A stretch of 64,000 nt of DNA from Proteus faecis (lineage in GTDB: Bacteria > Pseudomonadota > Gammaproteobacteria > Enterobacterales > Enterobacteriaceae), in NCBI RefSeq assembly GCF_003144395.1, contig NZ_PENZ01000027.1, positions 62,001 through 126,000 of the forward strand. Reading direction: 5' to 3'. Below, piece after piece: positions 1 through 64,000 of this stretch (positions are counted from its first letter, which is position 1; each line of letters begins with the position of its first letter). Both the position numbers and the translations under genes were made by a program. The notes beneath the pieces are model-generated. The model ran no database searches. It was not told the DNA's origin and saw nothing but the letters and a program-made list of their open reading frames with translations.

Positions 1-491
1 ATTTTATTGAGTACAATCAGAGGCTCAACATTTAAGGTCTCACATGCAACAAGGTAACGATCGATAATATTTAAAGATAATTCAGGTAAAATAGCCGAAA
101 CGATAATAATTTGATCGATATTAGCGGCAATAGGCTTAATGCCATCATAATAGTCAGGACGAGTAAGCACTGAAGTTCGTTCGTGTACGGCTTCAACAAT
201 ACCATTTACGCGGACATTTTCTTGTGTTTGTAGCGCAGGGCGCCAAACAACTTTATCACCCGTTACCAGTGATGAAATTGTGCGTCGAATATTGCATCGT
301 GTAATTGTGCCGTCTGCAGCTTCGATATCTGCATGTTGACCAAAACGGCTGATCACTAAACCTTCTGTCGCTTCGCCTAATTGCGCATCGTCTAATTCAA
401 CGTGGTTTTTTTTCTCTTTGCTCTGCAAACGCTTTTTATGATTTTCTTGTACTCGGCGTTGCTGGCCTTTAGATAATTTACGTTTTGTCAC
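1..491 (-). CDS. rsgA: Ribosome small-subunit-dependent GTPase RsgA, 3' end beyond window
   Basis: The first 163 codons are present; the rest lies off the left edge. The N-terminus reads [12 protein letters not shown] after a GTG start, as in E. coli RsgA, and the visible part covers the OB-fold domain. The last residues, VEPLIVLNK, are the beginning of the NKxD motif, which comes first because RsgA is a circularly permuted GTPase. In the family the protein acts in late maturation of the 30S subunit. It diverges from orn, as in E. coli. A GTGAGGA sequence ahead of the GTG supports this start. Confidence 0.93.
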
Positions 492-606
492 CGATCCTCA
501 CTTGTATTATTCGGTTAGATGTTCTTCTGTCGTGCTTATTGAGTAAACGCGCTATGATAAATACTAAAATATCATGTCTCACACTTAGAAACAGCTAGGA
601 TATATT

Positions 607-1152
607 ATGTCAAAAAGCGAGAACAATCTGATCTGGATAGATCTGGAAATGACAGGCCTTGATCCTGAACGTGATCGTATCATCGAAATTGCCACTATCG
701 TGACAGATCCTCAACTTAATATTTTAGCCGAAGGCCCTGTTATTGCAGTCCATCAATCTGATGAACAATTAAGTTTAATGGATGAATGGAATACACGTAC
801 CCATACAGGTAGTGGCTTAGTTGAGCGCGTAAAAACCAGTTCATATGATGATAATTCAGCACAAAAAGCGACAATTGAATTCCTAGAAAAATGGGTACCA
901 AAAGGTGTATCACCTATCTGTGGTAATAGTGTGGGGCAAGATAGACGTTTTCTATACCGTTATATGCCAGAATTAGAGCAATATTTTCACTATCGTTATC
1001 TTGATGTGAGCACATTAAAAGAGTTAGCACGTCGTTGGAAACCTGAAATTTTAGAAGGATTTGAGAAAAAGAATACTCATCAGGCATTGGATGATATTCG
1101 TGAATCCATTGCAGAACTTGCTTATTATCGTAAAACCTTTATTAAAGAGTAA
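607..1152 (+). CDS. orn: Oligoribonuclease
   Basis: 181 residues, the usual Orn length. This is a DEDDh-family 3'-to-5' exoribonuclease that degrades RNA 2-5 nt long, including pGpG, to mononucleotides in the cytoplasm. The first acidic motif, WIDLEMTGL, gives Asp12 and Glu14; further motifs are [11 protein letters not shown] and the C-terminal [10 protein letters not shown] carrying the histidine and last aspartate. The ATG follows TAGGATATATT, a plausible ribosome binding site. It is divergent from rsgA and lies upstream of the tRNA-Gly array, the same order as in E. coli. Confidence 0.97.
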
Positions 1153-1240
1153 AAAGCGTGCATTGATGATTGATATTACATCATTATGATGATTTTATCG
1201 GCATGTAATCAAAAAAACGTATTTTTTTGTTGATAAAGGC

Positions 1241-1268
1241 TTGCGGTTAAGCATTTTTCTCGTATAAT
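1241..1268 (+). promoter_or_regulatory. Sigma-70 promoter of the tRNA-Gly array
   Basis: TTGCGG at 1241-1246 and a perfect TATAAT at 1263-1268 are separated by 16 bp. They are followed by a GC-rich discriminator (GCGCTTCCCG), typical of growth-rate and stringently controlled stable-RNA promoters. The first tRNA begins 51 bp past the -10 element. Confidence 0.75.
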
Positions 1269-1318
1269 GCGCTTCCCGTACCGATGAAGAATTTTATTTG
1301 TACGGGTGTAAGAAAGAC

Positions 1319-1394
<76 letters not shown>

Positions 1395-1430
1395 ATCTTT
1401 CTTAGACAGTGATTAGTAGTGATATGCGAC

Positions 1431-1506
<76 letters not shown>

Positions 1507-1542
1507 ATCTTTCTTAGACAGTTATTAGTAGTGTTATGCGAC

Positions 1543-1618
<76 letters not shown>

Positions 1619-1653
1619 AATCTTTTACTAGTGATTGTCAAAACTTACCAAAC

Positions 1654-1729
1654 GCGGGAATAGCTCAGTTGGTAGAGCACAACCTTGCCAAGGTTGGGGT
1701 CGCGAGTGCGAGTCTCGTTTCCCGCTCCA
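1654..1729 (+). tRNA. tRNA-Gly(GCC), copy 4, variant T-loop
   Basis: Identical to the other copies except for G instead of T at position 1708. The T-loop becomes TGCGAGT, replacing the nearly universal U55 (pseudouridine site) with G. This position normally pairs with G18 at the tRNA elbow, so this copy may fold or mature poorly. Confidence 0.93.
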
Positions 1730-1764
1730 AATCTTTTACTAGTGATTGTCAAAACTTACCAAAC

Positions 1765-1840
<76 letters not shown>

Positions 1841-1875
1841 AATCTTTTACTAGTGATTGTCAAAACTTACCAAAT

Positions 1876-1951
<76 letters not shown>

Positions 1952-1986
1952 AATCTTTTACTAGTGATTGTCAAAACTTACCAAAT

Positions 1987-2062
<76 letters not shown>

Positions 2063-2495
2063 AGTTTTTCTCTTCTGTTTTATCAAATCTCATTTTTAAT
2101 CCCATAAAGAAATTTTAAGTTTTTTCTCTCACTTTTTTTAATATCGACTACACTGTTTTAGGGTGAAGATTAAGTGACTTTACTTAATACGCGTAAAAAG
2201 AGTGTGCTGGATTTTTGTTCAAAAAAGAAGATGTCATTACTACATGTAAGATCAAGCTATTTTTTTGTGATCTATCTTTGATCTTTACTTGCATTTCTAA
2301 TTTGACAGCACTAGAATGTGCGCCTTTCCTCATTTAGAGGGGAAATCAGAGGCAAGATCATTTTTTAGATTTTAGGCCTTTATTCTGTTAAACAGGCATT
2401 GAATAGTATTTTAGAAAAAGGAAAGGGTTTCTCAGGCTTTTCTTTAAAAAAATGTGATATATATTCTACTATTCTTAAAATCTTTCCAAATCAAT

Positions 2496-2504
2496 TTATC
2501 CACA
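2496..2504 (+). promoter_or_regulatory. DnaA box 1 (TTATCCACA)
   Basis: Exact match to the strongest (R1-type) DnaA box, TTATCCACA. Confidence 0.8.
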
Positions 2505-2560
2505 GTGAGATGCTAATAACCACCGCATCTAAGCACTATTTATTTTTTTACTGCACAGAG

Positions 2561-2569
2561 TTATCCACA
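2561..2569 (+). promoter_or_regulatory. DnaA box 2 (TTATCCACA)
   Basis: A second exact TTATCCACA, 65 bp after the first and in the same orientation. Confidence 0.8.
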
Positions 2570-2606
2570 AGTACGTATCCTTAAGTGATCAGGATATTAT
2601 TCTCTT

Positions 2607-2619
2607 CAATAAATTGATT
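2607..2619 (-). promoter_or_regulatory. IHF binding site
   Basis: Read on the minus strand, the 13-mer matches the IHF core consensus WATCAANNNNTTR at every defined position. It lies 38 bp after DnaA box 2 and 106 bp before box 3, so IHF bending could bring the boxes together. Confidence 0.7.
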
Positions 2620-2724
2620 GGATTTTATATCTAGTTGATAACTAAGTTTATTTTATTTTTTTTAATTTTGAGTCTTAGTTCGCTTGAATTTTTTGTTCAT
2701 GTTGATAGGCAAGGGATTTTTATT

Positions 2725-2733
2725 TTATTCACA
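2725..2733 (+). promoter_or_regulatory. DnaA box 3 (TTATTCACA)
   Basis: Match to TTATNCACA with T at the free position, in the same orientation as boxes 1 and 2. Confidence 0.7.
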
Positions 2734-2743
2734 GAGGAAATTA

Positions 2744-2803
2744 ATGGTTACTCGTAATCTGTTTATTCTGTTAAAAATTAAGCATCACGAGGTAAGCCTT
2801 TAG
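2744..2803 (+). CDS. Possible 19-residue small protein
   Basis: ATG preceded by a strong AGAGGAAATTA ribosome binding site, then 18 more sense codons and TAG. The predicted peptide is basic and hydrophobic (MVTRNLFILLKIKHHEVSL). It overlaps the 3' end of queG on the opposite strand. In E. coli a very short ORF (yjeV) is annotated between datA and queG, so a micro-ORF here is positionally plausible. Coding is unproven. Confidence 0.3.
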   Translation: MVTRNLFILLKIKHHEVSL

Positions 2804-3932
2804 TTATTGCCCTTACTAAGCGTTTTTGTTGTGAAGTCTGTATTTTTATCTCTTTTTCATTTCTTTTCGCTATCTGTTGTGCAATCGCCCAGTTTAAATG
2901 TTCATCTAAAACATCACTCAATCCAAAGCGTTCTTGCAAGGCAAGTATAATTTTATCTTGATAAGGCGCATTTCCTAACGCCACACTAATATTTCTAAGC
3001 CAACGTAAATAACCAATACGGCGGATCGGCGAACCTTCTGTAATACGCAGAAATTTATCTTCACTCCATTGAAACAGATCGAGTAATTCAGGGGTATGAA
3101 GCGCTTTTCTTGGGGAGAAATCTTCTTCGTTAGTCAGTGATGAAAAACGATTCCAAGGACAGATAAGTTGGCAATCATCACAACCATAAATGCGATTACC
3201 CATGAGAGAGCGAAATTCTTCAGGAATAGCACCATCAAGTTCGATAGTGAGATAAGAAATACAGCGACGAGCATCGATAGTGTAAGGCGCAACAATGGCA
3301 CCTGTCGGACAGGTTGTTATACAGGCAACACATTTACCGCATTGTTCTTCAACTGGGCTATCAGTAGGTAATGGCAAATCAATCAGTAGTTCACCAAGGA
3401 AAAACCAAGAGCCAGCTTGATTGTTAATAACAAGTGAGTGTTTACCAACCCAGCCAAGCCCTGCCTTAACGGCTAATGGGCGTTCCATAATCGGTGCTGA
3501 ATCAACGAAAGGACGAAAGTTGACGACTCCTTGATATTCAAATTGTTGGCAATATTGTGAAATTCTTTCACCGAGTTTTTTAAGACGCTGTCTTAATACT
3601 TTGTGATAATCCCGACCAAGTGCATAACGACTGATATAGCCTTGTTCTGGATTATTTAAGGTTCGTGCAAAAGCTGCATCCGTGGGGAGGTAATTCATTC
3701 TGACACTGATAACACGTAATGTACCTGGAACCAATTCATGAGGTCTGGCTCGTGTCATTCCATATTTTTCCATCCATGCCATTTCACCATGATATTGCTT
3801 ATCTAACCACGCTTGCAGGCGAGGCTCTTCAAGTGATAAGTCCGTATCACATATTCCTGTTTGTTGAAAACCGAGCTCAGAACCCCATAATTTTATGTTT
3901 TGAGCGAGAAGATCAAGATCAAGTGATGACAT
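2778..3932 (-). CDS. queG: Epoxyqueuosine reductase QueG
   Basis: 384 residues, close to E. coli QueG (379). This cobalamin- and Fe-S-dependent enzyme reduces epoxyqueuosine to queuosine at the wobble position of GUN-decoding tRNAs, the last step of queuosine synthesis. Two [4Fe-4S] clusters are visible: Cys198, Cys201, Cys204 and Cys208 in CGKCVACITTC, and Cys251, Cys254 and Cys258 in CDDCQLIC. Asp144 in FVDSAPI matches the catalytic aspartate region. A helical tail follows. The gene is divergent from tsaE, but nnr, which normally separates them on the plus strand in E. coli, is missing. Confidence 0.96.
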   Translation of the reverse strand: MSSLDLDLLAQNIKLWGSELGFQQTGICDTDLSLEEPRLQAWLDKQYHGEMAWMEKYGMTRARPHELVPGTLRVISVRMNYLPTDAAFARTLNNPEQGYISRYALGRDYHKVLRQRLKKLGERISQYCQQFEYQGVVNFRPFVDSAPIMERPLAVKAGLGWVGKHSLVINNQAGSWFFLGELLIDLPLPTDSPVEEQCGKCVACITTCPTGAIVAPYTIDARRCISYLTIELDGAIPEEFRSLMGNRIYGCDDCQLICPWNRFSSLTNEEDFSPRKALHTPELLDLFQWSEDKFLRITEGSPIRRIGYLRWLRNISVALGNAPYQDKIILALQERFGLSDVLDEHLNWAIAQQIAKRNEKEIKIQTSQQKRLVRAITKGLPRDA

Positions 3933-4159
3933 GAATAAACCAAATCAATAAATAGGTAAAAGGTGAGTCCTAAGAGCGCGCAGTGTATCATAGTGAGGCA
4001 GTAGGAAAAATCCTCGTAATAAATAGATTTATGGTATGTTATTCGATATTGATTTCGATAACTATTTGCCTTAAGAAAACATATAAAGCTTAGTATTTGA
4101 TATTCTCCAACGATCTCACTTTATTAAGCCGTTATAACTTAACAATAGATTATATAAAT

Positions 4160-4627
4160 ATGAAAGAATGGGTTGTTAAATTAGAAGATGAAGCGGCAAC
4201 AGTTGAACTAGGGCGTACTGTTGCAATGGCGACGGAGCATCGCGGATTGATCATTTATTTATACGGCGATCTTGGTGCGGGAAAAACAACCTTTTGTCGC
4301 GGCTTTTTACAAGCGCTGGGTCATCAAGGACATGTAAAAAGCCCAACGTATACATTAGTTGAGCCTTATATGCTGTCGCCAAATCCGGTTTATCATTTTG
4401 ATCTTTATCGTTTAGCTTCTGCTGAAGAGCTGGAATTTATGGGAATACGCGACTATTTTGAGCAAGACGCGTTATGCCTTATTGAATGGCCATCGCAAGG
4501 CGAAGGCTTTTTACCTAACGCGGATTTAGAACTTCATTTAAGTTACGAAGATGAAGGTCGAAAAGCGCGTTTTGTTGCCCTTTCACAAAGAGGGAATACT
4601 GTTTTATCCCGTATTCAGTCTGCATAA
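4160..4627 (+). CDS. tsaE: tRNA threonylcarbamoyladenosine biosynthesis ATPase TsaE
   Basis: 155 residues with this start, against 153 in E. coli. TsaE is the ATPase of the TsaBDE complex that makes t6A37 in tRNAs reading ANN codons. The Walker A motif GDLGAGKT is at residues 36-43. [11 protein letters not shown] and YHFDLYRL are family hallmarks. The frame is open further upstream to a TTG at 4097, but homologues begin near the ATG at 4160. It is followed after 13 bp by amiB, as in the conserved tsaE-amiB-mutL-miaA-hfq-hflX cluster. Confidence 0.94.
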
Positions 4628-4640
4628 AGGAATATTGATT

Positions 4641-5969
4641 ATGTCGAGTCTCATTACTATTGTGAGTCAAAGTCAGCGCTATGTTGTTGCCTTTTTGTTG
4701 GTTGCTTTGTCTTTATTTTTTGTGCAAATAGCACAAGCCGCTACTGTGACAGAAGTGAAAGCAGAAAACGGTATTTCAGCAACAACCCTCACATTTACTT
4801 TTAGTGATGGGAAGCCGAGTTATCGATATTATTCATTAAAAAGTCCTGACCGTTTGGTGATGGATTTTAAACAGAGCACAAAAATTACAGGATTACCTGC
4901 AACACTGGGTAATGGACTGTTAGTCCATAAAATTCGCTCAACGCAATCAAAAGATAGCCAATACCAAAGTATGGTCGTGGAACTTGCTCAGCCGGTTGTG
5001 GTGACGGAGAGTTTGGTGAATGTAGGTGCTGGATACAAGTTAGTACTTACTATCAAGGCTATGAGCGGCCGAACAAATAGCAATGCACAATCAACAGTCA
5101 CTGTTGTTGCGTTATCACCGACAGCAATGACATCAAATTCAAGCGTAAATACAGCTGCAAATATAAATAGGGAAATGGCACCTTTAATTACCAAGTCGAC
5201 ACCAGATGCAGCGCCTATTGTGAAACCACGCGTCACACCTGCAAAACCACAAGCCGGCTCTCGCCAAATTATTATTGCGATAGATGCAGGACATGGTGGG
5301 CAAGATCCGGGTGCGATTGGTCAAAAAGGTAATCGTGAAAAAGACGTGACGTTAAGTGTAGCAAGAAAGTTGGAAGCTCGATTACGTAATGATCCTATGT
5401 TTAAACCTGTTCTAACACGTAGTGGTGATTATTTTATCTCAGTTGCGGGGCGTTCTGAAGTTGCCCGTAAGCAAAGTGCGAATATGTTAGTGTCTATTCA
5501 TGCAGACTCTGCACCAAATCGTAGCGCAAGAGGTGCTTCTGTGTGGGTGCTTTCTAATCGACGAGCAAACAGTGAATTAGGTAAGTGGCTTGAACAAAGT
5601 GAGAAACAATCTGAATTACTCGGTGGTGCAGGTGATGCATTAGATGGCGCGGATCCTTATTTAAGTCAAACCGTGCTTGATTTGCAGTTTGGTAATTCAC
5701 AGCGAGTCGGTTATGACGTTGCCGTTGCTGTATTGTCCGAATTAAGAAAAGTGGGGTCATTACATAAGAAAACACCAGAGCATGCGAGCTTAGGTGTTTT
5801 ACGTTCACCTGATATCCCTTCAATTTTAGTTGAAACTGGCTTTATCAGTCATGCGTCAGAAGAGCAGTTACTGATTTCTGATGTTTATCAAGAGAAACTT
5901 GCGGCATCTATTCACGCGGGTTTAAGAAATTATTTTCTGGCTCATCCTTTACAAAACGCGCCTAATTGA
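4641..5969 (+). CDS. amiB: N-acetylmuramoyl-L-alanine amidase AmiB
   Basis: 442 residues. This periplasmic zinc amidase splits septal peptidoglycan during cell separation and is activated by EnvC in E. coli. A signal peptide of about 33 residues ends in AQA. An AMIN domain follows (residues roughly 35-140), then a linker rich in Ala, Thr and Pro, and an Amidase_3 catalytic domain. Zinc-binding and catalytic motifs are IDAGHGGQDPGA, GNREKDV, SIHAD and LVETGFISH. The ATG at 4641 follows AAAGGAATATTGATT; the frame is open upstream within tsaE but the signal peptide fixes this start. Confidence 0.96.
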   Translation: MSSLITIVSQSQRYVVAFLLVALSLFFVQIAQAATVTEVKAENGISATTLTFTFSDGKPSYRYYSLKSPDRLVMDFKQSTKITGLPATLGNGLLVHKIRSTQSKDSQYQSMVVELAQPVVVTESLVNVGAGYKLVLTIKAMSGRTNSNAQSTVTVVALSPTAMTSNSSVNTAANINREMAPLITKSTPDAAPIVKPRVTPAKPQAGSRQIIIAIDAGHGGQDPGAIGQKGNREKDVTLSVARKLEARLRNDPMFKPVLTRSGDYFISVAGRSEVARKQSANMLVSIHADSAPNRSARGASVWVLSNRRANSELGKWLEQSEKQSELLGGAGDALDGADPYLSQTVLDLQFGNSQRVGYDVAVAVLSELRKVGSLHKKTPEHASLGVLRSPDIPSILVETGFISHASEEQLLISDVYQEKLAASIHAGLRNYFLAHPLQNAPN

Positions 5970-5992
5970 TTGAGTAGAATGGAATAAAGGTA

Positions 5993-8002
5993 ATGGCAAT
6001 AAATTTATTACCTCCTCAGCTTGCAAACCAAATTGCCGCAGGGGAAGTTGTTGAAAGACCTGCCTCTGTTGTTAAAGAGTTGCTGGAAAATAGTTTAGAT
6101 GCAGGCGCGACCTCAATTGATATTGATATCGATAAAGGTGGTGCAAAGCTTATTCGTATTCGTGATAATGGATGTGGTATCAATCGTGATGATTTGAAGT
6201 TAGCACTTGCTCGCCATGCAACTAGCAAAATATCAAGTCTTGACGATCTCGAAGCCATAATGAGTATGGGGTTTCGTGGAGAAGCATTAGCGAGCATTAG
6301 TTCTGTTTCCCGTTTAATTCTGACATCGCGTACTCAAGATCAAGAAGAAGCATGGCAAGCTTATGCAGAAGGCAGAGATATGGCAGTCACCGTTAAACCT
6401 GCCGCTCATCCAGTAGGAAGTACTGTTGAAGTGCTTGATCTCTTTTATAACACGCCGGCAAGACGTAAATTTTTACGGACTGAAAAAACAGAATTTGCAC
6501 ATATCGATGAAGTAGTGCGCCGCATTGCGTTATCGCGTTTTGATGTCACTATCAATCTTACTCATAATGGCAAACGTGTTCGGCAATACCGTGCGGTAAA
6601 AGATGAAAGTCAGCAAAATCGCCGTTTGAGTGCGATTTGTGGTAATAATTTTGTTAATCAATCAATGCAGTTATCGTGGGAACATGGTGATTTAGCAATA
6701 AAAGGGTGGGTAGAACATCCTTTATCGCCAGTGCAAAGTAGTGAAATTCAGTATTGTTATGTGAATGGACGAATGATGCGTGATAGATTAATTAATCATG
6801 CTATTCGCCAAGCTTACGAAGGTTATTTGCAAGGAGAACAGCAACCTTCTTACATTTTGTATTTAAGTGTTGATCCTCACCAAGTCGATGTTAATGTCCA
6901 TCCAGCTAAACATGAAGTTCGCTTTCATGAATCTCGCTTGGTTCATGATTTTATCTATCAAGGTGTGTTGAGTGTTTTAAGACAAGCAACCCAAGAGCCT
7001 TTATCATTAACGTCAGATGATGAAGAAGAACACGAAACAGCGTTAAACTTCCCTGAAAATCGTCAAGTTGCAGGTGAAAACGTATTTTCTCAGCCTTATC
7101 AAGCACCAATAGCTCAAACTCCGCTAAATACATCATCACACCAATACAGAGAACGAGAGCAAAACAATAACTCACATCAAAAGCAAGCCTCTCACTTTGG
7201 AGGTCGCCATCAGTTTGGTGAAAGTTATCAGCGGACACAAGGCGCGCTTTATCAAAAAATGGTGCAAGAAAGTGTAGCTGCATCAAAAGATAAAGAGAAA
7301 ATACCACTATTTCCTGAGCGTGCCCCATTGAATTTAGGTGAAATCGTTCATACAACTAATAATACTGAAAAAGATGCCATTTCGGTGATGCCTCGTTCTG
7401 TCAATGTGAAAGAGGGACAAAATGATTATACTTTTGGGCGAGTATTGGCAATTTATCAGCACAAATATGCGTTAATAGAATCTTCACAAGGTCTTGGGTT
7501 GTTATCATTGGAAGAAGCTGATTTTCTGTTAAAATGTGCACAATTACTGCCTAAAGATGAAACATTGAAGCCACAACCTTTGTTAGTGCCTTTAAAGTTA
7601 GCATTGAGTAAAGAGGAGATTAGTGTATTCAATCAGTTTCAATCACTAATCAGTCATTTCGGGATCGTTATCGAAATTTCTCACGGTAAAGCAACAATAC
7701 ATGCAGTATCGTTACCTTTGCGCCAGCAAAATTTACCCGTGTTATTGACAGCATTATTAACCTATTTGTCAGCAGAACAATCTTGTACCAAGCAACAATT
7801 AGGACAGTGGTTTGCAAAACAATTAGGAGCCGAGCAGGCGCAATGGACACAAGCTCAAGCAGTAGGGCTATTGGCTGATATTGAAAGATTTTGTCCTCAG
7901 TATGTCAGACAGCCAGCAAAAAACTTATTACAATTAATAGATTTACAACCGGTGGTAGTGGCATTAAATAATGAGCGATGTGAATACGCAAATAAAACCT
8001 AA
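5993..8002 (+). CDS. mutL: DNA mismatch repair protein MutL
   Basis: 669 residues, somewhat longer than E. coli MutL (615). MutL couples MutS mismatch recognition to MutH and UvrD. The GHKL ATPase motifs are clear: [19 protein letters not shown] and [29 protein letters not shown] ends the N-terminal domain. The linker (roughly residues 335-475) is long and rich in Gln, Ser and His, which accounts for the extra length. The C-terminal dimerisation domain lacks the metal-dependent endonuclease motif, as expected in a MutH-containing lineage. It overlaps miaA by 32 bp. Confidence 0.97.
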
Positions 8003-8912
8003 AGCAATTTTTCTAATGGGACCTACAGCGTCAGGTAAAACAGCATTAGCAATTGCACTGAGACAGAAACTGCCTGTAGATATTATTAGCGTGGATTCAG
8101 CTCTTATCTATCGTGGTATGGATATCGGTACAGCAAAGCCGGATGCGAATGAGCAATCGCTTGCTCCACATCGATTAATTGATATTCTAGACCCAGCATT
8201 TCCCTATTCTGCTGCAGATTTTCGACGAGATGCATTAAAGGCAATGGAAGAAATTACTGCAGTTGGACGAATTCCACTATTAGTGGGTGGGACTATGCTA
8301 TATTTTAAAGCGTTACTTGAAGGTCTATCGCCTTTGCCCAGTGCCAATTCGGATGTTCGTGCTGAAATAGAAAAAAAAGCAGCAGAGCAAGGGTGGGAGG
8401 CAATACATAAAGAGTTAGCATTAGTTGATCCTGTTGCAGCACAACGGATCCATCCTAATGATCCTCAACGGCTTTCTCGTGCGTTAGAAGTTTACCTGAT
8501 TTCAGGTAAGACAATGACGGAATTGACAAAAATATCAGGCGAGTCTTTGCCTTATGATGTTTATCAATTTGCGATTGCTCCGAAAGATAGAAATGTTCTT
8601 CACCAACGCATTGAAGCTCGTTTTAAACAGATGTTAACGTGTGGATTTGAAGATGAAGTAAAATCATTGTATGAACGGGGCGATTTGCATGAAGATCTAC
8701 CTTCTGTACGTTGTGTCGGTTATCGCCAGATGTGGTCATATTTATCAGGCGAAATAGATTATGATGAGATGGTTTATCGAGGGATCTGCGCGACCCGGCA
8801 ATTAGCGAAGCGACAAATCACCTGGTTAAGGGGTTGGAATAACATTCACTGGCTTGACAGTGAAGATCCAAAACAATCTCTTGACACTGTTTTGCAGGTA
8901 GTTAGTGCATAG
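7971..8912 (+). CDS. miaA: tRNA dimethylallyltransferase MiaA
   Basis: 313 residues, the family norm. It transfers the dimethylallyl group from DMAPP to N6 of A37 in tRNAs reading UNN codons. The P-loop GPTASGKT is at residues 17-24. [33 protein letters not shown] and the C-terminal [14 protein letters not shown] motif are diagnostic. The start lies inside the 3' end of mutL, in another frame, so translation may be coupled. Confidence 0.97.
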
Positions 8913-9021
8913 ATGGTAGGTTTGTGTAAAATTGATAGTTGCCAAAGCGCAATTTTTGAGTAGTTCATTTTTCGAACCAATTAGGTTCTAATATAAAACA
9001 ACAAAATAAGGAAAACATAGA

Positions 9022-9309
9022 ATGGCTAAGGGGCAATCTTTGCAAGATCCTTTCCTGAACGCATTACGTCGTGAAAGGGTTCCCGTTTCTATCTATTTGG
9101 TAAACGGCATTAAATTGCAGGGTCAGATCGAATCTTTTGACCAATTTGTTATTTTGCTGAAAAACACAGTAAGTCAGATGGTATATAAACATGCTATCTC
9201 TACCGTGGTACCTTCGCGTCCTGTTTCTCATCATAGCAACACAGGCACGAACCAAACGGGTACAGGCTACAATGGTGGCACTGCTCAGCAGGATGAAGTT
9301 GCAGAATAA
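9022..9309 (+). CDS. hfq: RNA chaperone Hfq
   Basis: 95 residues. This hexameric Sm-like protein joins small RNAs to their mRNA targets. The Sm1 motif ([19 protein letters not shown]) and Sm2 motif ([14 protein letters not shown]) are intact, with the N-terminal [12 protein letters not shown] used for proximal-face RNA binding. The C-terminal tail is short, glycine- and threonine-rich and acidic at the end. ATG follows AAGGAAAACATAGA. Its own terminator separates it from hflX. Confidence 0.98.
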
Positions 9310-9335
9310 TAAGCCAATATTATTCTTGATATAAG

Positions 9336-9371
9336 AAAAACATAGGTAGGGAGACTTTACCTATGTTTTTT
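9336..9371 (+). terminator. Rho-independent terminator after hfq
   Basis: A perfect 13 bp stem (9336-9348 with 9358-9370), a 9 nt loop and a T run. It should end most hfq transcripts before hflX. Confidence 0.85.
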
Positions 9372-9403
9372 CCTGTTTTTATAAAGTCTAAGAGGTTTCG
9401 CCT

Positions 9404-10687
9404 TTGTTTGATCGTTATGAAGGTGGCGAATTAGCCGTTTTAGTGCACGTATTCTTTTCTCAAGAAAAGGACGTTGAGGATTTGCAAGAATTTGAATCTT
9501 TGGTGACATCTGCGGGTGTTAAACCAGTTCAAATTATTACAGGAAATCGTAAAGCACCTCATCCTAAATATTATGTGGGTGAAGGTAAGGCAGAAGAAAT
9601 TGCCGAAGCTGTAAAAGCAAGTGGTGCAGATGTTGTTTTATTTAATCATGCACTGACACCTGCACAAGAACGAAATCTGGAAAGACTTTGTGAATGCCGA
9701 GTGGTTGATCGCACGGGAGTTATCCTTGATATTTTTGCTCAAAGAGCAAGAACCCATGAAGGAAAATTACAGGTAGAACTCGCCCAGTTACGTCACTTAT
9801 CAACCCGTTTAGTCAGAGGGTGGACTCACCTTGAAAGACAAAAAGGGGGGATCGGGTTACGAGGACCAGGTGAAACTCAGCTAGAAACAGACCGTCGCTT
9901 ACTCCGAGGTAAAATTAGTCAAATTCTAATGCGATTGGGTAGGGTTGAGCGTCAGCGTGAACAAGGACGACAAGCGCGGAGTAAAGCTGATATTCCAACA
10001 TTATCTCTTGTTGGTTACACGAATGCGGGGAAATCGAGTTTATTTAATCATATTACCTGCTCTGATGTATATGCAGCAGATCAGCTCTTTGCAACATTAG
10101 ATCCGACACTAAGACGTATTCAAGTCGAGGACGTGGGAACGGTTGTATTAGCCGATACTGTTGGATTTATTCGACATTTACCTCATGATCTTGTTGCTGC
10201 TTTTAAAGCCACTTTGCAAGAAACACGAGAAGCAACCTTACTTCTTCATGTTATTGATGCAGCAGATAGCCGTTTTGAGGAAAATATTCATGCAGTTGAA
10301 CATGTATTAGAAGAGATTGATGCTCAAGAAATACCAACACTGCATGTTATGAACAAAATTGATCTTCTTGAAGACTTCACTCCAAGAATTGATCGAAATG
10401 AAGAAAACTTACCCGTTAGGGTTTGGGTTTCTGCACAAACAGGTGAAGGCATTCCTCTGTTGTATCAGGCGTTAACAGAACGTCTTTCAGGTGAGATCGC
10501 ACACTTTGAATTACGTTTACCGCCAGAAGATACAGGGCGATTACGTAGTCGTTTTTATCAATTACAGTCAATAGAACGTGAATGGATTGAAAAAGACGGT
10601 AAAGTTGGGCTAATCATACGTATGCCTATGGTAGACTGGCGCCGCCTTTGCAAGCAGGAACCAAATTTATTGGATTACGTGGTCTAA
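9404..10687 (+). CDS. hflX: Ribosome-splitting GTPase HflX
   Basis: 427 residues, close to E. coli HflX (426). It binds the large subunit and splits stalled or heat-damaged ribosomes. The N-terminal HflX domain contains [12 protein letters not shown] and [14 protein letters not shown]; the glycine-rich [18 protein letters not shown] motif follows; the GTPase domain begins with GYTNAGKS near residue 204 and includes [10 protein letters not shown] and NKIDLL. The start is TTG (MFDRYEGGE), the same rare start used in E. coli. Confidence 0.95.
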
Positions 10688-10779
10688 TATTCGGCCATAA
10701 TAAAGAACATTAACTGAGAGCTGGCGACGAAATCGGCTCTTAAGCCTGATAAATCTAATCATAATAATGGAGCTAGAAC

Positions 10780-12057
10780 ATGGCGTGGAATCAGCCCGGT
10801 AACAACGGACAAGACCGCGACCCGTGGGGTAACCGAAACAGCGGCAATAATAATGGCGATGGCAACGGTAACTCTAACGGTAATCAAGGAGGTCGGAATC
10901 GTGGAGCATCAGATCTCGATGATATGTTCCGTAAACTGAGTGAAAAGCTTGGTGGTTTCGGCGGTAAAAAAGGTGGAAACTCCTCTTCTGGGCAAAATGG
11001 CGGTCCTCGTAGCAATGCTGGAAATCTTTTGATTTCTCTTGCGTTAGGTGCGGTTGTCGTGGTTTGGGCTGCAAGTGGTTTTTATACCATCAAAGAGGCA
11101 GAGCAAGGCGTAGTGACGCGTTTTGGTAAATTTTACCAAATCGTTGAACCTGGTCTGAACTGGAAACCAACTTTTATTGATGAAGTTCAGCCTGTTAACG
11201 TAAAAACTATCCGTGATTTAACCACGGGTGGCATGATGTTAACGTCAGATGAAAACATGGTTCAAGTTGAGATAAACGTGCAGTATGTTGTCTCCGATCC
11301 AGAAACATTTCTGTTTAACCTGACAACACCAATTAACAGCTTAGGTCAGGCGACTGACAGTGCAGTACGTGGTGTTATTGGTCGTTCAGAAATGGAAAAA
11401 ATTCTGACTTCTAACCGCTCAGAAATTCGTGACCAGACACGTCAAGAATTAGAAGAGACCATCCGCCCTTATAACATGGGTATTTCGATTGTGGACGTCA
11501 ACTTCCAAGTTGCTCGCCCACCAGAAGCGGTAAAAGCAGCATTTGATGACGTTATCGCTGCGCGTGAAGAAGAACAAAAAACAATTCGTCAAGCTGAAGC
11601 TTATAAAAACGAAGTGTTACCGTTAGCAAAAGGTAACGCACAACGTATGATTGAAGAAGCGACTGCTTATAAAACCAGTGTGGTAATGAAAGCAGAAGGT
11701 GAGGTAGCAAGCTTTGCTAAAATCTTACCTGAATATCGTGCTGCTCCTGAAATTACTCGCGAACGTCTTTACATTGAAACGATGGAAAAAGTGCTATCAA
11801 AAACACGTAAAGTCATCGCTAATGATAAAGGTAACAGCATGTTAGTGCTGCCTTTAGAGCAAATGTTACGTCAGCAATCTCAAGCGACTACACCATCAAA
11901 TAAGTTTGAGGCGCCTGCTCGTATCAACACACCCGCTCCAACTGTAAATCCAGCACCGGCACAAAAACCAGCAACAACGACTTATGGTAATGGTGGATAT
12001 GGTAGTAATAATGGCGGTTATGGTCAGCCTTATGGCAATAATCAAGGAGGACAATAA
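10780..12057 (+). CDS. hflK: FtsH modulator HflK
   Basis: 425 residues. It is an SPFH/prohibitin-family membrane protein that assembles with HflC into a large cage around FtsH and restricts its access to membrane substrates. The N-terminus is Asn- and Gly-rich, followed by one membrane segment at about residues 84-105 (LLISLALGAVVVVWAASG), then the SPFH domain in the periplasm and a long helical region. The C-terminal tail is again Gly/Asn/Tyr-rich. hflC starts 2 bp after its stop, so the two are co-translated. Confidence 0.96.
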   Translation: MAWNQPGNNGQDRDPWGNRNSGNNNGDGNGNSNGNQGGRNRGASDLDDMFRKLSEKLGGFGGKKGGNSSSGQNGGPRSNAGNLLISLALGAVVVVWAASGFYTIKEAEQGVVTRFGKFYQIVEPGLNWKPTFIDEVQPVNVKTIRDLTTGGMMLTSDENMVQVEINVQYVVSDPETFLFNLTTPINSLGQATDSAVRGVIGRSEMEKILTSNRSEIRDQTRQELEETIRPYNMGISIVDVNFQVARPPEAVKAAFDDVIAAREEEQKTIRQAEAYKNEVLPLAKGNAQRMIEEATAYKTSVVMKAEGEVASFAKILPEYRAAPEITRERLYIETMEKVLSKTRKVIANDKGNSMLVLPLEQMLRQQSQATTPSNKFEAPARINTPAPTVNPAPAQKPATTTYGNGGYGSNNGGYGQPYGNNQGGQ

Positions 12058-12059
12058 TC

Positions 12060-13064
12060 ATGCGTAAAGTTATCGCTGTTGTTGCAGTTATTATTTTAGC
12101 GTTGTTGTACTCTTCTGTATTTGTCGTTCAACAGTATGAGCGTGGCATTATTTTACGCTTTGCGAAAGTTGTGCGAGATGCTGAAAATAAACCCGTTGTT
12201 TATGAACCGGGTCTTCACTTTAAAATTCCATTTATTGAGAATGTGAAAAAACTGGATGCGCGTATTCAAACTATGAATATCCAGCAAGACCGTTTCTTAT
12301 CAGGTGAGAATAAAGACTTATTAGTTGACTCTTATCTGAAATGGCGTATCAGTGATTTCAGCACCTACTATCTGGCAACAGGTGGTGGTAACACAATGCA
12401 GGCTGAAACTTTACTGCGTCGTAAATTCAGTGACCGTTTACGTTCTGAAATTGGTCGTATGAGCGTAAACCAGATTATTACGGATTCTCGTGGTCGTTTA
12501 ACCATTGATGTTCGTAATGCGCTGAATGAAGGTACGCCATCTCGTGATTCAAGTGCTGCTGATGATGCAATCGCAATCGCTGCTAAAAAAGTCGCTGAGG
12601 AAACTAAAGGCCAAGCTCCAGCTATTAATATGAACAGTATGGCGGCTTTAGGTATTGAAGTGATTGATGTTCGAATCAAACAAATCAACTTACCTATGGA
12701 AGTTTCTGAAGCAATTTATCAGCGTATGCGTGCAGAGCGTGAAGCTGTTGCTCGTCGTCACCGCTCACAAGGTCAAGAGCAAGCTGTGAAAATTCGTGCA
12801 GCTGCGGATAAGACCGTAACAGAAACACTTGCGGAGTCTGAGCGTGAATCATTACGTCTTCGCGGTGAAGGTGATGCTCAGGCAACTAAGCTGTTTGCTG
12901 ATGCGTTTAGCCAAGATCCAGACTTCTATGCTTTCATTCGTAGCTTACGTGCTTATGAGAAAAGCTTTAACCAAGATGGTAATGACGTCATGGTATTAAG
13001 CCCAGATAGCGATTTCTTACGCTATATGAAAGCACCAACAAAAGCGCGGGCAATTGAAGAGTAA
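12060..13064 (+). CDS. hflC: FtsH modulator HflC
   Basis: 334 residues, the normal length. It is the second SPFH subunit of the FtsH-HflKC complex. One N-terminal membrane segment (VIAVVAVIILALLYSSVFVV) is followed by the SPFH domain (QYERGIILRFAKV) and a helical part with the conserved YERMRAER-like sequence IYQRMRAEREAVARRHR. The gene that follows hflC in E. coli, yjeT, is not found here; a terminator comes 35 bp after the stop. Confidence 0.96.
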   Translation: MRKVIAVVAVIILALLYSSVFVVQQYERGIILRFAKVVRDAENKPVVYEPGLHFKIPFIENVKKLDARIQTMNIQQDRFLSGENKDLLVDSYLKWRISDFSTYYLATGGGNTMQAETLLRRKFSDRLRSEIGRMSVNQIITDSRGRLTIDVRNALNEGTPSRDSSAADDAIAIAAKKVAEETKGQAPAINMNSMAALGIEVIDVRIKQINLPMEVSEAIYQRMRAEREAVARRHRSQGQEQAVKIRAAADKTVTETLAESERESLRLRGEGDAQATKLFADAFSQDPDFYAFIRSLRAYEKSFNQDGNDVMVLSPDSDFLRYMKAPTKARAIEE

Positions 13065-13098
13065 TTTCCAAACGTATTAAACCGTTTGAGTAAATTAT

Positions 13099-13134
13099 AA
13101 AATCCTCCACCTTAAAAAGTGGGGGATTTTTTTT
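13099..13134 (+). terminator. Rho-independent terminator after hflC
   Basis: A 12 bp stem with one G-U pair, 8 nt loop and eight T residues. Confidence 0.85.
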
Positions 13135-13247
13135 GGGATATTAATAAGTTAATGCTAGTAATCAAGCTAAGAAATAAATAATTGTGCATAAAAAGATGAA
13201 AATTTACGCTTAATGGTTTCCAAAATGGTTTTAGCTGGGATAGTATA

Positions 13248-13314
13248 AAGTGAAAATTGCATTTCAAGATAAACCTTCGGCAATTCCGAAGCGTATTCTT
13301 CGCCATTTTCACTT
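13248..13314. repeat. Long imperfect palindrome
   Basis: Outer arms AAGTGAAAATTGC and GCCATTTTCACTT match at 12 of 13 positions. Inside them CTTCGG and CCGAAG pair around CAATT. The whole 67 nt could fold into one long interrupted hairpin in RNA or single-stranded DNA. It may be a small intergenic repeat element or a structured leader; it is not ERIC or a classical REP. Confidence 0.5.
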
Positions 13315-13489
13315 TTATGTCACTCTGCTTCCTGTTTTTGCGATCAAAACTGTTGATAAAATTCACAATGCGTTTGTGATGCGGATTTTTGGGGCGAAAA
13401 TATTGACAATGGCAAGATTATCTATTGCTTAAAGGCGGGGATGACATAATTAGATAAAATCTACTGTAACTCTTGAATTGAGATGGTAG

Positions 13490-14821
<1,332 letters not shown>

Positions 14822-14845
14822 TCTGCATTAAATTGGTTTGATGTG

Positions 14846-14881
14846 AAAATCGTCCCTGAAAATGACAGGGGCGATTTTTTC
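14846..14881 (+). terminator. Rho-independent terminator after purA
   Basis: A 13 bp stem with one G-U pair (14846-14858 with 14866-14878) and a T run. Confidence 0.85.
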
Positions 14882-15249
14882 GTATCTGTTTGCTGGTGAA
14901 ATTAAGATAAAAATACGCGTTACACACATAAGATAAGACAGCTTTACACTCGGTTTTGCTTCTGTTTTATCCGTAATGAGTAGAAAACAATAAGACAATG
15001 TTATTGTTGTAATGTCAGAAATAGAAAAGCGATCTGTTGAAAATCGACAGTATCGCTTTTTCTTTGTCTGTGATGTCGCTATTATTTTGTTAATAACCAA
15101 GTGAGCGGTAGCAATAACTCACTTTTGAGTATATCTTTGATAAATGTCCAAAAATTAAACATAATATTGCTTAATAAAATGATATTCTCATTAATAATTA
15201 CTTATCCCTTAACGATTTTAATAGGGAAAACCACTTTTCAGAGGTCATT
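14882..15249. other. Intergenic region purA-nsrR
   Basis: AT-rich, 368 bp. It holds a second terminator-like hairpin at 15025-15063 with no gene assigned to it, and the nsrR promoter region. No protein gene is supported. Confidence 0.5.
15025..15063 (+). terminator. Orphan terminator-like hairpin
   Basis: AAAAGCGATCTGT pairs with ACAGTATCGCTTTT (one bulged T), followed by T-rich sequence. The purA terminator already lies 144 bp upstream, so this could end a short unannotated transcript or back up the first terminator. Confidence 0.6.
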
Positions 15250-15678
15250 GTGCAATTAACCAGTTTTACAGATTATGGATTGCGGGCATTGATATATATG
15301 GCTTCATTGCCAGAAGGCAAAATGACGAGTATCACTGAAGTGACTCAAGTTTATGGTGTCTCGCGTAACCATATGGTGAAAATTATTAATCAACTTAGTC
15401 ATTTAGGTTTTGTTGAGGCTATTCGTGGTAAAAATGGAGGGATCCGTTTAGGTAAGCCTGCAACAGACATCATTGTGGGTGAGGTTGTTCGTGCTTTAGA
15501 GCCACTTTCATTAGTAAACTGTAGCGCTGAGTTTTGCCACATTACCCCTGCGTGTCGACTAAAACTGGTCTTGAATCAGGCAATTGAGCAGTTTTTGAAA
15601 GAGTTAGACCGTCACACACTCGCTGAGCTAGTTGAAAATAATAGCTCCTTATATAAATTGTTATTAGAAGATGTTTGA
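15250..15678 (+). CDS. nsrR: Nitric-oxide-sensing repressor NsrR
   Basis: 142 residues, Rrf2 family. In E. coli this [2Fe-2S] protein represses NO-detoxification genes such as hmpA and ytfE until NO destroys the cluster. The N-terminal winged helix reads [19 protein letters not shown]. Three cluster cysteines are present: Cys91, Cys96 and Cys102 in [15 protein letters not shown] start after AGAGGTCATT, as in E. coli. It begins the nsrR-rnr-rlmB cluster. Confidence 0.96.
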
Positions 15679-15717
15679 GTCTACTATTTCATCAAATCTG
15701 ATAGCTTGGAGGTCATA

Positions 15718-18210
15718 ATGTCAAAAGATCCTTTTCAGGATAGAGAAGCAGAAAAATACGCCTCTCCAATTGCTAGTCGCGAATATATTTTAGAAGAAAT
15801 GAAAAAACGCACGGCACCAATGAGCCGTGAAGATTTAGCACAGGCGTTAAAAATTTCAGGTGAAGAAGACTTAGAAGCGTTACGTCGTCGTTTAAGAGCG
15901 ATGGAGCGTGATGGTCAATTAGTTTTTACCCGTCGCCAGTGCTACGCGTTACCTGAACGCCTTGATTTATGGAAAGGGAAGGTAATCGGTCACCGTGATG
16001 GTTATGGTTTTTTACGTGCAGAAGGTCAAAAAGATGACCTCTATCTTTCACAAGATGAAATGAAAAAAACTATGCATGGCGATGTTATCCTTGCTCAACC
16101 TTTAGGTATGGATAGAAAGGGACGCCGTGAAGGTCGTGTTGTTCGAGTGATAGAGCCACGAAATAACCAAATTGTAGGTCGCTATTTTATTGAGTCAGGT
16201 ATGGGATTTGTTGTACCTGATGATAGCCGTTTAAGCTTTGATATTCTTATTCCTAAAGAAGATATCATGGGCGCACGAATGGGAAATGTGGTTGTTGTTG
16301 AAATCACAACAAGACCAACCCGTCGCACCCAAGCTGTAGGCCGTATTGTCGAGATTTTAGGTGAAACGATGGGAACGGGTATTGCGGTAGAAATCGCATT
16401 ACGTACTCATGAAATTCCTTATACATGGCCTGCGAAAGTTACAAAAGAAGTGGCTGATTTAAAAGAAGAAGTACCAGAGTCAGCTAAAGAAGGACGTGTT
16501 GATTTACGAGACTTACCTTTAATTACGATTGACGGTGAAGATGCGCGAGACTTTGATGACGCTGTTTATTGTCAACGTAAAAAAGGGGGCGGCTGGCGTT
16601 TATGGGTTGCGATTGCTGATGTGAGCTATTATGTACGTCCACAAACAGCATTAGATACAGAAGCACGTAGCCGAGGAAACTCTGTTTATTTCCCTTCTCA
16701 AGTAGTACCGATGTTGCCAGAAGTTCTGTCTAATGGATTATGTTCATTAAATCCACAGGTTGACCGTTTGTGTATGGTCTGTGAGATGACGGTTTCTGAG
16801 CAAGGACGCCTTTCTTCTTATAGATTCTATGAAGCGGTGATGAGTTCTCATGCTCGAATGACTTACACCAAAGTGTGGAAAATCATTCAAGGTGATGAAG
16901 AACTGCGTGCGCACTATAAGCCTATCGTTAAAGATATTGAACATCTGTATGAGTTATACCAAGCGTTAGACAATGCACGTAAACAACGTGGTGCGATTGG
17001 TTTTGAATCAGAAGAAGCGAAGTTTATCTTTAATGCAGAGCGTCGTATTGAGCGTATTGAGCCAGTTATTCGCAATGATGCACACAAATTGATTGAAGAG
17101 TGTATGATCCTTGCTAATATCGCAGCCGCTCGCTTTGTTGAGAAAAACGAAGAACCTGCGCTTTACCGTATTCATGATAAACCTAAAGAAGATAGCGTTT
17201 TGAATCTACGCTCTGTCTTTAATGAATTAGGTTTAACGTTGCCAGGAGGCTTAACGCCAGAGCCAGCAGATTATGCACGAGTCATGAAAGAGGTTGAAGA
17301 TAGACCTGATCGTGAAATGCTGCAAACCATGATTTTGCGCTCAATGAAACAGGCAATTTACGATCCTGAGAATCGTGGACACTTTGGTTTAGCATTAAAA
17401 TCTTATGCGCACTTTACTTCACCAATTCGCCGTTATCCTGATTTAGCCCTTCATCGTGCAATTAAATATCTGATTGCTAAAGAAAAAGGCCATGGTTCAC
17501 AACGTTGGACACCAACTGGTGGCTACCATAGTGATATGGACACCATGCTACAATTAGGTGAACACTGTTCTCTAACTGAACGTCGGGCTGATGAAGCTAC
17601 ACGAGATGTGGCTGATTGGCTGAAATGTGATTTTATGCTGGATCAAATTGGTCAACAGTTTACTGGTATAATCACCAGCGTAACGGGTTTTGGTTTCTTT
17701 GTTCGCTTAAATGATCTGTTTATTGATGGTCTGGTACATGTTTCTACATTAAATAATGATTACTATCAGTATGATAATGTAGGACAACGCTTAATTGGTG
17801 AGTCTTCTGGGCAAGTTTATCGCCTTGGTGATGAAGTGGAAGTAAAAGTTGAAGCAGTGAGTATGGATGAACGTACTATCGACTTTTCTTTAATTTCAAC
17901 AACACGCACTGCACGTAATCCGGGTAAAACAGCCCGTGTTCGTGGTTTAAAAGGTGAAAAAGACAAGAAAAATGCAAGTTCTAGCAAGTCTCGTCGTCGT
18001 GATGCAAGCAAGGATAAAAACTTTGAGCCAGATAGTGCCTTCAAAAAAGGTAAATCATCAGGTCGAGGTAATGCGAGCAAAGATAAAGCCGTAAAAGACC
18101 AAGTTGCGAAAGATAAAGCAAGTAGCAAACGTAAGAAAGCATCATCACAAACCAAAAAGATAGAGGCAAAGCTTAAAGCTAAACGTGCAGCCAAACGTGA
18201 TAATGCATAA
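15718..18210 (+). CDS. rnr: Ribonuclease R
   Basis: 830 residues. This processive 3'-to-5' exoribonuclease degrades structured RNA and works in rRNA quality control and trans-translation. Domain order is an N-terminal helix-turn-helix, two cold-shock domains, the RNB catalytic domain with [15 protein letters not shown] (the metal-binding aspartates), an S1 domain ([17 protein letters not shown]), and a Lys/Arg/Ser-rich basic tail of about 90 residues. The ATG at 15718 has a good TTGGAGGTCATA site; an upstream in-frame codon at 15706 would sit over that site and is unlikely. Confidence 0.97.
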
Positions 18211-18234
18211 CGTTTTGTTCTTCTGATCTTTTTT

Positions 18235-18256
18235 AAAGGCGGCGATCCCGCCTTTT
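18235..18256 (+). terminator. Hairpin terminator between rnr and rlmB
   Basis: An 8 bp GC-rich stem, AAAGGCGG with CCGCCTTT, followed by TTATCTG. The T run is short, so read-through into rlmB is likely. Confidence 0.6.
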
Positions 18257-18298
18257 ATCTGTTTTGTGCCTTTTATTTTTTAATGAGTAAGCACCGCT

Positions 18299-19042
18299 AT
18301 GAGCGAAGAAATTATTTATGGTATTCACGCAGTAACCGCATTACTTGAGCGTGACCCTGTACGTTTTAAAGAAGTTTATGTATTAAAAGGGCGAGAAGAT
18401 CGCCGTTTAACCCCTGTTATTCATGAATTAGAAGCTCAAGGTATTTTGGTTCAAGTGGCTAATCGTCAATGGTTAGATAGCCAAACAGAGGGGGCTGTTC
18501 ACCAAGGTATTATTGCAAAAGTTAAACCTGGTCGTCAGTATCAAGAACAAGATTTACCTGACTTGTTAGCTAAAGTCGATACACCTTTCTTATTAGTGCT
18601 AGATGGTGTTACTGATCCCCATAATTTAGGGGCTTGTTTGCGTAGCGCAGATGCAGCCGGTGTACATGCTGTTATCGTGCCGAAAGATCGTTCTGCACAA
18701 TTAAACGCAACAGCTAAAAAAGTGGCTTGTGGTGCAGCAGAAAGCGTGCCTTTAATTAAAGTGACTAACCTTGCTCGTACATTACGTTTCCTGCAAGAAG
18801 AGAATATTTGGATTGTTGGCACGGCAGGCGAAGCAGATCATACTTTATATCAAAGCAAACTTACTGGCCCAATGGCATTAGTGATGGGGGCTGAAGGTGA
18901 AGGTATGCGTCGTTTAACACGTGAGCATTGTGATGAACTGATCAGTATCCCGATGGCGGGTACAGTATCTTCACTCAACGTTTCTGTAGCAACTGGCGTT
19001 TGTTTATTTGAAGCGATGCGTCAGCGTATTACTGTGAAATGA
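18299..19042 (+). CDS. rlmB: 23S rRNA (Gm2251) 2'-O-methyltransferase RlmB
   Basis: 247 residues. This SpoU-family (SPOUT fold) enzyme methylates G2251 in the peptidyl-transferase P-loop. An N-terminal L30e-like substrate-binding domain ([15 protein letters not shown]) is followed by the knotted domain with the three SpoU motifs: [32 protein letters not shown] and [18 protein letters not shown]. It lies downstream of rnr, as in E. coli. Confidence 0.96.
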
Positions 19043-19086
19043 TTGCGTGAAATAATCGCTGAGTTTATTTTATTCTCTATACTCCC

Positions 19087-19115
19087 TTGAGTTTTATTGG
19101 CCGCGGGGGTATAGT
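19087..19115 (+). promoter_or_regulatory. Sigma-70 promoter of the rpsF operon
   Basis: TTGAGT at 19087-19092, a 17 bp spacer, and TATAGT at 19110-19115. The GC-rich spacer end and ACGCG discriminator fit a stringently controlled ribosomal-protein promoter. Confidence 0.7.
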
Positions 19116-19156
19116 TACGCGTCAATTTTTTCAGTCACAACTTAAACAAGTTCCTT

Positions 19157-19191
19157 GCCTCCATGGGTGGTGACTGACCCTGACAGGAGGC
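19157..19191 (+). promoter_or_regulatory. Putative S6:S18 autoregulatory leader hairpin
   Basis: GCCTCC (19157-19162) pairs with GGAGGC (19186-19191), and inside it GGGT (19165-19168) pairs with ACCC (19177-19180). Bacterial rpsF leaders are known to carry a structure bound by the S6-S18 complex for feedback control. The assignment here rests on position and this fold only. Confidence 0.5.
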
Positions 19192-19197
19192 TGATAA

Positions 19198-19614
<417 letters not shown>

Positions 19615-19622
19615 TTAGTGCT

Positions 19623-20175
<553 letters not shown>

Positions 20176-20215
20176 TAGGTATATAGTCCATTAATGACTT
20201 GTAGAGGATAAGGTA

Positions 20216-20665
20216 ATGCAAATTATTCTGCTTGATAAAGTAGCGAATCTGGGTAGCCTGGGTGATCAGGTTAACGTAAAATCGGGCTATGCTCGTAACT
20301 ATTTAATCCCACAGGGTAAAGCTGTTTCTGCGACTAAGAAAAACATCGAGTTTTTCGAAGCGCGTCGTGCTGAGTTAGAAGCTAAATTAGCTGAAACTTT
20401 AGCAGCAGCTGAAGCTCGTGCAGCGAAGATCAATGCACTGGGTTCTGTCACTATCAGCTCTAAAGCGGGTGACGAAGGTAAACTGTTTGGTTCAATCGGT
20501 ACTCGTGACATCGCTGATGCAGTAACTGCAGCTGGCGTTGAAATGTGTAAGAGCGAAGTTCGCCTGCCAAATGGCGTTCTGCGTACTACTGGTGACCACG
20601 AAGTTCACTTCCAAGTTCACAGTGACGTATTCGCTGAACTGAATGTTATCATTGTTGCTGAATAA
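20216..20665 (+). CDS. rplI: 50S ribosomal protein bL9
   Basis: 149 residues, the normal length. Two globular domains are joined by a long helix (residues about 41-75, rich in Ala, Glu and Lys). The N-terminal [19 protein letters not shown] is the rRNA-binding domain at the L1 stalk base. It is the last gene of the operon and is followed by a strong terminator. Confidence 0.98.
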
Positions 20666-20695
20666 TCTTCGATTAGACAGTTAATGTTGATAAAG

Positions 20696-20725
20696 AAAAA
20701 CGCCAGCTTAGCTGGCGTTTTTTTT
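20696..20725. terminator. Bidirectional terminator between rplI and ytfB
   Basis: AAAAACGCCAGC and GCTGGCGTTTTT pair perfectly around TTA, with A and T tracts on the two sides. It can serve the converging rplI and ytfB transcripts. Confidence 0.9.
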
Positions 20726-20746
20726 GATAAGTAAATGTTCTTCTTA

Positions 20747-21412
20747 CTATGGTGTACGGTAATAACTTCCATCACTTAAACGAGTGTAAGTGATAACAGT
20801 ACCGGCGCTATTTGTCACTTCTAGCATACTAACATCACCTTGCGGATTGCGCTGTAGACGAATAGTTTGCCCTGAGCGTAATTGACTTAATGATTTTTGT
20901 TGGTCTTCTGATTTCGCCATAGAAAATGCATCATTGACAGGAAGTTGATTGTCTCTAAAAAGTTGCGCTAAGGTTTGCCCTTCTTTGATAGTGTAGGTTT
21001 GCCATGTTTTTTGCTCAGGTGTTGATTGAGTGTCTTGTGGCGGTGTTGCTTGAGCAACATTTCCCACGGGAGCATTTTCCGTTGTTGGGTTATCTATTGA
21101 TGGAGAAACCTCGGGATCGGCATTTAAGCTCTCTTGTGCTTGAGGGATCGGTGTTTGATACACTGGATCATTGGTAGACGCTATTGGTACAGGAAGATCA
21201 TGCGTCGATGATGACGGTTGAGGTGGCTCACCATTATTTTCACTTGTAGGCCAAAAAAACACGACCAATAAAACAATAGCAATAACGAGTATTGCTCGAC
21301 GATGTAAGCCTGGGAATTTGCCCATATTCACCTCATTATTGATCTGTGAATCAGTATTATGAATTGCTGTAACATCTTTTTTATTCCTTGTAGCCATACT
21401 AGCACGAACCAT
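20747..21412 (-). CDS. ytfB: OapA-family peptidoglycan-associated protein YtfB
   Basis: 221 residues. YtfB of E. coli is an inner-membrane protein with a LysM-like OapA domain that binds glycan strands at the division site. A short cytoplasmic N-terminus with the conserved GLHRRAIL leads to one membrane segment (LVIAIVLLVVFFWP, roughly residues 42-55). Then come a long Pro/Gln/Ser-rich linker and the OapA domain (YTIKEGQTLAQLFRDNQLP). The start has AGGGAGCAGGTTAGGATC upstream; internal ATGs at MATRNKK or MGKFPG are possible. Confidence 0.88.
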   Translation of the reverse strand: MVRASMATRNKKDVTAIHNTDSQINNEVNMGKFPGLHRRAILVIAIVLLVVFFWPTSENNGEPPQPSSSTHDLPVPIASTNDPVYQTPIPQAQESLNADPEVSPSIDNPTTENAPVGNVAQATPPQDTQSTPEQKTWQTYTIKEGQTLAQLFRDNQLPVNDAFSMAKSEDQQKSLSQLRSGQTIRLQRNPQGDVSMLEVTNSAGTVITYTRLSDGSYYRTP

Positions 21413-21465
21413 GATCCTAACCTGCTCCCTGAATTCTTTTCAGAATTATCTATTCGTTCTAACCG

Positions 21466-23160
21466 TTAATGTTCTTTATTCCCTTGATGGTTAACTAGAA
21501 ATAGCTTCATTCGGTGATACACATTTTTATCAGTTTCTATGGTTAAAGCCTGCGTTAATTCCCCATAAAGGTCATGAGGTAATAATGTGTCAGACCATGT
21601 TGAAAGAACATTTAGTGCCATATTTCTATCACGCAATGTTGGACTGCGTAATTGTCTTTTGATAAGTGACCAGCCGATACCAGGAAAACCACCAAGATCT
21701 TGCATAATATATTCAACGGCATGATGAGATTGATATTCAGAGTAGGTAGTTATTAATGGATCATCTGTGCTATCTAATGCTGTTAATGCAATTTGTTGTT
21801 CTGCAAGTTTAACTACTCTTTCTATTTTGTGAGAAGCATCTGTTTGCATTAATTGGTGCCACCAATCCGCATTGGGATTATCTTTTTGTAGTGAAAAGAG
21901 CAACTCCCAAATATCAAGACGAAGAGATTTAGCGACAAGGCTTGCTTGGTAATTTTTTGAGCGAGAAGGGCTTTGTAATGCTTCGATGATGAGTGTTGAC
22001 CACTCTGGCTTTTGAATAATATTTTGTGAAGTAGAGATAATTTGTTGTTGGCAATGATCGTTCCAGCCAAATGACTCGAGTAATAACCAATCCTCACCAC
22101 TATTTTGCACAAAGTCGGCGATTTCACAGACGCAATAAAGAAGTTTTAATTCTTTTGGTGGCAAAGAATTGACCTGTGAAATAAAAGTATTACACGCTTG
22201 GGCACCCTCTACATAATCATAGATATCTTTTGCAGGGCCTCCATTAAGCAGTGCGCGTAAAAGATCACTACAACCAAGCAATAACTCATTATCTAAAGGA
22301 TGCGTCTTCAACATCTCTAATAACGCGCCTTTTGTGGCACAGTCATAGGCCACATACTCTGTCATTACATTATTTTTATACCCTTCTGTCAGTAGCCAAT
22401 AGCGATTATTAACAGACAGTGTTGATGGTAGATGCTCGATAAATTGGATGCGTCCCCAGCCTTTGGTTCGTTGACCAAGGGAATATAAAAAAGGCTCTAA
22501 TTCTTCGCAAGAAAGACGCTGTTTTAGCGGACGGATAGCATAAAGTGTAAATTCAGGATGAAGAGCAAACAATAAAAGTAAACGTTGAGAAGTACTATCA
22601 TTAAACGATCCTAATAGCCCTAAGGCAATTTTGATAGGATTCTTATCAGGACTTAGCTTCAAGATCCACAAGATTAATTGAAAATAGGTTTCATGATTAA
22701 TCACTGTTTCATCTTGTTCTATTTTATCTATCAGATATGAAAGATAGGTAATAGGAGCGAGTTTATCTTGGCAGGCCATTGCATAAAAAGAATCGATATG
22801 CTCTTTATCAGGCAAAAGAATGACATGTTTTATTGCATGATAGAGTGATAATGCAAACTCTTCAGATGCTTTTTGAGGTGGCAACTGTTCAATCGCTCGA
22901 CCTATTCGTTGGTGCAAAATAATTCCTTCACGAGCGCCTGCTGACCAACTAAAAGGTATTGAATTATCAACAGGTTTTAGCTTTAGATGTGCCTCTGACA
23001 ATAGGTTTAATTCATCAGGTAAAGGTGTATCACCTATTTCATAAGGTGTTAATTGTGAAAGAATTGAAGGAGTAGAAGAATGACAAATGCTAGGAAAGTC
23101 TATTGTGAGGTCGATAGACAGAAGTGACTTACTGAAAAGCTTATCGCGCCAATTAGTCAT
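21466..23160 (-). CDS. Uncharacterised 564-residue helical protein
   Basis: I do not recognise this protein. It is soluble: there is no signal peptide or membrane segment. The sequence is dominated by Leu-rich amphipathic helices with repeated patterns such as LLRALLNGG and HHAVEYIMQDLGGFPGIGWSLIKRQL, which suggests an alpha-solenoid of the HEAT/ARM type. The start chosen is ATG in MTNWRDKLFSK, preceded by AGGATTTATT; an upstream GTG at 23184 would overlap that site. It is 53 bp from ytfB on the same strand and may share transcription. It has a base composition like its neighbours, so recent transfer is not indicated. Confidence 0.85.
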   Translation of the reverse strand: MTNWRDKLFSKSLLSIDLTIDFPSICHSSTPSILSQLTPYEIGDTPLPDELNLLSEAHLKLKPVDNSIPFSWSAGAREGIILHQRIGRAIEQLPPQKASEEFALSLYHAIKHVILLPDKEHIDSFYAMACQDKLAPITYLSYLIDKIEQDETVINHETYFQLILWILKLSPDKNPIKIALGLLGSFNDSTSQRLLLLFALHPEFTLYAIRPLKQRLSCEELEPFLYSLGQRTKGWGRIQFIEHLPSTLSVNNRYWLLTEGYKNNVMTEYVAYDCATKGALLEMLKTHPLDNELLLGCSDLLRALLNGGPAKDIYDYVEGAQACNTFISQVNSLPPKELKLLYCVCEIADFVQNSGEDWLLLESFGWNDHCQQQIISTSQNIIQKPEWSTLIIEALQSPSRSKNYQASLVAKSLRLDIWELLFSLQKDNPNADWWHQLMQTDASHKIERVVKLAEQQIALTALDSTDDPLITTYSEYQSHHAVEYIMQDLGGFPGIGWSLIKRQLRSPTLRDRNMALNVLSTWSDTLLPHDLYGELTQALTIETDKNVYHRMKLFLVNHQGNKEH

Positions 23161-23355
23161 AATAAATCCTATTTGTTTTGCCACCTTAGTATAACTTTAG
23201 CGGAAAATAGGAAAGCTGGATAAAAAAAAGCCAGAAAATCCATTTAGATCACTTAAGAAATCCCTCTCAAAAGCATACTTTCTTTCTTGAAATAGAAAAA
23301 CAAATCAAAAAAAACTGGTCAATAAAATTAAAAAGCGGTACATTAGCAAAATTGC

Positions 23356-23378
23356 AAATTGTTATATTATAACATATC
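23356..23378. promoter_or_regulatory. Zur box
   Basis: The core TGTTATATTATAACA (23360-23374) is a perfect 7-1-7 palindrome and matches the enterobacterial Zur consensus; flanks match at most positions too. It sits 17 bp upstream of the L31B start and overlaps the likely -10 region, so zinc-loaded Zur should block transcription of the following three genes. Confidence 0.88.
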
Positions 23379-23395
23379 AATAAATGGGGTTTATT

Positions 23396-23644
23396 ATGAA
23401 ACTAAACATTCACCCTCAATATCGAACAGTGATTTTCCATGACACTAGTGTAGATGCTTATTTTAAAGTGGGGTCAACCATTCAAACGGAAAAGACAATA
23501 GAGTATGAAGGGCAAATATACCCTTATGTGACATTAGATGTCTCTTCACAATCACACCCATTTTATACCGGTAAGCAAAAGACACATTCTCAAGAAGGTA
23601 ATGTGGCACGCTTTAATAAACGTTTTGGTCAATTTATTAAGTAA
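23396..23644 (+). CDS. rpmE2: 50S ribosomal protein bL31 type B (zinc-independent)
   Basis: 82 residues, like E. coli YkgM (87). [24 protein letters not shown] and [14 protein letters not shown] are the type B hallmarks. It lacks the CxxC zinc ribbon of type A L31 and replaces it on ribosomes when zinc is scarce, freeing zinc. The ATG at 23396 (MKLNIHP) matches homologues; the frame is open 12 bp further upstream. First gene of the Zur-boxed operon. Confidence 0.95.
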
Positions 23645-23654
23645 GGAAAAGATA

Positions 23655-23780
23655 ATGCAGGTATTAAGCTCATTGAAAAGTGCTAAGCAGCGTCATCCCG
23701 ATTGCAAAGTGGTGCGTCGTCGTGGTCGGCTTTATGTGATTTGTAAGTCCAATCCACGTTTTAAAGCCGTTCAGGGGTAA
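23655..23780 (+). CDS. rpmJ2: 50S ribosomal protein bL36 type B (zinc-independent)
   Basis: 41 residues, shorter than E. coli YkgO (46) at the C-terminus. [20 protein letters not shown] and [18 protein letters not shown] match the type B (C-minus) family, which lacks the full set of zinc ligands; only Cys17 and Cys30 remain. It starts 10 bp after rpmE2 with AAGGAAAAGATA upstream, and zinT begins 4 bp after its stop, so the three are clearly one operon. Confidence 0.94.
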
Positions 23781-23784
23781 AGTT

Positions 23785-24432
23785 ATGCAAAAACCAGTTA
23801 TTTCTTGTGTTTTGATTATGGGATTGTTGGGTAGTGCGATGTCTGTTTTAGCACATAGCCACCATCATGAAAAAGTGCAAACACAAGCCCAGAAAGATGC
23901 TGCTAATGGAATTTTTAAAAATAAGGATGTGCTTGATCGCCAACTCAGTGATTGGGAAGGGGTATGGCAATCTGTAGAGCCTTATCTTCTCAGTGGCGAG
24001 TTAGATGAAGTTTTACAAAAGAAAGCAGAAACAAAAAAAGATAAAACGGTTGAAGAGTACCGTGCTTACTATACACAAGGCTATAAAACTGATGTAGATA
24101 TGATTGGTATTGAAAACAATATTATTGAGTTCCATCGAGGTGAGAAAGTAGATAGCTGCGAATATCACTATGATGGTTATCGTGTTCTACATTATGAGTC
24201 TGGTAAGAAAGGCGTACGTTATCTTTTTCGTTGTGATGATGCTAAAAGCCAAGCGCCTAAATTTATTCAATTTAGCGATCACATTATTGCACCAGAGAAA
24301 GCAGGGCACTTCCATTTATATATGGGCAACATATCGCAAGATGAATTACTTAAAGAACTAAGCAATTGGCCCACATATTACCCTTATTCAATGAAAGCAG
24401 ATGATATTGTTCACGAAATGCTTTATCACTGA
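23785..24432 (+). CDS. zinT: Periplasmic zinc-binding protein ZinT
   Basis: 215 residues. ZinT collects zinc (and cadmium) in the periplasm and passes it to ZnuA. A signal peptide of about 23 residues ends in VLA, followed at once by a histidine-rich HSHHHEK. The rest is the ZinT/YodA lipocalin-like domain with its conserved histidines (GHFHLYMGN). In E. coli zinT is a separate Zur-regulated gene; here it shares an operon and Zur box with the two zinc-free ribosomal proteins. Confidence 0.95.
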   Translation: MQKPVISCVLIMGLLGSAMSVLAHSHHHEKVQTQAQKDAANGIFKNKDVLDRQLSDWEGVWQSVEPYLLSGELDEVLQKKAETKKDKTVEEYRAYYTQGYKTDVDMIGIENNIIEFHRGEKVDSCEYHYDGYRVLHYESGKKGVRYLFRCDDAKSQAPKFIQFSDHIIAPEKAGHFHLYMGNISQDELLKELSNWPTYYPYSMKADDIVHEMLYH

Positions 24433-24466
24433 TAACTTCTTGATAAGAATATTGAGCTGACACCTT

Positions 24467-24497
24467 ATACCCTTGGTTATTATCGAGGGTATTTTTC
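24467..24497. terminator. Terminator hairpin after zinT
   Basis: ATACCCT (24467-24473) pairs with AGGGTAT (24486-24492), then a T run. It may also serve gabD from the other side. Confidence 0.65.
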
Positions 24498-24575
24498 TTT
24501 AAAAAGATAATGATAAAAAAAGAAAAAGCAGTAGCATCCATGCTGACTTACTTTTATAAATAGCGTTAAAGATTA

Positions 24576-26024
24576 TTATAATCCTTGGCAGAGATACTTC
24601 ATCTCCATATAGTCTTCAATGCCGTGCTCAGAGCCTTCACGACCTAAACCTGATTGTTTAATACCACCAAATGGTGCAACTTCATTAGAAATTAACCCTG
24701 TGTTAATACCTACCATGCCGTATTCTAAATTTTCAGCAACACGCCAAATACGCTGTGGATTTTCACTATAAAAATAAGCAGCTAAACCATAAATGGTGTT
24801 GTTGGCTAAATGCACCACTTCATCTTCATTTTCAAAAACCACTAAAGGTGCGACAGGGCCAAATATTTCTTCTTCAAGAATATGGCTATCAGTAGGTACA
24901 TTACCAACAACGGTAGGTTGGAAAAAGTTTTCCCCTGCTTTATCACTTTCCCCACCACAAAGTAGTGTTGCGCCACGTTTTAGCGTGTCGGCAAGTAATG
25001 ATTGTGATTTTTCAACGGCTTTGCGGTTAATGAGTGGTCCAATAGAGACACCTTCTTCAAAACCATTTCCCACTTTGAGCTTTTTAACTGCATCAACAAA
25101 GCGCTCACTAAATTTTTGATAAACATCTTTATGAATATAAAAACGGTTAGCGCAAACACAGGTTTGTCCTGCGTTACGGAATTTTGCTCCCATAGCCCCT
25201 TCAACCGCTCTATCAATATCAGCATCGTTAAACACGATAAAGGGTGCATTGCCACCTAATTCTAAAGAGACTTTTTTTACGCTATCTGAGCATTGGCGCA
25301 TTAATAAACGTCCAACCCCCGTAGAGCCTGTAAAACTTAATTTGCGAACACGGTTATCAGAGGTAAAGACTTCTCCAATTTTAATGGCATCACCTGTGAC
25401 AATATTAATAACACCCGCAGGGATACCAGCTTGAGCGGCTAATTCGGCTAAAGCCAATGCGGTATAAGGCGTTTCATTGGCAGGTTTAATCACCATCGTA
25501 CAACCCGCAGCTAATGCTGGAGCAGCTTTGCGGGTGATCATAGCCGCAGGGAAGTTCCAAGGAGTAATAGCAGCACAAACACCAATACCTTGTTTAATCA
25601 CCATCAAACGTTTATCAGCAGAAGGCGAGGGAATAATTTCACCGTTGACTCTCTTACCTTGCTCTGCAAACCACTCGATAAACGAAGCTGCATAAGTAAT
25701 TTCACCTTCAGCTTCAGCAACGGGTTTGCCTTGCTCGAATGTCATTAATTCAGCAAGTTTTCTTTTGTTTTCAATAATTAATTTAAACCAATTTTGCAAT
25801 AATGCTCCGCGCTGATGTGCTGTCAGTGCACGCCATTTTGGTAACGCTTTTTGTGCAGCATCAACAGCCATTATTGCTTCTTGTGTTGCCATATTCGGTA
25901 CCGTACCAAGTAAAGCACCCGTGGCAGGATCGATAACATCAACAGTTTCGTTGTTTTTAGCATTACACCACAGACCATCAATATAGCCTTGTTCACGGAA
26001 ATAGGGATTTGCAGTTATTTTCAC
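24576..26024 (-). CDS. gabD: Succinate-semialdehyde dehydrogenase GabD
   Basis: 482 residues, identical in length to E. coli GabD and similar along its whole length. It oxidises succinate semialdehyde to succinate with NADP, in GABA catabolism. ITPWNFPAAMITRKAAPALA lines the cofactor site, LELGGNAPF holds the general-base glutamate and NAGQTCVCANR the catalytic cysteine. GTG start after AGAGAGGTATTAA. No gabT or gabP is next to it; it stands alone between zinT and fklB. Confidence 0.92.
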   Translation of the reverse strand: MKITANPYFREQGYIDGLWCNAKNNETVDVIDPATGALLGTVPNMATQEAIMAVDAAQKALPKWRALTAHQRGALLQNWFKLIIENKRKLAELMTFEQGKPVAEAEGEITYAASFIEWFAEQGKRVNGEIIPSPSADKRLMVIKQGIGVCAAITPWNFPAAMITRKAAPALAAGCTMVIKPANETPYTALALAELAAQAGIPAGVINIVTGDAIKIGEVFTSDNRVRKLSFTGSTGVGRLLMRQCSDSVKKVSLELGGNAPFIVFNDADIDRAVEGAMGAKFRNAGQTCVCANRFYIHKDVYQKFSERFVDAVKKLKVGNGFEEGVSIGPLINRKAVEKSQSLLADTLKRGATLLCGGESDKAGENFFQPTVVGNVPTDSHILEEEIFGPVAPLVVFENEDEVVHLANNTIYGLAAYFYSENPQRIWRVAENLEYGMVGINTGLISNEVAPFGGIKQSGLGREGSEHGIEDYMEMKYLCQGL

Positions 26025-26060
26025 TTAATACCTCTCTGAACATCTCTGTATATTGATATT

Positions 26061-26082
26061 TAGCTCTAGATTAACAGAGCTA
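26061..26082. promoter_or_regulatory. Perfect inverted repeat upstream of gabD
   Basis: TAGCTCT and AGAGCTA are separated by 8 bp, 37 bp upstream of the gabD start. This resembles an operator; no regulator can be named. Confidence 0.4.
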
Positions 26083-26298
26083 GGCAGTTTTATGCCTATG
26101 TATAAGTATATGCCTGTGTTGCAGTGTTGTGAAAATAAGTATGACAAATACCAATAAAAAAACGTCAAAATATGGTGAATAAGGTCAATTGACTACGTTT
26201 TTAATGAATAATCCGCATTACTCAAGACTGAAGGTTTACGCTGTACCTTACCACTGTTATTCTTGGATCTAACTTTCATAAAAAACAGGTATTTTTTC

Positions 26299-26919
26299 AT
26301 GTCAAAACCATCATTTGATTCTATCGAATCACAGGCAAGTTACGGTATTGGTCTGCAAGTCGGTCAACAACTGACTGAATCAGGTCTTCAAGGATTAGAG
26401 CCCGCAGCACTGTTAGCTGGCTTGACCGATGCATTAGAAGGTAATGCACCTTCTGTACCTGTTGAAACATTACACAATGCCTTACGTACTATGCACGAGC
26501 GTGCGGAAGCTGTGCGTCAAGAACGCCAAGCAGAGCTGGCTGAGGCTGGTAAAGTTTTCCTAGACGAAAATGTGAAAAATGAAGGTGTTCAAGTTACAGA
26601 GTCGGGCTTACAGTACAAAGTACTGACAGCCGGTGAAGGTGCAATTCCTGCGCGTACAGATCATGTTCGCGTTCATTACACTGGTCGTTTAATTGATGGT
26701 ACTGTGTTTGATAGCTCAGTTCAACGTGGGCAACCGGCTGAATTCCCAGTAAATGGCGTTATCGCTGGCTGGATTGAAGCATTAACATTAATGCCAGTTG
26801 GTTCAAAATGGGAATTATATATTCCTTACCAATTAGCTTATGGCGAACGTGGAGCTGGGGCGGCTATTCCTCCATTCGCAACATTAGTATTTGAAGTAGA
26901 ATTATTAGAAATTTTATAA
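26299..26919 (+). CDS. fklB: FKBP-type peptidyl-prolyl isomerase FklB (FKBP22)
   Basis: 206 residues, equal to E. coli FklB. It is a dimeric prolyl isomerase. The N-terminal helical dimerisation domain ([17 protein letters not shown]) precedes the FKBP domain from about residue 105, with [26 protein letters not shown] and [14 protein letters not shown]. The in-frame ATG at 26299 ([10 protein letters not shown]) matches homologues; no signal peptide is present, so it is cytoplasmic. A terminator follows. Confidence 0.95.
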
Positions 26920-26948
26920 TTTCTTATTCTGCTGTAAATCAGAGTAAA

Positions 26949-26975
26949 AAAATAGCCGGTTTTGCCGGCTATTTT
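26949..26975 (+). terminator. Rho-independent terminator after fklB
   Basis: A perfect 11 bp stem AAAATAGCCGG with CCGGCTATTTT and a 5 nt loop. Confidence 0.8.
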
Positions 26976-27061
26976 GGTCTCTGGACTAAAATAAATAGAC
27001 AGTAGGGTAATTAATTTTTATAAGAGAAGTTATCTACTTATAGAAATAAGCGAGGTGCATG

Positions 27062-27802
27062 ATGTTAGAACAAGTCAGCAAATTAGCCCGCCAAGCAGGT
27101 ATGGCGATAATGCAAATTTACCAGCAATCAGAGCCTATTCAAGTACAGGAAAAAAGTGATCACTCACCTGTCACCGAGGCTGATTTGGCCGCTCATCAAA
27201 TCATCAAACAAGGACTTGCTTCTATTGCCCCAGATATACCTCAATTATCTGAAGAAGATCCTCCTGAATGGGAAGTTCGTCGTTATTGGGATCGTTATTG
27301 GCTGATTGATCCTCTAGATGGAACAAAAGAATTTATCAGTAAAAATGGTGAATTTACGGTAAATATTGCCTTAATTGAAAAAGGTATTCCTGTTTTAGGG
27401 GTTGTCTATGCACCGGTTCAAAATGTGTTATATGCAGCGGCAAATAAGCAAGCGTGGAAAGAAGTATGTGGACAACGACTGCCTATCCATGCAAGTCGTG
27501 CTGAGCCACCCGTGATCGTGATTAGCCGTTCTCATCAAGATGATGAATTAAAAGAATATCTCTCACAGCTTGGTGCACATCAAACCGTTGCTGTTGGTTC
27601 CTCTTTGAAGTTTTGTTTAGTTGCTGAAGGTAAAGCACAGCTTTATCCTCGCTTTGGCCCTACGCATACATGGGATACTGCAGCTGGCCATGCTATTGCG
27701 ATTGCAGCGGGCGCACATGTTACAGATTGGAAAGGGGTAACGTTAGATTACTCTCCAAAAGAGTCGTTAATAAATCCAGGATTTCGAGTTTCTATCTTTT
27801 AG
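27062..27802 (+). CDS. cysQ: 3'(2'),5'-bisphosphate nucleotidase CysQ
   Basis: 246 residues, the E. coli length. It removes the 3'-phosphate from PAP produced in sulfate assimilation, preventing inhibition of exoribonucleases including Orn. The inositol-monophosphatase fold shows [20 protein letters not shown] (metal-binding aspartates) and [10 protein letters not shown]. Two consecutive ATGs are available; the second (27062) has better spacing from GAGG and matches the E. coli start. cpdB, its usual divergent neighbour, is absent. Confidence 0.95.
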
Positions 27803-27823
27803 TTGTACTACTTTATTAAATTG

Positions 27824-27847
27824 GAGCCCTTTGTTTTAGAAGGGCTC
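27824..27847. terminator. Hairpin between converging cysQ and ytfJ
   Basis: GAGCCCTT and AAGGGCTC form an 8 bp stem. No good T tract follows on either strand, so termination strength is doubtful. Confidence 0.4.
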
Positions 27848-27858
27848 TGATTTAGAAA

Positions 27859-28419
27859 TTATTCTTTAATTAAGTCATTGATGAGATTGATAGCAGATGT
27901 AATTTCCGCACCGCTTAATACGCCTTCTTTGACGAAACGGACTTTGCCTTGTTTATCTAAAACAATAATCGCTGAACTCTCTTTTTCTAATCCCCAGCCT
28001 TTTAATGCGACGCCATCGGCATCAACAATAAACTGTGACCAAGGAAATTCTTTTTTACTGTCTTCAACGCTACCACGAACGAATGGGCCTGTGCCAAATA
28101 CCGCATCATCAGTATTAATAATCGTAGTCGTTTGATAATTGGCATGTGGGAATTTAGCTAGTTTTACCGCTTCAATAAACGGTGCATTCATCTCCTTAGC
28201 TTTGCTACGTCCTGCTATATGTTGAACAGTACGTACTTTTCCACTGAGCAGACCACTATTCCAATTTTGGTAGCTAAACTTATCTTTGGTTGTGTCATAA
28301 AGTAGCTCACCTTTGTCATTGATTGTGACAGCAGGAAGGACTGTATTTTCAGTGATATTATGTGCGAATACCCATGTAGATGTGCTAAGTAAAAGAGCAG
28401 CTAAGGTTATTTTGTGCAT
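27859..28419 (-). CDS. ytfJ: YtfJ-family periplasmic thioredoxin-like protein
   Basis: 186 residues from the second possible ATG (E. coli YtfJ 184). A signal peptide (ITLAALLLSTSTWVFA) is followed by a conserved domain with VQHIAGRSKAKE, YQTTTIINTDDA and PWSQFIVDADGVAL, which is the YtfJ family with a thioredoxin-like fold but no CxxC. The function is not established. An ATG six bases upstream is in frame, but AGGA is then only 2 nt away, so the start at 28419 is preferred. Confidence 0.9.
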   Translation of the reverse strand: MHKITLAALLLSTSTWVFAHNITENTVLPAVTINDKGELLYDTTKDKFSYQNWNSGLLSGKVRTVQHIAGRSKAKEMNAPFIEAVKLAKFPHANYQTTTIINTDDAVFGTGPFVRGSVEDSKKEFPWSQFIVDADGVALKGWGLEKESSAIIVLDKQGKVRFVKEGVLSGAEITSAINLINDLIKE

Positions 28420-28641
28420 AGCCATTGTCCTATTATTGAAATCGACGTTAGATTCTATCTAAGCATAGAAGCTAGTGAAGAATAATACCTCATCACTGAT
28501 ACATTTATTTAACATTGAGTGGGTAAGATAAGGCACATGCTATCTTTATTTATATTCTTTACTGTCAATAAATGTAAAAATAGATAAGAAAACTAAATAA
28601 GTGGAACCTAGTACTTATAATTAGGTCTTTAAATTTGATAT

Positions 28642-28659
28642 ATAAAGATTAGTCTTTAT
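28642..28659. promoter_or_regulatory. Perfect inverted repeat upstream of ytfK
   Basis: ATAAAGA and TCTTTAT are separated by TTAG, 43 bp upstream of the ytfK ATG. A related half (TTAGGTCTTTA) occurs 28 bp upstream. This may be an operator; no regulator is identified. Confidence 0.35.
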
Positions 28660-28701
28660 GACTTATTAAACTCAACAACGAGCATGGGAGACAACTGAAA
28701 G

Positions 28702-28908
28702 ATGAAAATCTTCAATCGCTATAACCCTGAAAAAATTGCTCTCTACGTTAAGACGTTATTTCGTGGACGGTTTTATATCAAAGGAATGGGTGCATTTGAA
28801 TTCGATTACGGTAAAATTTTATTACCAAAAATAAGAGATAAGCTACATTTTAATGTCATGAGTGAAGTGAATCAGCAGGTCATTTTATTGAAAGCAGAAA
28901 TGGGCTAA
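28702..28908 (+). CDS. ytfK: Stringent-response modulator YtfK (DUF1107)
   Basis: 68 residues, the same as E. coli Ytf[39 protein letters not shown] and VMSEVNQQV match the family closely. In E. coli YtfK binds SpoT and favours (p)ppGpp synthesis under phosphate and fatty-acid starvation, with PhoB control. No convincing Pho box was found here. ATG follows GGGAGACAACTGAAAG. Confidence 0.92.
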
Positions 28909-28922
28909 CTTTTATCTGATAG

Positions 28923-28967
28923 ATAACTGAGTCTTTTTCTCTGATAAGTTAGATAAGACTCAGTTAT
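28923..28967. terminator. Long perfect hairpin between ytfK and paeA
   Basis: 13 bp arms, ATAACTGAGTCTT and AAGACTCAGTTAT, around a 19 nt loop. It lies between converging genes and probably stops both transcripts, although no T tract follows. Confidence 0.5.
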
Positions 28968-28987
28968 TAATTGAGCTACGTTACTAA

Positions 28988-30373
28988 TTAATCGGCTACT
29001 TTATTATTCTCATTTTTTTGAGTTTCAACTTTTGTTGTAGTCGTCTGTGTAACAGGAACATGTTCTTGTAAAACAGGTTTAACAGGAGGGATATCATCAA
29101 TTTTTGTTACAAGCAATTGATCTATCTTGTAATTATCAATATCGACAACCTCAAACTTGTATCCCGAAAACTTCACATAATCAGTGCGTTTAGGAATTTT
29201 ACGTAAACGATACATCATAAAACCAGCGATTGTTTCGTAGTTACTTGAATCAGGGAAATCGTCGATATCAAGTACACGCATCACATCATCAATTGGCGTA
29301 CCGCCTTCAACTAGCCATGAATGCTCATCACGGCTCACAATCTGCTCTTCTTGTCCCGGTCCAATCAAATCACCCATCAAGGTTGTCATCACGTCATTTA
29401 GTGTAATAACACCCATTACCATGGCGTATTCATTAAGGATAATGGCAAAGTCTTCACCGGATGTTTTAAAACTTTCCAACATATCTGAAAGTGTTAATGT
29501 GTCAGGAATAATCAGCGCTTTACGAATATGAACACCCTCATTGAGATTTAGGCTTTGTCCGTTAATAACGCGATTAAGAAGTTCTTTAGAGTCTACATAA
29601 CCAATAATATGGTCAATATCCCCTTCACAAACTAAAAATTTAGAGTGGGGCTGAGTAGCAATTTTTTCTTTGATATCGCTTTCAGTCTCTTCACGATCAA
29701 AATAGACCACATCTTCTCGTGGTGTCATGGCGGATGGTACAGTACGAGATTCTAATTCAAAGACATTTTCAATCAACTCATGCTCTTGTTTACGTAAAAC
29801 CCCAGCAACAGCACCTGCTTCTACAATGGCAAAAATATCATCAGAAGTAATGTCTTCATTTCTGACCATTGGGATTTTAAATAACTTGAAGATGAGATCT
29901 GCCATACCATTAAATAACCACACCAAAGGGCGGAAGAAGGCAAGGCAGAAACGCATTGGGTTCACAATTCTTAATGCGATAGCTTCAGGTTTTATCATAC
30001 CAATGCGTTTTGGTGTTAAGTCAGCCAATAAAATGAACATGGATGTGACAATAATAAAGGAACAAACAGATCCAAGCTGTTGTGCTAACGGCTCTTCAAA
30101 AAATTGGAGGTAAAAGTTTTTCAACGAAGGAGAGAAGGCTGACTCACCAACGATACCCGCCAAGATTGCGACAGCATTTAATCCAATTTGTACCACGGTA
30201 AAAAACATGCCCGGCATTTCTTGCATTTTTAATACACGTGCGGCGTTAATATTGCCCTCATCAACAAGTTGTTTGAGTTTAATTCGACGAGAAGCAGCAA
30301 GAGAGATTTCAGACAGCGAAAAAAAGGCGCTGATAGCACAAAGCAAAAGCACAATGAGTAAACTATTAAGCAT
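28988..30373 (-). CDS. paeA: CNNM/CorC-type membrane protein, polyamine exporter PaeA (YtfL)
   Basis: 461 residues. The family order is clear: an N-terminal CNNM (DUF21) membrane domain with three to four segments, beginning LLIVLLLCAISAFFSLSEISLAA; then two CBS domains (from about residue 205, AMTPREDVVYFDREE) and a C-terminal CorC/HlyC domain (VEGGTPIDDVMRVLDID). E. coli YtfL has been reported to export putrescine and cadaverine and was renamed PaeA. The C-terminus has an extra Thr/Val-rich tail. Substrate is inferred from homology. Confidence 0.88.
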   Translation of the reverse strand: MLNSLLIVLLLCAISAFFSLSEISLAASRRIKLKQLVDEGNINAARVLKMQEMPGMFFTVVQIGLNAVAILAGIVGESAFSPSLKNFYLQFFEEPLAQQLGSVCSFIIVTSMFILLADLTPKRIGMIKPEAIALRIVNPMRFCLAFFRPLVWLFNGMADLIFKLFKIPMVRNEDITSDDIFAIVEAGAVAGVLRKQEHELIENVFELESRTVPSAMTPREDVVYFDREETESDIKEKIATQPHSKFLVCEGDIDHIIGYVDSKELLNRVINGQSLNLNEGVHIRKALIIPDTLTLSDMLESFKTSGEDFAIILNEYAMVMGVITLNDVMTTLMGDLIGPGQEEQIVSRDEHSWLVEGGTPIDDVMRVLDIDDFPDSSNYETIAGFMMYRLRKIPKRTDYVKFSGYKFEVVDIDNYKIDQLLVTKIDDIPPVKPVLQEHVPVTQTTTTKVETQKNENNKVAD

Positions 30374-30482
30374 ATAAGGCTCACACCACCCTAAGTATTT
30401 AATCCAAAGGGCAATACTAGAATGTTAAAAATAGAAGATAAATCAATATATTGTGATGTAATTATTCACAAAGAAAGATAAG

Positions 30483-30506
30483 AGGGCGTAATTATATCAT
30501 CGCCCT
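30483..30506 (-). terminator. Weak hairpin after msrA
   Basis: A 6 bp AGGGCG/CGCCCT stem just past the msrA stop, with a moderately T-rich downstream side on the minus strand. Confidence 0.35.
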
Positions 30507-30523
30507 GCTATTTTCTGCTAGTT

Positions 30524-31162
30524 TTACTTTTCAGGAGGATAACAGATACCTATCCCGCCTAATCCACAATAACCTTGTGGGTTTTTGTATAAATATTGCT
30601 GGTGGTAATCTTCTGCAAAGTAAAATGGGCCCGCTGGCTGAATTTCAGTGGTAATTGTTTCAGTCGCACCTTGGGTATTCATCGCTTGTTGATAACGTTT
30701 TTTGGACTCAATAGCTTGCGCATATTGCTCTGAATTGACAGTGTAAATGGCAGAACGATATTGGCTACCAATATCGTTACCTTGGCGCATACCTTGTGAT
30801 GGATTGTGGTTTTCCCAGAAAAGTGCCAAAAGTTGTGAATAGCTAATGATCGAAGGATCAAAAACAATTCTCACCACCTCACTATGGCCAGTTAAACCTT
30901 GGCAAACTTGTTGGTAGGTTGGATTTTCTGTTACACCACCGCTATAACCCGCACTTGTCGAGTAAACCCCCTGTTGTTGCCAAAATAGACGTTCAACACC
31001 CCAAAAGCAGCCCATCGCAAAATAAGCAATATCCATATTATCTGGAATATCATAAATAGAATGCCCATTTACTGCGTGATTAGCAGATATTTCTAATGGT
31101 ATCGAAGTACCCCTTAAGGCATTCTCTGGTTGGTAAGCTTTGTGTTGCAAGGTAGACTCCAA
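30524..31162 (-). CDS. msrA: Peptide methionine-S-sulfoxide reductase MsrA
   Basis: 212 residues, the E. coli length. It repairs methionine S-sulfoxide in oxidised proteins using thioredoxin. The catalytic Cys52 is in [32 protein letters not shown] and [13 protein letters not shown] follow. The C-terminal [12 protein letters not shown] contains the two resolving cysteines. It is divergent from tamA, a conserved arrangement. Confidence 0.96.
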
Positions 31163-31288
31163 TTTTTATATTTGTAAACGCTTTACTATGGTAAAGGTTT
31201 AATATTGTTATAAACTAAATCTACAATAAAGCTTAAAACAGTTTGTCGTCAATTTATCTCATGGATTAAATAATATTGAGGAGAAAAC

Positions 31289-33031
31289 GTGCCGAGATAC
31301 TCCGTTATCTACGTTCTCTGTCTGTCTTTTATCGCACCTGTTGCTTATGGGGCAAATTTGCGTTTAAAAGTAGAAGGTTTAGAAGGGCAACTCGAAAAAA
31401 ATGCACGAGTCCAGCTATCAAACATTACAACAGAAGAAGTTGCACCTGACGGGCGTTTTCGTGCGCGTGTTGAAAAGGCAATTCAAGAAGGCCTTCGCCC
31501 TTTAGGTTATTATCAGCCTAAAGTGACATTTTCTTATCAAGAAAATACCCCTCCTGCACGATCTGTATTAACCGCTAAAGTTGAACCCGGTATTCCTATT
31601 TTACTGAAAGGCGTCGATATTGTTCTCGAAGGTGGTGCTAAAACAGATAGCCAATATGCGAAAGTCATTAAAGAGAATACGCCTCCTCTTGATAGTGTTT
31701 TAAACCATGCGGAGTATGAGAAACTCAAAGGCTCATTAACAGGGCTTGCAATTCGTCGTGGCTATTTTGATGCTGAAATGCAAAAAAGTCAGTTGGGGGT
31801 TTCTTTAGATAATCATGCCTCATATTGGGATTTTGTTTTCGATAGTGGAGAACGCTATCGTTTCGGAAAAGTGAATTATACAGGATCTCAAATCCGTGAA
31901 GACTACCTACAAAATATCGTTCCTTTTAAAGAGGGACAATATTACTCTTCAGAAGATCTGGCTGAATTTAATCGCCGTTTAGCTGCAACAGGGTGGTTTA
32001 ACTCTGCGGTTGTGACACCCGATATTGCTAAAGCGCGTGCAGAAGGCTCTTATCTGTTACCTATGAGTGCAGTTGTAACTCCTCGCTCTCGTAACTATGT
32101 TGAGCTTGGTGGTGGTTATGCTACTGATGTTGGCCCTCGCCTTAATATGCAGTGGGATAAGCCTTGGATGAATTCACGAGGTCATAGTTTAACCTCTAAT
32201 ATCAGTGTTTCTCAGCCTGAACAATCTATTGGTGCCAACTATAAAATTCCACTGAAGGTCAATCCATTAGAGCAGTACTATGGTGTTCAGGGAGGGTTTA
32301 AACGAACAGATTTAAATGATACTCGCTCGGATACCACAACACTAAATGTGTCTCGTAACTGGGATATGTCGACAGGCTGGCAATACAGTGTGAATACACG
32401 TTGGAGTCTCAGCCACTTTACCCAAGGTGAAGTCACAAATACAACCATGTTGCTTTATCCAGGGGTAACAGCCAGCCGTGTACGCCAACGTGGTGGTATG
32501 ATGCCAACTTGGGGGGATAGCCAACGTTATACTTTAGATTACTCCAATAAAATATGGGGTTCTGATGTTGAGTTTGCTGCATTCCAAGCACAACATGTTT
32601 GGATACGTACACCATGGGATGGCCATCGCTTTGTGGTAAGAGGCAATTTTGGTTGGATTGAAACCAATGCGTTTGATCAAGTACCGCCTGAATTACGTTT
32701 CTTTGCCGGTGGTGATAGAAGTGTTCGTGGTTTTAAATACCAAAGCATTTCTCCAGAAGATAGTAAAGGAAATTTAACAGGGGCATCAAGGATGCTAGTA
32801 GGCTCGTTAGAATATCAATATAACGTTACGGGCAATTGGTGGGGTGCTGTCTTTATTGATAGTGGTGAAGCGGTTAACGACTTTACTCGTAGTGATTTTA
32901 AAACCGGTGCGGGTGCAGGTGTTCGTTGGGCATCCCCAGTGGGCCCAATTAAATTTGATTTAGCATTACCTGTGAGCGACGTTGAGAAGCGTAGACTCCA
33001 GTTTTATATCGGGTTAGGAGCTGAGTTATGA
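31289..33031 (+). CDS. tamA: Translocation and assembly module outer-membrane subunit TamA
   Basis: 580 residues, close to E. coli TamA (577). It is an Omp85-family protein that with TamB helps insert autotransporters and other outer-membrane proteins and has been linked to lipid transport. A signal peptide ends near VAYG; three POTRA domains follow (to about residue 265), then a 16-strand barrel with the hallmark [16 protein letters not shown] and a C-terminal [14 protein letters not shown] start after TGAGGAGAAAAC. Its last bases overlap the tamB ATG. Confidence 0.95.
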
Positions 33032-36000
33032 TAATAAAGTGGTTGAAATGGATTGCACTAACACTCCTTATCATTATTTTGCTTACATTCGGTGCAGTTG
33101 CTTGGATTTTAGGTACTCAATCAGGTTTACATTTCGCGGTTAATAGTGCAACTCGTTGGGTTCCTGGCTTAGTTATCAAAGATGTTAATGGTGGTTGGCA
33201 AGACCTGCGTTTAACGGGGATTGAATATCAAATGCCCGGCGTTGATGTGAACGTGGGGGAGTTATCATTAGGATTACGTTTAGCATGCCTAACCGATAAA
33301 CAAGTTTGTGTTGATACATTAGGCACACGAGATGTTGTTGTTAATGTTGATACTAGTGCTTTTCCCCCTTCTGAAGAAACACCTCCGTCAGCGCCTTTAA
33401 CCGAGCTTAATGCACCATTACCTATCTATTTAAATTCTCTTTCATTAGAAAATACGCATGTGAAGATTGACGATATGGCAATCTCACTCGGTGAGTTTAA
33501 AACTGGCGCACAATGGGAAGGTCGTCAAGTTACATTAAACCCAACACTTATTAATGATTTGCTGGTGGCATTACCAAAGACACCAGAAGAAGGAACTATT
33601 GAAGCAACGACTCAAGATGTAAAAGAAGCCGTAGCTGTCAAACCTCAATCGGAGATGACAACACAAGAAGAAAAAGAACAGGCTTTAGCTGAAACAATTA
33701 AAGCGATTTTTGCTAAACCATTATTGGCCGAATTACCAGAGATTATTATTCCTGTTGATATCAATATTGAAGGAATTGAAGGTAAGCAATTACAGATTAG
33801 CGGTGATGCACCCGTTACGATTAATCAATTATTGTTTGAAGCAAAGACTCAAGGTCAGCAAGTTAATCTCACTAAATTAAATGTTGATGCGCCAGAAGGT
33901 GAAGTGAGTTTAAACGGGGGAATTACCCTAGATAAACAGTGGCCTGTTCATTTAGATGTGAATGCGACTATTCGCGATGTTGCAGGGCTTGAAGATTTTA
34001 AAGATCAAAAAGCGACGCTTTCTTTGCAAGGTGCATTACTTGAAGAACTGAAATTAGCACTCTCTTTAACAGGAACGGTTACAGCAACTTTAGACGCACA
34101 AGCTGAATTGGCAAAACCTCATCTTCCATTAAAATTGACACTCGAAAGCCAGAAAGTTCGTTGGCCATTAACGGGTGATGTTCAGTATCAACTTCGCGAT
34201 ACACGATTACGCTTGAATGGTCAGACGGATAATTATGATCTTTCATTACGCTCTGATATTGAAGGTCAGGAGATCCCGCCTGCAAAATTAACGCTAGATG
34301 CAAAAGGGAATGAAGAGAAAATAGAGCTAACGCGTTTACGTTTAGCTGCTTTGCAAGGTCATGCTGATATTACGGGGGTTGCTGATTGGAGTAAGGCAAT
34401 TAGCTGGAATGCATTGCTCACTATTTCGGGAATTAATACGGCAAAACAGTACCCTGATGTGCCAGCAAAATTAGATGGGCGCATTGCAACAACAGGTAGT
34501 CTATATGGTGGAAGTTGGCAATTACGTGTTCCTGAAATTACCTTAGATGGCAATATCAAAAACAATCTTATTAAAGCGAGAGGTAATGCTTACGGTAATG
34601 ATTCTGGCCAATGGAATATCCCTCAATTAAAACTTATTCTTGGTAAGAATAACCTCGATATTGAGGGGCATTTAGGTGATAAATGGGCATTGGATGCCAA
34701 TATTAATGCTCCAGGATTAAATGGTTTAGTGCCAGGATTAGCGGGCGTAATTAAAGGTAAGGTAAATATTCGTGGTGATATGAACACACCTAAGATTATC
34801 GCTGATATCAATGCACAGGGTATTAAATGGCAAGATCAAGTCAGTGTTGAATCCATCACTATCAAAGGTGATGTTCAATCGGACAAAGAAATTGGTGGCA
34901 AGCTAGCTATTACTGCTCGTCAGCTAAAACAAGCCGATTTAGTTATTCGTAATTTAACGTTGGATGCTGCTGGTACCGAAAAACAGCATAAACTGACGTT
35001 AAAAATGGATGGTGAGCCTGTTTCTGGAGGACTGACATTAGCGGGTTCATTTGATAAAGAAAAACAGCAATGGAAAGGAACGCTAAATAATACAGCATTT
35101 GATACGCCGGTGGGTGAGTGGCGTTTAAATAAAGCCATAGCGTTGAATTTATTGGCAGAAAAGCAACAAGTCACCATTGGTTCTCATTGTTGGATAAACC
35201 CAAATGCACAAGTGTGTGTGCCTAAAGCGATAACGGTGGGGGAAAGCGGATCGGCGGCAATTACATTGACACGTTTTGATCTCGCTATGATAAAACCTTT
35301 CTTACCTTCAGAAACTTCTGTTCAAGGTGTATTTACTGGCGATGCGATGGCAACGTGGAACTCAAAAGGCGGTTTACCGAAAGCATCAGTCAACCTGAAA
35401 GGGCAAGGTGTTGCTGTAAAACAGAATATTGAAGGCACTATTTTACCGATTGATTTTGATGCTATCACCTTAAATGCAGGCGTTAACAATGGTAAAGCGA
35501 CATTACAATGGCTGATTAGTATCGCGGGTAATGGTGATATTAAAGGTAATGTGCATGTCGCGGATCTTGAGAAGAAACGCCTGCTATCAGGTACGGTGGA
35601 TATCGATAACTTGACATTAGATTTAATCAAGCCGTTTTTAGGTAAAGGTGAAATTGCTCAAGGTCGTGTCGGGGCGCAATTACGTTTAGGCGGAAACGCT
35701 CAATCTCCACTGTTATTGGGTCAATTTGGCATTAATCAATTAAAAGTGGTTGGGCATTGGATCCCGTTTGATATTACGAAAGGGAATGTTGATGTTCAAT
35801 TTAATGGTGCGACGTCTGATCTAAGCGGTAGAATTGAAACTCCAGAAGGTTATTTAAATCTTACTGGTAATGCCGATTGGCGTAAGTTAGATGAATGGCA
35901 CGCAGTAGTGGCAGCAAATGGTAACAAGCTACGTGTTGCATTACCTCCGATGGTACGTATTGATGTTAATCCTGATTTAGTGTTTGAGGCTAGCCCAAAT

Positions 36001-36855
36001 TTACTGAAATTAGATGGGCGCATTGATATTCCTTGGGCACGTATTGTTGTTCAAGATTTACCAGAGTCTGCGGTCTCCGCTTCTTCTGATGAAGTGATGC
36101 TGGATAAAAACTTACAGCCAATTGCTCCAAAAGAGACATCGATTCCAATTCAAAGTGATTTAGCTATTAATATTGGCGATGATGTGACACTGGACGCATT
36201 TGGGCTTAAAGCTAGATTGACGGGAGCTCTCAAAGTCAATCAGAATAAACAAGGACTAGGTTTAAATGGCCAAATAGATATTCCAAAAGGCCAATTCAAA
36301 GCTTATGGGCAAGATCTACAAGTCCGTAAGGGACAAATTTTGTTCTCAGGGCCAGTTGATCAACCTTACTTGAATATTGAAGCTATTCGTAATCCTGAAA
36401 ATACGGCAAATAATGTGATTGCTGGTGTCAGGGTTACAGGGCTTGCAGATAAACCTAAAGTTGATATTTTCTCTGAACCCGCATTTACACAGCAAGAAGC
36501 GTTATCTTACTTGCTAAGAGGTGAAGGGTTAGATAAAAGTGGTGATGCGGATTCATCACAAATGACAGCAATGCTGATAGGATTAGGCGTTGGTCAAAGT
36601 GGTCAGCTTGTAGGGCGCATTGGTGAAACCTTTGGTGTTTCGGATTTAGCGCTTGATACACAAGGTGTGGGAGATAGCTCACAAGTTGTGGTCAGCGGTA
36701 AGATCACCAACGATCTACAAGTGAAGTATGGAGTGGGTATATTTGATTCGCTAGCGACGTTAACCTTACGTTATCGCTTGATGCCCAGGTTGTATTTACA
36801 AGCAGTGTCTGGTATGAATCAGGCAATAGATCTGCTTTATCAATTTGAGTTTTAA
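33028..36855 (+). CDS. tamB: Translocation and assembly module inner-membrane subunit TamB
   Basis: 1275 residues (E. coli 1259). It is an AsmA-like protein anchored by one N-terminal segment ([18 protein letters not shown], about residues 13-30) with a very long periplasmic beta-taco that reaches TamA. The C-terminal DUF490 domain ends in LYQFEF, like a beta-barrel signal. A Glu/Pro/Thr-rich stretch near residues 185-225 looks like an insertion relative to E. coli. The ATGA overlap with tamA indicates coupled translation. Confidence 0.95.
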
Positions 36856-36860
36856 ATTAT

Positions 36861-37208
36861 ATGCGAATTATTGTTTATGGTAGTTTACGGCAAAACCAAG
36901 GTAACCATCACTGGATGACCTATGCACAACTTTTGGGTGAGCATAAGTTAAAGGGATATAAACTCTATGATTTAGGGTTTTACCCTGCGGTTGTTGAAGG
37001 TGAGGGTGAAATAGAATGCGAAGTCTATCGGATAACGCCCTCTATCTTGACAGAGCTTGATGAACTGAAAAAGAACGATCAAGATTACAAGCGCCAACTG
37101 ATTTCAACGCCTTATGGCAGTGCTTGGATCTATCTTTATCAAAAGCCTGTTGATGGCTTACGTGAAATAAAGTGTGGCGACTGGTTAAAACGTCACGAAG
37201 AAGAGTAA
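36861..37208 (+). CDS. ytfP: Gamma-glutamylcyclotransferase-like protein YtfP
   Basis: 115 residues, like E. coli YtfP (113). The GGCT fold shows RIIVYGSLRQNQGNHHWM at the N-terminus and a conserved glutamate in TELDELKKNDQDYKRQ. The physiological substrate is not established. It follows tamB after 5 bp, completing the conserved tamA-tamB-ytfP operon, and ends in a very strong terminator. Confidence 0.93.
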   Translation: MRIIVYGSLRQNQGNHHWMTYAQLLGEHKLKGYKLYDLGFYPAVVEGEGEIECEVYRITPSILTELDELKKNDQDYKRQLISTPYGSAWIYLYQKPVDGLREIKCGDWLKRHEEE

Positions 37209-37241
37209 TCAGTAACCTTCTGTTTTTAATTAAAATTAACT

Positions 37242-37275
37242 AAAAATGGCTCGATAATAATATCGAGCCATTTTT
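37242..37275 (+). terminator. Strong Rho-independent terminator after ytfP
   Basis: A perfect 15 bp stem (37242-37256 with 37261-37275) with a 4 nt loop and a T run. Confidence 0.92.
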
Positions 37276-37562
37276 ATATTTAGATAAGGTGACGTTTTTA
37301 ATTCAATATCGTATTTTGATAAGTTAATAAAAGTCTTATTTCCTGCATTAATAAAACAATAATTAATTAAAATACTATTATTTTCACTTCAATTAATAAC
37401 AAATATTTTCTTTATTTTTTATTTATATTGATATGAATTTTATTAATGGCTGATCCGTTGACAATAAAATTTAATTAATGCTAAAAAGATAAAAGAACAT
37501 TTTAGTTAAATAATGAAACTTACTGTTATTATTTTTTAAATATTAATTTGAAAGGTGATCTT
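37276..37562. other. AT-rich upstream region of the accessory island
   Basis: About 290 bp of strongly AT-rich sequence between the ytfP terminator and the first small ORF. It contains a candidate promoter at 37458-37487 and otherwise no recognisable gene. Confidence 0.5.
37458..37487 (+). promoter_or_regulatory. Candidate promoter of the small-peptide island
   Basis: A perfect TTGACA at 37458-37463, an 18 bp spacer, and TAAAAA at 37482-37487 (4 of 6 to TATAAT). It lies about 75 bp upstream of the first small ORF. Confidence 0.45.
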
Positions 37563-37652
37563 ATGCGTAAATTTAATGATGTTTCATTGCTTTATAAAAG
37601 TCAGCCGGAAAGGGTTGAAAAAATACAGAGAGTCATCCTTTTACTGATATGA
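37563..37652 (+). CDS. Unknown 29-residue small ORF
   Basis: Not recognised. It has a good ribosome binding site (AAAGGTGATCTT) and reads MRKFNDVSLLYKSQPERVEK before IQRVILLLI and TGA. Its stop overlaps the next ATG as ATGA. Alternatively it is the 5' part of a single 85-residue protein: a one-base change in the A6 run at about 37619-37624 would fuse it in frame to the next ORF. It could be a real leader peptide, a decayed gene or a frameshifted one. Confidence 0.45.
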   Translation: MRKFNDVSLLYKSQPERVEKIQRVILLLI

Positions 37653-37819
37653 TATTACAAACAAAAACAACAGAGGTGTTAGATAAACTAGCTTATCTTG
37701 CTGGCATTAAAAATGCACCTGCTGATGATAAATATTTAAAATTGCATACATCTAATTTAAATGCTCTTATTGAAAGCGCTAAGTCATTAGGTTATGACAT
37801 CGAATTAGTTAGTGTTTAA
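37649..37819 (+). CDS. Unknown 56-residue small protein
   Basis: Not recognised. It begins MILQTKTTEVLDKLAYLAG and ends LNALIESAKSLGYDIELVSV. The end has a faint resemblance to the end of Nif11-type leader domains, which is suggestive only. No cysteines, signal peptide or double-glycine motif. The start overlaps the previous stop (ATGA) with no separate ribosome binding site, so it depends on coupling or on a frameshift. A hairpin follows immediately. Confidence 0.5.
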   Translation: MILQTKTTEVLDKLAYLAGIKNAPADDKYLKLHTSNLNALIESAKSLGYDIELVSV

Positions 37820-37825
37820 TTAAAA

Positions 37826-37847
37826 AAAGCAGCCAAAAGGCTGCTTT
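37826..37847 (+). terminator. Hairpin between small ORF and downstream genes (attenuator-like)
   Basis: AAAGCAGCC pairs perfectly with GGCTGCTTT around AAAA, 7 bp after the stop of the 56-residue ORF and 20 bp before the next start. The T run after it is short, so partial termination is likely, giving more of the upstream ORF than of the genes below. Confidence 0.65.
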
Positions 37848-37866
37848 ATTCACTTAGGAGAAAATA

Positions 37867-38196
37867 GTGAATAAGGATATTATTGAGTTAAATAAAAATA
37901 TTAATATAGCAGGATTACATTGGATTTCTCGTTGGCGAGTTAACAATGGAAAAAAGGATTCTTATGTTGTTCCTTTTGCTACAACCTATCCTATTAATAT
38001 TATTTATCATGGAAAAAGTAAATTTAAATATGGGCAGTATGGTATTCATCTGGGTCAGAAAGATACACTAACTTTCTTAGGTAATAAAAATAAAAAGATA
38101 CTTGCTAAATTTATTGATTGTCGAAAATACTCTCCGACCTTTAAATCAGTATTAACAACCCACACATCACACGCCAAAGTCCATTGTTTTATATGA
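37867..38196 (+). CDS. Unknown 109-residue protein, probably frameshifted near its end
   Basis: Not recognised. GTG start with a good TAGGAGAAAATA site. The protein is basic and rich in Lys, Tyr, Ile and Asn, without signal peptide or membrane segment. After about residue 96 the reading frame appears to shift: the +1 frame continues as HHTPKSIVLYDKNNKPIKVL to a stop at 38240-38242, just before the next gene. Removing one C from the CCC near 38158-38160 would give a smooth 124-residue protein. It is either a recent pseudogene, a sequencing error or genuinely short. Confidence 0.5.
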   Translation: MNKDIIELNKNINIAGLHWISRWRVNNGKKDSYVVPFATTYPINIIYHGKSKFKYGQYGIHLGQKDTLTFLGNKNKKILAKFIDCRKYSPTFKSVLTTHTSHAKVHCFI

Positions 38197-38250
38197 TAAA
38201 AATAATAAACCAATTAAAGTGTTAATTAAAGAAAAGGTCTAATTTTCATT

Positions 38251-39327
38251 ATGCGCATTATCTTTTTTTATATGCTTCTGGGGGTATTAACTGCTGATGG
38301 ATTAATGGTATTCCTTACTCCTGTTATTGTATATCAATTAACAACAAGCATTGAATATGCAGGATTGACATATGCATTATGGTGGCTGCCTCGACTTTTT
38401 TTAATACCGCTTATTGGAAAATATATTGATGATCTTGGTGTTCGTCCTATCTCTATTATTTCTGATAGTTGTAAAATAATAGGATGTTTATTTTTATTAC
38501 TCACATATTTTACATCTGATTTAATGATAGCGATAAGTTTTGGTTTAGTGGGGAGTTTGATTTCTATTGGAAATTCACAAACATTAATTTCTTATGAAAA
38601 AATTATTGTATTGATAAGTCATAATAGAGAACATCATATTAATATAATGTCTAGAATAGATTTTTTAGGAATGATTATAGGACCATTAATTGGGATTGTT
38701 TTTATTGATTTTGGCTATCAATATTTAATTATTATACCTTGTATGTTCTATTTTATTAATGCTATTTTCTTTTTGTTTTTTTATATAAGGACAGATATTA
38801 ATAATAAAAGTAATCTAGAGGAAGGAGTGATTTTTACTAAAAAATTTATTTATATTATTTCTTCACCCATACTGCTATTTTCTATATTTATTGATATTGT
38901 GGCGGGTATCTTTGGTGTATTAGGAACATATTTATACAGCTATTTAAATCAATATATAAGTAGAATATTGTTAATTATTATTTCAATTTCCATTATTACG
39001 ATAAGCTCTTCTTTACTTGTTTTTTTTCAAAGCTCAATAACTATATTTATCATTTGCTATGCTATTTCAATTATTGGAAAAGTCTTTTCAGGTAATATAT
39101 TGAGATTATTAAGGATAGAAATTATTCCTATCAATCAACTTGCGAGTATTTCATCACTGATGATTTTATTAAATCAGATGATATTGCCCATTGTTGGTGG
39201 GCTTCTGTTTTTCTCTACTGGTGAAATCACCTTTATTTATACATTGATGATTATCGCGATAGGGATAACTTTGATAAATGGTATCTTGCTTGTCATATGC
39301 TTGAAAAGAAGCACAATATCATCATAA
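38251..39327 (+). CDS. MFS-type transporter, probable exporter
   Basis: 358 residues, with about 10 to 12 predicted membrane segments. The start GVLTADGLMVFLTPVIVYQL and the loop WWLPRLFLIPLIGKYIDDLGVRP resemble the A-like motif between segments 2 and 3 of drug and siderophore exporters. It is shorter than usual (about 400). Very AT-rich codon use sets it apart from the core genes around it. It lies 8 bp after the probable true end of the preceding ORF, so it belongs to the same unit and may export a product of it. Substrate unknown. Confidence 0.8.
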   Translation: MRIIFFYMLLGVLTADGLMVFLTPVIVYQLTTSIEYAGLTYALWWLPRLFLIPLIGKYIDDLGVRPISIISDSCKIIGCLFLLLTYFTSDLMIAISFGLVGSLISIGNSQTLISYEKIIVLISHNREHHINIMSRIDFLGMIIGPLIGIVFIDFGYQYLIIIPCMFYFINAIFFLFFYIRTDINNKSNLEEGVIFTKKFIYIISSPILLFSIFIDIVAGIFGVLGTYLYSYLNQYISRILLIIISISIITISSSLLVFFQSSITIFIICYAISIIGKVFSGNILRLLRIEIIPINQLASISSLMILLNQMILPIVGGLLFFSTGEITFIYTLMIIAIGITLINGILLVICLKRSTISS

Positions 39328-39360
39328 AAAAAGCCCTTCAATAAAATGAAGAGCTTATTT
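39326..39360. terminator. Hairpin between the MFS gene and ppa
   Basis: AAGCCCTTCA and TGAAGAGCTT pair with one mismatch, flanked by an A tract and a T-rich end. It can serve both converging genes. Confidence 0.6.
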
Positions 39361-39412
39361 ATCAGTAAATTATTAAGTAATAACTCACTTAGTTATTCTG
39401 AGTGGGTCAGAA

Positions 39413-39940
39413 TTATTTTTTAGCGCGCTCGAAAGAAGAAAGAATTTCAGCTTTAGCTGCTTCTACGCCTTCCCAACCGTCAACTTTAACCCATTTGCCA
39501 GTTTCTAAATCTTTATAGTGCTCAAAGAAATGTTTGATCTGTGCTTTTAACAGCTCAGGCAAGTCGTTCACATCTTTAATGTGATCGTATTCTTTGCTCA
39601 GTTTTGTGTGTGGAACTGCAACCAGTTTCGCATCTTCACCTGATTCGTCAGTCATTTTCAGTACGCCAACAGGACGGCAACGAATAACTGAACCTGGTTG
39701 TAATGGATATGGAGTTGGAACCAGAACGTCTACTGGGTCACCATCTAAAGATAACGTGTTGTTAATGTAACCGTAGTTGCATGGGTAGAACATTGCAGTT
39801 GACATAAAACGGTCAACAAACAGTGCGCCACTTTCTTTATCAACTTCGTATTTGATAGGATCAGCGTTTGCTGGGATTTCAATAACAACATAGATATCTT
39901 CTGGTAGTTCTTTACCAGCAGGAACATGATTCAGGCTCAT
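39413..39940 (-). CDS. ppa: Inorganic pyrophosphatase
   Basis: 175 residues, like E. coli PPase (176). It hydrolyses pyrophosphate made by biosynthetic reactions. [37 protein letters not shown] (the family I signature with metal-binding aspartates) and KVDGWEG are present. Monocistronic between converging MFS gene and co-directional fbp. Confidence 0.97.
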
Positions 39941-40081
39941 AAAAAATTTCCTATAAAAAATAATTTTACGTGGCCTTTAGTATAGCGAAAAGTTTTTAAC
40001 AATACCCGTTTTTTGCCAAACCTGTTGCGTTATGATGCAAAAATAAGCAGTAAATAAAAAGAAGCTCTATTATTAAAGATG

Positions 40082-40111
40082 AAAAAACCGGACGAAAGAG
40101 AAGCCCGGTTT
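40082..40111 (-). terminator. Rho-independent terminator after fbp
   Basis: On the minus strand AAACCGG pairs with CCGGTTT, followed by a T run. Lies 27 bp past the fbp stop. Confidence 0.75.
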
Positions 40112-40137
40112 ATCTATATGGCGACTAAGCCAATGAA

Positions 40138-41145
40138 TTATTCTTCGTCAGGATATTGCGCCATAAAGCTTTCAGCTTGTTCAACCATCGATTTAGTACC
40201 TACAAAGAAAGGCATACGTTGGTGAAGTTCTTTGGGCTCGATATCAAGAATACGTTCTTTACCGTTACTTGCTTTACCGCCAGCCTGTTCAGCTAAGAAT
40301 GCCATTGGATTGCATTCATACAGTAAACGTAATTTACCAGTAGGGTGGCTTGCTGTACTTGGGTAAATATAAATCCCACCTTTTAGTAAGTTGCGATGAA
40401 AATCAGCAACTAAAGAACCGATATAACGAGTGGTATAAGGGCGATTTGTTGCCACATCTTGTTCTTGGCAATACTTAATGTATTTTTTTACACCTAATGG
40501 GAATTTGATGTAATTACCTTCGTTGATTGAGTACATATTTCCTGTTGGTGGGAATTGTACACTTTCATGAGATAAACAGAATACACCTAAAGAAGGATCA
40601 TAAGTAAAGGCATGAACACCACAACCTGTTGTATAAACTAACATGGTTGATGATCCATAAACGACATAGCCTGCCGCTACTTGACGATGACCTGGTTGTA
40701 AGAAGTCATCTAAGGTTACTGATTGGCCAATAGGTGTAATACGGTGGTAAATAGAGAAAATAGTACCGACGGAAACGTTTACATCAATATTCGAAGAACC
40801 ATCTAATGGATCCATTAACACGACGTACTTAGCATTTTCAGCACGATCACCTTCAAAGATAACAATATCATCTTCTTCTTCTGATCCGATACCCGCAACT
40901 TCACCACGTGCTTTTAATGCAGCTTTGAGTTTCTCATTCGCGTAAAGATCCAGTTTCATCTGGGCTTCACCTTGAACATTAGAAACACCGTTAGTACCAA
41001 GAATATCGACTAACCCTGCTTTGTTGATATCACGGTGAATAATTTTAGCCCCAAGCTTAATTGCTGAAAGTAATGCCGTAAGTTCGCCAGTTGCATGGGG
41101 AAAATCTTGTTGTTTCTCGACGATAAATTCGCCTAATGTTTTCAT
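40138..41145 (-). CDS. fbp: Fructose-1,6-bisphosphatase class I
   Basis: 335 residues (E. coli 332). It forms fructose 6-phosphate from fructose 1,6-bisphosphate in gluconeogenesis. The metal site [19 protein letters not shown] and the substrate motif [20 protein letters not shown] are clear. In E. coli it is inhibited by AMP. Divergent from mpl, as in E. coli. Confidence 0.97.
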
Positions 41146-41309
41146 GACGCAGGTCCTGAATGTGAGTGGGTAAAGTAAAAAAGGAGGAAAAACTCCTTGG
41201 TGGTGGCAAGTTTAGCCAAAGAATCGGATGATTCAAAGGTTAATCCGTTTCTTATCTGCTTTTTGATCGTTAGAATAGTGACCAACTTCATGCTATTGGA
41301 CAGAAATTC

Positions 41310-42689
41310 ATGCACATTCATATTCTTGGTATTTGTGGCACCTTTATGGGAAGTCTTGCCATTCTAGCTAGAGCGAAGGGACATAAAGTCACTGGCTCTG
41401 ATGCTAATGTCTATCCACCCATGAGTACTTTATTAGAAAATCAGGGAATTGAACTGATTGAGGGATATGACCCAAAACAATTAGAACCAGCTCCGGACAT
41501 GGTGATTATTGGTAATGCGATGACACGAGGAAATCCTTGCGTTGAAGCTGTACTTGAAAAAGGTTTGCCTTATACTTCAGGTCCACAATGGTTACATGAT
41601 TATATTTTACCAGAACGTTGGGTGTTAGCTGTTGCTGGAACCCATGGTAAAACGACAACAGCGGGAATGTTGGCTTGGGTTTTAGAAGATTGTGGTTATA
41701 AACCCGGCTTTTTAATTGGTGGTGTACCGGGTAATTTCCAAGTGTCAGCACAGTTAGGCGAAAGTCCCTTTTTTGTGATTGAAGCTGATGAGTATGACAG
41801 TGCTTTCTTTGATAAACGCTCTAAATTTGTTCATTATTCTCCACGCACGCTGATTTTAAATAACCTTGAGTTCGATCACGCCGATATTTTTGATGATTTA
41901 GCAGCAATTCAAAAACAATTCCATCATTTAGTTCGTATCGTCCCTAGCTCAGGGAAAATCATCATGCCTGACAATGATATGAATTTAAAACAGACCATCA
42001 GTATGGGATGTTGGAGTGAACAAGAATTCACGGGAGAAACTGGGGATTGGCAAGCTAAAAAACTCAGTAATGACAGTAGTCATTTTGAGGTATATCACAA
42101 AGATGAGCGAGTCGGAGAGGTGTGTTGGGGACTTTCTGGTGAACACAACATGCAAAATGGTTTAATGGCGATTGTTGCAGCGCACCACGTTGGCGTTTTA
42201 CCTGCTGATGCTTGTGAGGCATTGAATAAGTTTATTAATGCGCGTCGTCGCTTAGAGCTACGTGGTGAGGTTAACCAAGTCAGTGTTTATGATGACTTCG
42301 CACATCATCCCACCGCGATTTTGGCAACACTTGAAGCGTTACGTAGTAAAGTCGGCGGAACAGCTCGTATTATTGCGGTGTTAGAGCCTCGTTCAAATAC
42401 CATGAAAATGGGTATTAGCAAGGATGATATCGCCCCAGCATTAGGTCGTGCTGACGAAGTTTTTTTATTCCAGCCACCTAATATTCAATGGTTAGTGAGT
42501 GATATTGCAGAGCATTGTATACAACCAGCCCGTTGGAGTTCTGATCTGGATGCGTTAGTTGATATGATTGCGAAGGAAGCTCAAGCGGGCGATCATATTT
42601 TGATTATGAGTAATGGCGGCTTTGGTGGTATTCATGAAAAGCTGCTTGCAAAATTAGCACAGCCTAAAGATCTTGATAACCCGTATTAA
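41310..42689 (+). CDS. mpl: UDP-N-acetylmuramate:L-alanyl-gamma-D-glutamyl-meso-diaminopimelate ligase
   Basis: 459 residues (E. coli 457). This Mur-ligase relative joins recycled murein tripeptide to UDP-MurNAc in peptidoglycan recycling. The N-terminal domain begins HIHILGICGTFMGSLA; the ATP-binding GTHGKTTTAGM is at residues 110-120; VYDDFAHHPTAI and LEPRSNTMKMG are in the C-terminal part. It is the last gene of the orn-to-mpl block before the junction with argR. Confidence 0.96.
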   Translation: MHIHILGICGTFMGSLAILARAKGHKVTGSDANVYPPMSTLLENQGIELIEGYDPKQLEPAPDMVIIGNAMTRGNPCVEAVLEKGLPYTSGPQWLHDYILPERWVLAVAGTHGKTTTAGMLAWVLEDCGYKPGFLIGGVPGNFQVSAQLGESPFFVIEADEYDSAFFDKRSKFVHYSPRTLILNNLEFDHADIFDDLAAIQKQFHHLVRIVPSSGKIIMPDNDMNLKQTISMGCWSEQEFTGETGDWQAKKLSNDSSHFEVYHKDERVGEVCWGLSGEHNMQNGLMAIVAAHHVGVLPADACEALNKFINARRRLELRGEVNQVSVYDDFAHHPTAILATLEALRSKVGGTARIIAVLEPRSNTMKMGISKDDIAPALGRADEVFLFQPPNIQWLVSDIAEHCIQPARWSSDLDALVDMIAKEAQAGDHILIMSNGGFGGIHEKLLAKLAQPKDLDNPY

Positions 42690-42696
42690 AAATAAA

Positions 42697-42722
42697 TAAG
42701 CCACTGAAAATTCAGTGGCTTA
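42697..42722. terminator. Bidirectional terminator between mpl and argR
   Basis: A perfect 12 bp stem (42697-42708 with 42711-42722) followed by CTTTTTG; it faces converging genes. Confidence 0.8.
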
Positions 42723-42747
42723 CTTTTTGAAGCTGTAGAAAGACTAA

Positions 42748-43221
<474 letters not shown>

Positions 43222-43264
43222 TCACCTTTAGTGAGTTATCAATAACCTGTGTATTATGCAGAGA

Positions 43265-43282
43265 AGTGAATTTTTATGCAAC
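43265..43282. promoter_or_regulatory. ARG box (ArgR operator)
   Basis: The 18-mer starting AGTGAATTTTTATGCA matches 13 of 16 defined positions of the consensus TNTGAATWWWWATTCANW. It lies 47 bp upstream of argR, fitting autoregulation. A second adjacent box, usual in E. coli, is not clear. Confidence 0.6.
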
Positions 43283-43395
43283 ATAAGACGAAAGAAGGTG
43301 AGTGATAGCCTCCTCAAAATTGTAAATCAGAATGTATTGCAAAAAAATTTTATTTACAGCGTGTGAATGTGATAATTTAAGTAAAGTAAAATATT

Positions 43396-43405
43396 TGTTA
43401 ATTAA
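43396..43405 (+). promoter_or_regulatory. ArcA-like box upstream of mdh
   Basis: TGTTAATTAA matches the ArcA-P consensus WGTTAATTAW at all ten positions. A second, 9 of 10 match (TGTTAAATAA) lies at 43577-43586. E. coli mdh is repressed by ArcA under low oxygen, so the sites make sense, but the surroundings are AT-rich. Confidence 0.45.
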
Positions 43406-43664
43406 ATGATAAGCTTAAATGATTATCACAAGGATGATGGTGTACTTAACACTTTATCATATTTATTGAAATTATTTATCAAAAGAGTGTCCGCTATCTC
43501 ATTAACAGATAAGCAATTTGTTTAGAATAACCAAAGTATTATTTTTCACTGAAAATGCCTTATTATGCAATGTTGCTGTTAAATAATTGTTTTTTAAAGG
43601 TGAATTGCGTAATAGTGAGTATCTCGAAGGCGTTCCACTATCTCGTAAACTAAGGAGTATCAGA

Positions 43665-44603
43665 ATGAAAGTAGCAGTTCTCGGTGCAGCAGGCGGTATT
43701 GGTCAGGCACTGGCGCTTCTTCTTAAAAATCAGCTTCCCGCTGGTAGTGAACTCTCTTTATATGATATCGCTCCCGTCACACCGGGTGTTGCAGCTGACT
43801 TAAGCCATATCCCAACTCAAGTTACTGTAAAAGGTTTTGCGGGTGAAGATCCTTCCCCTGCGCTAAAAGGCGCTGATGTTGTTCTGATTTCTGCGGGCGT
43901 TGCTCGTAAACCAGGCATGGATCGTTCTGATCTTTTCAATGTTAACGCCGGTATCGTGCGTAACTTAATTGAAAAGGTTGCACAAAATTGCCCGAAAGCA
44001 CTTATTGGTATCATTACTAACCCAGTGAATACAACGGTTGCTATCGCAGCAGAAGTGCTTAAGAAAGCAGGCGTTTACGATAAGAAACGTCTTTTCGGTA
44101 TCACTACACTCGACATTATTCGCGCCAATACCTTTGTTGCAGAACTAAAAGGTAAAGATCCACAAAAAACCAATGTTCCTGTGATCGGTGGGCACTCTGG
44201 TGTGACTATTCTTCCTCTACTCTCTCAAGTTGATGGTGTTTCATTTAGCGATGATGAAGTCGCAGCGCTAACTAAACGTATTCAAAACGCGGGTACTGAG
44301 GTTGTTGAAGCAAAAGCGGGTGGCGGATCTGCAACATTATCTATGGGGCAAGCAGCCGCACGTTTTGGTCTTTCATTAATTCGCGCTTTAAATGGCGAGA
44401 AAAATGTTATTGAATGTACCTATACAGAAGGTGACGGAGAATATGCCCGTTTCTTTGCACAACCTATTCTTTTAGGTAAAAACGGTGTAGAGGAATATTT
44501 ATCTATTGGCAAATTAAGTGATTTTGAAAAGCAATCTCTAAATGGTATGTTAGATGTATTGAAAAAAGATATAATTCTTGGTGAAGAATTTATTAATAAA
44601 TAA
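43665..44603 (+). CDS. mdh: Malate dehydrogenase
   Basis: 312 residues, equal to E. coli Mdh. It oxidises malate to oxaloacetate with NAD in the TCA cycle. The NAD-binding GAAGGIGQ is at residues 7-14; [19 protein letters not shown] holds substrate-binding arginines; [16 protein letters not shown] holds the catalytic histidine. ATG at 43665 follows TAAGGAGTATCAGA; the longer open frame upstream is not used. Confidence 0.98.
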
Positions 44604-44645
44604 AGAAATACTTTTTTTGCTATAAAAATAATGCAAATTTAAATA

Positions 44646-44678
44646 AAAACCGCTGGTACTATATCAGCGGTTTTTTTT
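44646..44678 (+). terminator. Rho-independent terminator after mdh
   Basis: AAAACCGCTG pairs with CAGCGGTTTT, 9 nt loop and eight T residues. Confidence 0.88.
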
Positions 44679-44705
44679 ATTAATTATAATGTGTGTAATT
44701 ATTAG

Positions 44706-44972
44706 TTAATTATTAGTTTTGGTACGAATCTTTCGTTCAAGTAATTCTCCTGTTTCAGGATGGAAATAACGGCTAGGCCAAATTTCACTAGGAGCAACAC
44801 CAAGATAATCAGCAATGATTTTCTCTCCTTTAGGCCAAGGTCGTGACAGTGCATTAGCGAGAGTTGAAGAGCTTAACCCTGCTTTGCGAGATATGGCAGC
44901 AAGTGTTGTTCCTCGTTTTCTAAGTGCGGCAATAATATCGGCAGGATGCCAATCAGATTTCCTTGAAATCAT
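44706..44972 (-). CDS. sfsB: Ner-like DNA-binding regulator SfsB (Nlp)
   Basis: 88 residues (E. coli Nlp/SfsB 92). DWHPADIIAALRKRGTTLAA, LSSSTLANALSRPWPKGE and GVAPSEIWPSRY match the family related to the Ner repressor of phage Mu. In E. coli it influences maltose genes and lies next to ispB, as here. It points away from the Mu-repressor-like pair at 45159 and 45592, so the three form a divergent regulatory module like a Mu early control region. Targets unknown. Confidence 0.9.
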   Translation of the reverse strand: MISRKSDWHPADIIAALRKRGTTLAAISRKAGLSSSTLANALSRPWPKGEKIIADYLGVAPSEIWPSRYFHPETGELLERKIRTKTNN

Positions 44973-45158
44973 TTTTAATCCTTTTTCTATAAAATTGATT
45001 GCTGTGTTAGTGGTATAAATAACAGTTTATTAGAAATGTCCTAAAGCATTTAAACTGATTATTTAGAAAATAAAATAACATTATTTTTCTAAAAAGATTT
45101 CTGATTTTTTTCTTAATAATTTCTTTTTTGAAGTTGATAACAATTTTAGAGAAACATA

Positions 45159-45509
45159 ATGAAAAAAGAGTGGTATACGGCAAAGGAATTGACGGGTATA
45201 GGTGGATTACCTAAATCACCACAAGGGGTAAATTCAAAAGCGAGACGAGAGTCTTGGCAAAAACAGAATGTAAAAAATAAGCAAGGTAATGGTGTTGAAT
45301 ATCATTATTCTTGTTTACCAGAAGAAACATTAATTGCTCTAGAACTTTATGAGCCATTAGCACATTACAAACTAAATAAAAAAGAGGAGCCACTCGTTAT
45401 CTGGGTGAAAGCATTCCAACAACTAAATGATGGTGAACAAAAAACATTAACAGAGCTGATATTGCGGGATGGTATTAGAAGTTTTTTAGAAAAAGTCGTC
45501 AATGATTAG
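45159..45509 (+). CDS. Mu-repressor/transposase-type DNA-binding protein, copy 1
   Basis: 116 residues. The N-terminal 55 residues (KKEWYTAKELTGIGGLP, SPQGVNSKARRESWQ, GVEYHYSCLP) are the winged-helix domain found at the start of phage Mu transposase A and Mu repressor c. The rest is a helical region ending in LILRDGIRSFLEKVV. No transposase catalytic domain is attached. It is a paralogue of the next gene. ATG follows AGAGAAACATA. Function unknown; a transcription regulator is most likely. Confidence 0.8.
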   Translation: MKKEWYTAKELTGIGGLPKSPQGVNSKARRESWQKQNVKNKQGNGVEYHYSCLPEETLIALELYEPLAHYKLNKKEEPLVIWVKAFQQLNDGEQKTLTELILRDGIRSFLEKVVND

Positions 45510-45591
45510 GCGATTTTAAAGAATCTATTATTGCGTTATCCGCAACAGATATCTATCTGACTAACCTCTTAGTTGAATGTGAGATGAGATC

Positions 45592-46008
45592 ATGAAAAAA
45601 GAATGGTATACAGCAAAAGAATTAGTGGGGCTTGCGGGGTTACCTAACTCCCCGCAGGGAGTTAACTTGATGGCGCGTCGTGAAGGATGGGAAAACCGTC
45701 GTAAACGTGGCGTTCAGGGTAAAGCTGTCGAATATTCCGTAAAAAGTCTGCCTGATGAGGTGATTAGTGTGCTCGCTGCACATGAACCTCCAGCAGAATA
45801 TTTATCTAAACGTCAGGATGCCTTTTTGATTTGGGTTGAAGCCTATTATCAACTGACTAAATCAGAACGAGAAAAGATTGTGAAATTCGTACTGCGCGAA
45901 GGGCTAGCAAAGCTCATTAGCTATATTGATGCGGATAATCAAGATGCTATCGAACGAGAAAATGAAGAAGTTCTCAATAAATTAAAAAGCCCACCAGAAT
46001 CGATGTAG
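45592..46008 (+). CDS. Mu-repressor/transposase-type DNA-binding protein, copy 2
   Basis: 138 residues, paralogous to the previous gene: both begin MKKEWYTAKEL and share SPQGVN and ARRE. The N-terminal Mu-type winged helix runs to SVKSLPDEV. The C-terminal region (FLIWVEAYYQLTKSEREKIV) matches copy 1 and adds a charged tail. 82 bp separate the two genes. No transposase domain is present. It converges on ispB with a 47 bp gap. Confidence 0.8.
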   Translation: MKKEWYTAKELVGLAGLPNSPQGVNLMARREGWENRRKRGVQGKAVEYSVKSLPDEVISVLAAHEPPAEYLSKRQDAFLIWVEAYYQLTKSEREKIVKFVLREGLAKLISYIDADNQDAIERENEEVLNKLKSPPESM

Positions 46009-46028
46009 TCGCTCTAGCGGGCTTCTTT
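45987..46028 (+). terminator. Possible terminator overlapping the end of copy 2
   Basis: AAGCCC and GGGCTT pair across 26 nt that contain smaller pairings, followed by CTTTAC. It overlaps the last codons and stop. Confidence 0.4.
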
Positions 46029-46055
46029 ACATAACTAGTGTTTATGATACTAATG

Positions 46056-47027
46056 TTATGATTGACGTTGTACAGCGACGTGAGCAAGCCCAATAAGCGC
46101 ATCTTTATACGGTGAGTTAGGTATAATTGATAAAGCTTCAATCGCTTTGTCTGCTTCTTCTTCTGCTTTTTGACGGGTATATTCCAAAGAGCCACACTGT
46201 TTCATCGTATTTAAAACAGTATCCAATAAATGGCGGCCATTACCTTGCTCAATGGCTTGGCGAATTAATTTGGATTCTTCTTCATTGCCATTATGCATAG
46301 CATGAAGTAATGGCAACGTAGGTTTACCTTCATCAAGATCATCACCAGTGTTTTTACCTAACTGGTTGTTATCTGCATCATAATCAAGCAAATCGTCAAT
46401 GAGCTGGAAAGCAGTCCCAAGATAACGACCATAATCTTGGAATGCTTTTTCTTGCTCAGGCGTTGCACCCGAAAGGATTGCTGATGCATGAGAAGCGGCT
46501 TCAAAAAGACGAGCTGTTTTGCTGTAGATAACTTGCATATAGTCATCTTCAGAAATGTCAGGATCGTTACAATTCATTAACTGTAAAACTTCACCTTCAG
46601 CGATCACATTGGTGGCGCTAGACATTAATTTTAGTACACGCATCGAATCAAGATCCGTCATCATCTGAAAGGATCGTGTATAAATAAAGTCGCCAACAAG
46701 TACACTAGCAGCATTTCCAAAGACCGCATTTGCCGTTTGTTTTCCTCTGCGCATATCAGATTCATCAACAACATCATCATGTAACAATGTTGCAGTATGA
46801 ATAAATTCGATCAGCGCTGCGACCGAGATATGTTTGTCACCTTGATAGTCCAATGCTCTTCCAGTGAGCACTGCGATCATTGGTCGGATCCTTTTACCAC
46901 CACCACTAATGATGTAGTAACCAAGTTGGTTTATCAAAGAAACATCTGAATTAAGCTGGTAAAGGATTGCCTCATTTACCGCAGTCATATCAGCGGATGT
47001 TAGTTTTATAATAGATTCTAAATTCAT
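46056..47027 (-). CDS. ispB: Octaprenyl diphosphate synthase
   Basis: 323 residues, equal to E. coli IspB. It builds the C40 side chain of ubiquinone and menaquinone from FPP and IPP. The two aspartate-rich motifs are TLLHDDVVDESDMRRG and FQLIDDLLDYDADN; ISGGGKRIRPMIAVL binds IPP. The ATG giving MNLESIIKL matches homologues; an in-frame codon 24 bp upstream is not preferred. Divergent from rplU, as in E. coli. Confidence 0.96.
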   Translation of the reverse strand: MNLESIIKLTSADMTAVNEAILYQLNSDVSLINQLGYYIISGGGKRIRPMIAVLTGRALDYQGDKHISVAALIEFIHTATLLHDDVVDESDMRRGKQTANAVFGNAASVLVGDFIYTRSFQMMTDLDSMRVLKLMSSATNVIAEGEVLQLMNCNDPDISEDDYMQVIYSKTARLFEAASHASAILSGATPEQEKAFQDYGRYLGTAFQLIDDLLDYDADNNQLGKNTGDDLDEGKPTLPLLHAMHNGNEEESKLIRQAIEQGNGRHLLDTVLNTMKQCGSLEYTRQKAEEEADKAIEALSIIPNSPYKDALIGLAHVAVQRQS

Positions 47028-47188
47028 GTTTTTTCGACTTTGGCTCGCCAATGAGCGCGTTATTATTAATAAAAAATGATCAGGCCATAGATTTTACTCT
47101 TATATAATTTAGATTGTACTTTAAAAATGGCTGAAATAAATATCGTGTAAAAAACTCTTTTTTTTAACGCTAGTTTGCGATCTGTACT

Positions 47189-47217
47189 TGTCATCGGCAC
47201 TAAATTTGCGTAGAATT
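47189..47217 (+). promoter_or_regulatory. Sigma-70 promoter of rplU-rpmA
   Basis: TTGTCA at 47189-47194, a 17 bp spacer, and TAGAAT at 47212-47217, followed by GC-rich TCGCGCCC. It fits a ribosomal-protein promoter. The leader to the rplU start is about 65 nt. Confidence 0.75.
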
Positions 47218-47290
47218 CGCGCCCTATGTGAATATTTTAATTGTGCACTCAAATTATACATATTGGGAGTGTGCGGAAAGCGGAGTTTAT

Positions 47291-47599
47291 ATGTACGCGG
47301 TTTTCCAAAGTGGTGGTAAACAACACCGAGTCAGCGAAGGTCAAACTATTCGTTTAGAGAAGCTGGAAGTAGCTACTGGCGAAACAATCGAGTTTGATAC
47401 TGTAATGATGGTCGCTAATGGCGATGACATTCAAATTGGCGCTCCAATCCTTGCGGGCGTTAAAGTTAAAGCGGAAGTGGTTGCTCACGGTCGCGGCGAT
47501 AAAGTTAAGATTGTTAAGTTCCGTCGTCGTAAACACAGCCGTAAACAACAGGGCCACCGTCAGTGGTTTACTGATGTTAAAATCACTGGTATCGCTTAA
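47291..47599 (+). CDS. rplU: 50S ribosomal protein bL21
   Basis: 102 residues (E. coli 103). [38 protein letters not shown] and FTDVKITGI are diagnostic. An upstream extension of the open frame to 47228 starts very near the predicted transcription start and is rejected. First gene of rplU-rpmA; ATG follows GCGGAGTTTAT. Confidence 0.98.
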
Positions 47600-47606
47600 G
47601 GTTTAG

Positions 47607-47876
<270 letters not shown>

Positions 47877-47901
47877 TTACTGGTCCTTTAAGCACCGAGT
47901 C

Positions 47902-47934
47902 AAAAGCCCTGCAAATCTGTTGCGGGGCTTTTTA
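47902..47934 (+). terminator. Rho-independent terminator after rpmA
   Basis: A 13 bp stem with one G-U pair and a T run, 25 bp past the rpmA stop. Confidence 0.82.
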
Positions 47935-47961
47935 TATTTAAAAAAGGCCATCTCTGGGTAA

Positions 47962-49179
<1,218 letters not shown>

Positions 49180-49204
49180 TGATCATTCTGATTATGATTA
49201 AAAT

Positions 49205-49233
49205 AAAAAACGCCTGATTATTAGGCGTTTTTT
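49205..49233. terminator. Bidirectional terminator between obgE and dacB
   Basis: AAAAAACGCCT and AGGCGTTTTTT pair around 7 nt, with tracts suitable for both strands. Confidence 0.88.
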
Positions 49234-49259
49234 ATATCTGTTGCTTATATTGTGTAAAT

Positions 49260-50702
49260 CTAGCGATTATTGTACATATCTTTATATAGATTCGTTTCAA
49301 AGCGCACTAAATAAGCGCGTCCAGCATTACGATTTTTTGTAGGAGGGGAATACGCTGAAACGTACTGTACAAACGCAACTTTTTGCCCATTTGCCGTGGT
49401 CATAAAGCCAGCAAGATTGTAAACTCCTTTTAATGACCCCGTTTTGGCAGAAACTTTGCCATCAACTCCCGCTTCATGAAAACCCCCTCGATATTGTAAT
49501 GTACCGTCATGTCCAGCAAGGGGAAGCATAGTGATAAAATTTAATTCACTTTCATGTTGTCCAATATATTGAAGGACTTGCATCATGGTGGCAGGTGAAA
49601 TGAGGTTATGGCGAGAAAGACCAGAACCATCAACCATAACGGTATTGCCTAAATCAATTCCGGCTTTTTGTTTTAAAATAGCACGGGTTGCCTCTGCGCC
49701 AGATCGCCAAGTACCTGCAACGCCATAATACTCACGACCAATAGTTCTAAAAACGGTGTCTGCAATCATATTATCAGACTCTTTTAGCATGGTAGTCAGT
49801 AAGTTATGTAACGGTTTTGATTGTGTCTGTGCAAGTATAGTAACAGGTGGCTTTAGTTGAGAGCGACGTTTGATATATCCATCAAGCTCAATATTGGCGC
49901 GCTGTAACTCTTCTTTCAAAATTGTACCGGCCCAATGAGCTCCATCTTGAATAGAAAACATTAAAGGTACAGCATCGTCACGTTTAGGAATACAACCTGT
50001 GATTACATAAGTATTTAAGTCACGAACAGTGACGTCTAATTCACAAAAACGGGTACGCGTTGATCCTTTTTCATAAGTTTCAACTTCACTTAAAACAGTT
50101 ACGGGATAGAAAGAAGCTTTACGTATTGTGGCAATATCACCTTCTTTGTTGCCACTTTGCAATAAAACGGAAAAGCAGTTCTTATCAACAATGGCGGCAC
50201 TAGGAGGGGCACTAAAGCATTGTGTCAGATCATTCCAAACCCAACCTGGTGCTTTATCGTGGCTTGAAAAAGCAGAAGTATCAATAAGTAAATCACCCTG
50301 TACTTTTGTAACACCGGATTGCTTTAATACGGCAACCATTGCTCTTAATTGCTGGCGACTTAATGTAGGATCGCCAGTAAAACGAAAGATTAAATCACCA
50401 TTAAGCTGATTGTCTTTTATTTTACCTTCTGTTTCCATTGTTGTGGTGAATTGATAATCTCCCCCTAATTGAAGTAATGCGGCAAGTGCAGTCACTACTT
50501 TCTGAGTACTTGCAGGAAGTGCTAATTGATCGGCATGATAGTTAAGATTAGGAGAAGCAGCGCCAACGGGTTGAGTTATTAAACCCACTTGTGTTCCTTC
50601 AGGAAGAAGGGATGTATAGTTTTCAACAGGTATCGCTTGGGTTGAAAAACTGATGATACTTAATGTGTAAAGTATCCGTCGAAATGTTGATAGTAAGCGC
50701 AT
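49260..50702 (-). CDS. dacB: D-alanyl-D-alanine carboxypeptidase/endopeptidase PBP4
   Basis: 480 residues (E. coli 477). It is a periplasmic class C penicillin-binding protein that cleaves the terminal D-Ala and opens crosslinks. A signal peptide (LYTLSIISFSTQA) is followed by the active-site SxxK at residues 65-68 (STQK), the SxN motif in KESDNMIAD and the KTG motif in SAKTGSLKGV, with a large inserted domain after the SxxK. Divergent from greA, as in E. coli. Confidence 0.95.
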   Translation of the reverse strand: MRLLSTFRRILYTLSIISFSTQAIPVENYTSLLPEGTQVGLITQPVGAASPNLNYHADQLALPASTQKVVTALAALLQLGGDYQFTTTMETEGKIKDNQLNGDLIFRFTGDPTLSRQQLRAMVAVLKQSGVTKVQGDLLIDTSAFSSHDKAPGWVWNDLTQCFSAPPSAAIVDKNCFSVLLQSGNKEGDIATIRKASFYPVTVLSEVETYEKGSTRTRFCELDVTVRDLNTYVITGCIPKRDDAVPLMFSIQDGAHWAGTILKEELQRANIELDGYIKRRSQLKPPVTILAQTQSKPLHNLLTTMLKESDNMIADTVFRTIGREYYGVAGTWRSGAEATRAILKQKAGIDLGNTVMVDGSGLSRHNLISPATMMQVLQYIGQHESELNFITMLPLAGHDGTLQYRGGFHEAGVDGKVSAKTGSLKGVYNLAGFMTTANGQKVAFVQYVSAYSPPTKNRNAGRAYLVRFETNLYKDMYNNR

Positions 50703-50940
50703 AATTTCTCTATCTGTGACTATAGCGTGTAACGTTACAGTATTGATTGCCAGAGGCTAATACTAAAGGGCAATGAGGGCAAAAGTAAACGGTAACAAGC
50801 AGGATTAGCTCATTATCAGAAAAAGTCTGTTTATCTCTTCATAAAGAGAGATAAGGCGTGAAGCAATGCTTCTGTTGTGTTAGATTTAGTTTTAAGTATG
50901 GGTGGTTTAGTTTACGTCCCAATAGCACATGACTCGGGAA

Positions 50941-50946
50941 TATAAT
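50941..50946 (+). promoter_or_regulatory. greA/GraL promoter -10 element
   Basis: A perfect TATAAT. The -35 region (near 50918) is poor, so an activator or another sigma factor may help. Transcription would start near 50953. Confidence 0.55.
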
Positions 50947-50952
50947 AGCGCC

Positions 50953-51012
50953 CCTCATTCACCGAATATACGTAGAGACAGGCCCAATTTAAGGTTGCCT
51001 GTGTCTTTTTTT
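50953..51012 (+). ncRNA. graL: GraL-like greA leader small RNA
   Basis: Just after the greA -10 element, about 60 nt end in a terminator: ACAGGC (50978-50983) pairs with GCCTGT (50997-51002), then seven T residues. In E. coli most greA transcripts stop at such a leader terminator, giving the small RNA GraL. Position and structure agree; the 5' end is inferred. Confidence 0.65.
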
Positions 51013-51112
51013 GTCTTGAGAAGAGTAAATAGATCCTTTTCTCTGTGTTGTTAGTATAAAAAATCAGGATGATACCTATTTTTTATTAGGAATAGTATTG
51101 AGGTATTAACAC

Positions 51113-51589
51113 ATGAATCAGATCCCTATGACAGTTCTAGGTGCAGAAAAATTACGCGAAGAGCTGGAATATTTAAAAAGTATTCGTCGTCCCGAGATTA
51201 TTGCAGCTATTGCAGAAGCTCGTGAACATGGAGACTTAAAGGAAAACGCGGAATATCATGCTGCAAGAGAGCAACAAGGTTTCTGTGAAGGCCGTATACA
51301 AGAAATTGAAGCGAAATTATCAAATGCTCAAGTCATTGATATTACTAAGATGAATAACAATGGTCGTATTATTTTTGGTTCAACAGTTACGCTGTTAAAT
51401 GTTGAAAATGAAGAAGAGCAAACTTACCGCATTGTTGGTGATGATGAAGCTAACATTAAAGAAAACTTAATTTCTGTTAATTCACCGATTGCACGTGGAT
51501 TAATTGGTAAAGAGTTAGATGATGTTGTTGTTATTACTACACCTGGTGGACAAGTCGAGTATGAAGTTTTAAACGTAGAATATATTTAA
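51113..51589 (+). CDS. greA: Transcription elongation factor GreA
   Basis: 158 residues, equal to E. coli GreA. It enters the RNA polymerase secondary channel and stimulates cleavage of backtracked RNA. The N-terminal coiled coil has the tip [20 protein letters not shown] with the catalytic acidic residues, and the C-terminal FKBP-like domain ends in [14 protein letters not shown]. It follows a long leader with the GraL terminator. Confidence 0.97.
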
Positions 51590-51641
51590 TTTATAATTTT
51601 ACGTTTCTATAGAAAACTAGAGTGCCATCCTGTGGTAATAT

Positions 51642-51667
51642 AAAAAAGGCCTTAAAAGGCCTTTTTT
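51642..51667. terminator. Bidirectional terminator between greA and yhbY
   Basis: A perfect 12 bp stem AAAAAAGGCCTT with AAGGCCTTTTTT and a 2 nt centre. Confidence 0.88.
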
Positions 51668-51710
51668 GCCATAGAGTTAGTTATGGCATTTTTATATAAA
51701 GATACAAGTT

Positions 51711-52004
51711 TTATTTCGGTAAAATAATCTTACGTGCTTCTGAAGGACGATAAAGAACAAGAATTTTTCCGATAACTTGTACATTCTGTGCACCGCTTTC
51801 GCGTACAATCGCTGCCACGATCAAGTTTTTAACATCTCGATCTTCGCCTGCGATTTTGACTTTGATAAGCTCATGGTGTGCCAGAGCGAGTTCAATTTCT
51901 GCAAGAACGCCTTCAGTCAACCCGTTGTTACCAATCATAACGACTGGATTTAGGTGATGAGCGAGCCCTTTCAGGTGTTGAATTTGTTTTTTGTTAAGAG
52001 TCAT
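51711..52004 (-). CDS. yhbY: Ribosome-assembly RNA-binding protein YhbY
   Basis: 97 residues, the E. coli length. This small CRM-domain protein associates with pre-50S particles. KKQIQHLKGLAHHLNPVVMIGNNGL and the GxxG motif region are typical. Two consecutive ATGs exist; the second matches the E. coli start. Divergent from rlmE, as in E. coli. Confidence 0.94.
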   Translation of the reverse strand: MTLNKKQIQHLKGLAHHLNPVVMIGNNGLTEGVLAEIELALAHHELIKVKIAGEDRDVKNLIVAAIVRESGAQNVQVIGKILVLYRPSEARKIILPK

Positions 52005-52149
52005 CATTAATTTTTGCTTTGTTGGGATTGAAAACGATCTATTCTAACGCCATCTCTCATTTATCACCATAAAATGTCGTTAATACGGGGTTAAATGAGT
52101 GAAAGAGTAAAAATATTGATAGCTAAGTGTATGATAGTTGGAAAACGCA

Positions 52150-52779
52150 ATGGCCAATAAAAAACGTTCGGCAAGCTCTAGCCGCTGGTTACAAGAACAT
52201 TTTAGTGATAAATATGTTCAGCAAGCACAGAAAAAAGGGTTTCGCTCTCGTGCTTGGTTTAAGCTGGAAGAAATTCAGCAAAGTGACAATATTTTTAAAC
52301 CAGGTATGACCGTTGTCGATTTAGGGGCAGCCCCAGGAGGGTGGTCTCAATATGTTGTACAGAAGTTAGGAAGCAAAGGTCGAATCATCGCATGTGACCT
52401 TTTACCTATGGATCCTATAGTCGGGGTCGATTTCCTTCAAGGCGATTTTCGTGATGAACTTGTGTTGAAGGCATTGCTTGATAGAGTAGGTGAAAACAAA
52501 GTCCAGGTTGTCATGTCTGACATGGCTCCAAACATGAGCGGTACACCCGCGGTCGATATTCCTCGATCCATGTATTTAGTAGAGTTAGCGCTTGATATGT
52601 GTCGTGATGTACTGGCTCCCGGGGGAAGTTTTATTGTCAAAGTATTTCAGGGAGAAGGCTTTGATGAATACCTGGGGCAAATACGCTCCCTGTTTACGAA
52701 AGTGAAAGTTCGTAAACCAGACGCTTCGCGGTCTCGTTCTCGTGAGGTATATATTGTAGCCACAGGGCGTAAACTTTAG
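52150..52779 (+). CDS. rlmE: 23S rRNA (Um2552) 2'-O-methyltransferase RlmE
   Basis: 209 residues, equal to E. coli RlmE (FtsJ/RrmJ). It methylates U2552 in the A-loop late in 50S assembly. The N-terminal [19 protein letters not shown] leads to the catalytic Lys38 in [11 protein letters not shown]; the SAM-binding motif is [26 protein letters not shown] and [10 protein letters not shown] supply the Asp and second Lys, and SREVYIVA the Glu. It lies 47 bp upstream of ftsH, with which it is heat-induced in E. coli. Confidence 0.97.
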
Positions 52780-52826
52780 TACCCTAAAGCTATTTGTTAA
52801 CACAGTTGTAATATGAGGTTAATCCC

Positions 52827-54770
52827 TTGAGTGACATGGCGAAAAACCTGATCCTCTGGCTAGTTATTGCAGTCGTTTTGATGTCATTATTCCAGAGCTT
52901 CGGACCCAGCGATTCGAATAGTCGTAAGGTGGATTACTCTACCTTTATCAATGAGTTAACTAATAACCAATTACGCGAGGTCAGCATAAGTGGTTATGAT
53001 ATTAATGTAACTAAAACAGATAACTCAAAGTACAGCACGTATATGCCTATGCGTGATGACAACCTGCTGACCACTTTAATGAACCGTAATGTAAAAGTAA
53101 CGGGCGAACCACTTGAAGGCCAAAGTCTTCTGACTCAAATTTTTGTGTCTTGGTTCCCAATGCTATTACTAATTGGTCTTTGGATTTTCTTTATGCGCCA
53201 AATGCAAGGTGGTGGCGGTAAAGGTGCGATGTCTTTCGGTAAAAGCAAGGCGCGCATGTTGACAGAAGACCAAATCAAAACAACCTTTGCTGATGTAGCG
53301 GGTTGTGATGAAGCGAAAGAAGAAGTAAGCGAATTAGTTGAGTATTTACGTGATCCCGGTCGTTTCCAGAAATTAGGGGGTAAAATCCCTAAAGGTATTC
53401 TGATGGTGGGGCCTCCAGGTACAGGTAAAACATTATTAGCAAAAGCCATCGCGGGTGAAGCGAAAGTTCCATTCTTTACCATTTCAGGTTCTGATTTCGT
53501 TGAAATGTTTGTGGGTGTGGGTGCTTCTCGTGTTCGTGATATGTTTGAACAAGCTAAAAAAGCAGCACCTTGTATCATCTTTATCGATGAAATCGATGCG
53601 GTTGGTCGCCAACGTGGTGCCGGTTTAGGTGGTGGTCATGATGAACGTGAACAAACACTGAACCAAATGCTTGTTGAGATGGATGGTTTCGAAGGTAATG
53701 AAGGTATTATTGTTATTGCGGCAACTAACCGTCCTGATGTGTTAGACCCAGCATTACTTCGTCCGGGTCGTTTTGACCGCCAAGTGGTTGTTGGTTTACC
53801 TGATGTGCGTGGACGTGAGCAAATCCTTAAAGTCCATATGCGCCGTGTGCCTTTATCACCAGATGTTGATCCAGCAATTTTAGCGCGTGGTACGCCAGGT
53901 TTCTCTGGTGCTGACTTAGCTAACTTAGTTAACGAGGCTGCTTTATTCGCTGCACGTGGTAATAAACGTGTTGTCTCAATGGTCGAGTTTGAGAAAGCGA
54001 AAGATAAGATAATGATGGGCGCAGAGCGCCGTTCAATGGTGATGACTGAAGAACAAAAAGCATCAACTGCTTATCATGAAGCGGGTCACGCAATTATTGG
54101 CCGTTTAGTACCTGAACATGATCCTGTGCATAAAGTGACGATTATTCCTCGTGGACGTGCATTAGGTGTGACTTTCTTCTTACCTGAAGGCGACCAAATT
54201 AGTGCGAGTCGCCAGAAGTTAGAGAGCCAAATTTCAACACTTTACGGTGGCCGTTTAGCTGAAGAAATTATCTATGGTGCAGAACATGTTTCTACGGGTG
54301 CTTCTAATGACATCAAAGTTGCAACCAATATTGCACGTAACATGGTGACACAATGGGGCTTCTCTGAAAAATTAGGGCCATTGCTGTACGCAGAAGAAGA
54401 AGGTGAAGTGTTCTTAGGTCGTTCTGTTGCTAAAGCGCAGCATATGTCTGATGAAACAGCTCGTACAATTGACGAAGAAATTAAAGCTATCGTTGATCGT
54501 AACTATGTTCGTGCTCGTCAGATCTTAATGGACAACCTTGATATTCTGCACTCAATGAAAGATGCACTGATGACTTATGAAACTATCGATGCGCCTCAAA
54601 TTGATGATTTAATGAATCGTCGCGATGTTCGTCCACCTGCGGGTTGGGAAGGCAATAATGGCAATAGTGGTACAACTACTGCCCAGCCAGCACAAGCGCA
54701 TGTAGCGAGTGAGCCAAAAGATAAGCCAGAGTCAGAAAGTGATACACCTTCTGATAAAAATACTCACTAA
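52827..54770 (+). CDS. ftsH: ATP-dependent membrane zinc metalloprotease FtsH
   Basis: 647 residues. This hexameric AAA+ protease degrades LpxC, sigma-32, SecY and damaged membrane proteins. Two membrane segments ([19 protein letters not shown] and [18 protein letters not shown]) flank a short periplasmic domain. The Walker A GPPGTGKT is near residue 194 and the zinc site HEAGH near residue 416. TTG start (MSDMAKN) is best placed relative to GAGG; the ATG nine bases later is the alternative. Its regulators HflK and HflC are in this window at 10.8-13.1 kb. Confidence 0.97.
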
Positions 54771-54809
54771 TCCTTATTGGGTTATGCACATTGAGTAAGC
54801 TATAAATAC

Positions 54810-54838
54810 AAACCCCAGGCTTCTGGGGTTTTTTTTTG
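54810..54838 (+). terminator. Rho-independent terminator after ftsH
   Basis: AACCCCAG pairs with CTGGGGTT, GCTT loop, long T run. Confidence 0.88.
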
Positions 54839-54852
54839 AAGGTATCAATGAA

Positions 54853-55695
54853 ATGAAATTAATGGCGAGAGGAACAGAACTTAACTTATCAACACCTCAA
54901 GTTATGGGGATTTTGAATGTTACTCCAGACTCTTTTTCTGATGGTGGCACTCATAATTCACTTAATGATGCAGTTGATCATGCGGCAAAATTAATCGCTG
55001 AAGGGGCTTCTATCATCGATATTGGTGGTGAGTCAACTCGACCTGGCGCAAGTGATGTCTCTATTGATGAAGAGTTGCAGCGTGTTGTTCCTGTTGTTGA
55101 GGCTATTCGTCAGCGTTTTGATATTTGGATCTCTGTTGATACATCCAAAGCTCAGGTCATTACTGAATCAGCAAACGTCGGTGCTTCAATTATCAATGAT
55201 ATTCGCTCTTTACAAGAGCCGGGAGCACTTGAAGCAGCAGCTAAAACAGGTTTGCCTGTGTGTATTATGCATATGCAGGGCAACCCTAAAACTATGCAAC
55301 AATCGCCACATTATGAGAATGTGATGATGGATGTTGATCGTTTTTTACAAGAAAATATTCAACGTTGCGTTGATGCAGGGATCGAAAAAAATCAAATTAT
55401 TCTTGATCCAGGATTCGGCTTTGGTAAAAATTTAGCGCATAATTACCAATTATTAGCACACTTAAGTGAACTTCATCACTTTGGTCTACCTATACTTGCC
55501 GGAATGTCACGCAAATCAATGGTTGGACAACTATTGAATGTGCCACCACAAGAGCGTGTTGCTGGTAGCGTGGCATGCGCAGTTATTGCAGCGATGCAAG
55601 GCGCACAAATTATTCGTGTACACGATGTTAAAGAGACTGTTGATGCGATGAAAGTCGTACAAGCGACTCTTTCTGCAAAGGAAAATAATGAATGA
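54853..55695 (+). CDS. folP: Dihydropteroate synthase
   Basis: 280 residues (E. coli 282). It joins p-aminobenzoate to the pterin diphosphate in folate synthesis and is the sulfonamide target. The signatures [15 protein letters not shown] and [11 protein letters not shown] are complete, and [10 protein letters not shown] and GMSRKS are present. glmM starts within its stop codon (ATGA), as in E. coli. Confidence 0.96.
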
Positions 55696-57029
55696 GCGAA
55701 CGTAAATACTTTGGAACAGATGGTATCCGTGGAAAAGTAGGTGATAGTCCAATTACACCTGATTTTGTATTAAAACTAGGTTGGGCTGCGGGCAAAGTAT
55801 TAGCACGTCATGGCTCTCGCAAAATCATTATTGGTAAAGATACTCGTATTTCAGGCTATATGCTGGAATCAGCATTAGAAGCGGGTTTAGCGGCTGCAGG
55901 TTTATCAGCCTCATTTACTGGACCAATGCCAACACCGGCTGTTGCTTATTTAACGCGTACATTTCGTGCTGAAGCAGGGATTGTTATTTCAGCTTCTCAT
56001 AACCCTTATTACGATAATGGGATTAAATTCTTCTCTATTGATGGTACAAAATTACCAGATGAAGTAGAAGAAGCTATTGAAGCTGAAATGGAAAAGCCAA
56101 TTACTTGTGTTGAATCCGCAGAGCTTGGTCGTGCAAATCGTATCGTGGATGCGGCAGGTCGTTATATTGAATTCTGTAAAGGGACTTTCCCGAATGAAAA
56201 CAATCTTAATGGTCTAAAAGTGGTTGTCGATTGTGCTCATGGTGCAACATACCATATCGCGCCAAACGTATTTCGTGAACTAGGTGCTGAAGTGATCACT
56301 ATTGGTTGTGAACCAACGGGTATCAATATCAACGAAGAGTGTGGTGCAACAGATGTTCGTATGTTGCAAAAACGCGTATTAGAAGAAGGCGCTGATGTTG
56401 GTTTAGCTTTTGATGGTGACGGTGACCGTATCATCATGGTTGACCATCAAGGTCTAAAAGTTGATGGTGACCAAATTCTCTATATTATTGCGAGAGAAGC
56501 ATTACGCCAAGGTCAATTACGCGGTGGTGCTGTTGGTACTCTAATGAGTAATATGGGATTAGAGATTGCACTTAAACAACTGGGTATTCCTTTTGTCAGA
56601 GCAAAAGTGGGTGACCGCTATGTGCTTGAAAAACTACAAGAGAAAGGCTGGCGTTTAGGTGCCGAAAACTCAGGCCATATTATTTTATTAGATAAAACAA
56701 CGACAGGTGACGGTATTGTTGCAGGTTTACAAGTTTTAAGTGCAATGGTGCGTAACCATATGAGCCTACATGATCTATGTAGTGGCATGAAGCTATTACC
56801 GCAAGTGTTAGTGAATGTTCGCTTTACGGGTAGCCACGACCCGTTACAAACATCTGAAGTTCAGCAAGTCGCCAAAGCAGTTGAAGACGAGCTGGCTGGT
56901 AAAGGTCGTGTATTGTTGCGTAAATCAGGTACAGAACCTTTAATTCGTGTCATGGTTGAAGGTGAAAATGAAGAGCAAGTTACTGCGATGGCAAATCGTA
57001 TTGCTGACGCAGTGAAGCACGTGGGTTAA
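55692..57029 (+). CDS. glmM: Phosphoglucosamine mutase
   Basis: 445 residues, as in E. coli. It converts glucosamine 6-phosphate to the 1-phosphate for UDP-GlcNAc, feeding peptidoglycan and LPS. The phosphoserine is Ser102 in [13 protein letters not shown]; the metal loop is FDGDGDRI; the substrate loop is GAENSGH. It overlaps folP by four bases. Confidence 0.97.
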
Positions 57030-57194
57030 TTGATGATTTTTTCTTCAATCAATCACTTTGTAGTAAAATAACCTTGCTTGTCAGTTCAGCTTTGGTTAGT
57101 ATTCACACCCGCTTAGTAAGGTCTTGAACTAAAGCGGGTGAAGCAATCGAAGGTTATCGTTAAGACGATAAGTTCCATAGAAAAGGTAACGCAA

Positions 57195-57539
57195 ATGTAT
57201 ACGGCACTCATTGTTATTCTTATCATTGTAGCAACAGGGCTAGTTGGTCTGATCCTGTTACAGCAGGGTAAAGGTGCTGATATGGGCGCTTCTTTTGGTG
57301 CAGGTGCTTCCGGTACAGTATTTGGTTCAAGCGGTTCAGCTAACTTTATGACCCGTATGACCGCTGTTTTAGCAACAGCTTTTATTGTACTTGCCCTTAT
57401 TTTAGGTAATCTAAGTGCCAATAAAACTGTGCGTGAAGACAGCAAATGGATGTCTATCGAGCAGACTACAGAAGAAGCTAAAAAAGCTGAGCAGTTAGCA
57501 GCGCCTGTAGCGCCAGCAAATACAGATATTCCGCAGTAA
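57195..57539 (+). CDS. secG: Preprotein translocase subunit SecG
   Basis: 114 residues (E. coli 110). It is the small subunit of SecYEG. Two membrane segments, ALIVILIIVATGLVGLILLQ and MTAVLATAFIVLALILGNL, are separated by the Gly/Ser-rich conserved loop GKGADMGASFGAGASGTVFG. ATG at 57195 follows AAAAGGTAACGCAA; the open frame upstream is not used. It is followed by tRNA-Leu, as in E. coli. Confidence 0.95.
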   Translation: MYTALIVILIIVATGLVGLILLQQGKGADMGASFGAGASGTVFGSSGSANFMTRMTAVLATAFIVLALILGNLSANKTVREDSKWMSIEQTTEEAKKAEQLAAPVAPANTDIPQ

Positions 57540-57597
57540 ACTAAGTAAAGATTTAAATGAGATTGTTAATATTTACGCAGTAACAGTCTCATTAAGT

Positions 57598-57687
57598 GCC
57601 GAGGTGGTGAAATTGGTATACACGCTACCTTGAGGTGGTAGTGCCTATAAAACGGGCGTACGGGTTCAAGTCCCGTTCTCGGCACCA
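57598..57687 (+). tRNA. tRNA-Leu(GAG)
   Basis: 90 nt including encoded CCA, with a long class II variable arm. The anticodon loop CTTGAGGT carries GAG. Acceptor GCCGAGG pairs with TCTCGGC (one G-U pair). It corresponds to E. coli leuU by position and sequence. Confidence 0.96.
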
Positions 57688-57747
57688 TTATTCCAGATAG
57701 CTTGCGTTTTGCTTGTTATCAGCGTAAAATTTGCCACGTTTTTCGAA

Positions 57748-57824
<77 letters not shown>

Positions 57825-57943
57825 CTTCTAACAATACAGCACTTTTCTCATTAATCATCTTGTTGAACCGATTATGATCCTGAGTGGAATGTGCCGTAAG
57901 AAGAGGTTATTCTCGAATGGCAAGTTACAGGGTCCAGTTGCAT

Positions 57944-60008
<2,065 letters not shown>

Positions 60009-60030
60009 CAACTGAGCAGGAAGGAACAGA

Positions 60031-62787
60031 ATGACAGATGAAACAGTAAAATCACTGGCAGAAGAGATTCAGACACCGGTTGAACGTTTGGTACAGCAGT
60101 TTGCTGATGCCGGTATTAAGAAGACCGTCTCTGATTCTGTCTCCCAAAAAGAGAAAGAAACCTTACTGGCTTGGTTGAATCGTGATAAAGACGTATCAAC
60201 CAACCAACCAGAAAAATTAACGTTACAACGCAAAGTGCGTAGTACGTTAAGTGTTCCTGGTACAGGTGGCAAAAGTAAATCAGTAGCCATCGAAGTCCGC
60301 AAAAAACGCACTTATGTGAACCGTGACGCCGTTGAAAAAGCGCAAGCGGATGAGCAAGCTCAGCGTGAAGCGGAAGAAAAGGCGCATCGCGAAGCCGAAG
60401 AAAAAGCCCAGCGCGAAGCACAAGAGAAAGCACAGCGCGAAGCTGAAGAAAAAGCAAAACGTGAAGCTGAAAAGGCGAAGAAAGACGCCGAAGAAAAAGC
60501 GAAACGTGAAGCTGAAGAAGCAAAACGTGAAGCAGCGGAATTAGCTAAGCGCGAAGCAGCGGAAAAAGATAAAGTGAAACAAAACGATAAACCAAAAGCT
60601 GATAAAGCAGCAGATCAGGAAAAAGCACGTCGCAATGCTGAACAGGCTGAACTGAAGCGTAAAACGGAAGAAGCACAGCGCCGTAAAGCGGAAGAAGAAG
60701 CACGCATAGCAGCAGAAAAAGCACGTCGTTTAGCTGAAGAAAATGCTGAAAAATGGACTGCTGAACCTAAAGCACCAGAAGCTGAAGGCTCAGACTATCA
60801 TGTAACAACATCACGTTATGCTCGTGATGCAGAAGATGAAAGTGATGCTGAAGTTGAAGGTGGCCGCGGTCGTGGTCGTAATGCTAAGGCTCCTCGTCCT
60901 AAGAAAAACAACCGCCATTCTGAAAAAGCAGATCGTGAAGAAGCACGTGCTGCTGGCCGTACTAACAAGAAAGGTAAACGTAAAGGTAGCGCATTACAGC
61001 AAGGCTTTAATAAGCCAGCGGCTGTTGTAAACCGTGATGTTATTATCGGTGAGACTATTTCTGTTGCTGAACTGGCTAACAAAATGGCAGTAAAAGGGTC
61101 TGAAGTTATCAAAACTATGATGAAAATGGGTGCTATGGCGACCATTAATCAGGTTTTAGACCAAGAAACTGCGCAGCTTGTTGCTGAAGAAATGGGTCAC
61201 AAAGTTATCTTACGTCGTGAAAACGAGTTAGAAGAACAAGTCATGAGCGATCGTGATACTGGCGAAGAAAGCGCAGTATCTCGTGCTCCAGTTGTGACTA
61301 TCATGGGTCACGTTGACCATGGTAAAACATCATTACTGGACTACATTCGTTCAACGAAAGTAGCATCAGGCGAAGCGGGTGGTATCACCCAGCATATTGG
61401 TGCTTATCACGTTAAAACTGACAAAGGTGAAATCACCTTCCTAGATACTCCAGGTCACGCCGCGTTTACTTCAATGCGTGCTCGTGGTGCTCAGGTTACG
61501 GATATCGTTGTTCTGGTTGTTGCGGCAGATGATGGTGTAATGCCACAAACTATCGAAGCAATCCAACACGCAAAAGCAGCAAACGTACCGGTTGTTGTTG
61601 CAGTGAACAAAATTGATAAACACGAAGCTGATCCAGATCGCGTTAAAACTGAATTGTCTCAATATGGCATTCTGCCAGAAGATTGGGGTGGTGAAACTCA
61701 GTTTATCCATGTATCTGCAAAACAAGGTTTAGGTATTGACGAACTGCTAGATGCTATTCTTTTACAAGCTGAAGTTCTCGAACTGAAAGCAGTTAAAGAA
61801 GGTATGGCAAGCGGTGTTGTTATCGAATCTTACCTTGATAAAGGTCGTGGTCCAGTTGCAACTATTCTTGTCCGTGAAGGTACGCTAAATAAAGGTGACA
61901 TCGTTCTGTGTGGTTTCGAATATGGTCGTATTCGTGCAATGCGTAACGAATTAGGTCAAGACGTTCAATCTGCTGGACCATCAATGCCAGTTGAGATTTT
62001 AGGTCTGTCTAATGTTCCTTCTGCGGGTGATGAAGCAACGGTTGTTCGTGACGAGAAGAAAGCGCGTGAAGTTGCATTATACCGTCAAGGTAAATTCCGC
62101 GATGTTAAACTGGCTCGTCAGCAGAAATCTAAACTGGAAAACATGTTTGCTAACATGGAAGAAGGTAAAACTTCTGAACTGAATATCGTTCTGAAAACTG
62201 ACGTTCAAGGTACTTGTGAAGCGATTACTGATGCATTAGTTAAACTTTCTACTAATGAAGTTAAACTGAAAATCATCGGTTCAGGCGTAGGTGGTATCAC
62301 CGAAACTGACGCAACATTAGCGGCCGCTTCTAACGCAATCATTCTTGGTTTCAACGTTCGTGCTGATGCATCTGCTCGCCGTATCATTGAACAAGAAAGT
62401 GTTGATTTACGTTACTACTCCGTTATTTATAGTCTGATTGACGAAATCAAACTGGCAATGAGCGGCATGTTGGCACCTGAATATAAACAAGAAATCATGG
62501 GTCTTGCAGAAGTCCGTGATGTGTTTAAATCACCTAAATTCGGTGCGATTGCGGGCTGTATGGTGGTTGAAGGTAACATCAAACGTAATAACCCAATTCG
62601 TGTTCTACGTGATAACGTGGTTATCTATGAAGGCGAACTTGAGTCACTACGTCGCTTTAAAGATGACGTCAACGAAGTGCGTAATGGCATGGAATGTGGT
62701 ATCGGTGTGAAAAACTACAACGATGTCCGTGTTGGCGACATGATTGAAGTCTTCCAAGTTATCGAAATCAAACGTTCTATTGATTAA
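60031..62787 (+). CDS. infB: Translation initiation factor IF-2
   Basis: 918 residues (E. coli 890). It recruits initiator tRNA and promotes subunit joining. The N-terminal domain is followed by a long charged helix of repeated EEKAQREA-type units (about residues 105-240), then the G domain with GHVDHGKTS near residue 424, DTPGHAAF and NKID, and the C-terminal domains that bind fMet-tRNA. A GTG at 60574 (KDKVKQND) corresponds to the E. coli IF2-2 internal start. The tRNA it uses is encoded at the head of the same operon. Confidence 0.97.
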
Positions 62788-63089
62788 TTTAGTACGTCTT
62801 GTTTTAAAAGGGAGCTCAAGGGCTCCCTTCTTATTCCTTTCTTTGTTGTATTCTCCTCTTATTTTCTCTCCATTTTTCAATATAACCGAAATAGATTGCC
62901 TTTCAGTAATTTATGAAAGTGAAATAACAGGGTAAAATAGCACCAAAGAAACATTTTATTTCTAAAGAAAGAAATCAGAGAAAGCGGTTGTTAAATACCA
63001 CTTCATGTATACTCTTTAGATATCATTGATTTTAGATTTGAATTAATAATGACAAGCAGGGCGATACCCTATTGTCAGGGAGAGATAAA
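62788..63089. other. infB-rbfA intergenic region
   Basis: About 300 bp. It contains the infB terminator at 62808-62829 and AT-rich sequence that may include an rbfA promoter. No gene is supported. Confidence 0.5.
62808..62829 (+). terminator. Hairpin terminator after infB
   Basis: AAGGGAGC pairs with GCTCCCTT around 6 nt, then a T-rich stretch (CTTATTCCTTT). Termination is probably partial. Confidence 0.65.
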
Positions 63090-63491
63090 ATGGCAAGAGA
63101 TTTTAGCCGTAGTCAGCGCGTTTCTCAGGAAATGCAAAAAGAAATCGCCATCATTTTACAACGTGAAGTCAAAGATCCACGCATTGGAATGGCCACGGTT
63201 TCTGGCGTTGAAATTTCTCGTGATTTGGCTTATGCCAAAGTGTTTGTCACCTTTTTAAACTTATCTGGTGGTGAAAAAAGCGAAGAAGAAATGGTTGCAG
63301 AGGGGTTAACTGCACTTAATGAAGCCGCTGGTTTTATTCGTTCTTTATTAGGCAAAGCGATGCGTTTACGCATTGTGCCTGAGCTGACATTTGCTTATGA
63401 CAACTCATTAGTTGAAGGTATGCGTATGTCTAACTTAGTTTCTAACGTCGTTAAAAGCGATGAAGAGCGTCGTCATAAAGAGGACAAATAA
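63090..63491 (+). CDS. rbfA: Ribosome-binding factor A
   Basis: 133 residues, as in E. coli. It is a KH-type cold-adaptation factor that binds immature 30S near helix 1. [22 protein letters not shown] and [17 protein letters not shown] match. ATG at 63090 follows CAGGGAGAGATAAA; an in-frame start 18 bp upstream would place the site inside the gene. truB begins one base inside its stop (TAATG). Confidence 0.96.
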
Positions 63492-64000
63492 TGGGGCGTC
63501 GTCGTAAGGGGCGTGAGATTAACGGCGTATTGCTACTCGATAAACCCCAAGATATTTCATCTAACGATGCACTCCAAAAAGTCCGCCGTATGTTTAATGC
63601 CAGTAAGGCTGGGCATACAGGGGCACTGGATCCTTTAGCAACAGGTATGCTCCCTATTTGTTTAGGTGAAGCAACGAAATTTTCACAGTTTCTATTGGAT
63701 TCTGATAAGCGTTATCGAGTTATTGCCCGTTTAGGGCAACGAACCGATACTTCTGATGCACATGGTGAGGTTATTCAAGAGCGCCCTGTGCAATTTACAC
63801 AGAAAGCTTTAGATGATGCCTTGGATAGTTTTCGTGGCGAAACATTGCAAGTCCCTTCAATGTACTCTGCCTTAAAACATCAAGGTAAACCGCTTTATGA
63901 ATATGCCCGACAAGGTATTGAAGTTGAGCGTGAAGCAAGACCGATTACCGTTTATGAACTTCAGTTTATTCGCTGGGAAGGTGATGAATTAGAGCTGGAG
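63491..64000 (+). CDS. truB: tRNA pseudouridine-55 synthase TruB, 3' end beyond window
   Basis: The first 170 codons are present. TruB makes pseudouridine 55 in the T-loop of nearly all tRNAs. The catalytic Asp47 lies in [32 protein letters not shown] and [18 protein letters not shown] are also typical. Its start overlaps the rbfA stop by one base. Its target base is the one replaced by G in tRNA-Gly copy 4 of this window. Confidence 0.95.

Follow-up and report, generated by a model that had tools for sequence, protein, structure and literature searches.

In bacilysin synthesis, a bi-cupin (BacB) and an MFS exporter (BacE) are encoded in one small locus, with no ribosomal small protein. Microcin C is made with the help of MccB, a ThiF-like enzyme. 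The microcin C operon of E. coli (mccA-mccB-mccC...) begins with the peptide gene, places a terminator hairpin before the next gene and encodes an export pump, as stated in those parts of PMC6495379 that deal with the operon; the precursor is given there as mostly 7 aa long. Excerpts of PMC12257519 describe pbs, a biphenomycin-like RiPP cluster in which an MFS gene stands together with genes for a ribosomal precursor and a cupin-like hydroxylase. In marine Synechococcus, according to part of the account in PMC10783134, a Nif11-type precursor is encoded near a cupin, and a putative epimerase has been suggested to give D-amino acids. In the relevant passage of PMC8068269, rmlC appears as one of the rhamnose genes near a RiPP, unrelated to the cassette described here.

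The present study concerns a locus in a 64,000-nucleotide stretch of Proteus faecis DNA, hereafter the window. A first-pass annotation of this DNA had pointed to an AT-rich block between ytfP and ppa and had seen in it a promoter, one or two tiny open reading frames (ORFs), a hairpin, an unknown basic protein of about 110-125 residues and an MFS exporter, none of the proteins matching a known family. The block was borne out. ytfP (36861-37208, GGACT family) and ppa (39413-39940, complement, named from its matches) enclose an island at 37458-39327 with a GC content of 0.270 vs 0.400 window-wide, and in a scan of the whole window in 50-base steps the 12 lowest-GC segments of 1,870 bp all begin within 37001-37551. 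Because the window reaches its lowest GC here and the fragments match conserved relatives, we dismissed an origin by chance or artefact. The proteins turned out to be other than had been proposed. The tiny ORFs belong to a single gene for an 87-89 aa protein, of which they are two pieces in different frames, and the basic protein is the N-terminal quarter of a bi-cupin of ~430 aa. Both larger proteins do have a family: the middle one is related to RmlC (PF00908), and the exporter matches PF07690. Judged by its reading frames, the window locus is a pseudogenised remnant of a three-gene cassette, with a broken small gene, enzyme gene and exporter gene. A search with the 109-residue middle ORF found a single copy of the locus in this genome.

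Intact cassettes in relatives consist of a small gene for 87-89 aa, a conserved hairpin, a gene for the ~430 aa bi-cupin and an MFS gene for 390-412 aa. The first-pass annotation had asked whether peptide, protein and MFS travel together, and they do: in every one of the 17 loci scanned the three genes are neighbours with the same orientation, which amounts to 14 of 14 different strains or records once three Proteus genomes counted twice are allowed for, and the settings are unrelated; since the loci were picked by a match to the enzyme or to cassette DNA, this count measures the company that the enzyme keeps. An exporter gene, which is common but not universal in RiPP clusters, is thus found in every one of these 17 loci. 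The MFS gene is split in two of the 14, in one of which the end of the small gene is also shifted. No protease gene was seen inside the cassette. The loci come from Proteus, Chimaeribacter arupi (two strains), Pantoea piersonii, Winslowiella iniecta and one further genome. Their settings number at least four, namely the ytfP/ppa site in Proteus, a Chimaeribacter plasmid beside GMC oxidoreductase genes, a large Pantoea piersonii plasmid, and a Winslowiella site that recurs in the further genome on a 4.9 Mb contig. The Chimaeribacter flanks contain a glycoside hydrolase and oxidoreductase genes. The GC content of the cassette is below that of the rest of the locus in all seven loci compared (of the 17), as in Chimaeribacter (0.415 vs 0.613). 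From the differing surroundings and the lower GC, the cassette is read here as a unit that apparently moves as a whole.

The intact small protein of the relatives is conserved almost end to end in an alignment with 11 relatives, in which no variable or hypervariable core was found. Its gene of 87-89 codons adjoins the enzyme gene in 14 of 14 strains or records (shifted in the one mentioned above). The protein reached no family cut-off in Pfam or NCBIfam, where it gave sub-threshold matches only. The NCBI annotation in the Pantoea and Chimaeribacter loci names it an XRE family transcriptional regulator. This label appears to lack support from either collection, as searches of Pfam and NCBIfam at E up to 1 gave no helix-turn-helix (HTH) family for the protein, and neither did NCBIfam when matches with E up to 10 were admitted. 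Conservation over nearly the full length could fit a working, folded protein. An AlphaFold2 model of the small protein, made from a 5-sequence alignment, was too poor for use (mean pLDDT 55.3).

A hairpin at 37826..37847 (+ strand), a candidate attenuator identified from its RNA fold and covariation, lies between the small gene and the enzyme gene. In the window it folds at -15.2 kcal/mol (z -3.06), and 1 of 200 shuffles folded equally well. All 11 aligned sequences have it, with 97% of 99 cells paired. Three of the nine pairs are changed on both sides in some sequence, and the covariation score was reached by none of 500 shuffles, bearing in mind that the structure was derived from the window's own sequence and that related rows inflate such scores. 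Two further measures did not stand out, as the count of pairs changed on both sides was reached by 18 of 500 shuffles and that of further pair types by 423 of 500. The hairpin that had been claimed from the window alone is thereby upheld, with compensatory changes in relatives. A terminator scan lists it for the - strand. Its T-run on the + strand is short in the window and amounts to 5-6 T in some relatives, e.g., Pantoea and Winslowiella. A role as attenuator or terminator is a guess that we would make by analogy with microcin C. Matches to known RNA families numbered four in Rfam at E up to 0.5, all below the gathering scores.

The promoter had a mixed outcome. The -35-like element TTGACA upstream of the small gene (37458..37463, + strand) is retained in 8 of the 9 aligned Proteus upstream regions, and the promoter scan stayed at chance level, with 19 promoter-like matches in 36500-40500 vs a shuffle mean of 19.9. 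Terminator-like sites in the same segment number 6 vs 1.6 in shuffles. One of them is a hairpin behind the cassette (39331..39356), which the scan lists for the - strand, so that it may serve the convergent ppa.

The identity of the middle protein emerged from its relatives. Its 109-residue ORF in the window matches 9 of 60 related genomes, all of them Proteus and the window's own included; Proteus cibi, P. penneri and P. mirabilis are among the matching records. In the eight other Proteus, an open frame of 433-445 residues begins with a match to the first 100-102 residues of this ORF, and a second, weaker match inside the same frame in all eight marks an internal duplication. PF00908 (dTDP-4-dehydrorhamnose 3,5-epimerase) is the sole Pfam family matched by the intact enzyme, in two stretches (E 1.2e-11, 45.1 bits vs a cut-off of 27). 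Against the RmlC equivalog TIGR01221, the enzyme scores 33 bits, far from the cut-off of 155.75. HLGQ(Q/E)D and GVAH motifs occur in both halves and are invariant in eight of eight sequences, and the DCRKNSPTF and IPPGVAH segments of the first half align with RmlC. Since the best RmlC alignments begin past the first HLGQ(Q/E)D, they do not demonstrate that the RmlC catalytic residues, the catalytic histidine among them, are retained. The AlphaFold2 model of the bi-cupin, also from a 5-sequence alignment, had a mean pLDDT of 30.5 and was too poor for use.

What might such a cassette do? We prefer a minimal cassette for a peptide product, because a small protein, one enzyme and one exporter move together and a conserved hairpin follows the first of the three genes. 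The window would then hold a decayed copy of a mobile RiPP-like cassette made up of a peptide, an RmlC-fold tailoring enzyme and an MFS exporter, a reading that in our judgement may equally well prove right or wrong. We infer that the small protein is the substrate of the bi-cupin. Transcription would start ahead of the small gene, and the hairpin would stop part of the transcripts, leaving the small protein in excess. The bi-cupin would bind and modify the small protein, possibly with one RmlC-type pocket per half. The fold suggests isomerisation or epimerisation as the chemistry, with metal-cupin oxidation as an alternative guess. The MFS pump would release the product, or a fragment processed from it, and may protect the producer as well. 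The main doubt about this peptide reading is the small protein itself, which is conserved nearly throughout and without a variable core.

A broader proposal is put forward tentatively, as one whose parts, taken jointly, are somewhat more apt to fail than to hold. The intact cassette may represent, in its minimal form, a class of ribosomal peptide products not yet described, in which a tandem RmlC-fold cupin, possibly a peptide epimerase or isomerase, acts on a peptide and not on a sugar nucleotide. The class would have cousins in Actinomycetota and Cyanobacteriota, and Proteus would keep, erode and lose the cassette at the ytfP-ppa site. If the small protein is indeed what the bi-cupin acts on, the RmlC fold would count among those used for peptide tailoring, and the three-gene operon of ~2.8 kb would be a convenient model for such tailoring. 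The interest thus lies in the intact family behind the pseudogene remnant of the window.

The strongest competitor gives the bi-cupin a free metabolite (a sugar nucleotide, a keto acid or a prephenate-like compound) from which it would make a small molecule for export by the MFS, with the small protein acting as regulator, chaperone or partner subunit. We grant this a substantial, though clearly minority, share of the probability. BacB of bacilysin synthesis is a precedent for a bi-cupin that acts on such free metabolites. Membership of the RmlC superfamily points in the same direction, as the PDB matches of the enzyme are mostly RmlC-type sugar-nucleotide epimerases (best E 1.1e-5), and so do the conservation of the small protein along nearly its whole length and its annotation as an XRE regulator. 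However, the loci viewed in Chimaeribacter, Pantoea and Winslowiella show no sugar-nucleotide pathway gene next to the cassette, neither Pfam nor NCBIfam yields an HTH family for the small protein, and a regulator that comes first and is set off by a hairpin would be unusual.

We consider it improbable that the MFS protein is an ordinary drug or metabolite efflux pump lying by two unrelated genes, with no peptide system at all. The exporter of the window does match the general model PF07690 above its cut-off (E 8.2e-14), which confirms the proposed MFS-family ORF on the same strand with tight spacing, and the window and Chimaeribacter proteins both fall well below the cut-off of TIGR00900. A chance neighbourhood, however, would not keep the three genes together in all 14 strains or records and in several settings.

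In the window, each of the three cassette genes is damaged, and none has the ORF length of its relatives, as a functional copy would. The front piece of the small gene (37563..37652, + strand) is homologous to the 87-89 aa protein, and its ATG aligns with the start codon of the relatives; the ORF had been listed from a TTG at 37548. The rear piece (37643..37819, + strand) lies in a different frame and holds the conserved ...DKLAYLAGIKNAPADDKY... part when aligned with 11 relatives. The small-protein profile matches this piece at model positions 19-87, with one internal stop. The bi-cupin survives as an N-terminal remnant (37867..38196, + strand), whose ~100 homologous residues show 75-85% identity to the first 100-102 residues of the ~430 aa protein in eight Proteus genomes, and as a C-terminal scrap in a different frame (38156..38239, + strand), found by tblastn and corresponding to residues 403-430 of a relative. 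Of ~430 residues, ~100 are thus retained at the front and the last 28 as a scrap; the middle ~300 are gone, so that the first half is without its GVAH motif region and the second half is almost completely lost. The MFS gene (38251..39327, + strand; assigned by PF07690 and an alignment with 7 relatives) encodes 358 aa. A conserved internal stretch of 33 residues, including GNNMFDG, is present in 7 of 7 aligned relatives and missing here, with the frame kept. That these ORFs are a working minimal variant, in which the small gene is read by programmed frameshifting and the enzyme is short by design, is barely credible: the MFS deletion is in frame and the hairpin of the window is intact, but three separate lesions run across three genes, the enzyme is cut to ~100 of its ~430 residues with a foreign-frame end, the MFS lacks its GNNMFDG stretch, and other Proteus also show decay at the same locus.

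The spacer between ytfP and ppa was compared in 20 Proteus genomes. Nine carry the cassette (the window included), two an MFS scrap alone, five a sulfatase gene (PF00884, E 1.2e-43 in one copy) and four nothing recognisable, the spacer being 126-360 bp long in these last. Damaged or scrap versions account for five of the 20, namely the window, two further genomes (G018 and G013) and the two MFS scraps. Ranging from intact and half-decayed to scrap and empty, the versions of this site would record how the cassette is lost.

Where the cassette is intact, its genes appear to be constrained. Among six Proteus cassettes (15 pairs for each gene), the small gene gave pairwise dN/dS values of 0.07-0.40, the bi-cupin 0.08-0.20 and the MFS 0.12-0.21, all of them rough because the mean synonymous distances are 0.96-1.12. 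The window, G018 and G013 were left out for their broken genes. The cassette is rare. In evenly drawn genome samples, which overlap, one intact bi-cupin as query matched 2 of 394 genomes order-wide; phylum-wide, 1 of 398 matched, and the window's own genome is included in both counts. Family-wide, the enzyme profile matched 7 of 392 genomes and the small-protein profile 5 of 392, own included. All five genomes with a small-protein match also match the enzyme profile, and the two enzyme matches without one are both located at the end of a contig. One of them (residues 156-430) starts 133 bases from that end, so that the front of the enzyme cannot be judged; an MFS gene adjoins it. The other is a degraded scrap with stops, with no MFS in the 4.4 kb seen.

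More distant parallels come from Streptomyces plasmids, where RmlC-like proteins occur in runs with ORFs of 85-97 aa and MFS genes. Two of these RmlC-like proteins are ~380-410 aa long, and two of ~200 aa lie in one cluster. The enzyme of the cassette is clearly related to them (hhalign 98.7%, E 3.3e-16). Homology of three Streptomyces ORFs of ~90 aa to the Proteus small protein was not found (hhalign probability 0.45%), and two of three translated Streptomyces MFS proteins gave no BLAST match to the Chimaeribacter MFS. Therefore, with small ORFs and two MFS proteins lacking demonstrable homology, Streptomyces offers a parallel gene content and no proof of one family. A resemblance of the C-terminal parts of the ~90 aa ORFs to the small protein was noted by eye and not counted. 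In Leptolyngbya boryana, an 88 aa ORF stands ahead of a lone RmlC-like gene, and the 12 kb seen include no annotated MFS.

Other origins were also considered. Anti-phage defence was rejected, as PADLOC gave no match for the three intact proteins at E up to 0.1. A phage origin was rejected as well, no phage record matching the enzyme in tblastn at E up to 1e-5. None of 18 pattern-matching viral stretches encodes a relative, and the single PHROG match is an RmlC-like family. Among the E. coli genomes in the collection, none has DNA like the small gene plus enzyme.

How does the cassette compare with the systems described so far? With the RmlC family (PF00908, TIGR01221), the enzyme shares its PF00908 match in two stretches and differs in carrying tandem halves in one chain. 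Bacilysin synthesis also combines a bi-cupin with an MFS exporter and differs in its substrates and in having no ribosomal small protein. The microcin-like layout proposed at first stands in part. The unit travels and its hairpin is conserved and covarying, whereas the window copy is damaged and the middle protein is an RmlC-like bi-cupin, not the enzyme of microcin C. Since the layout travels as a unit and the hairpin covaries, the analogy holds for operon architecture and for that alone. As far as the operon is described in PMC6495379, the likeness lies in a small gene that comes first, a hairpin before the enzyme gene and a dedicated pump; the precursor of mostly 7 aa there contrasts with 87-89 aa here, and MccB with an RmlC-like bi-cupin. 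The cassette has neither an MccB-type adenylating enzyme nor a very short precursor, and no counterpart of MccE or MccF was seen in it. The pbs cluster, in the excerpts of PMC12257519, likewise brings together a precursor or small gene, a cupin-fold enzyme and an MFS. Its JmjC-like cupin, however, is accompanied by other enzymes (MNIO, arginase, B12-rSAM, protease), whereas a single RmlC-like bi-cupin is found here. Our literature search, mostly without subscription journals, found no description of the cassette or of an RmlC-like enzyme that modifies a ribosomal peptide. The nearest published system that we found, going by the part of PMC10783134 that describes them, is the Synechococcus clusters of Nif11 precursor, cupin and putative epimerase. 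They resemble the cassette in having a peptide precursor gene near a cupin, a likeness drawn by description, as that cupin is not called RmlC-like in this part of the paper; their precursor is of the Nif11 type, whereas the cassette described here encodes a small protein that stays below every family cut-off in Pfam and NCBIfam.

At the ytfP-ppa site of two Proteus genomes, all that remains of the cassette is a scrap of the MFS gene, 25 to 34 residues in length (L041, 827-901; L051, 4063-4164). These scraps suggest that the cassette was formerly present in both genomes and was then lost. In 5 of the 20 Proteus genomes compared, a sulfatase gene occupies the ytfP-ppa spacer instead of the cassette (L043, 2665-4293; also in L046, L048, L049, and L050). 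The L043 copy of the sulfatase matches PF00884 and gives a sub-threshold match to a twin-arginine signal. In the window itself, a strong terminator-like hairpin of 16 pairs (37241-37276, listed on the minus strand by the terminator scan) lies directly past ytfP, between this gene and the cassette.

A small ORF heads the Streptomyces clusters of RmlC-like and MFS genes (L037, 6497-6799; L038, 9206-9373), and its start looks signal-peptide-like by eye. A Pfam search with the cluster-head small ORF returned no matches. The motif DG(F/Y)GW occurs three times in the cluster-head ORF of NBC_00012 and once in that of NBC_01351. The motif-bearing ORF may encode a precursor peptide with a repeated core.

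In Pantoea piersonii, the cassette lies about 4 kb away from a group comprising an HlyD gene, a peptidase-domain ABC transporter gene, and two small ORFs (L035, 14249-17287), an arrangement that resembles bacteriocin export.
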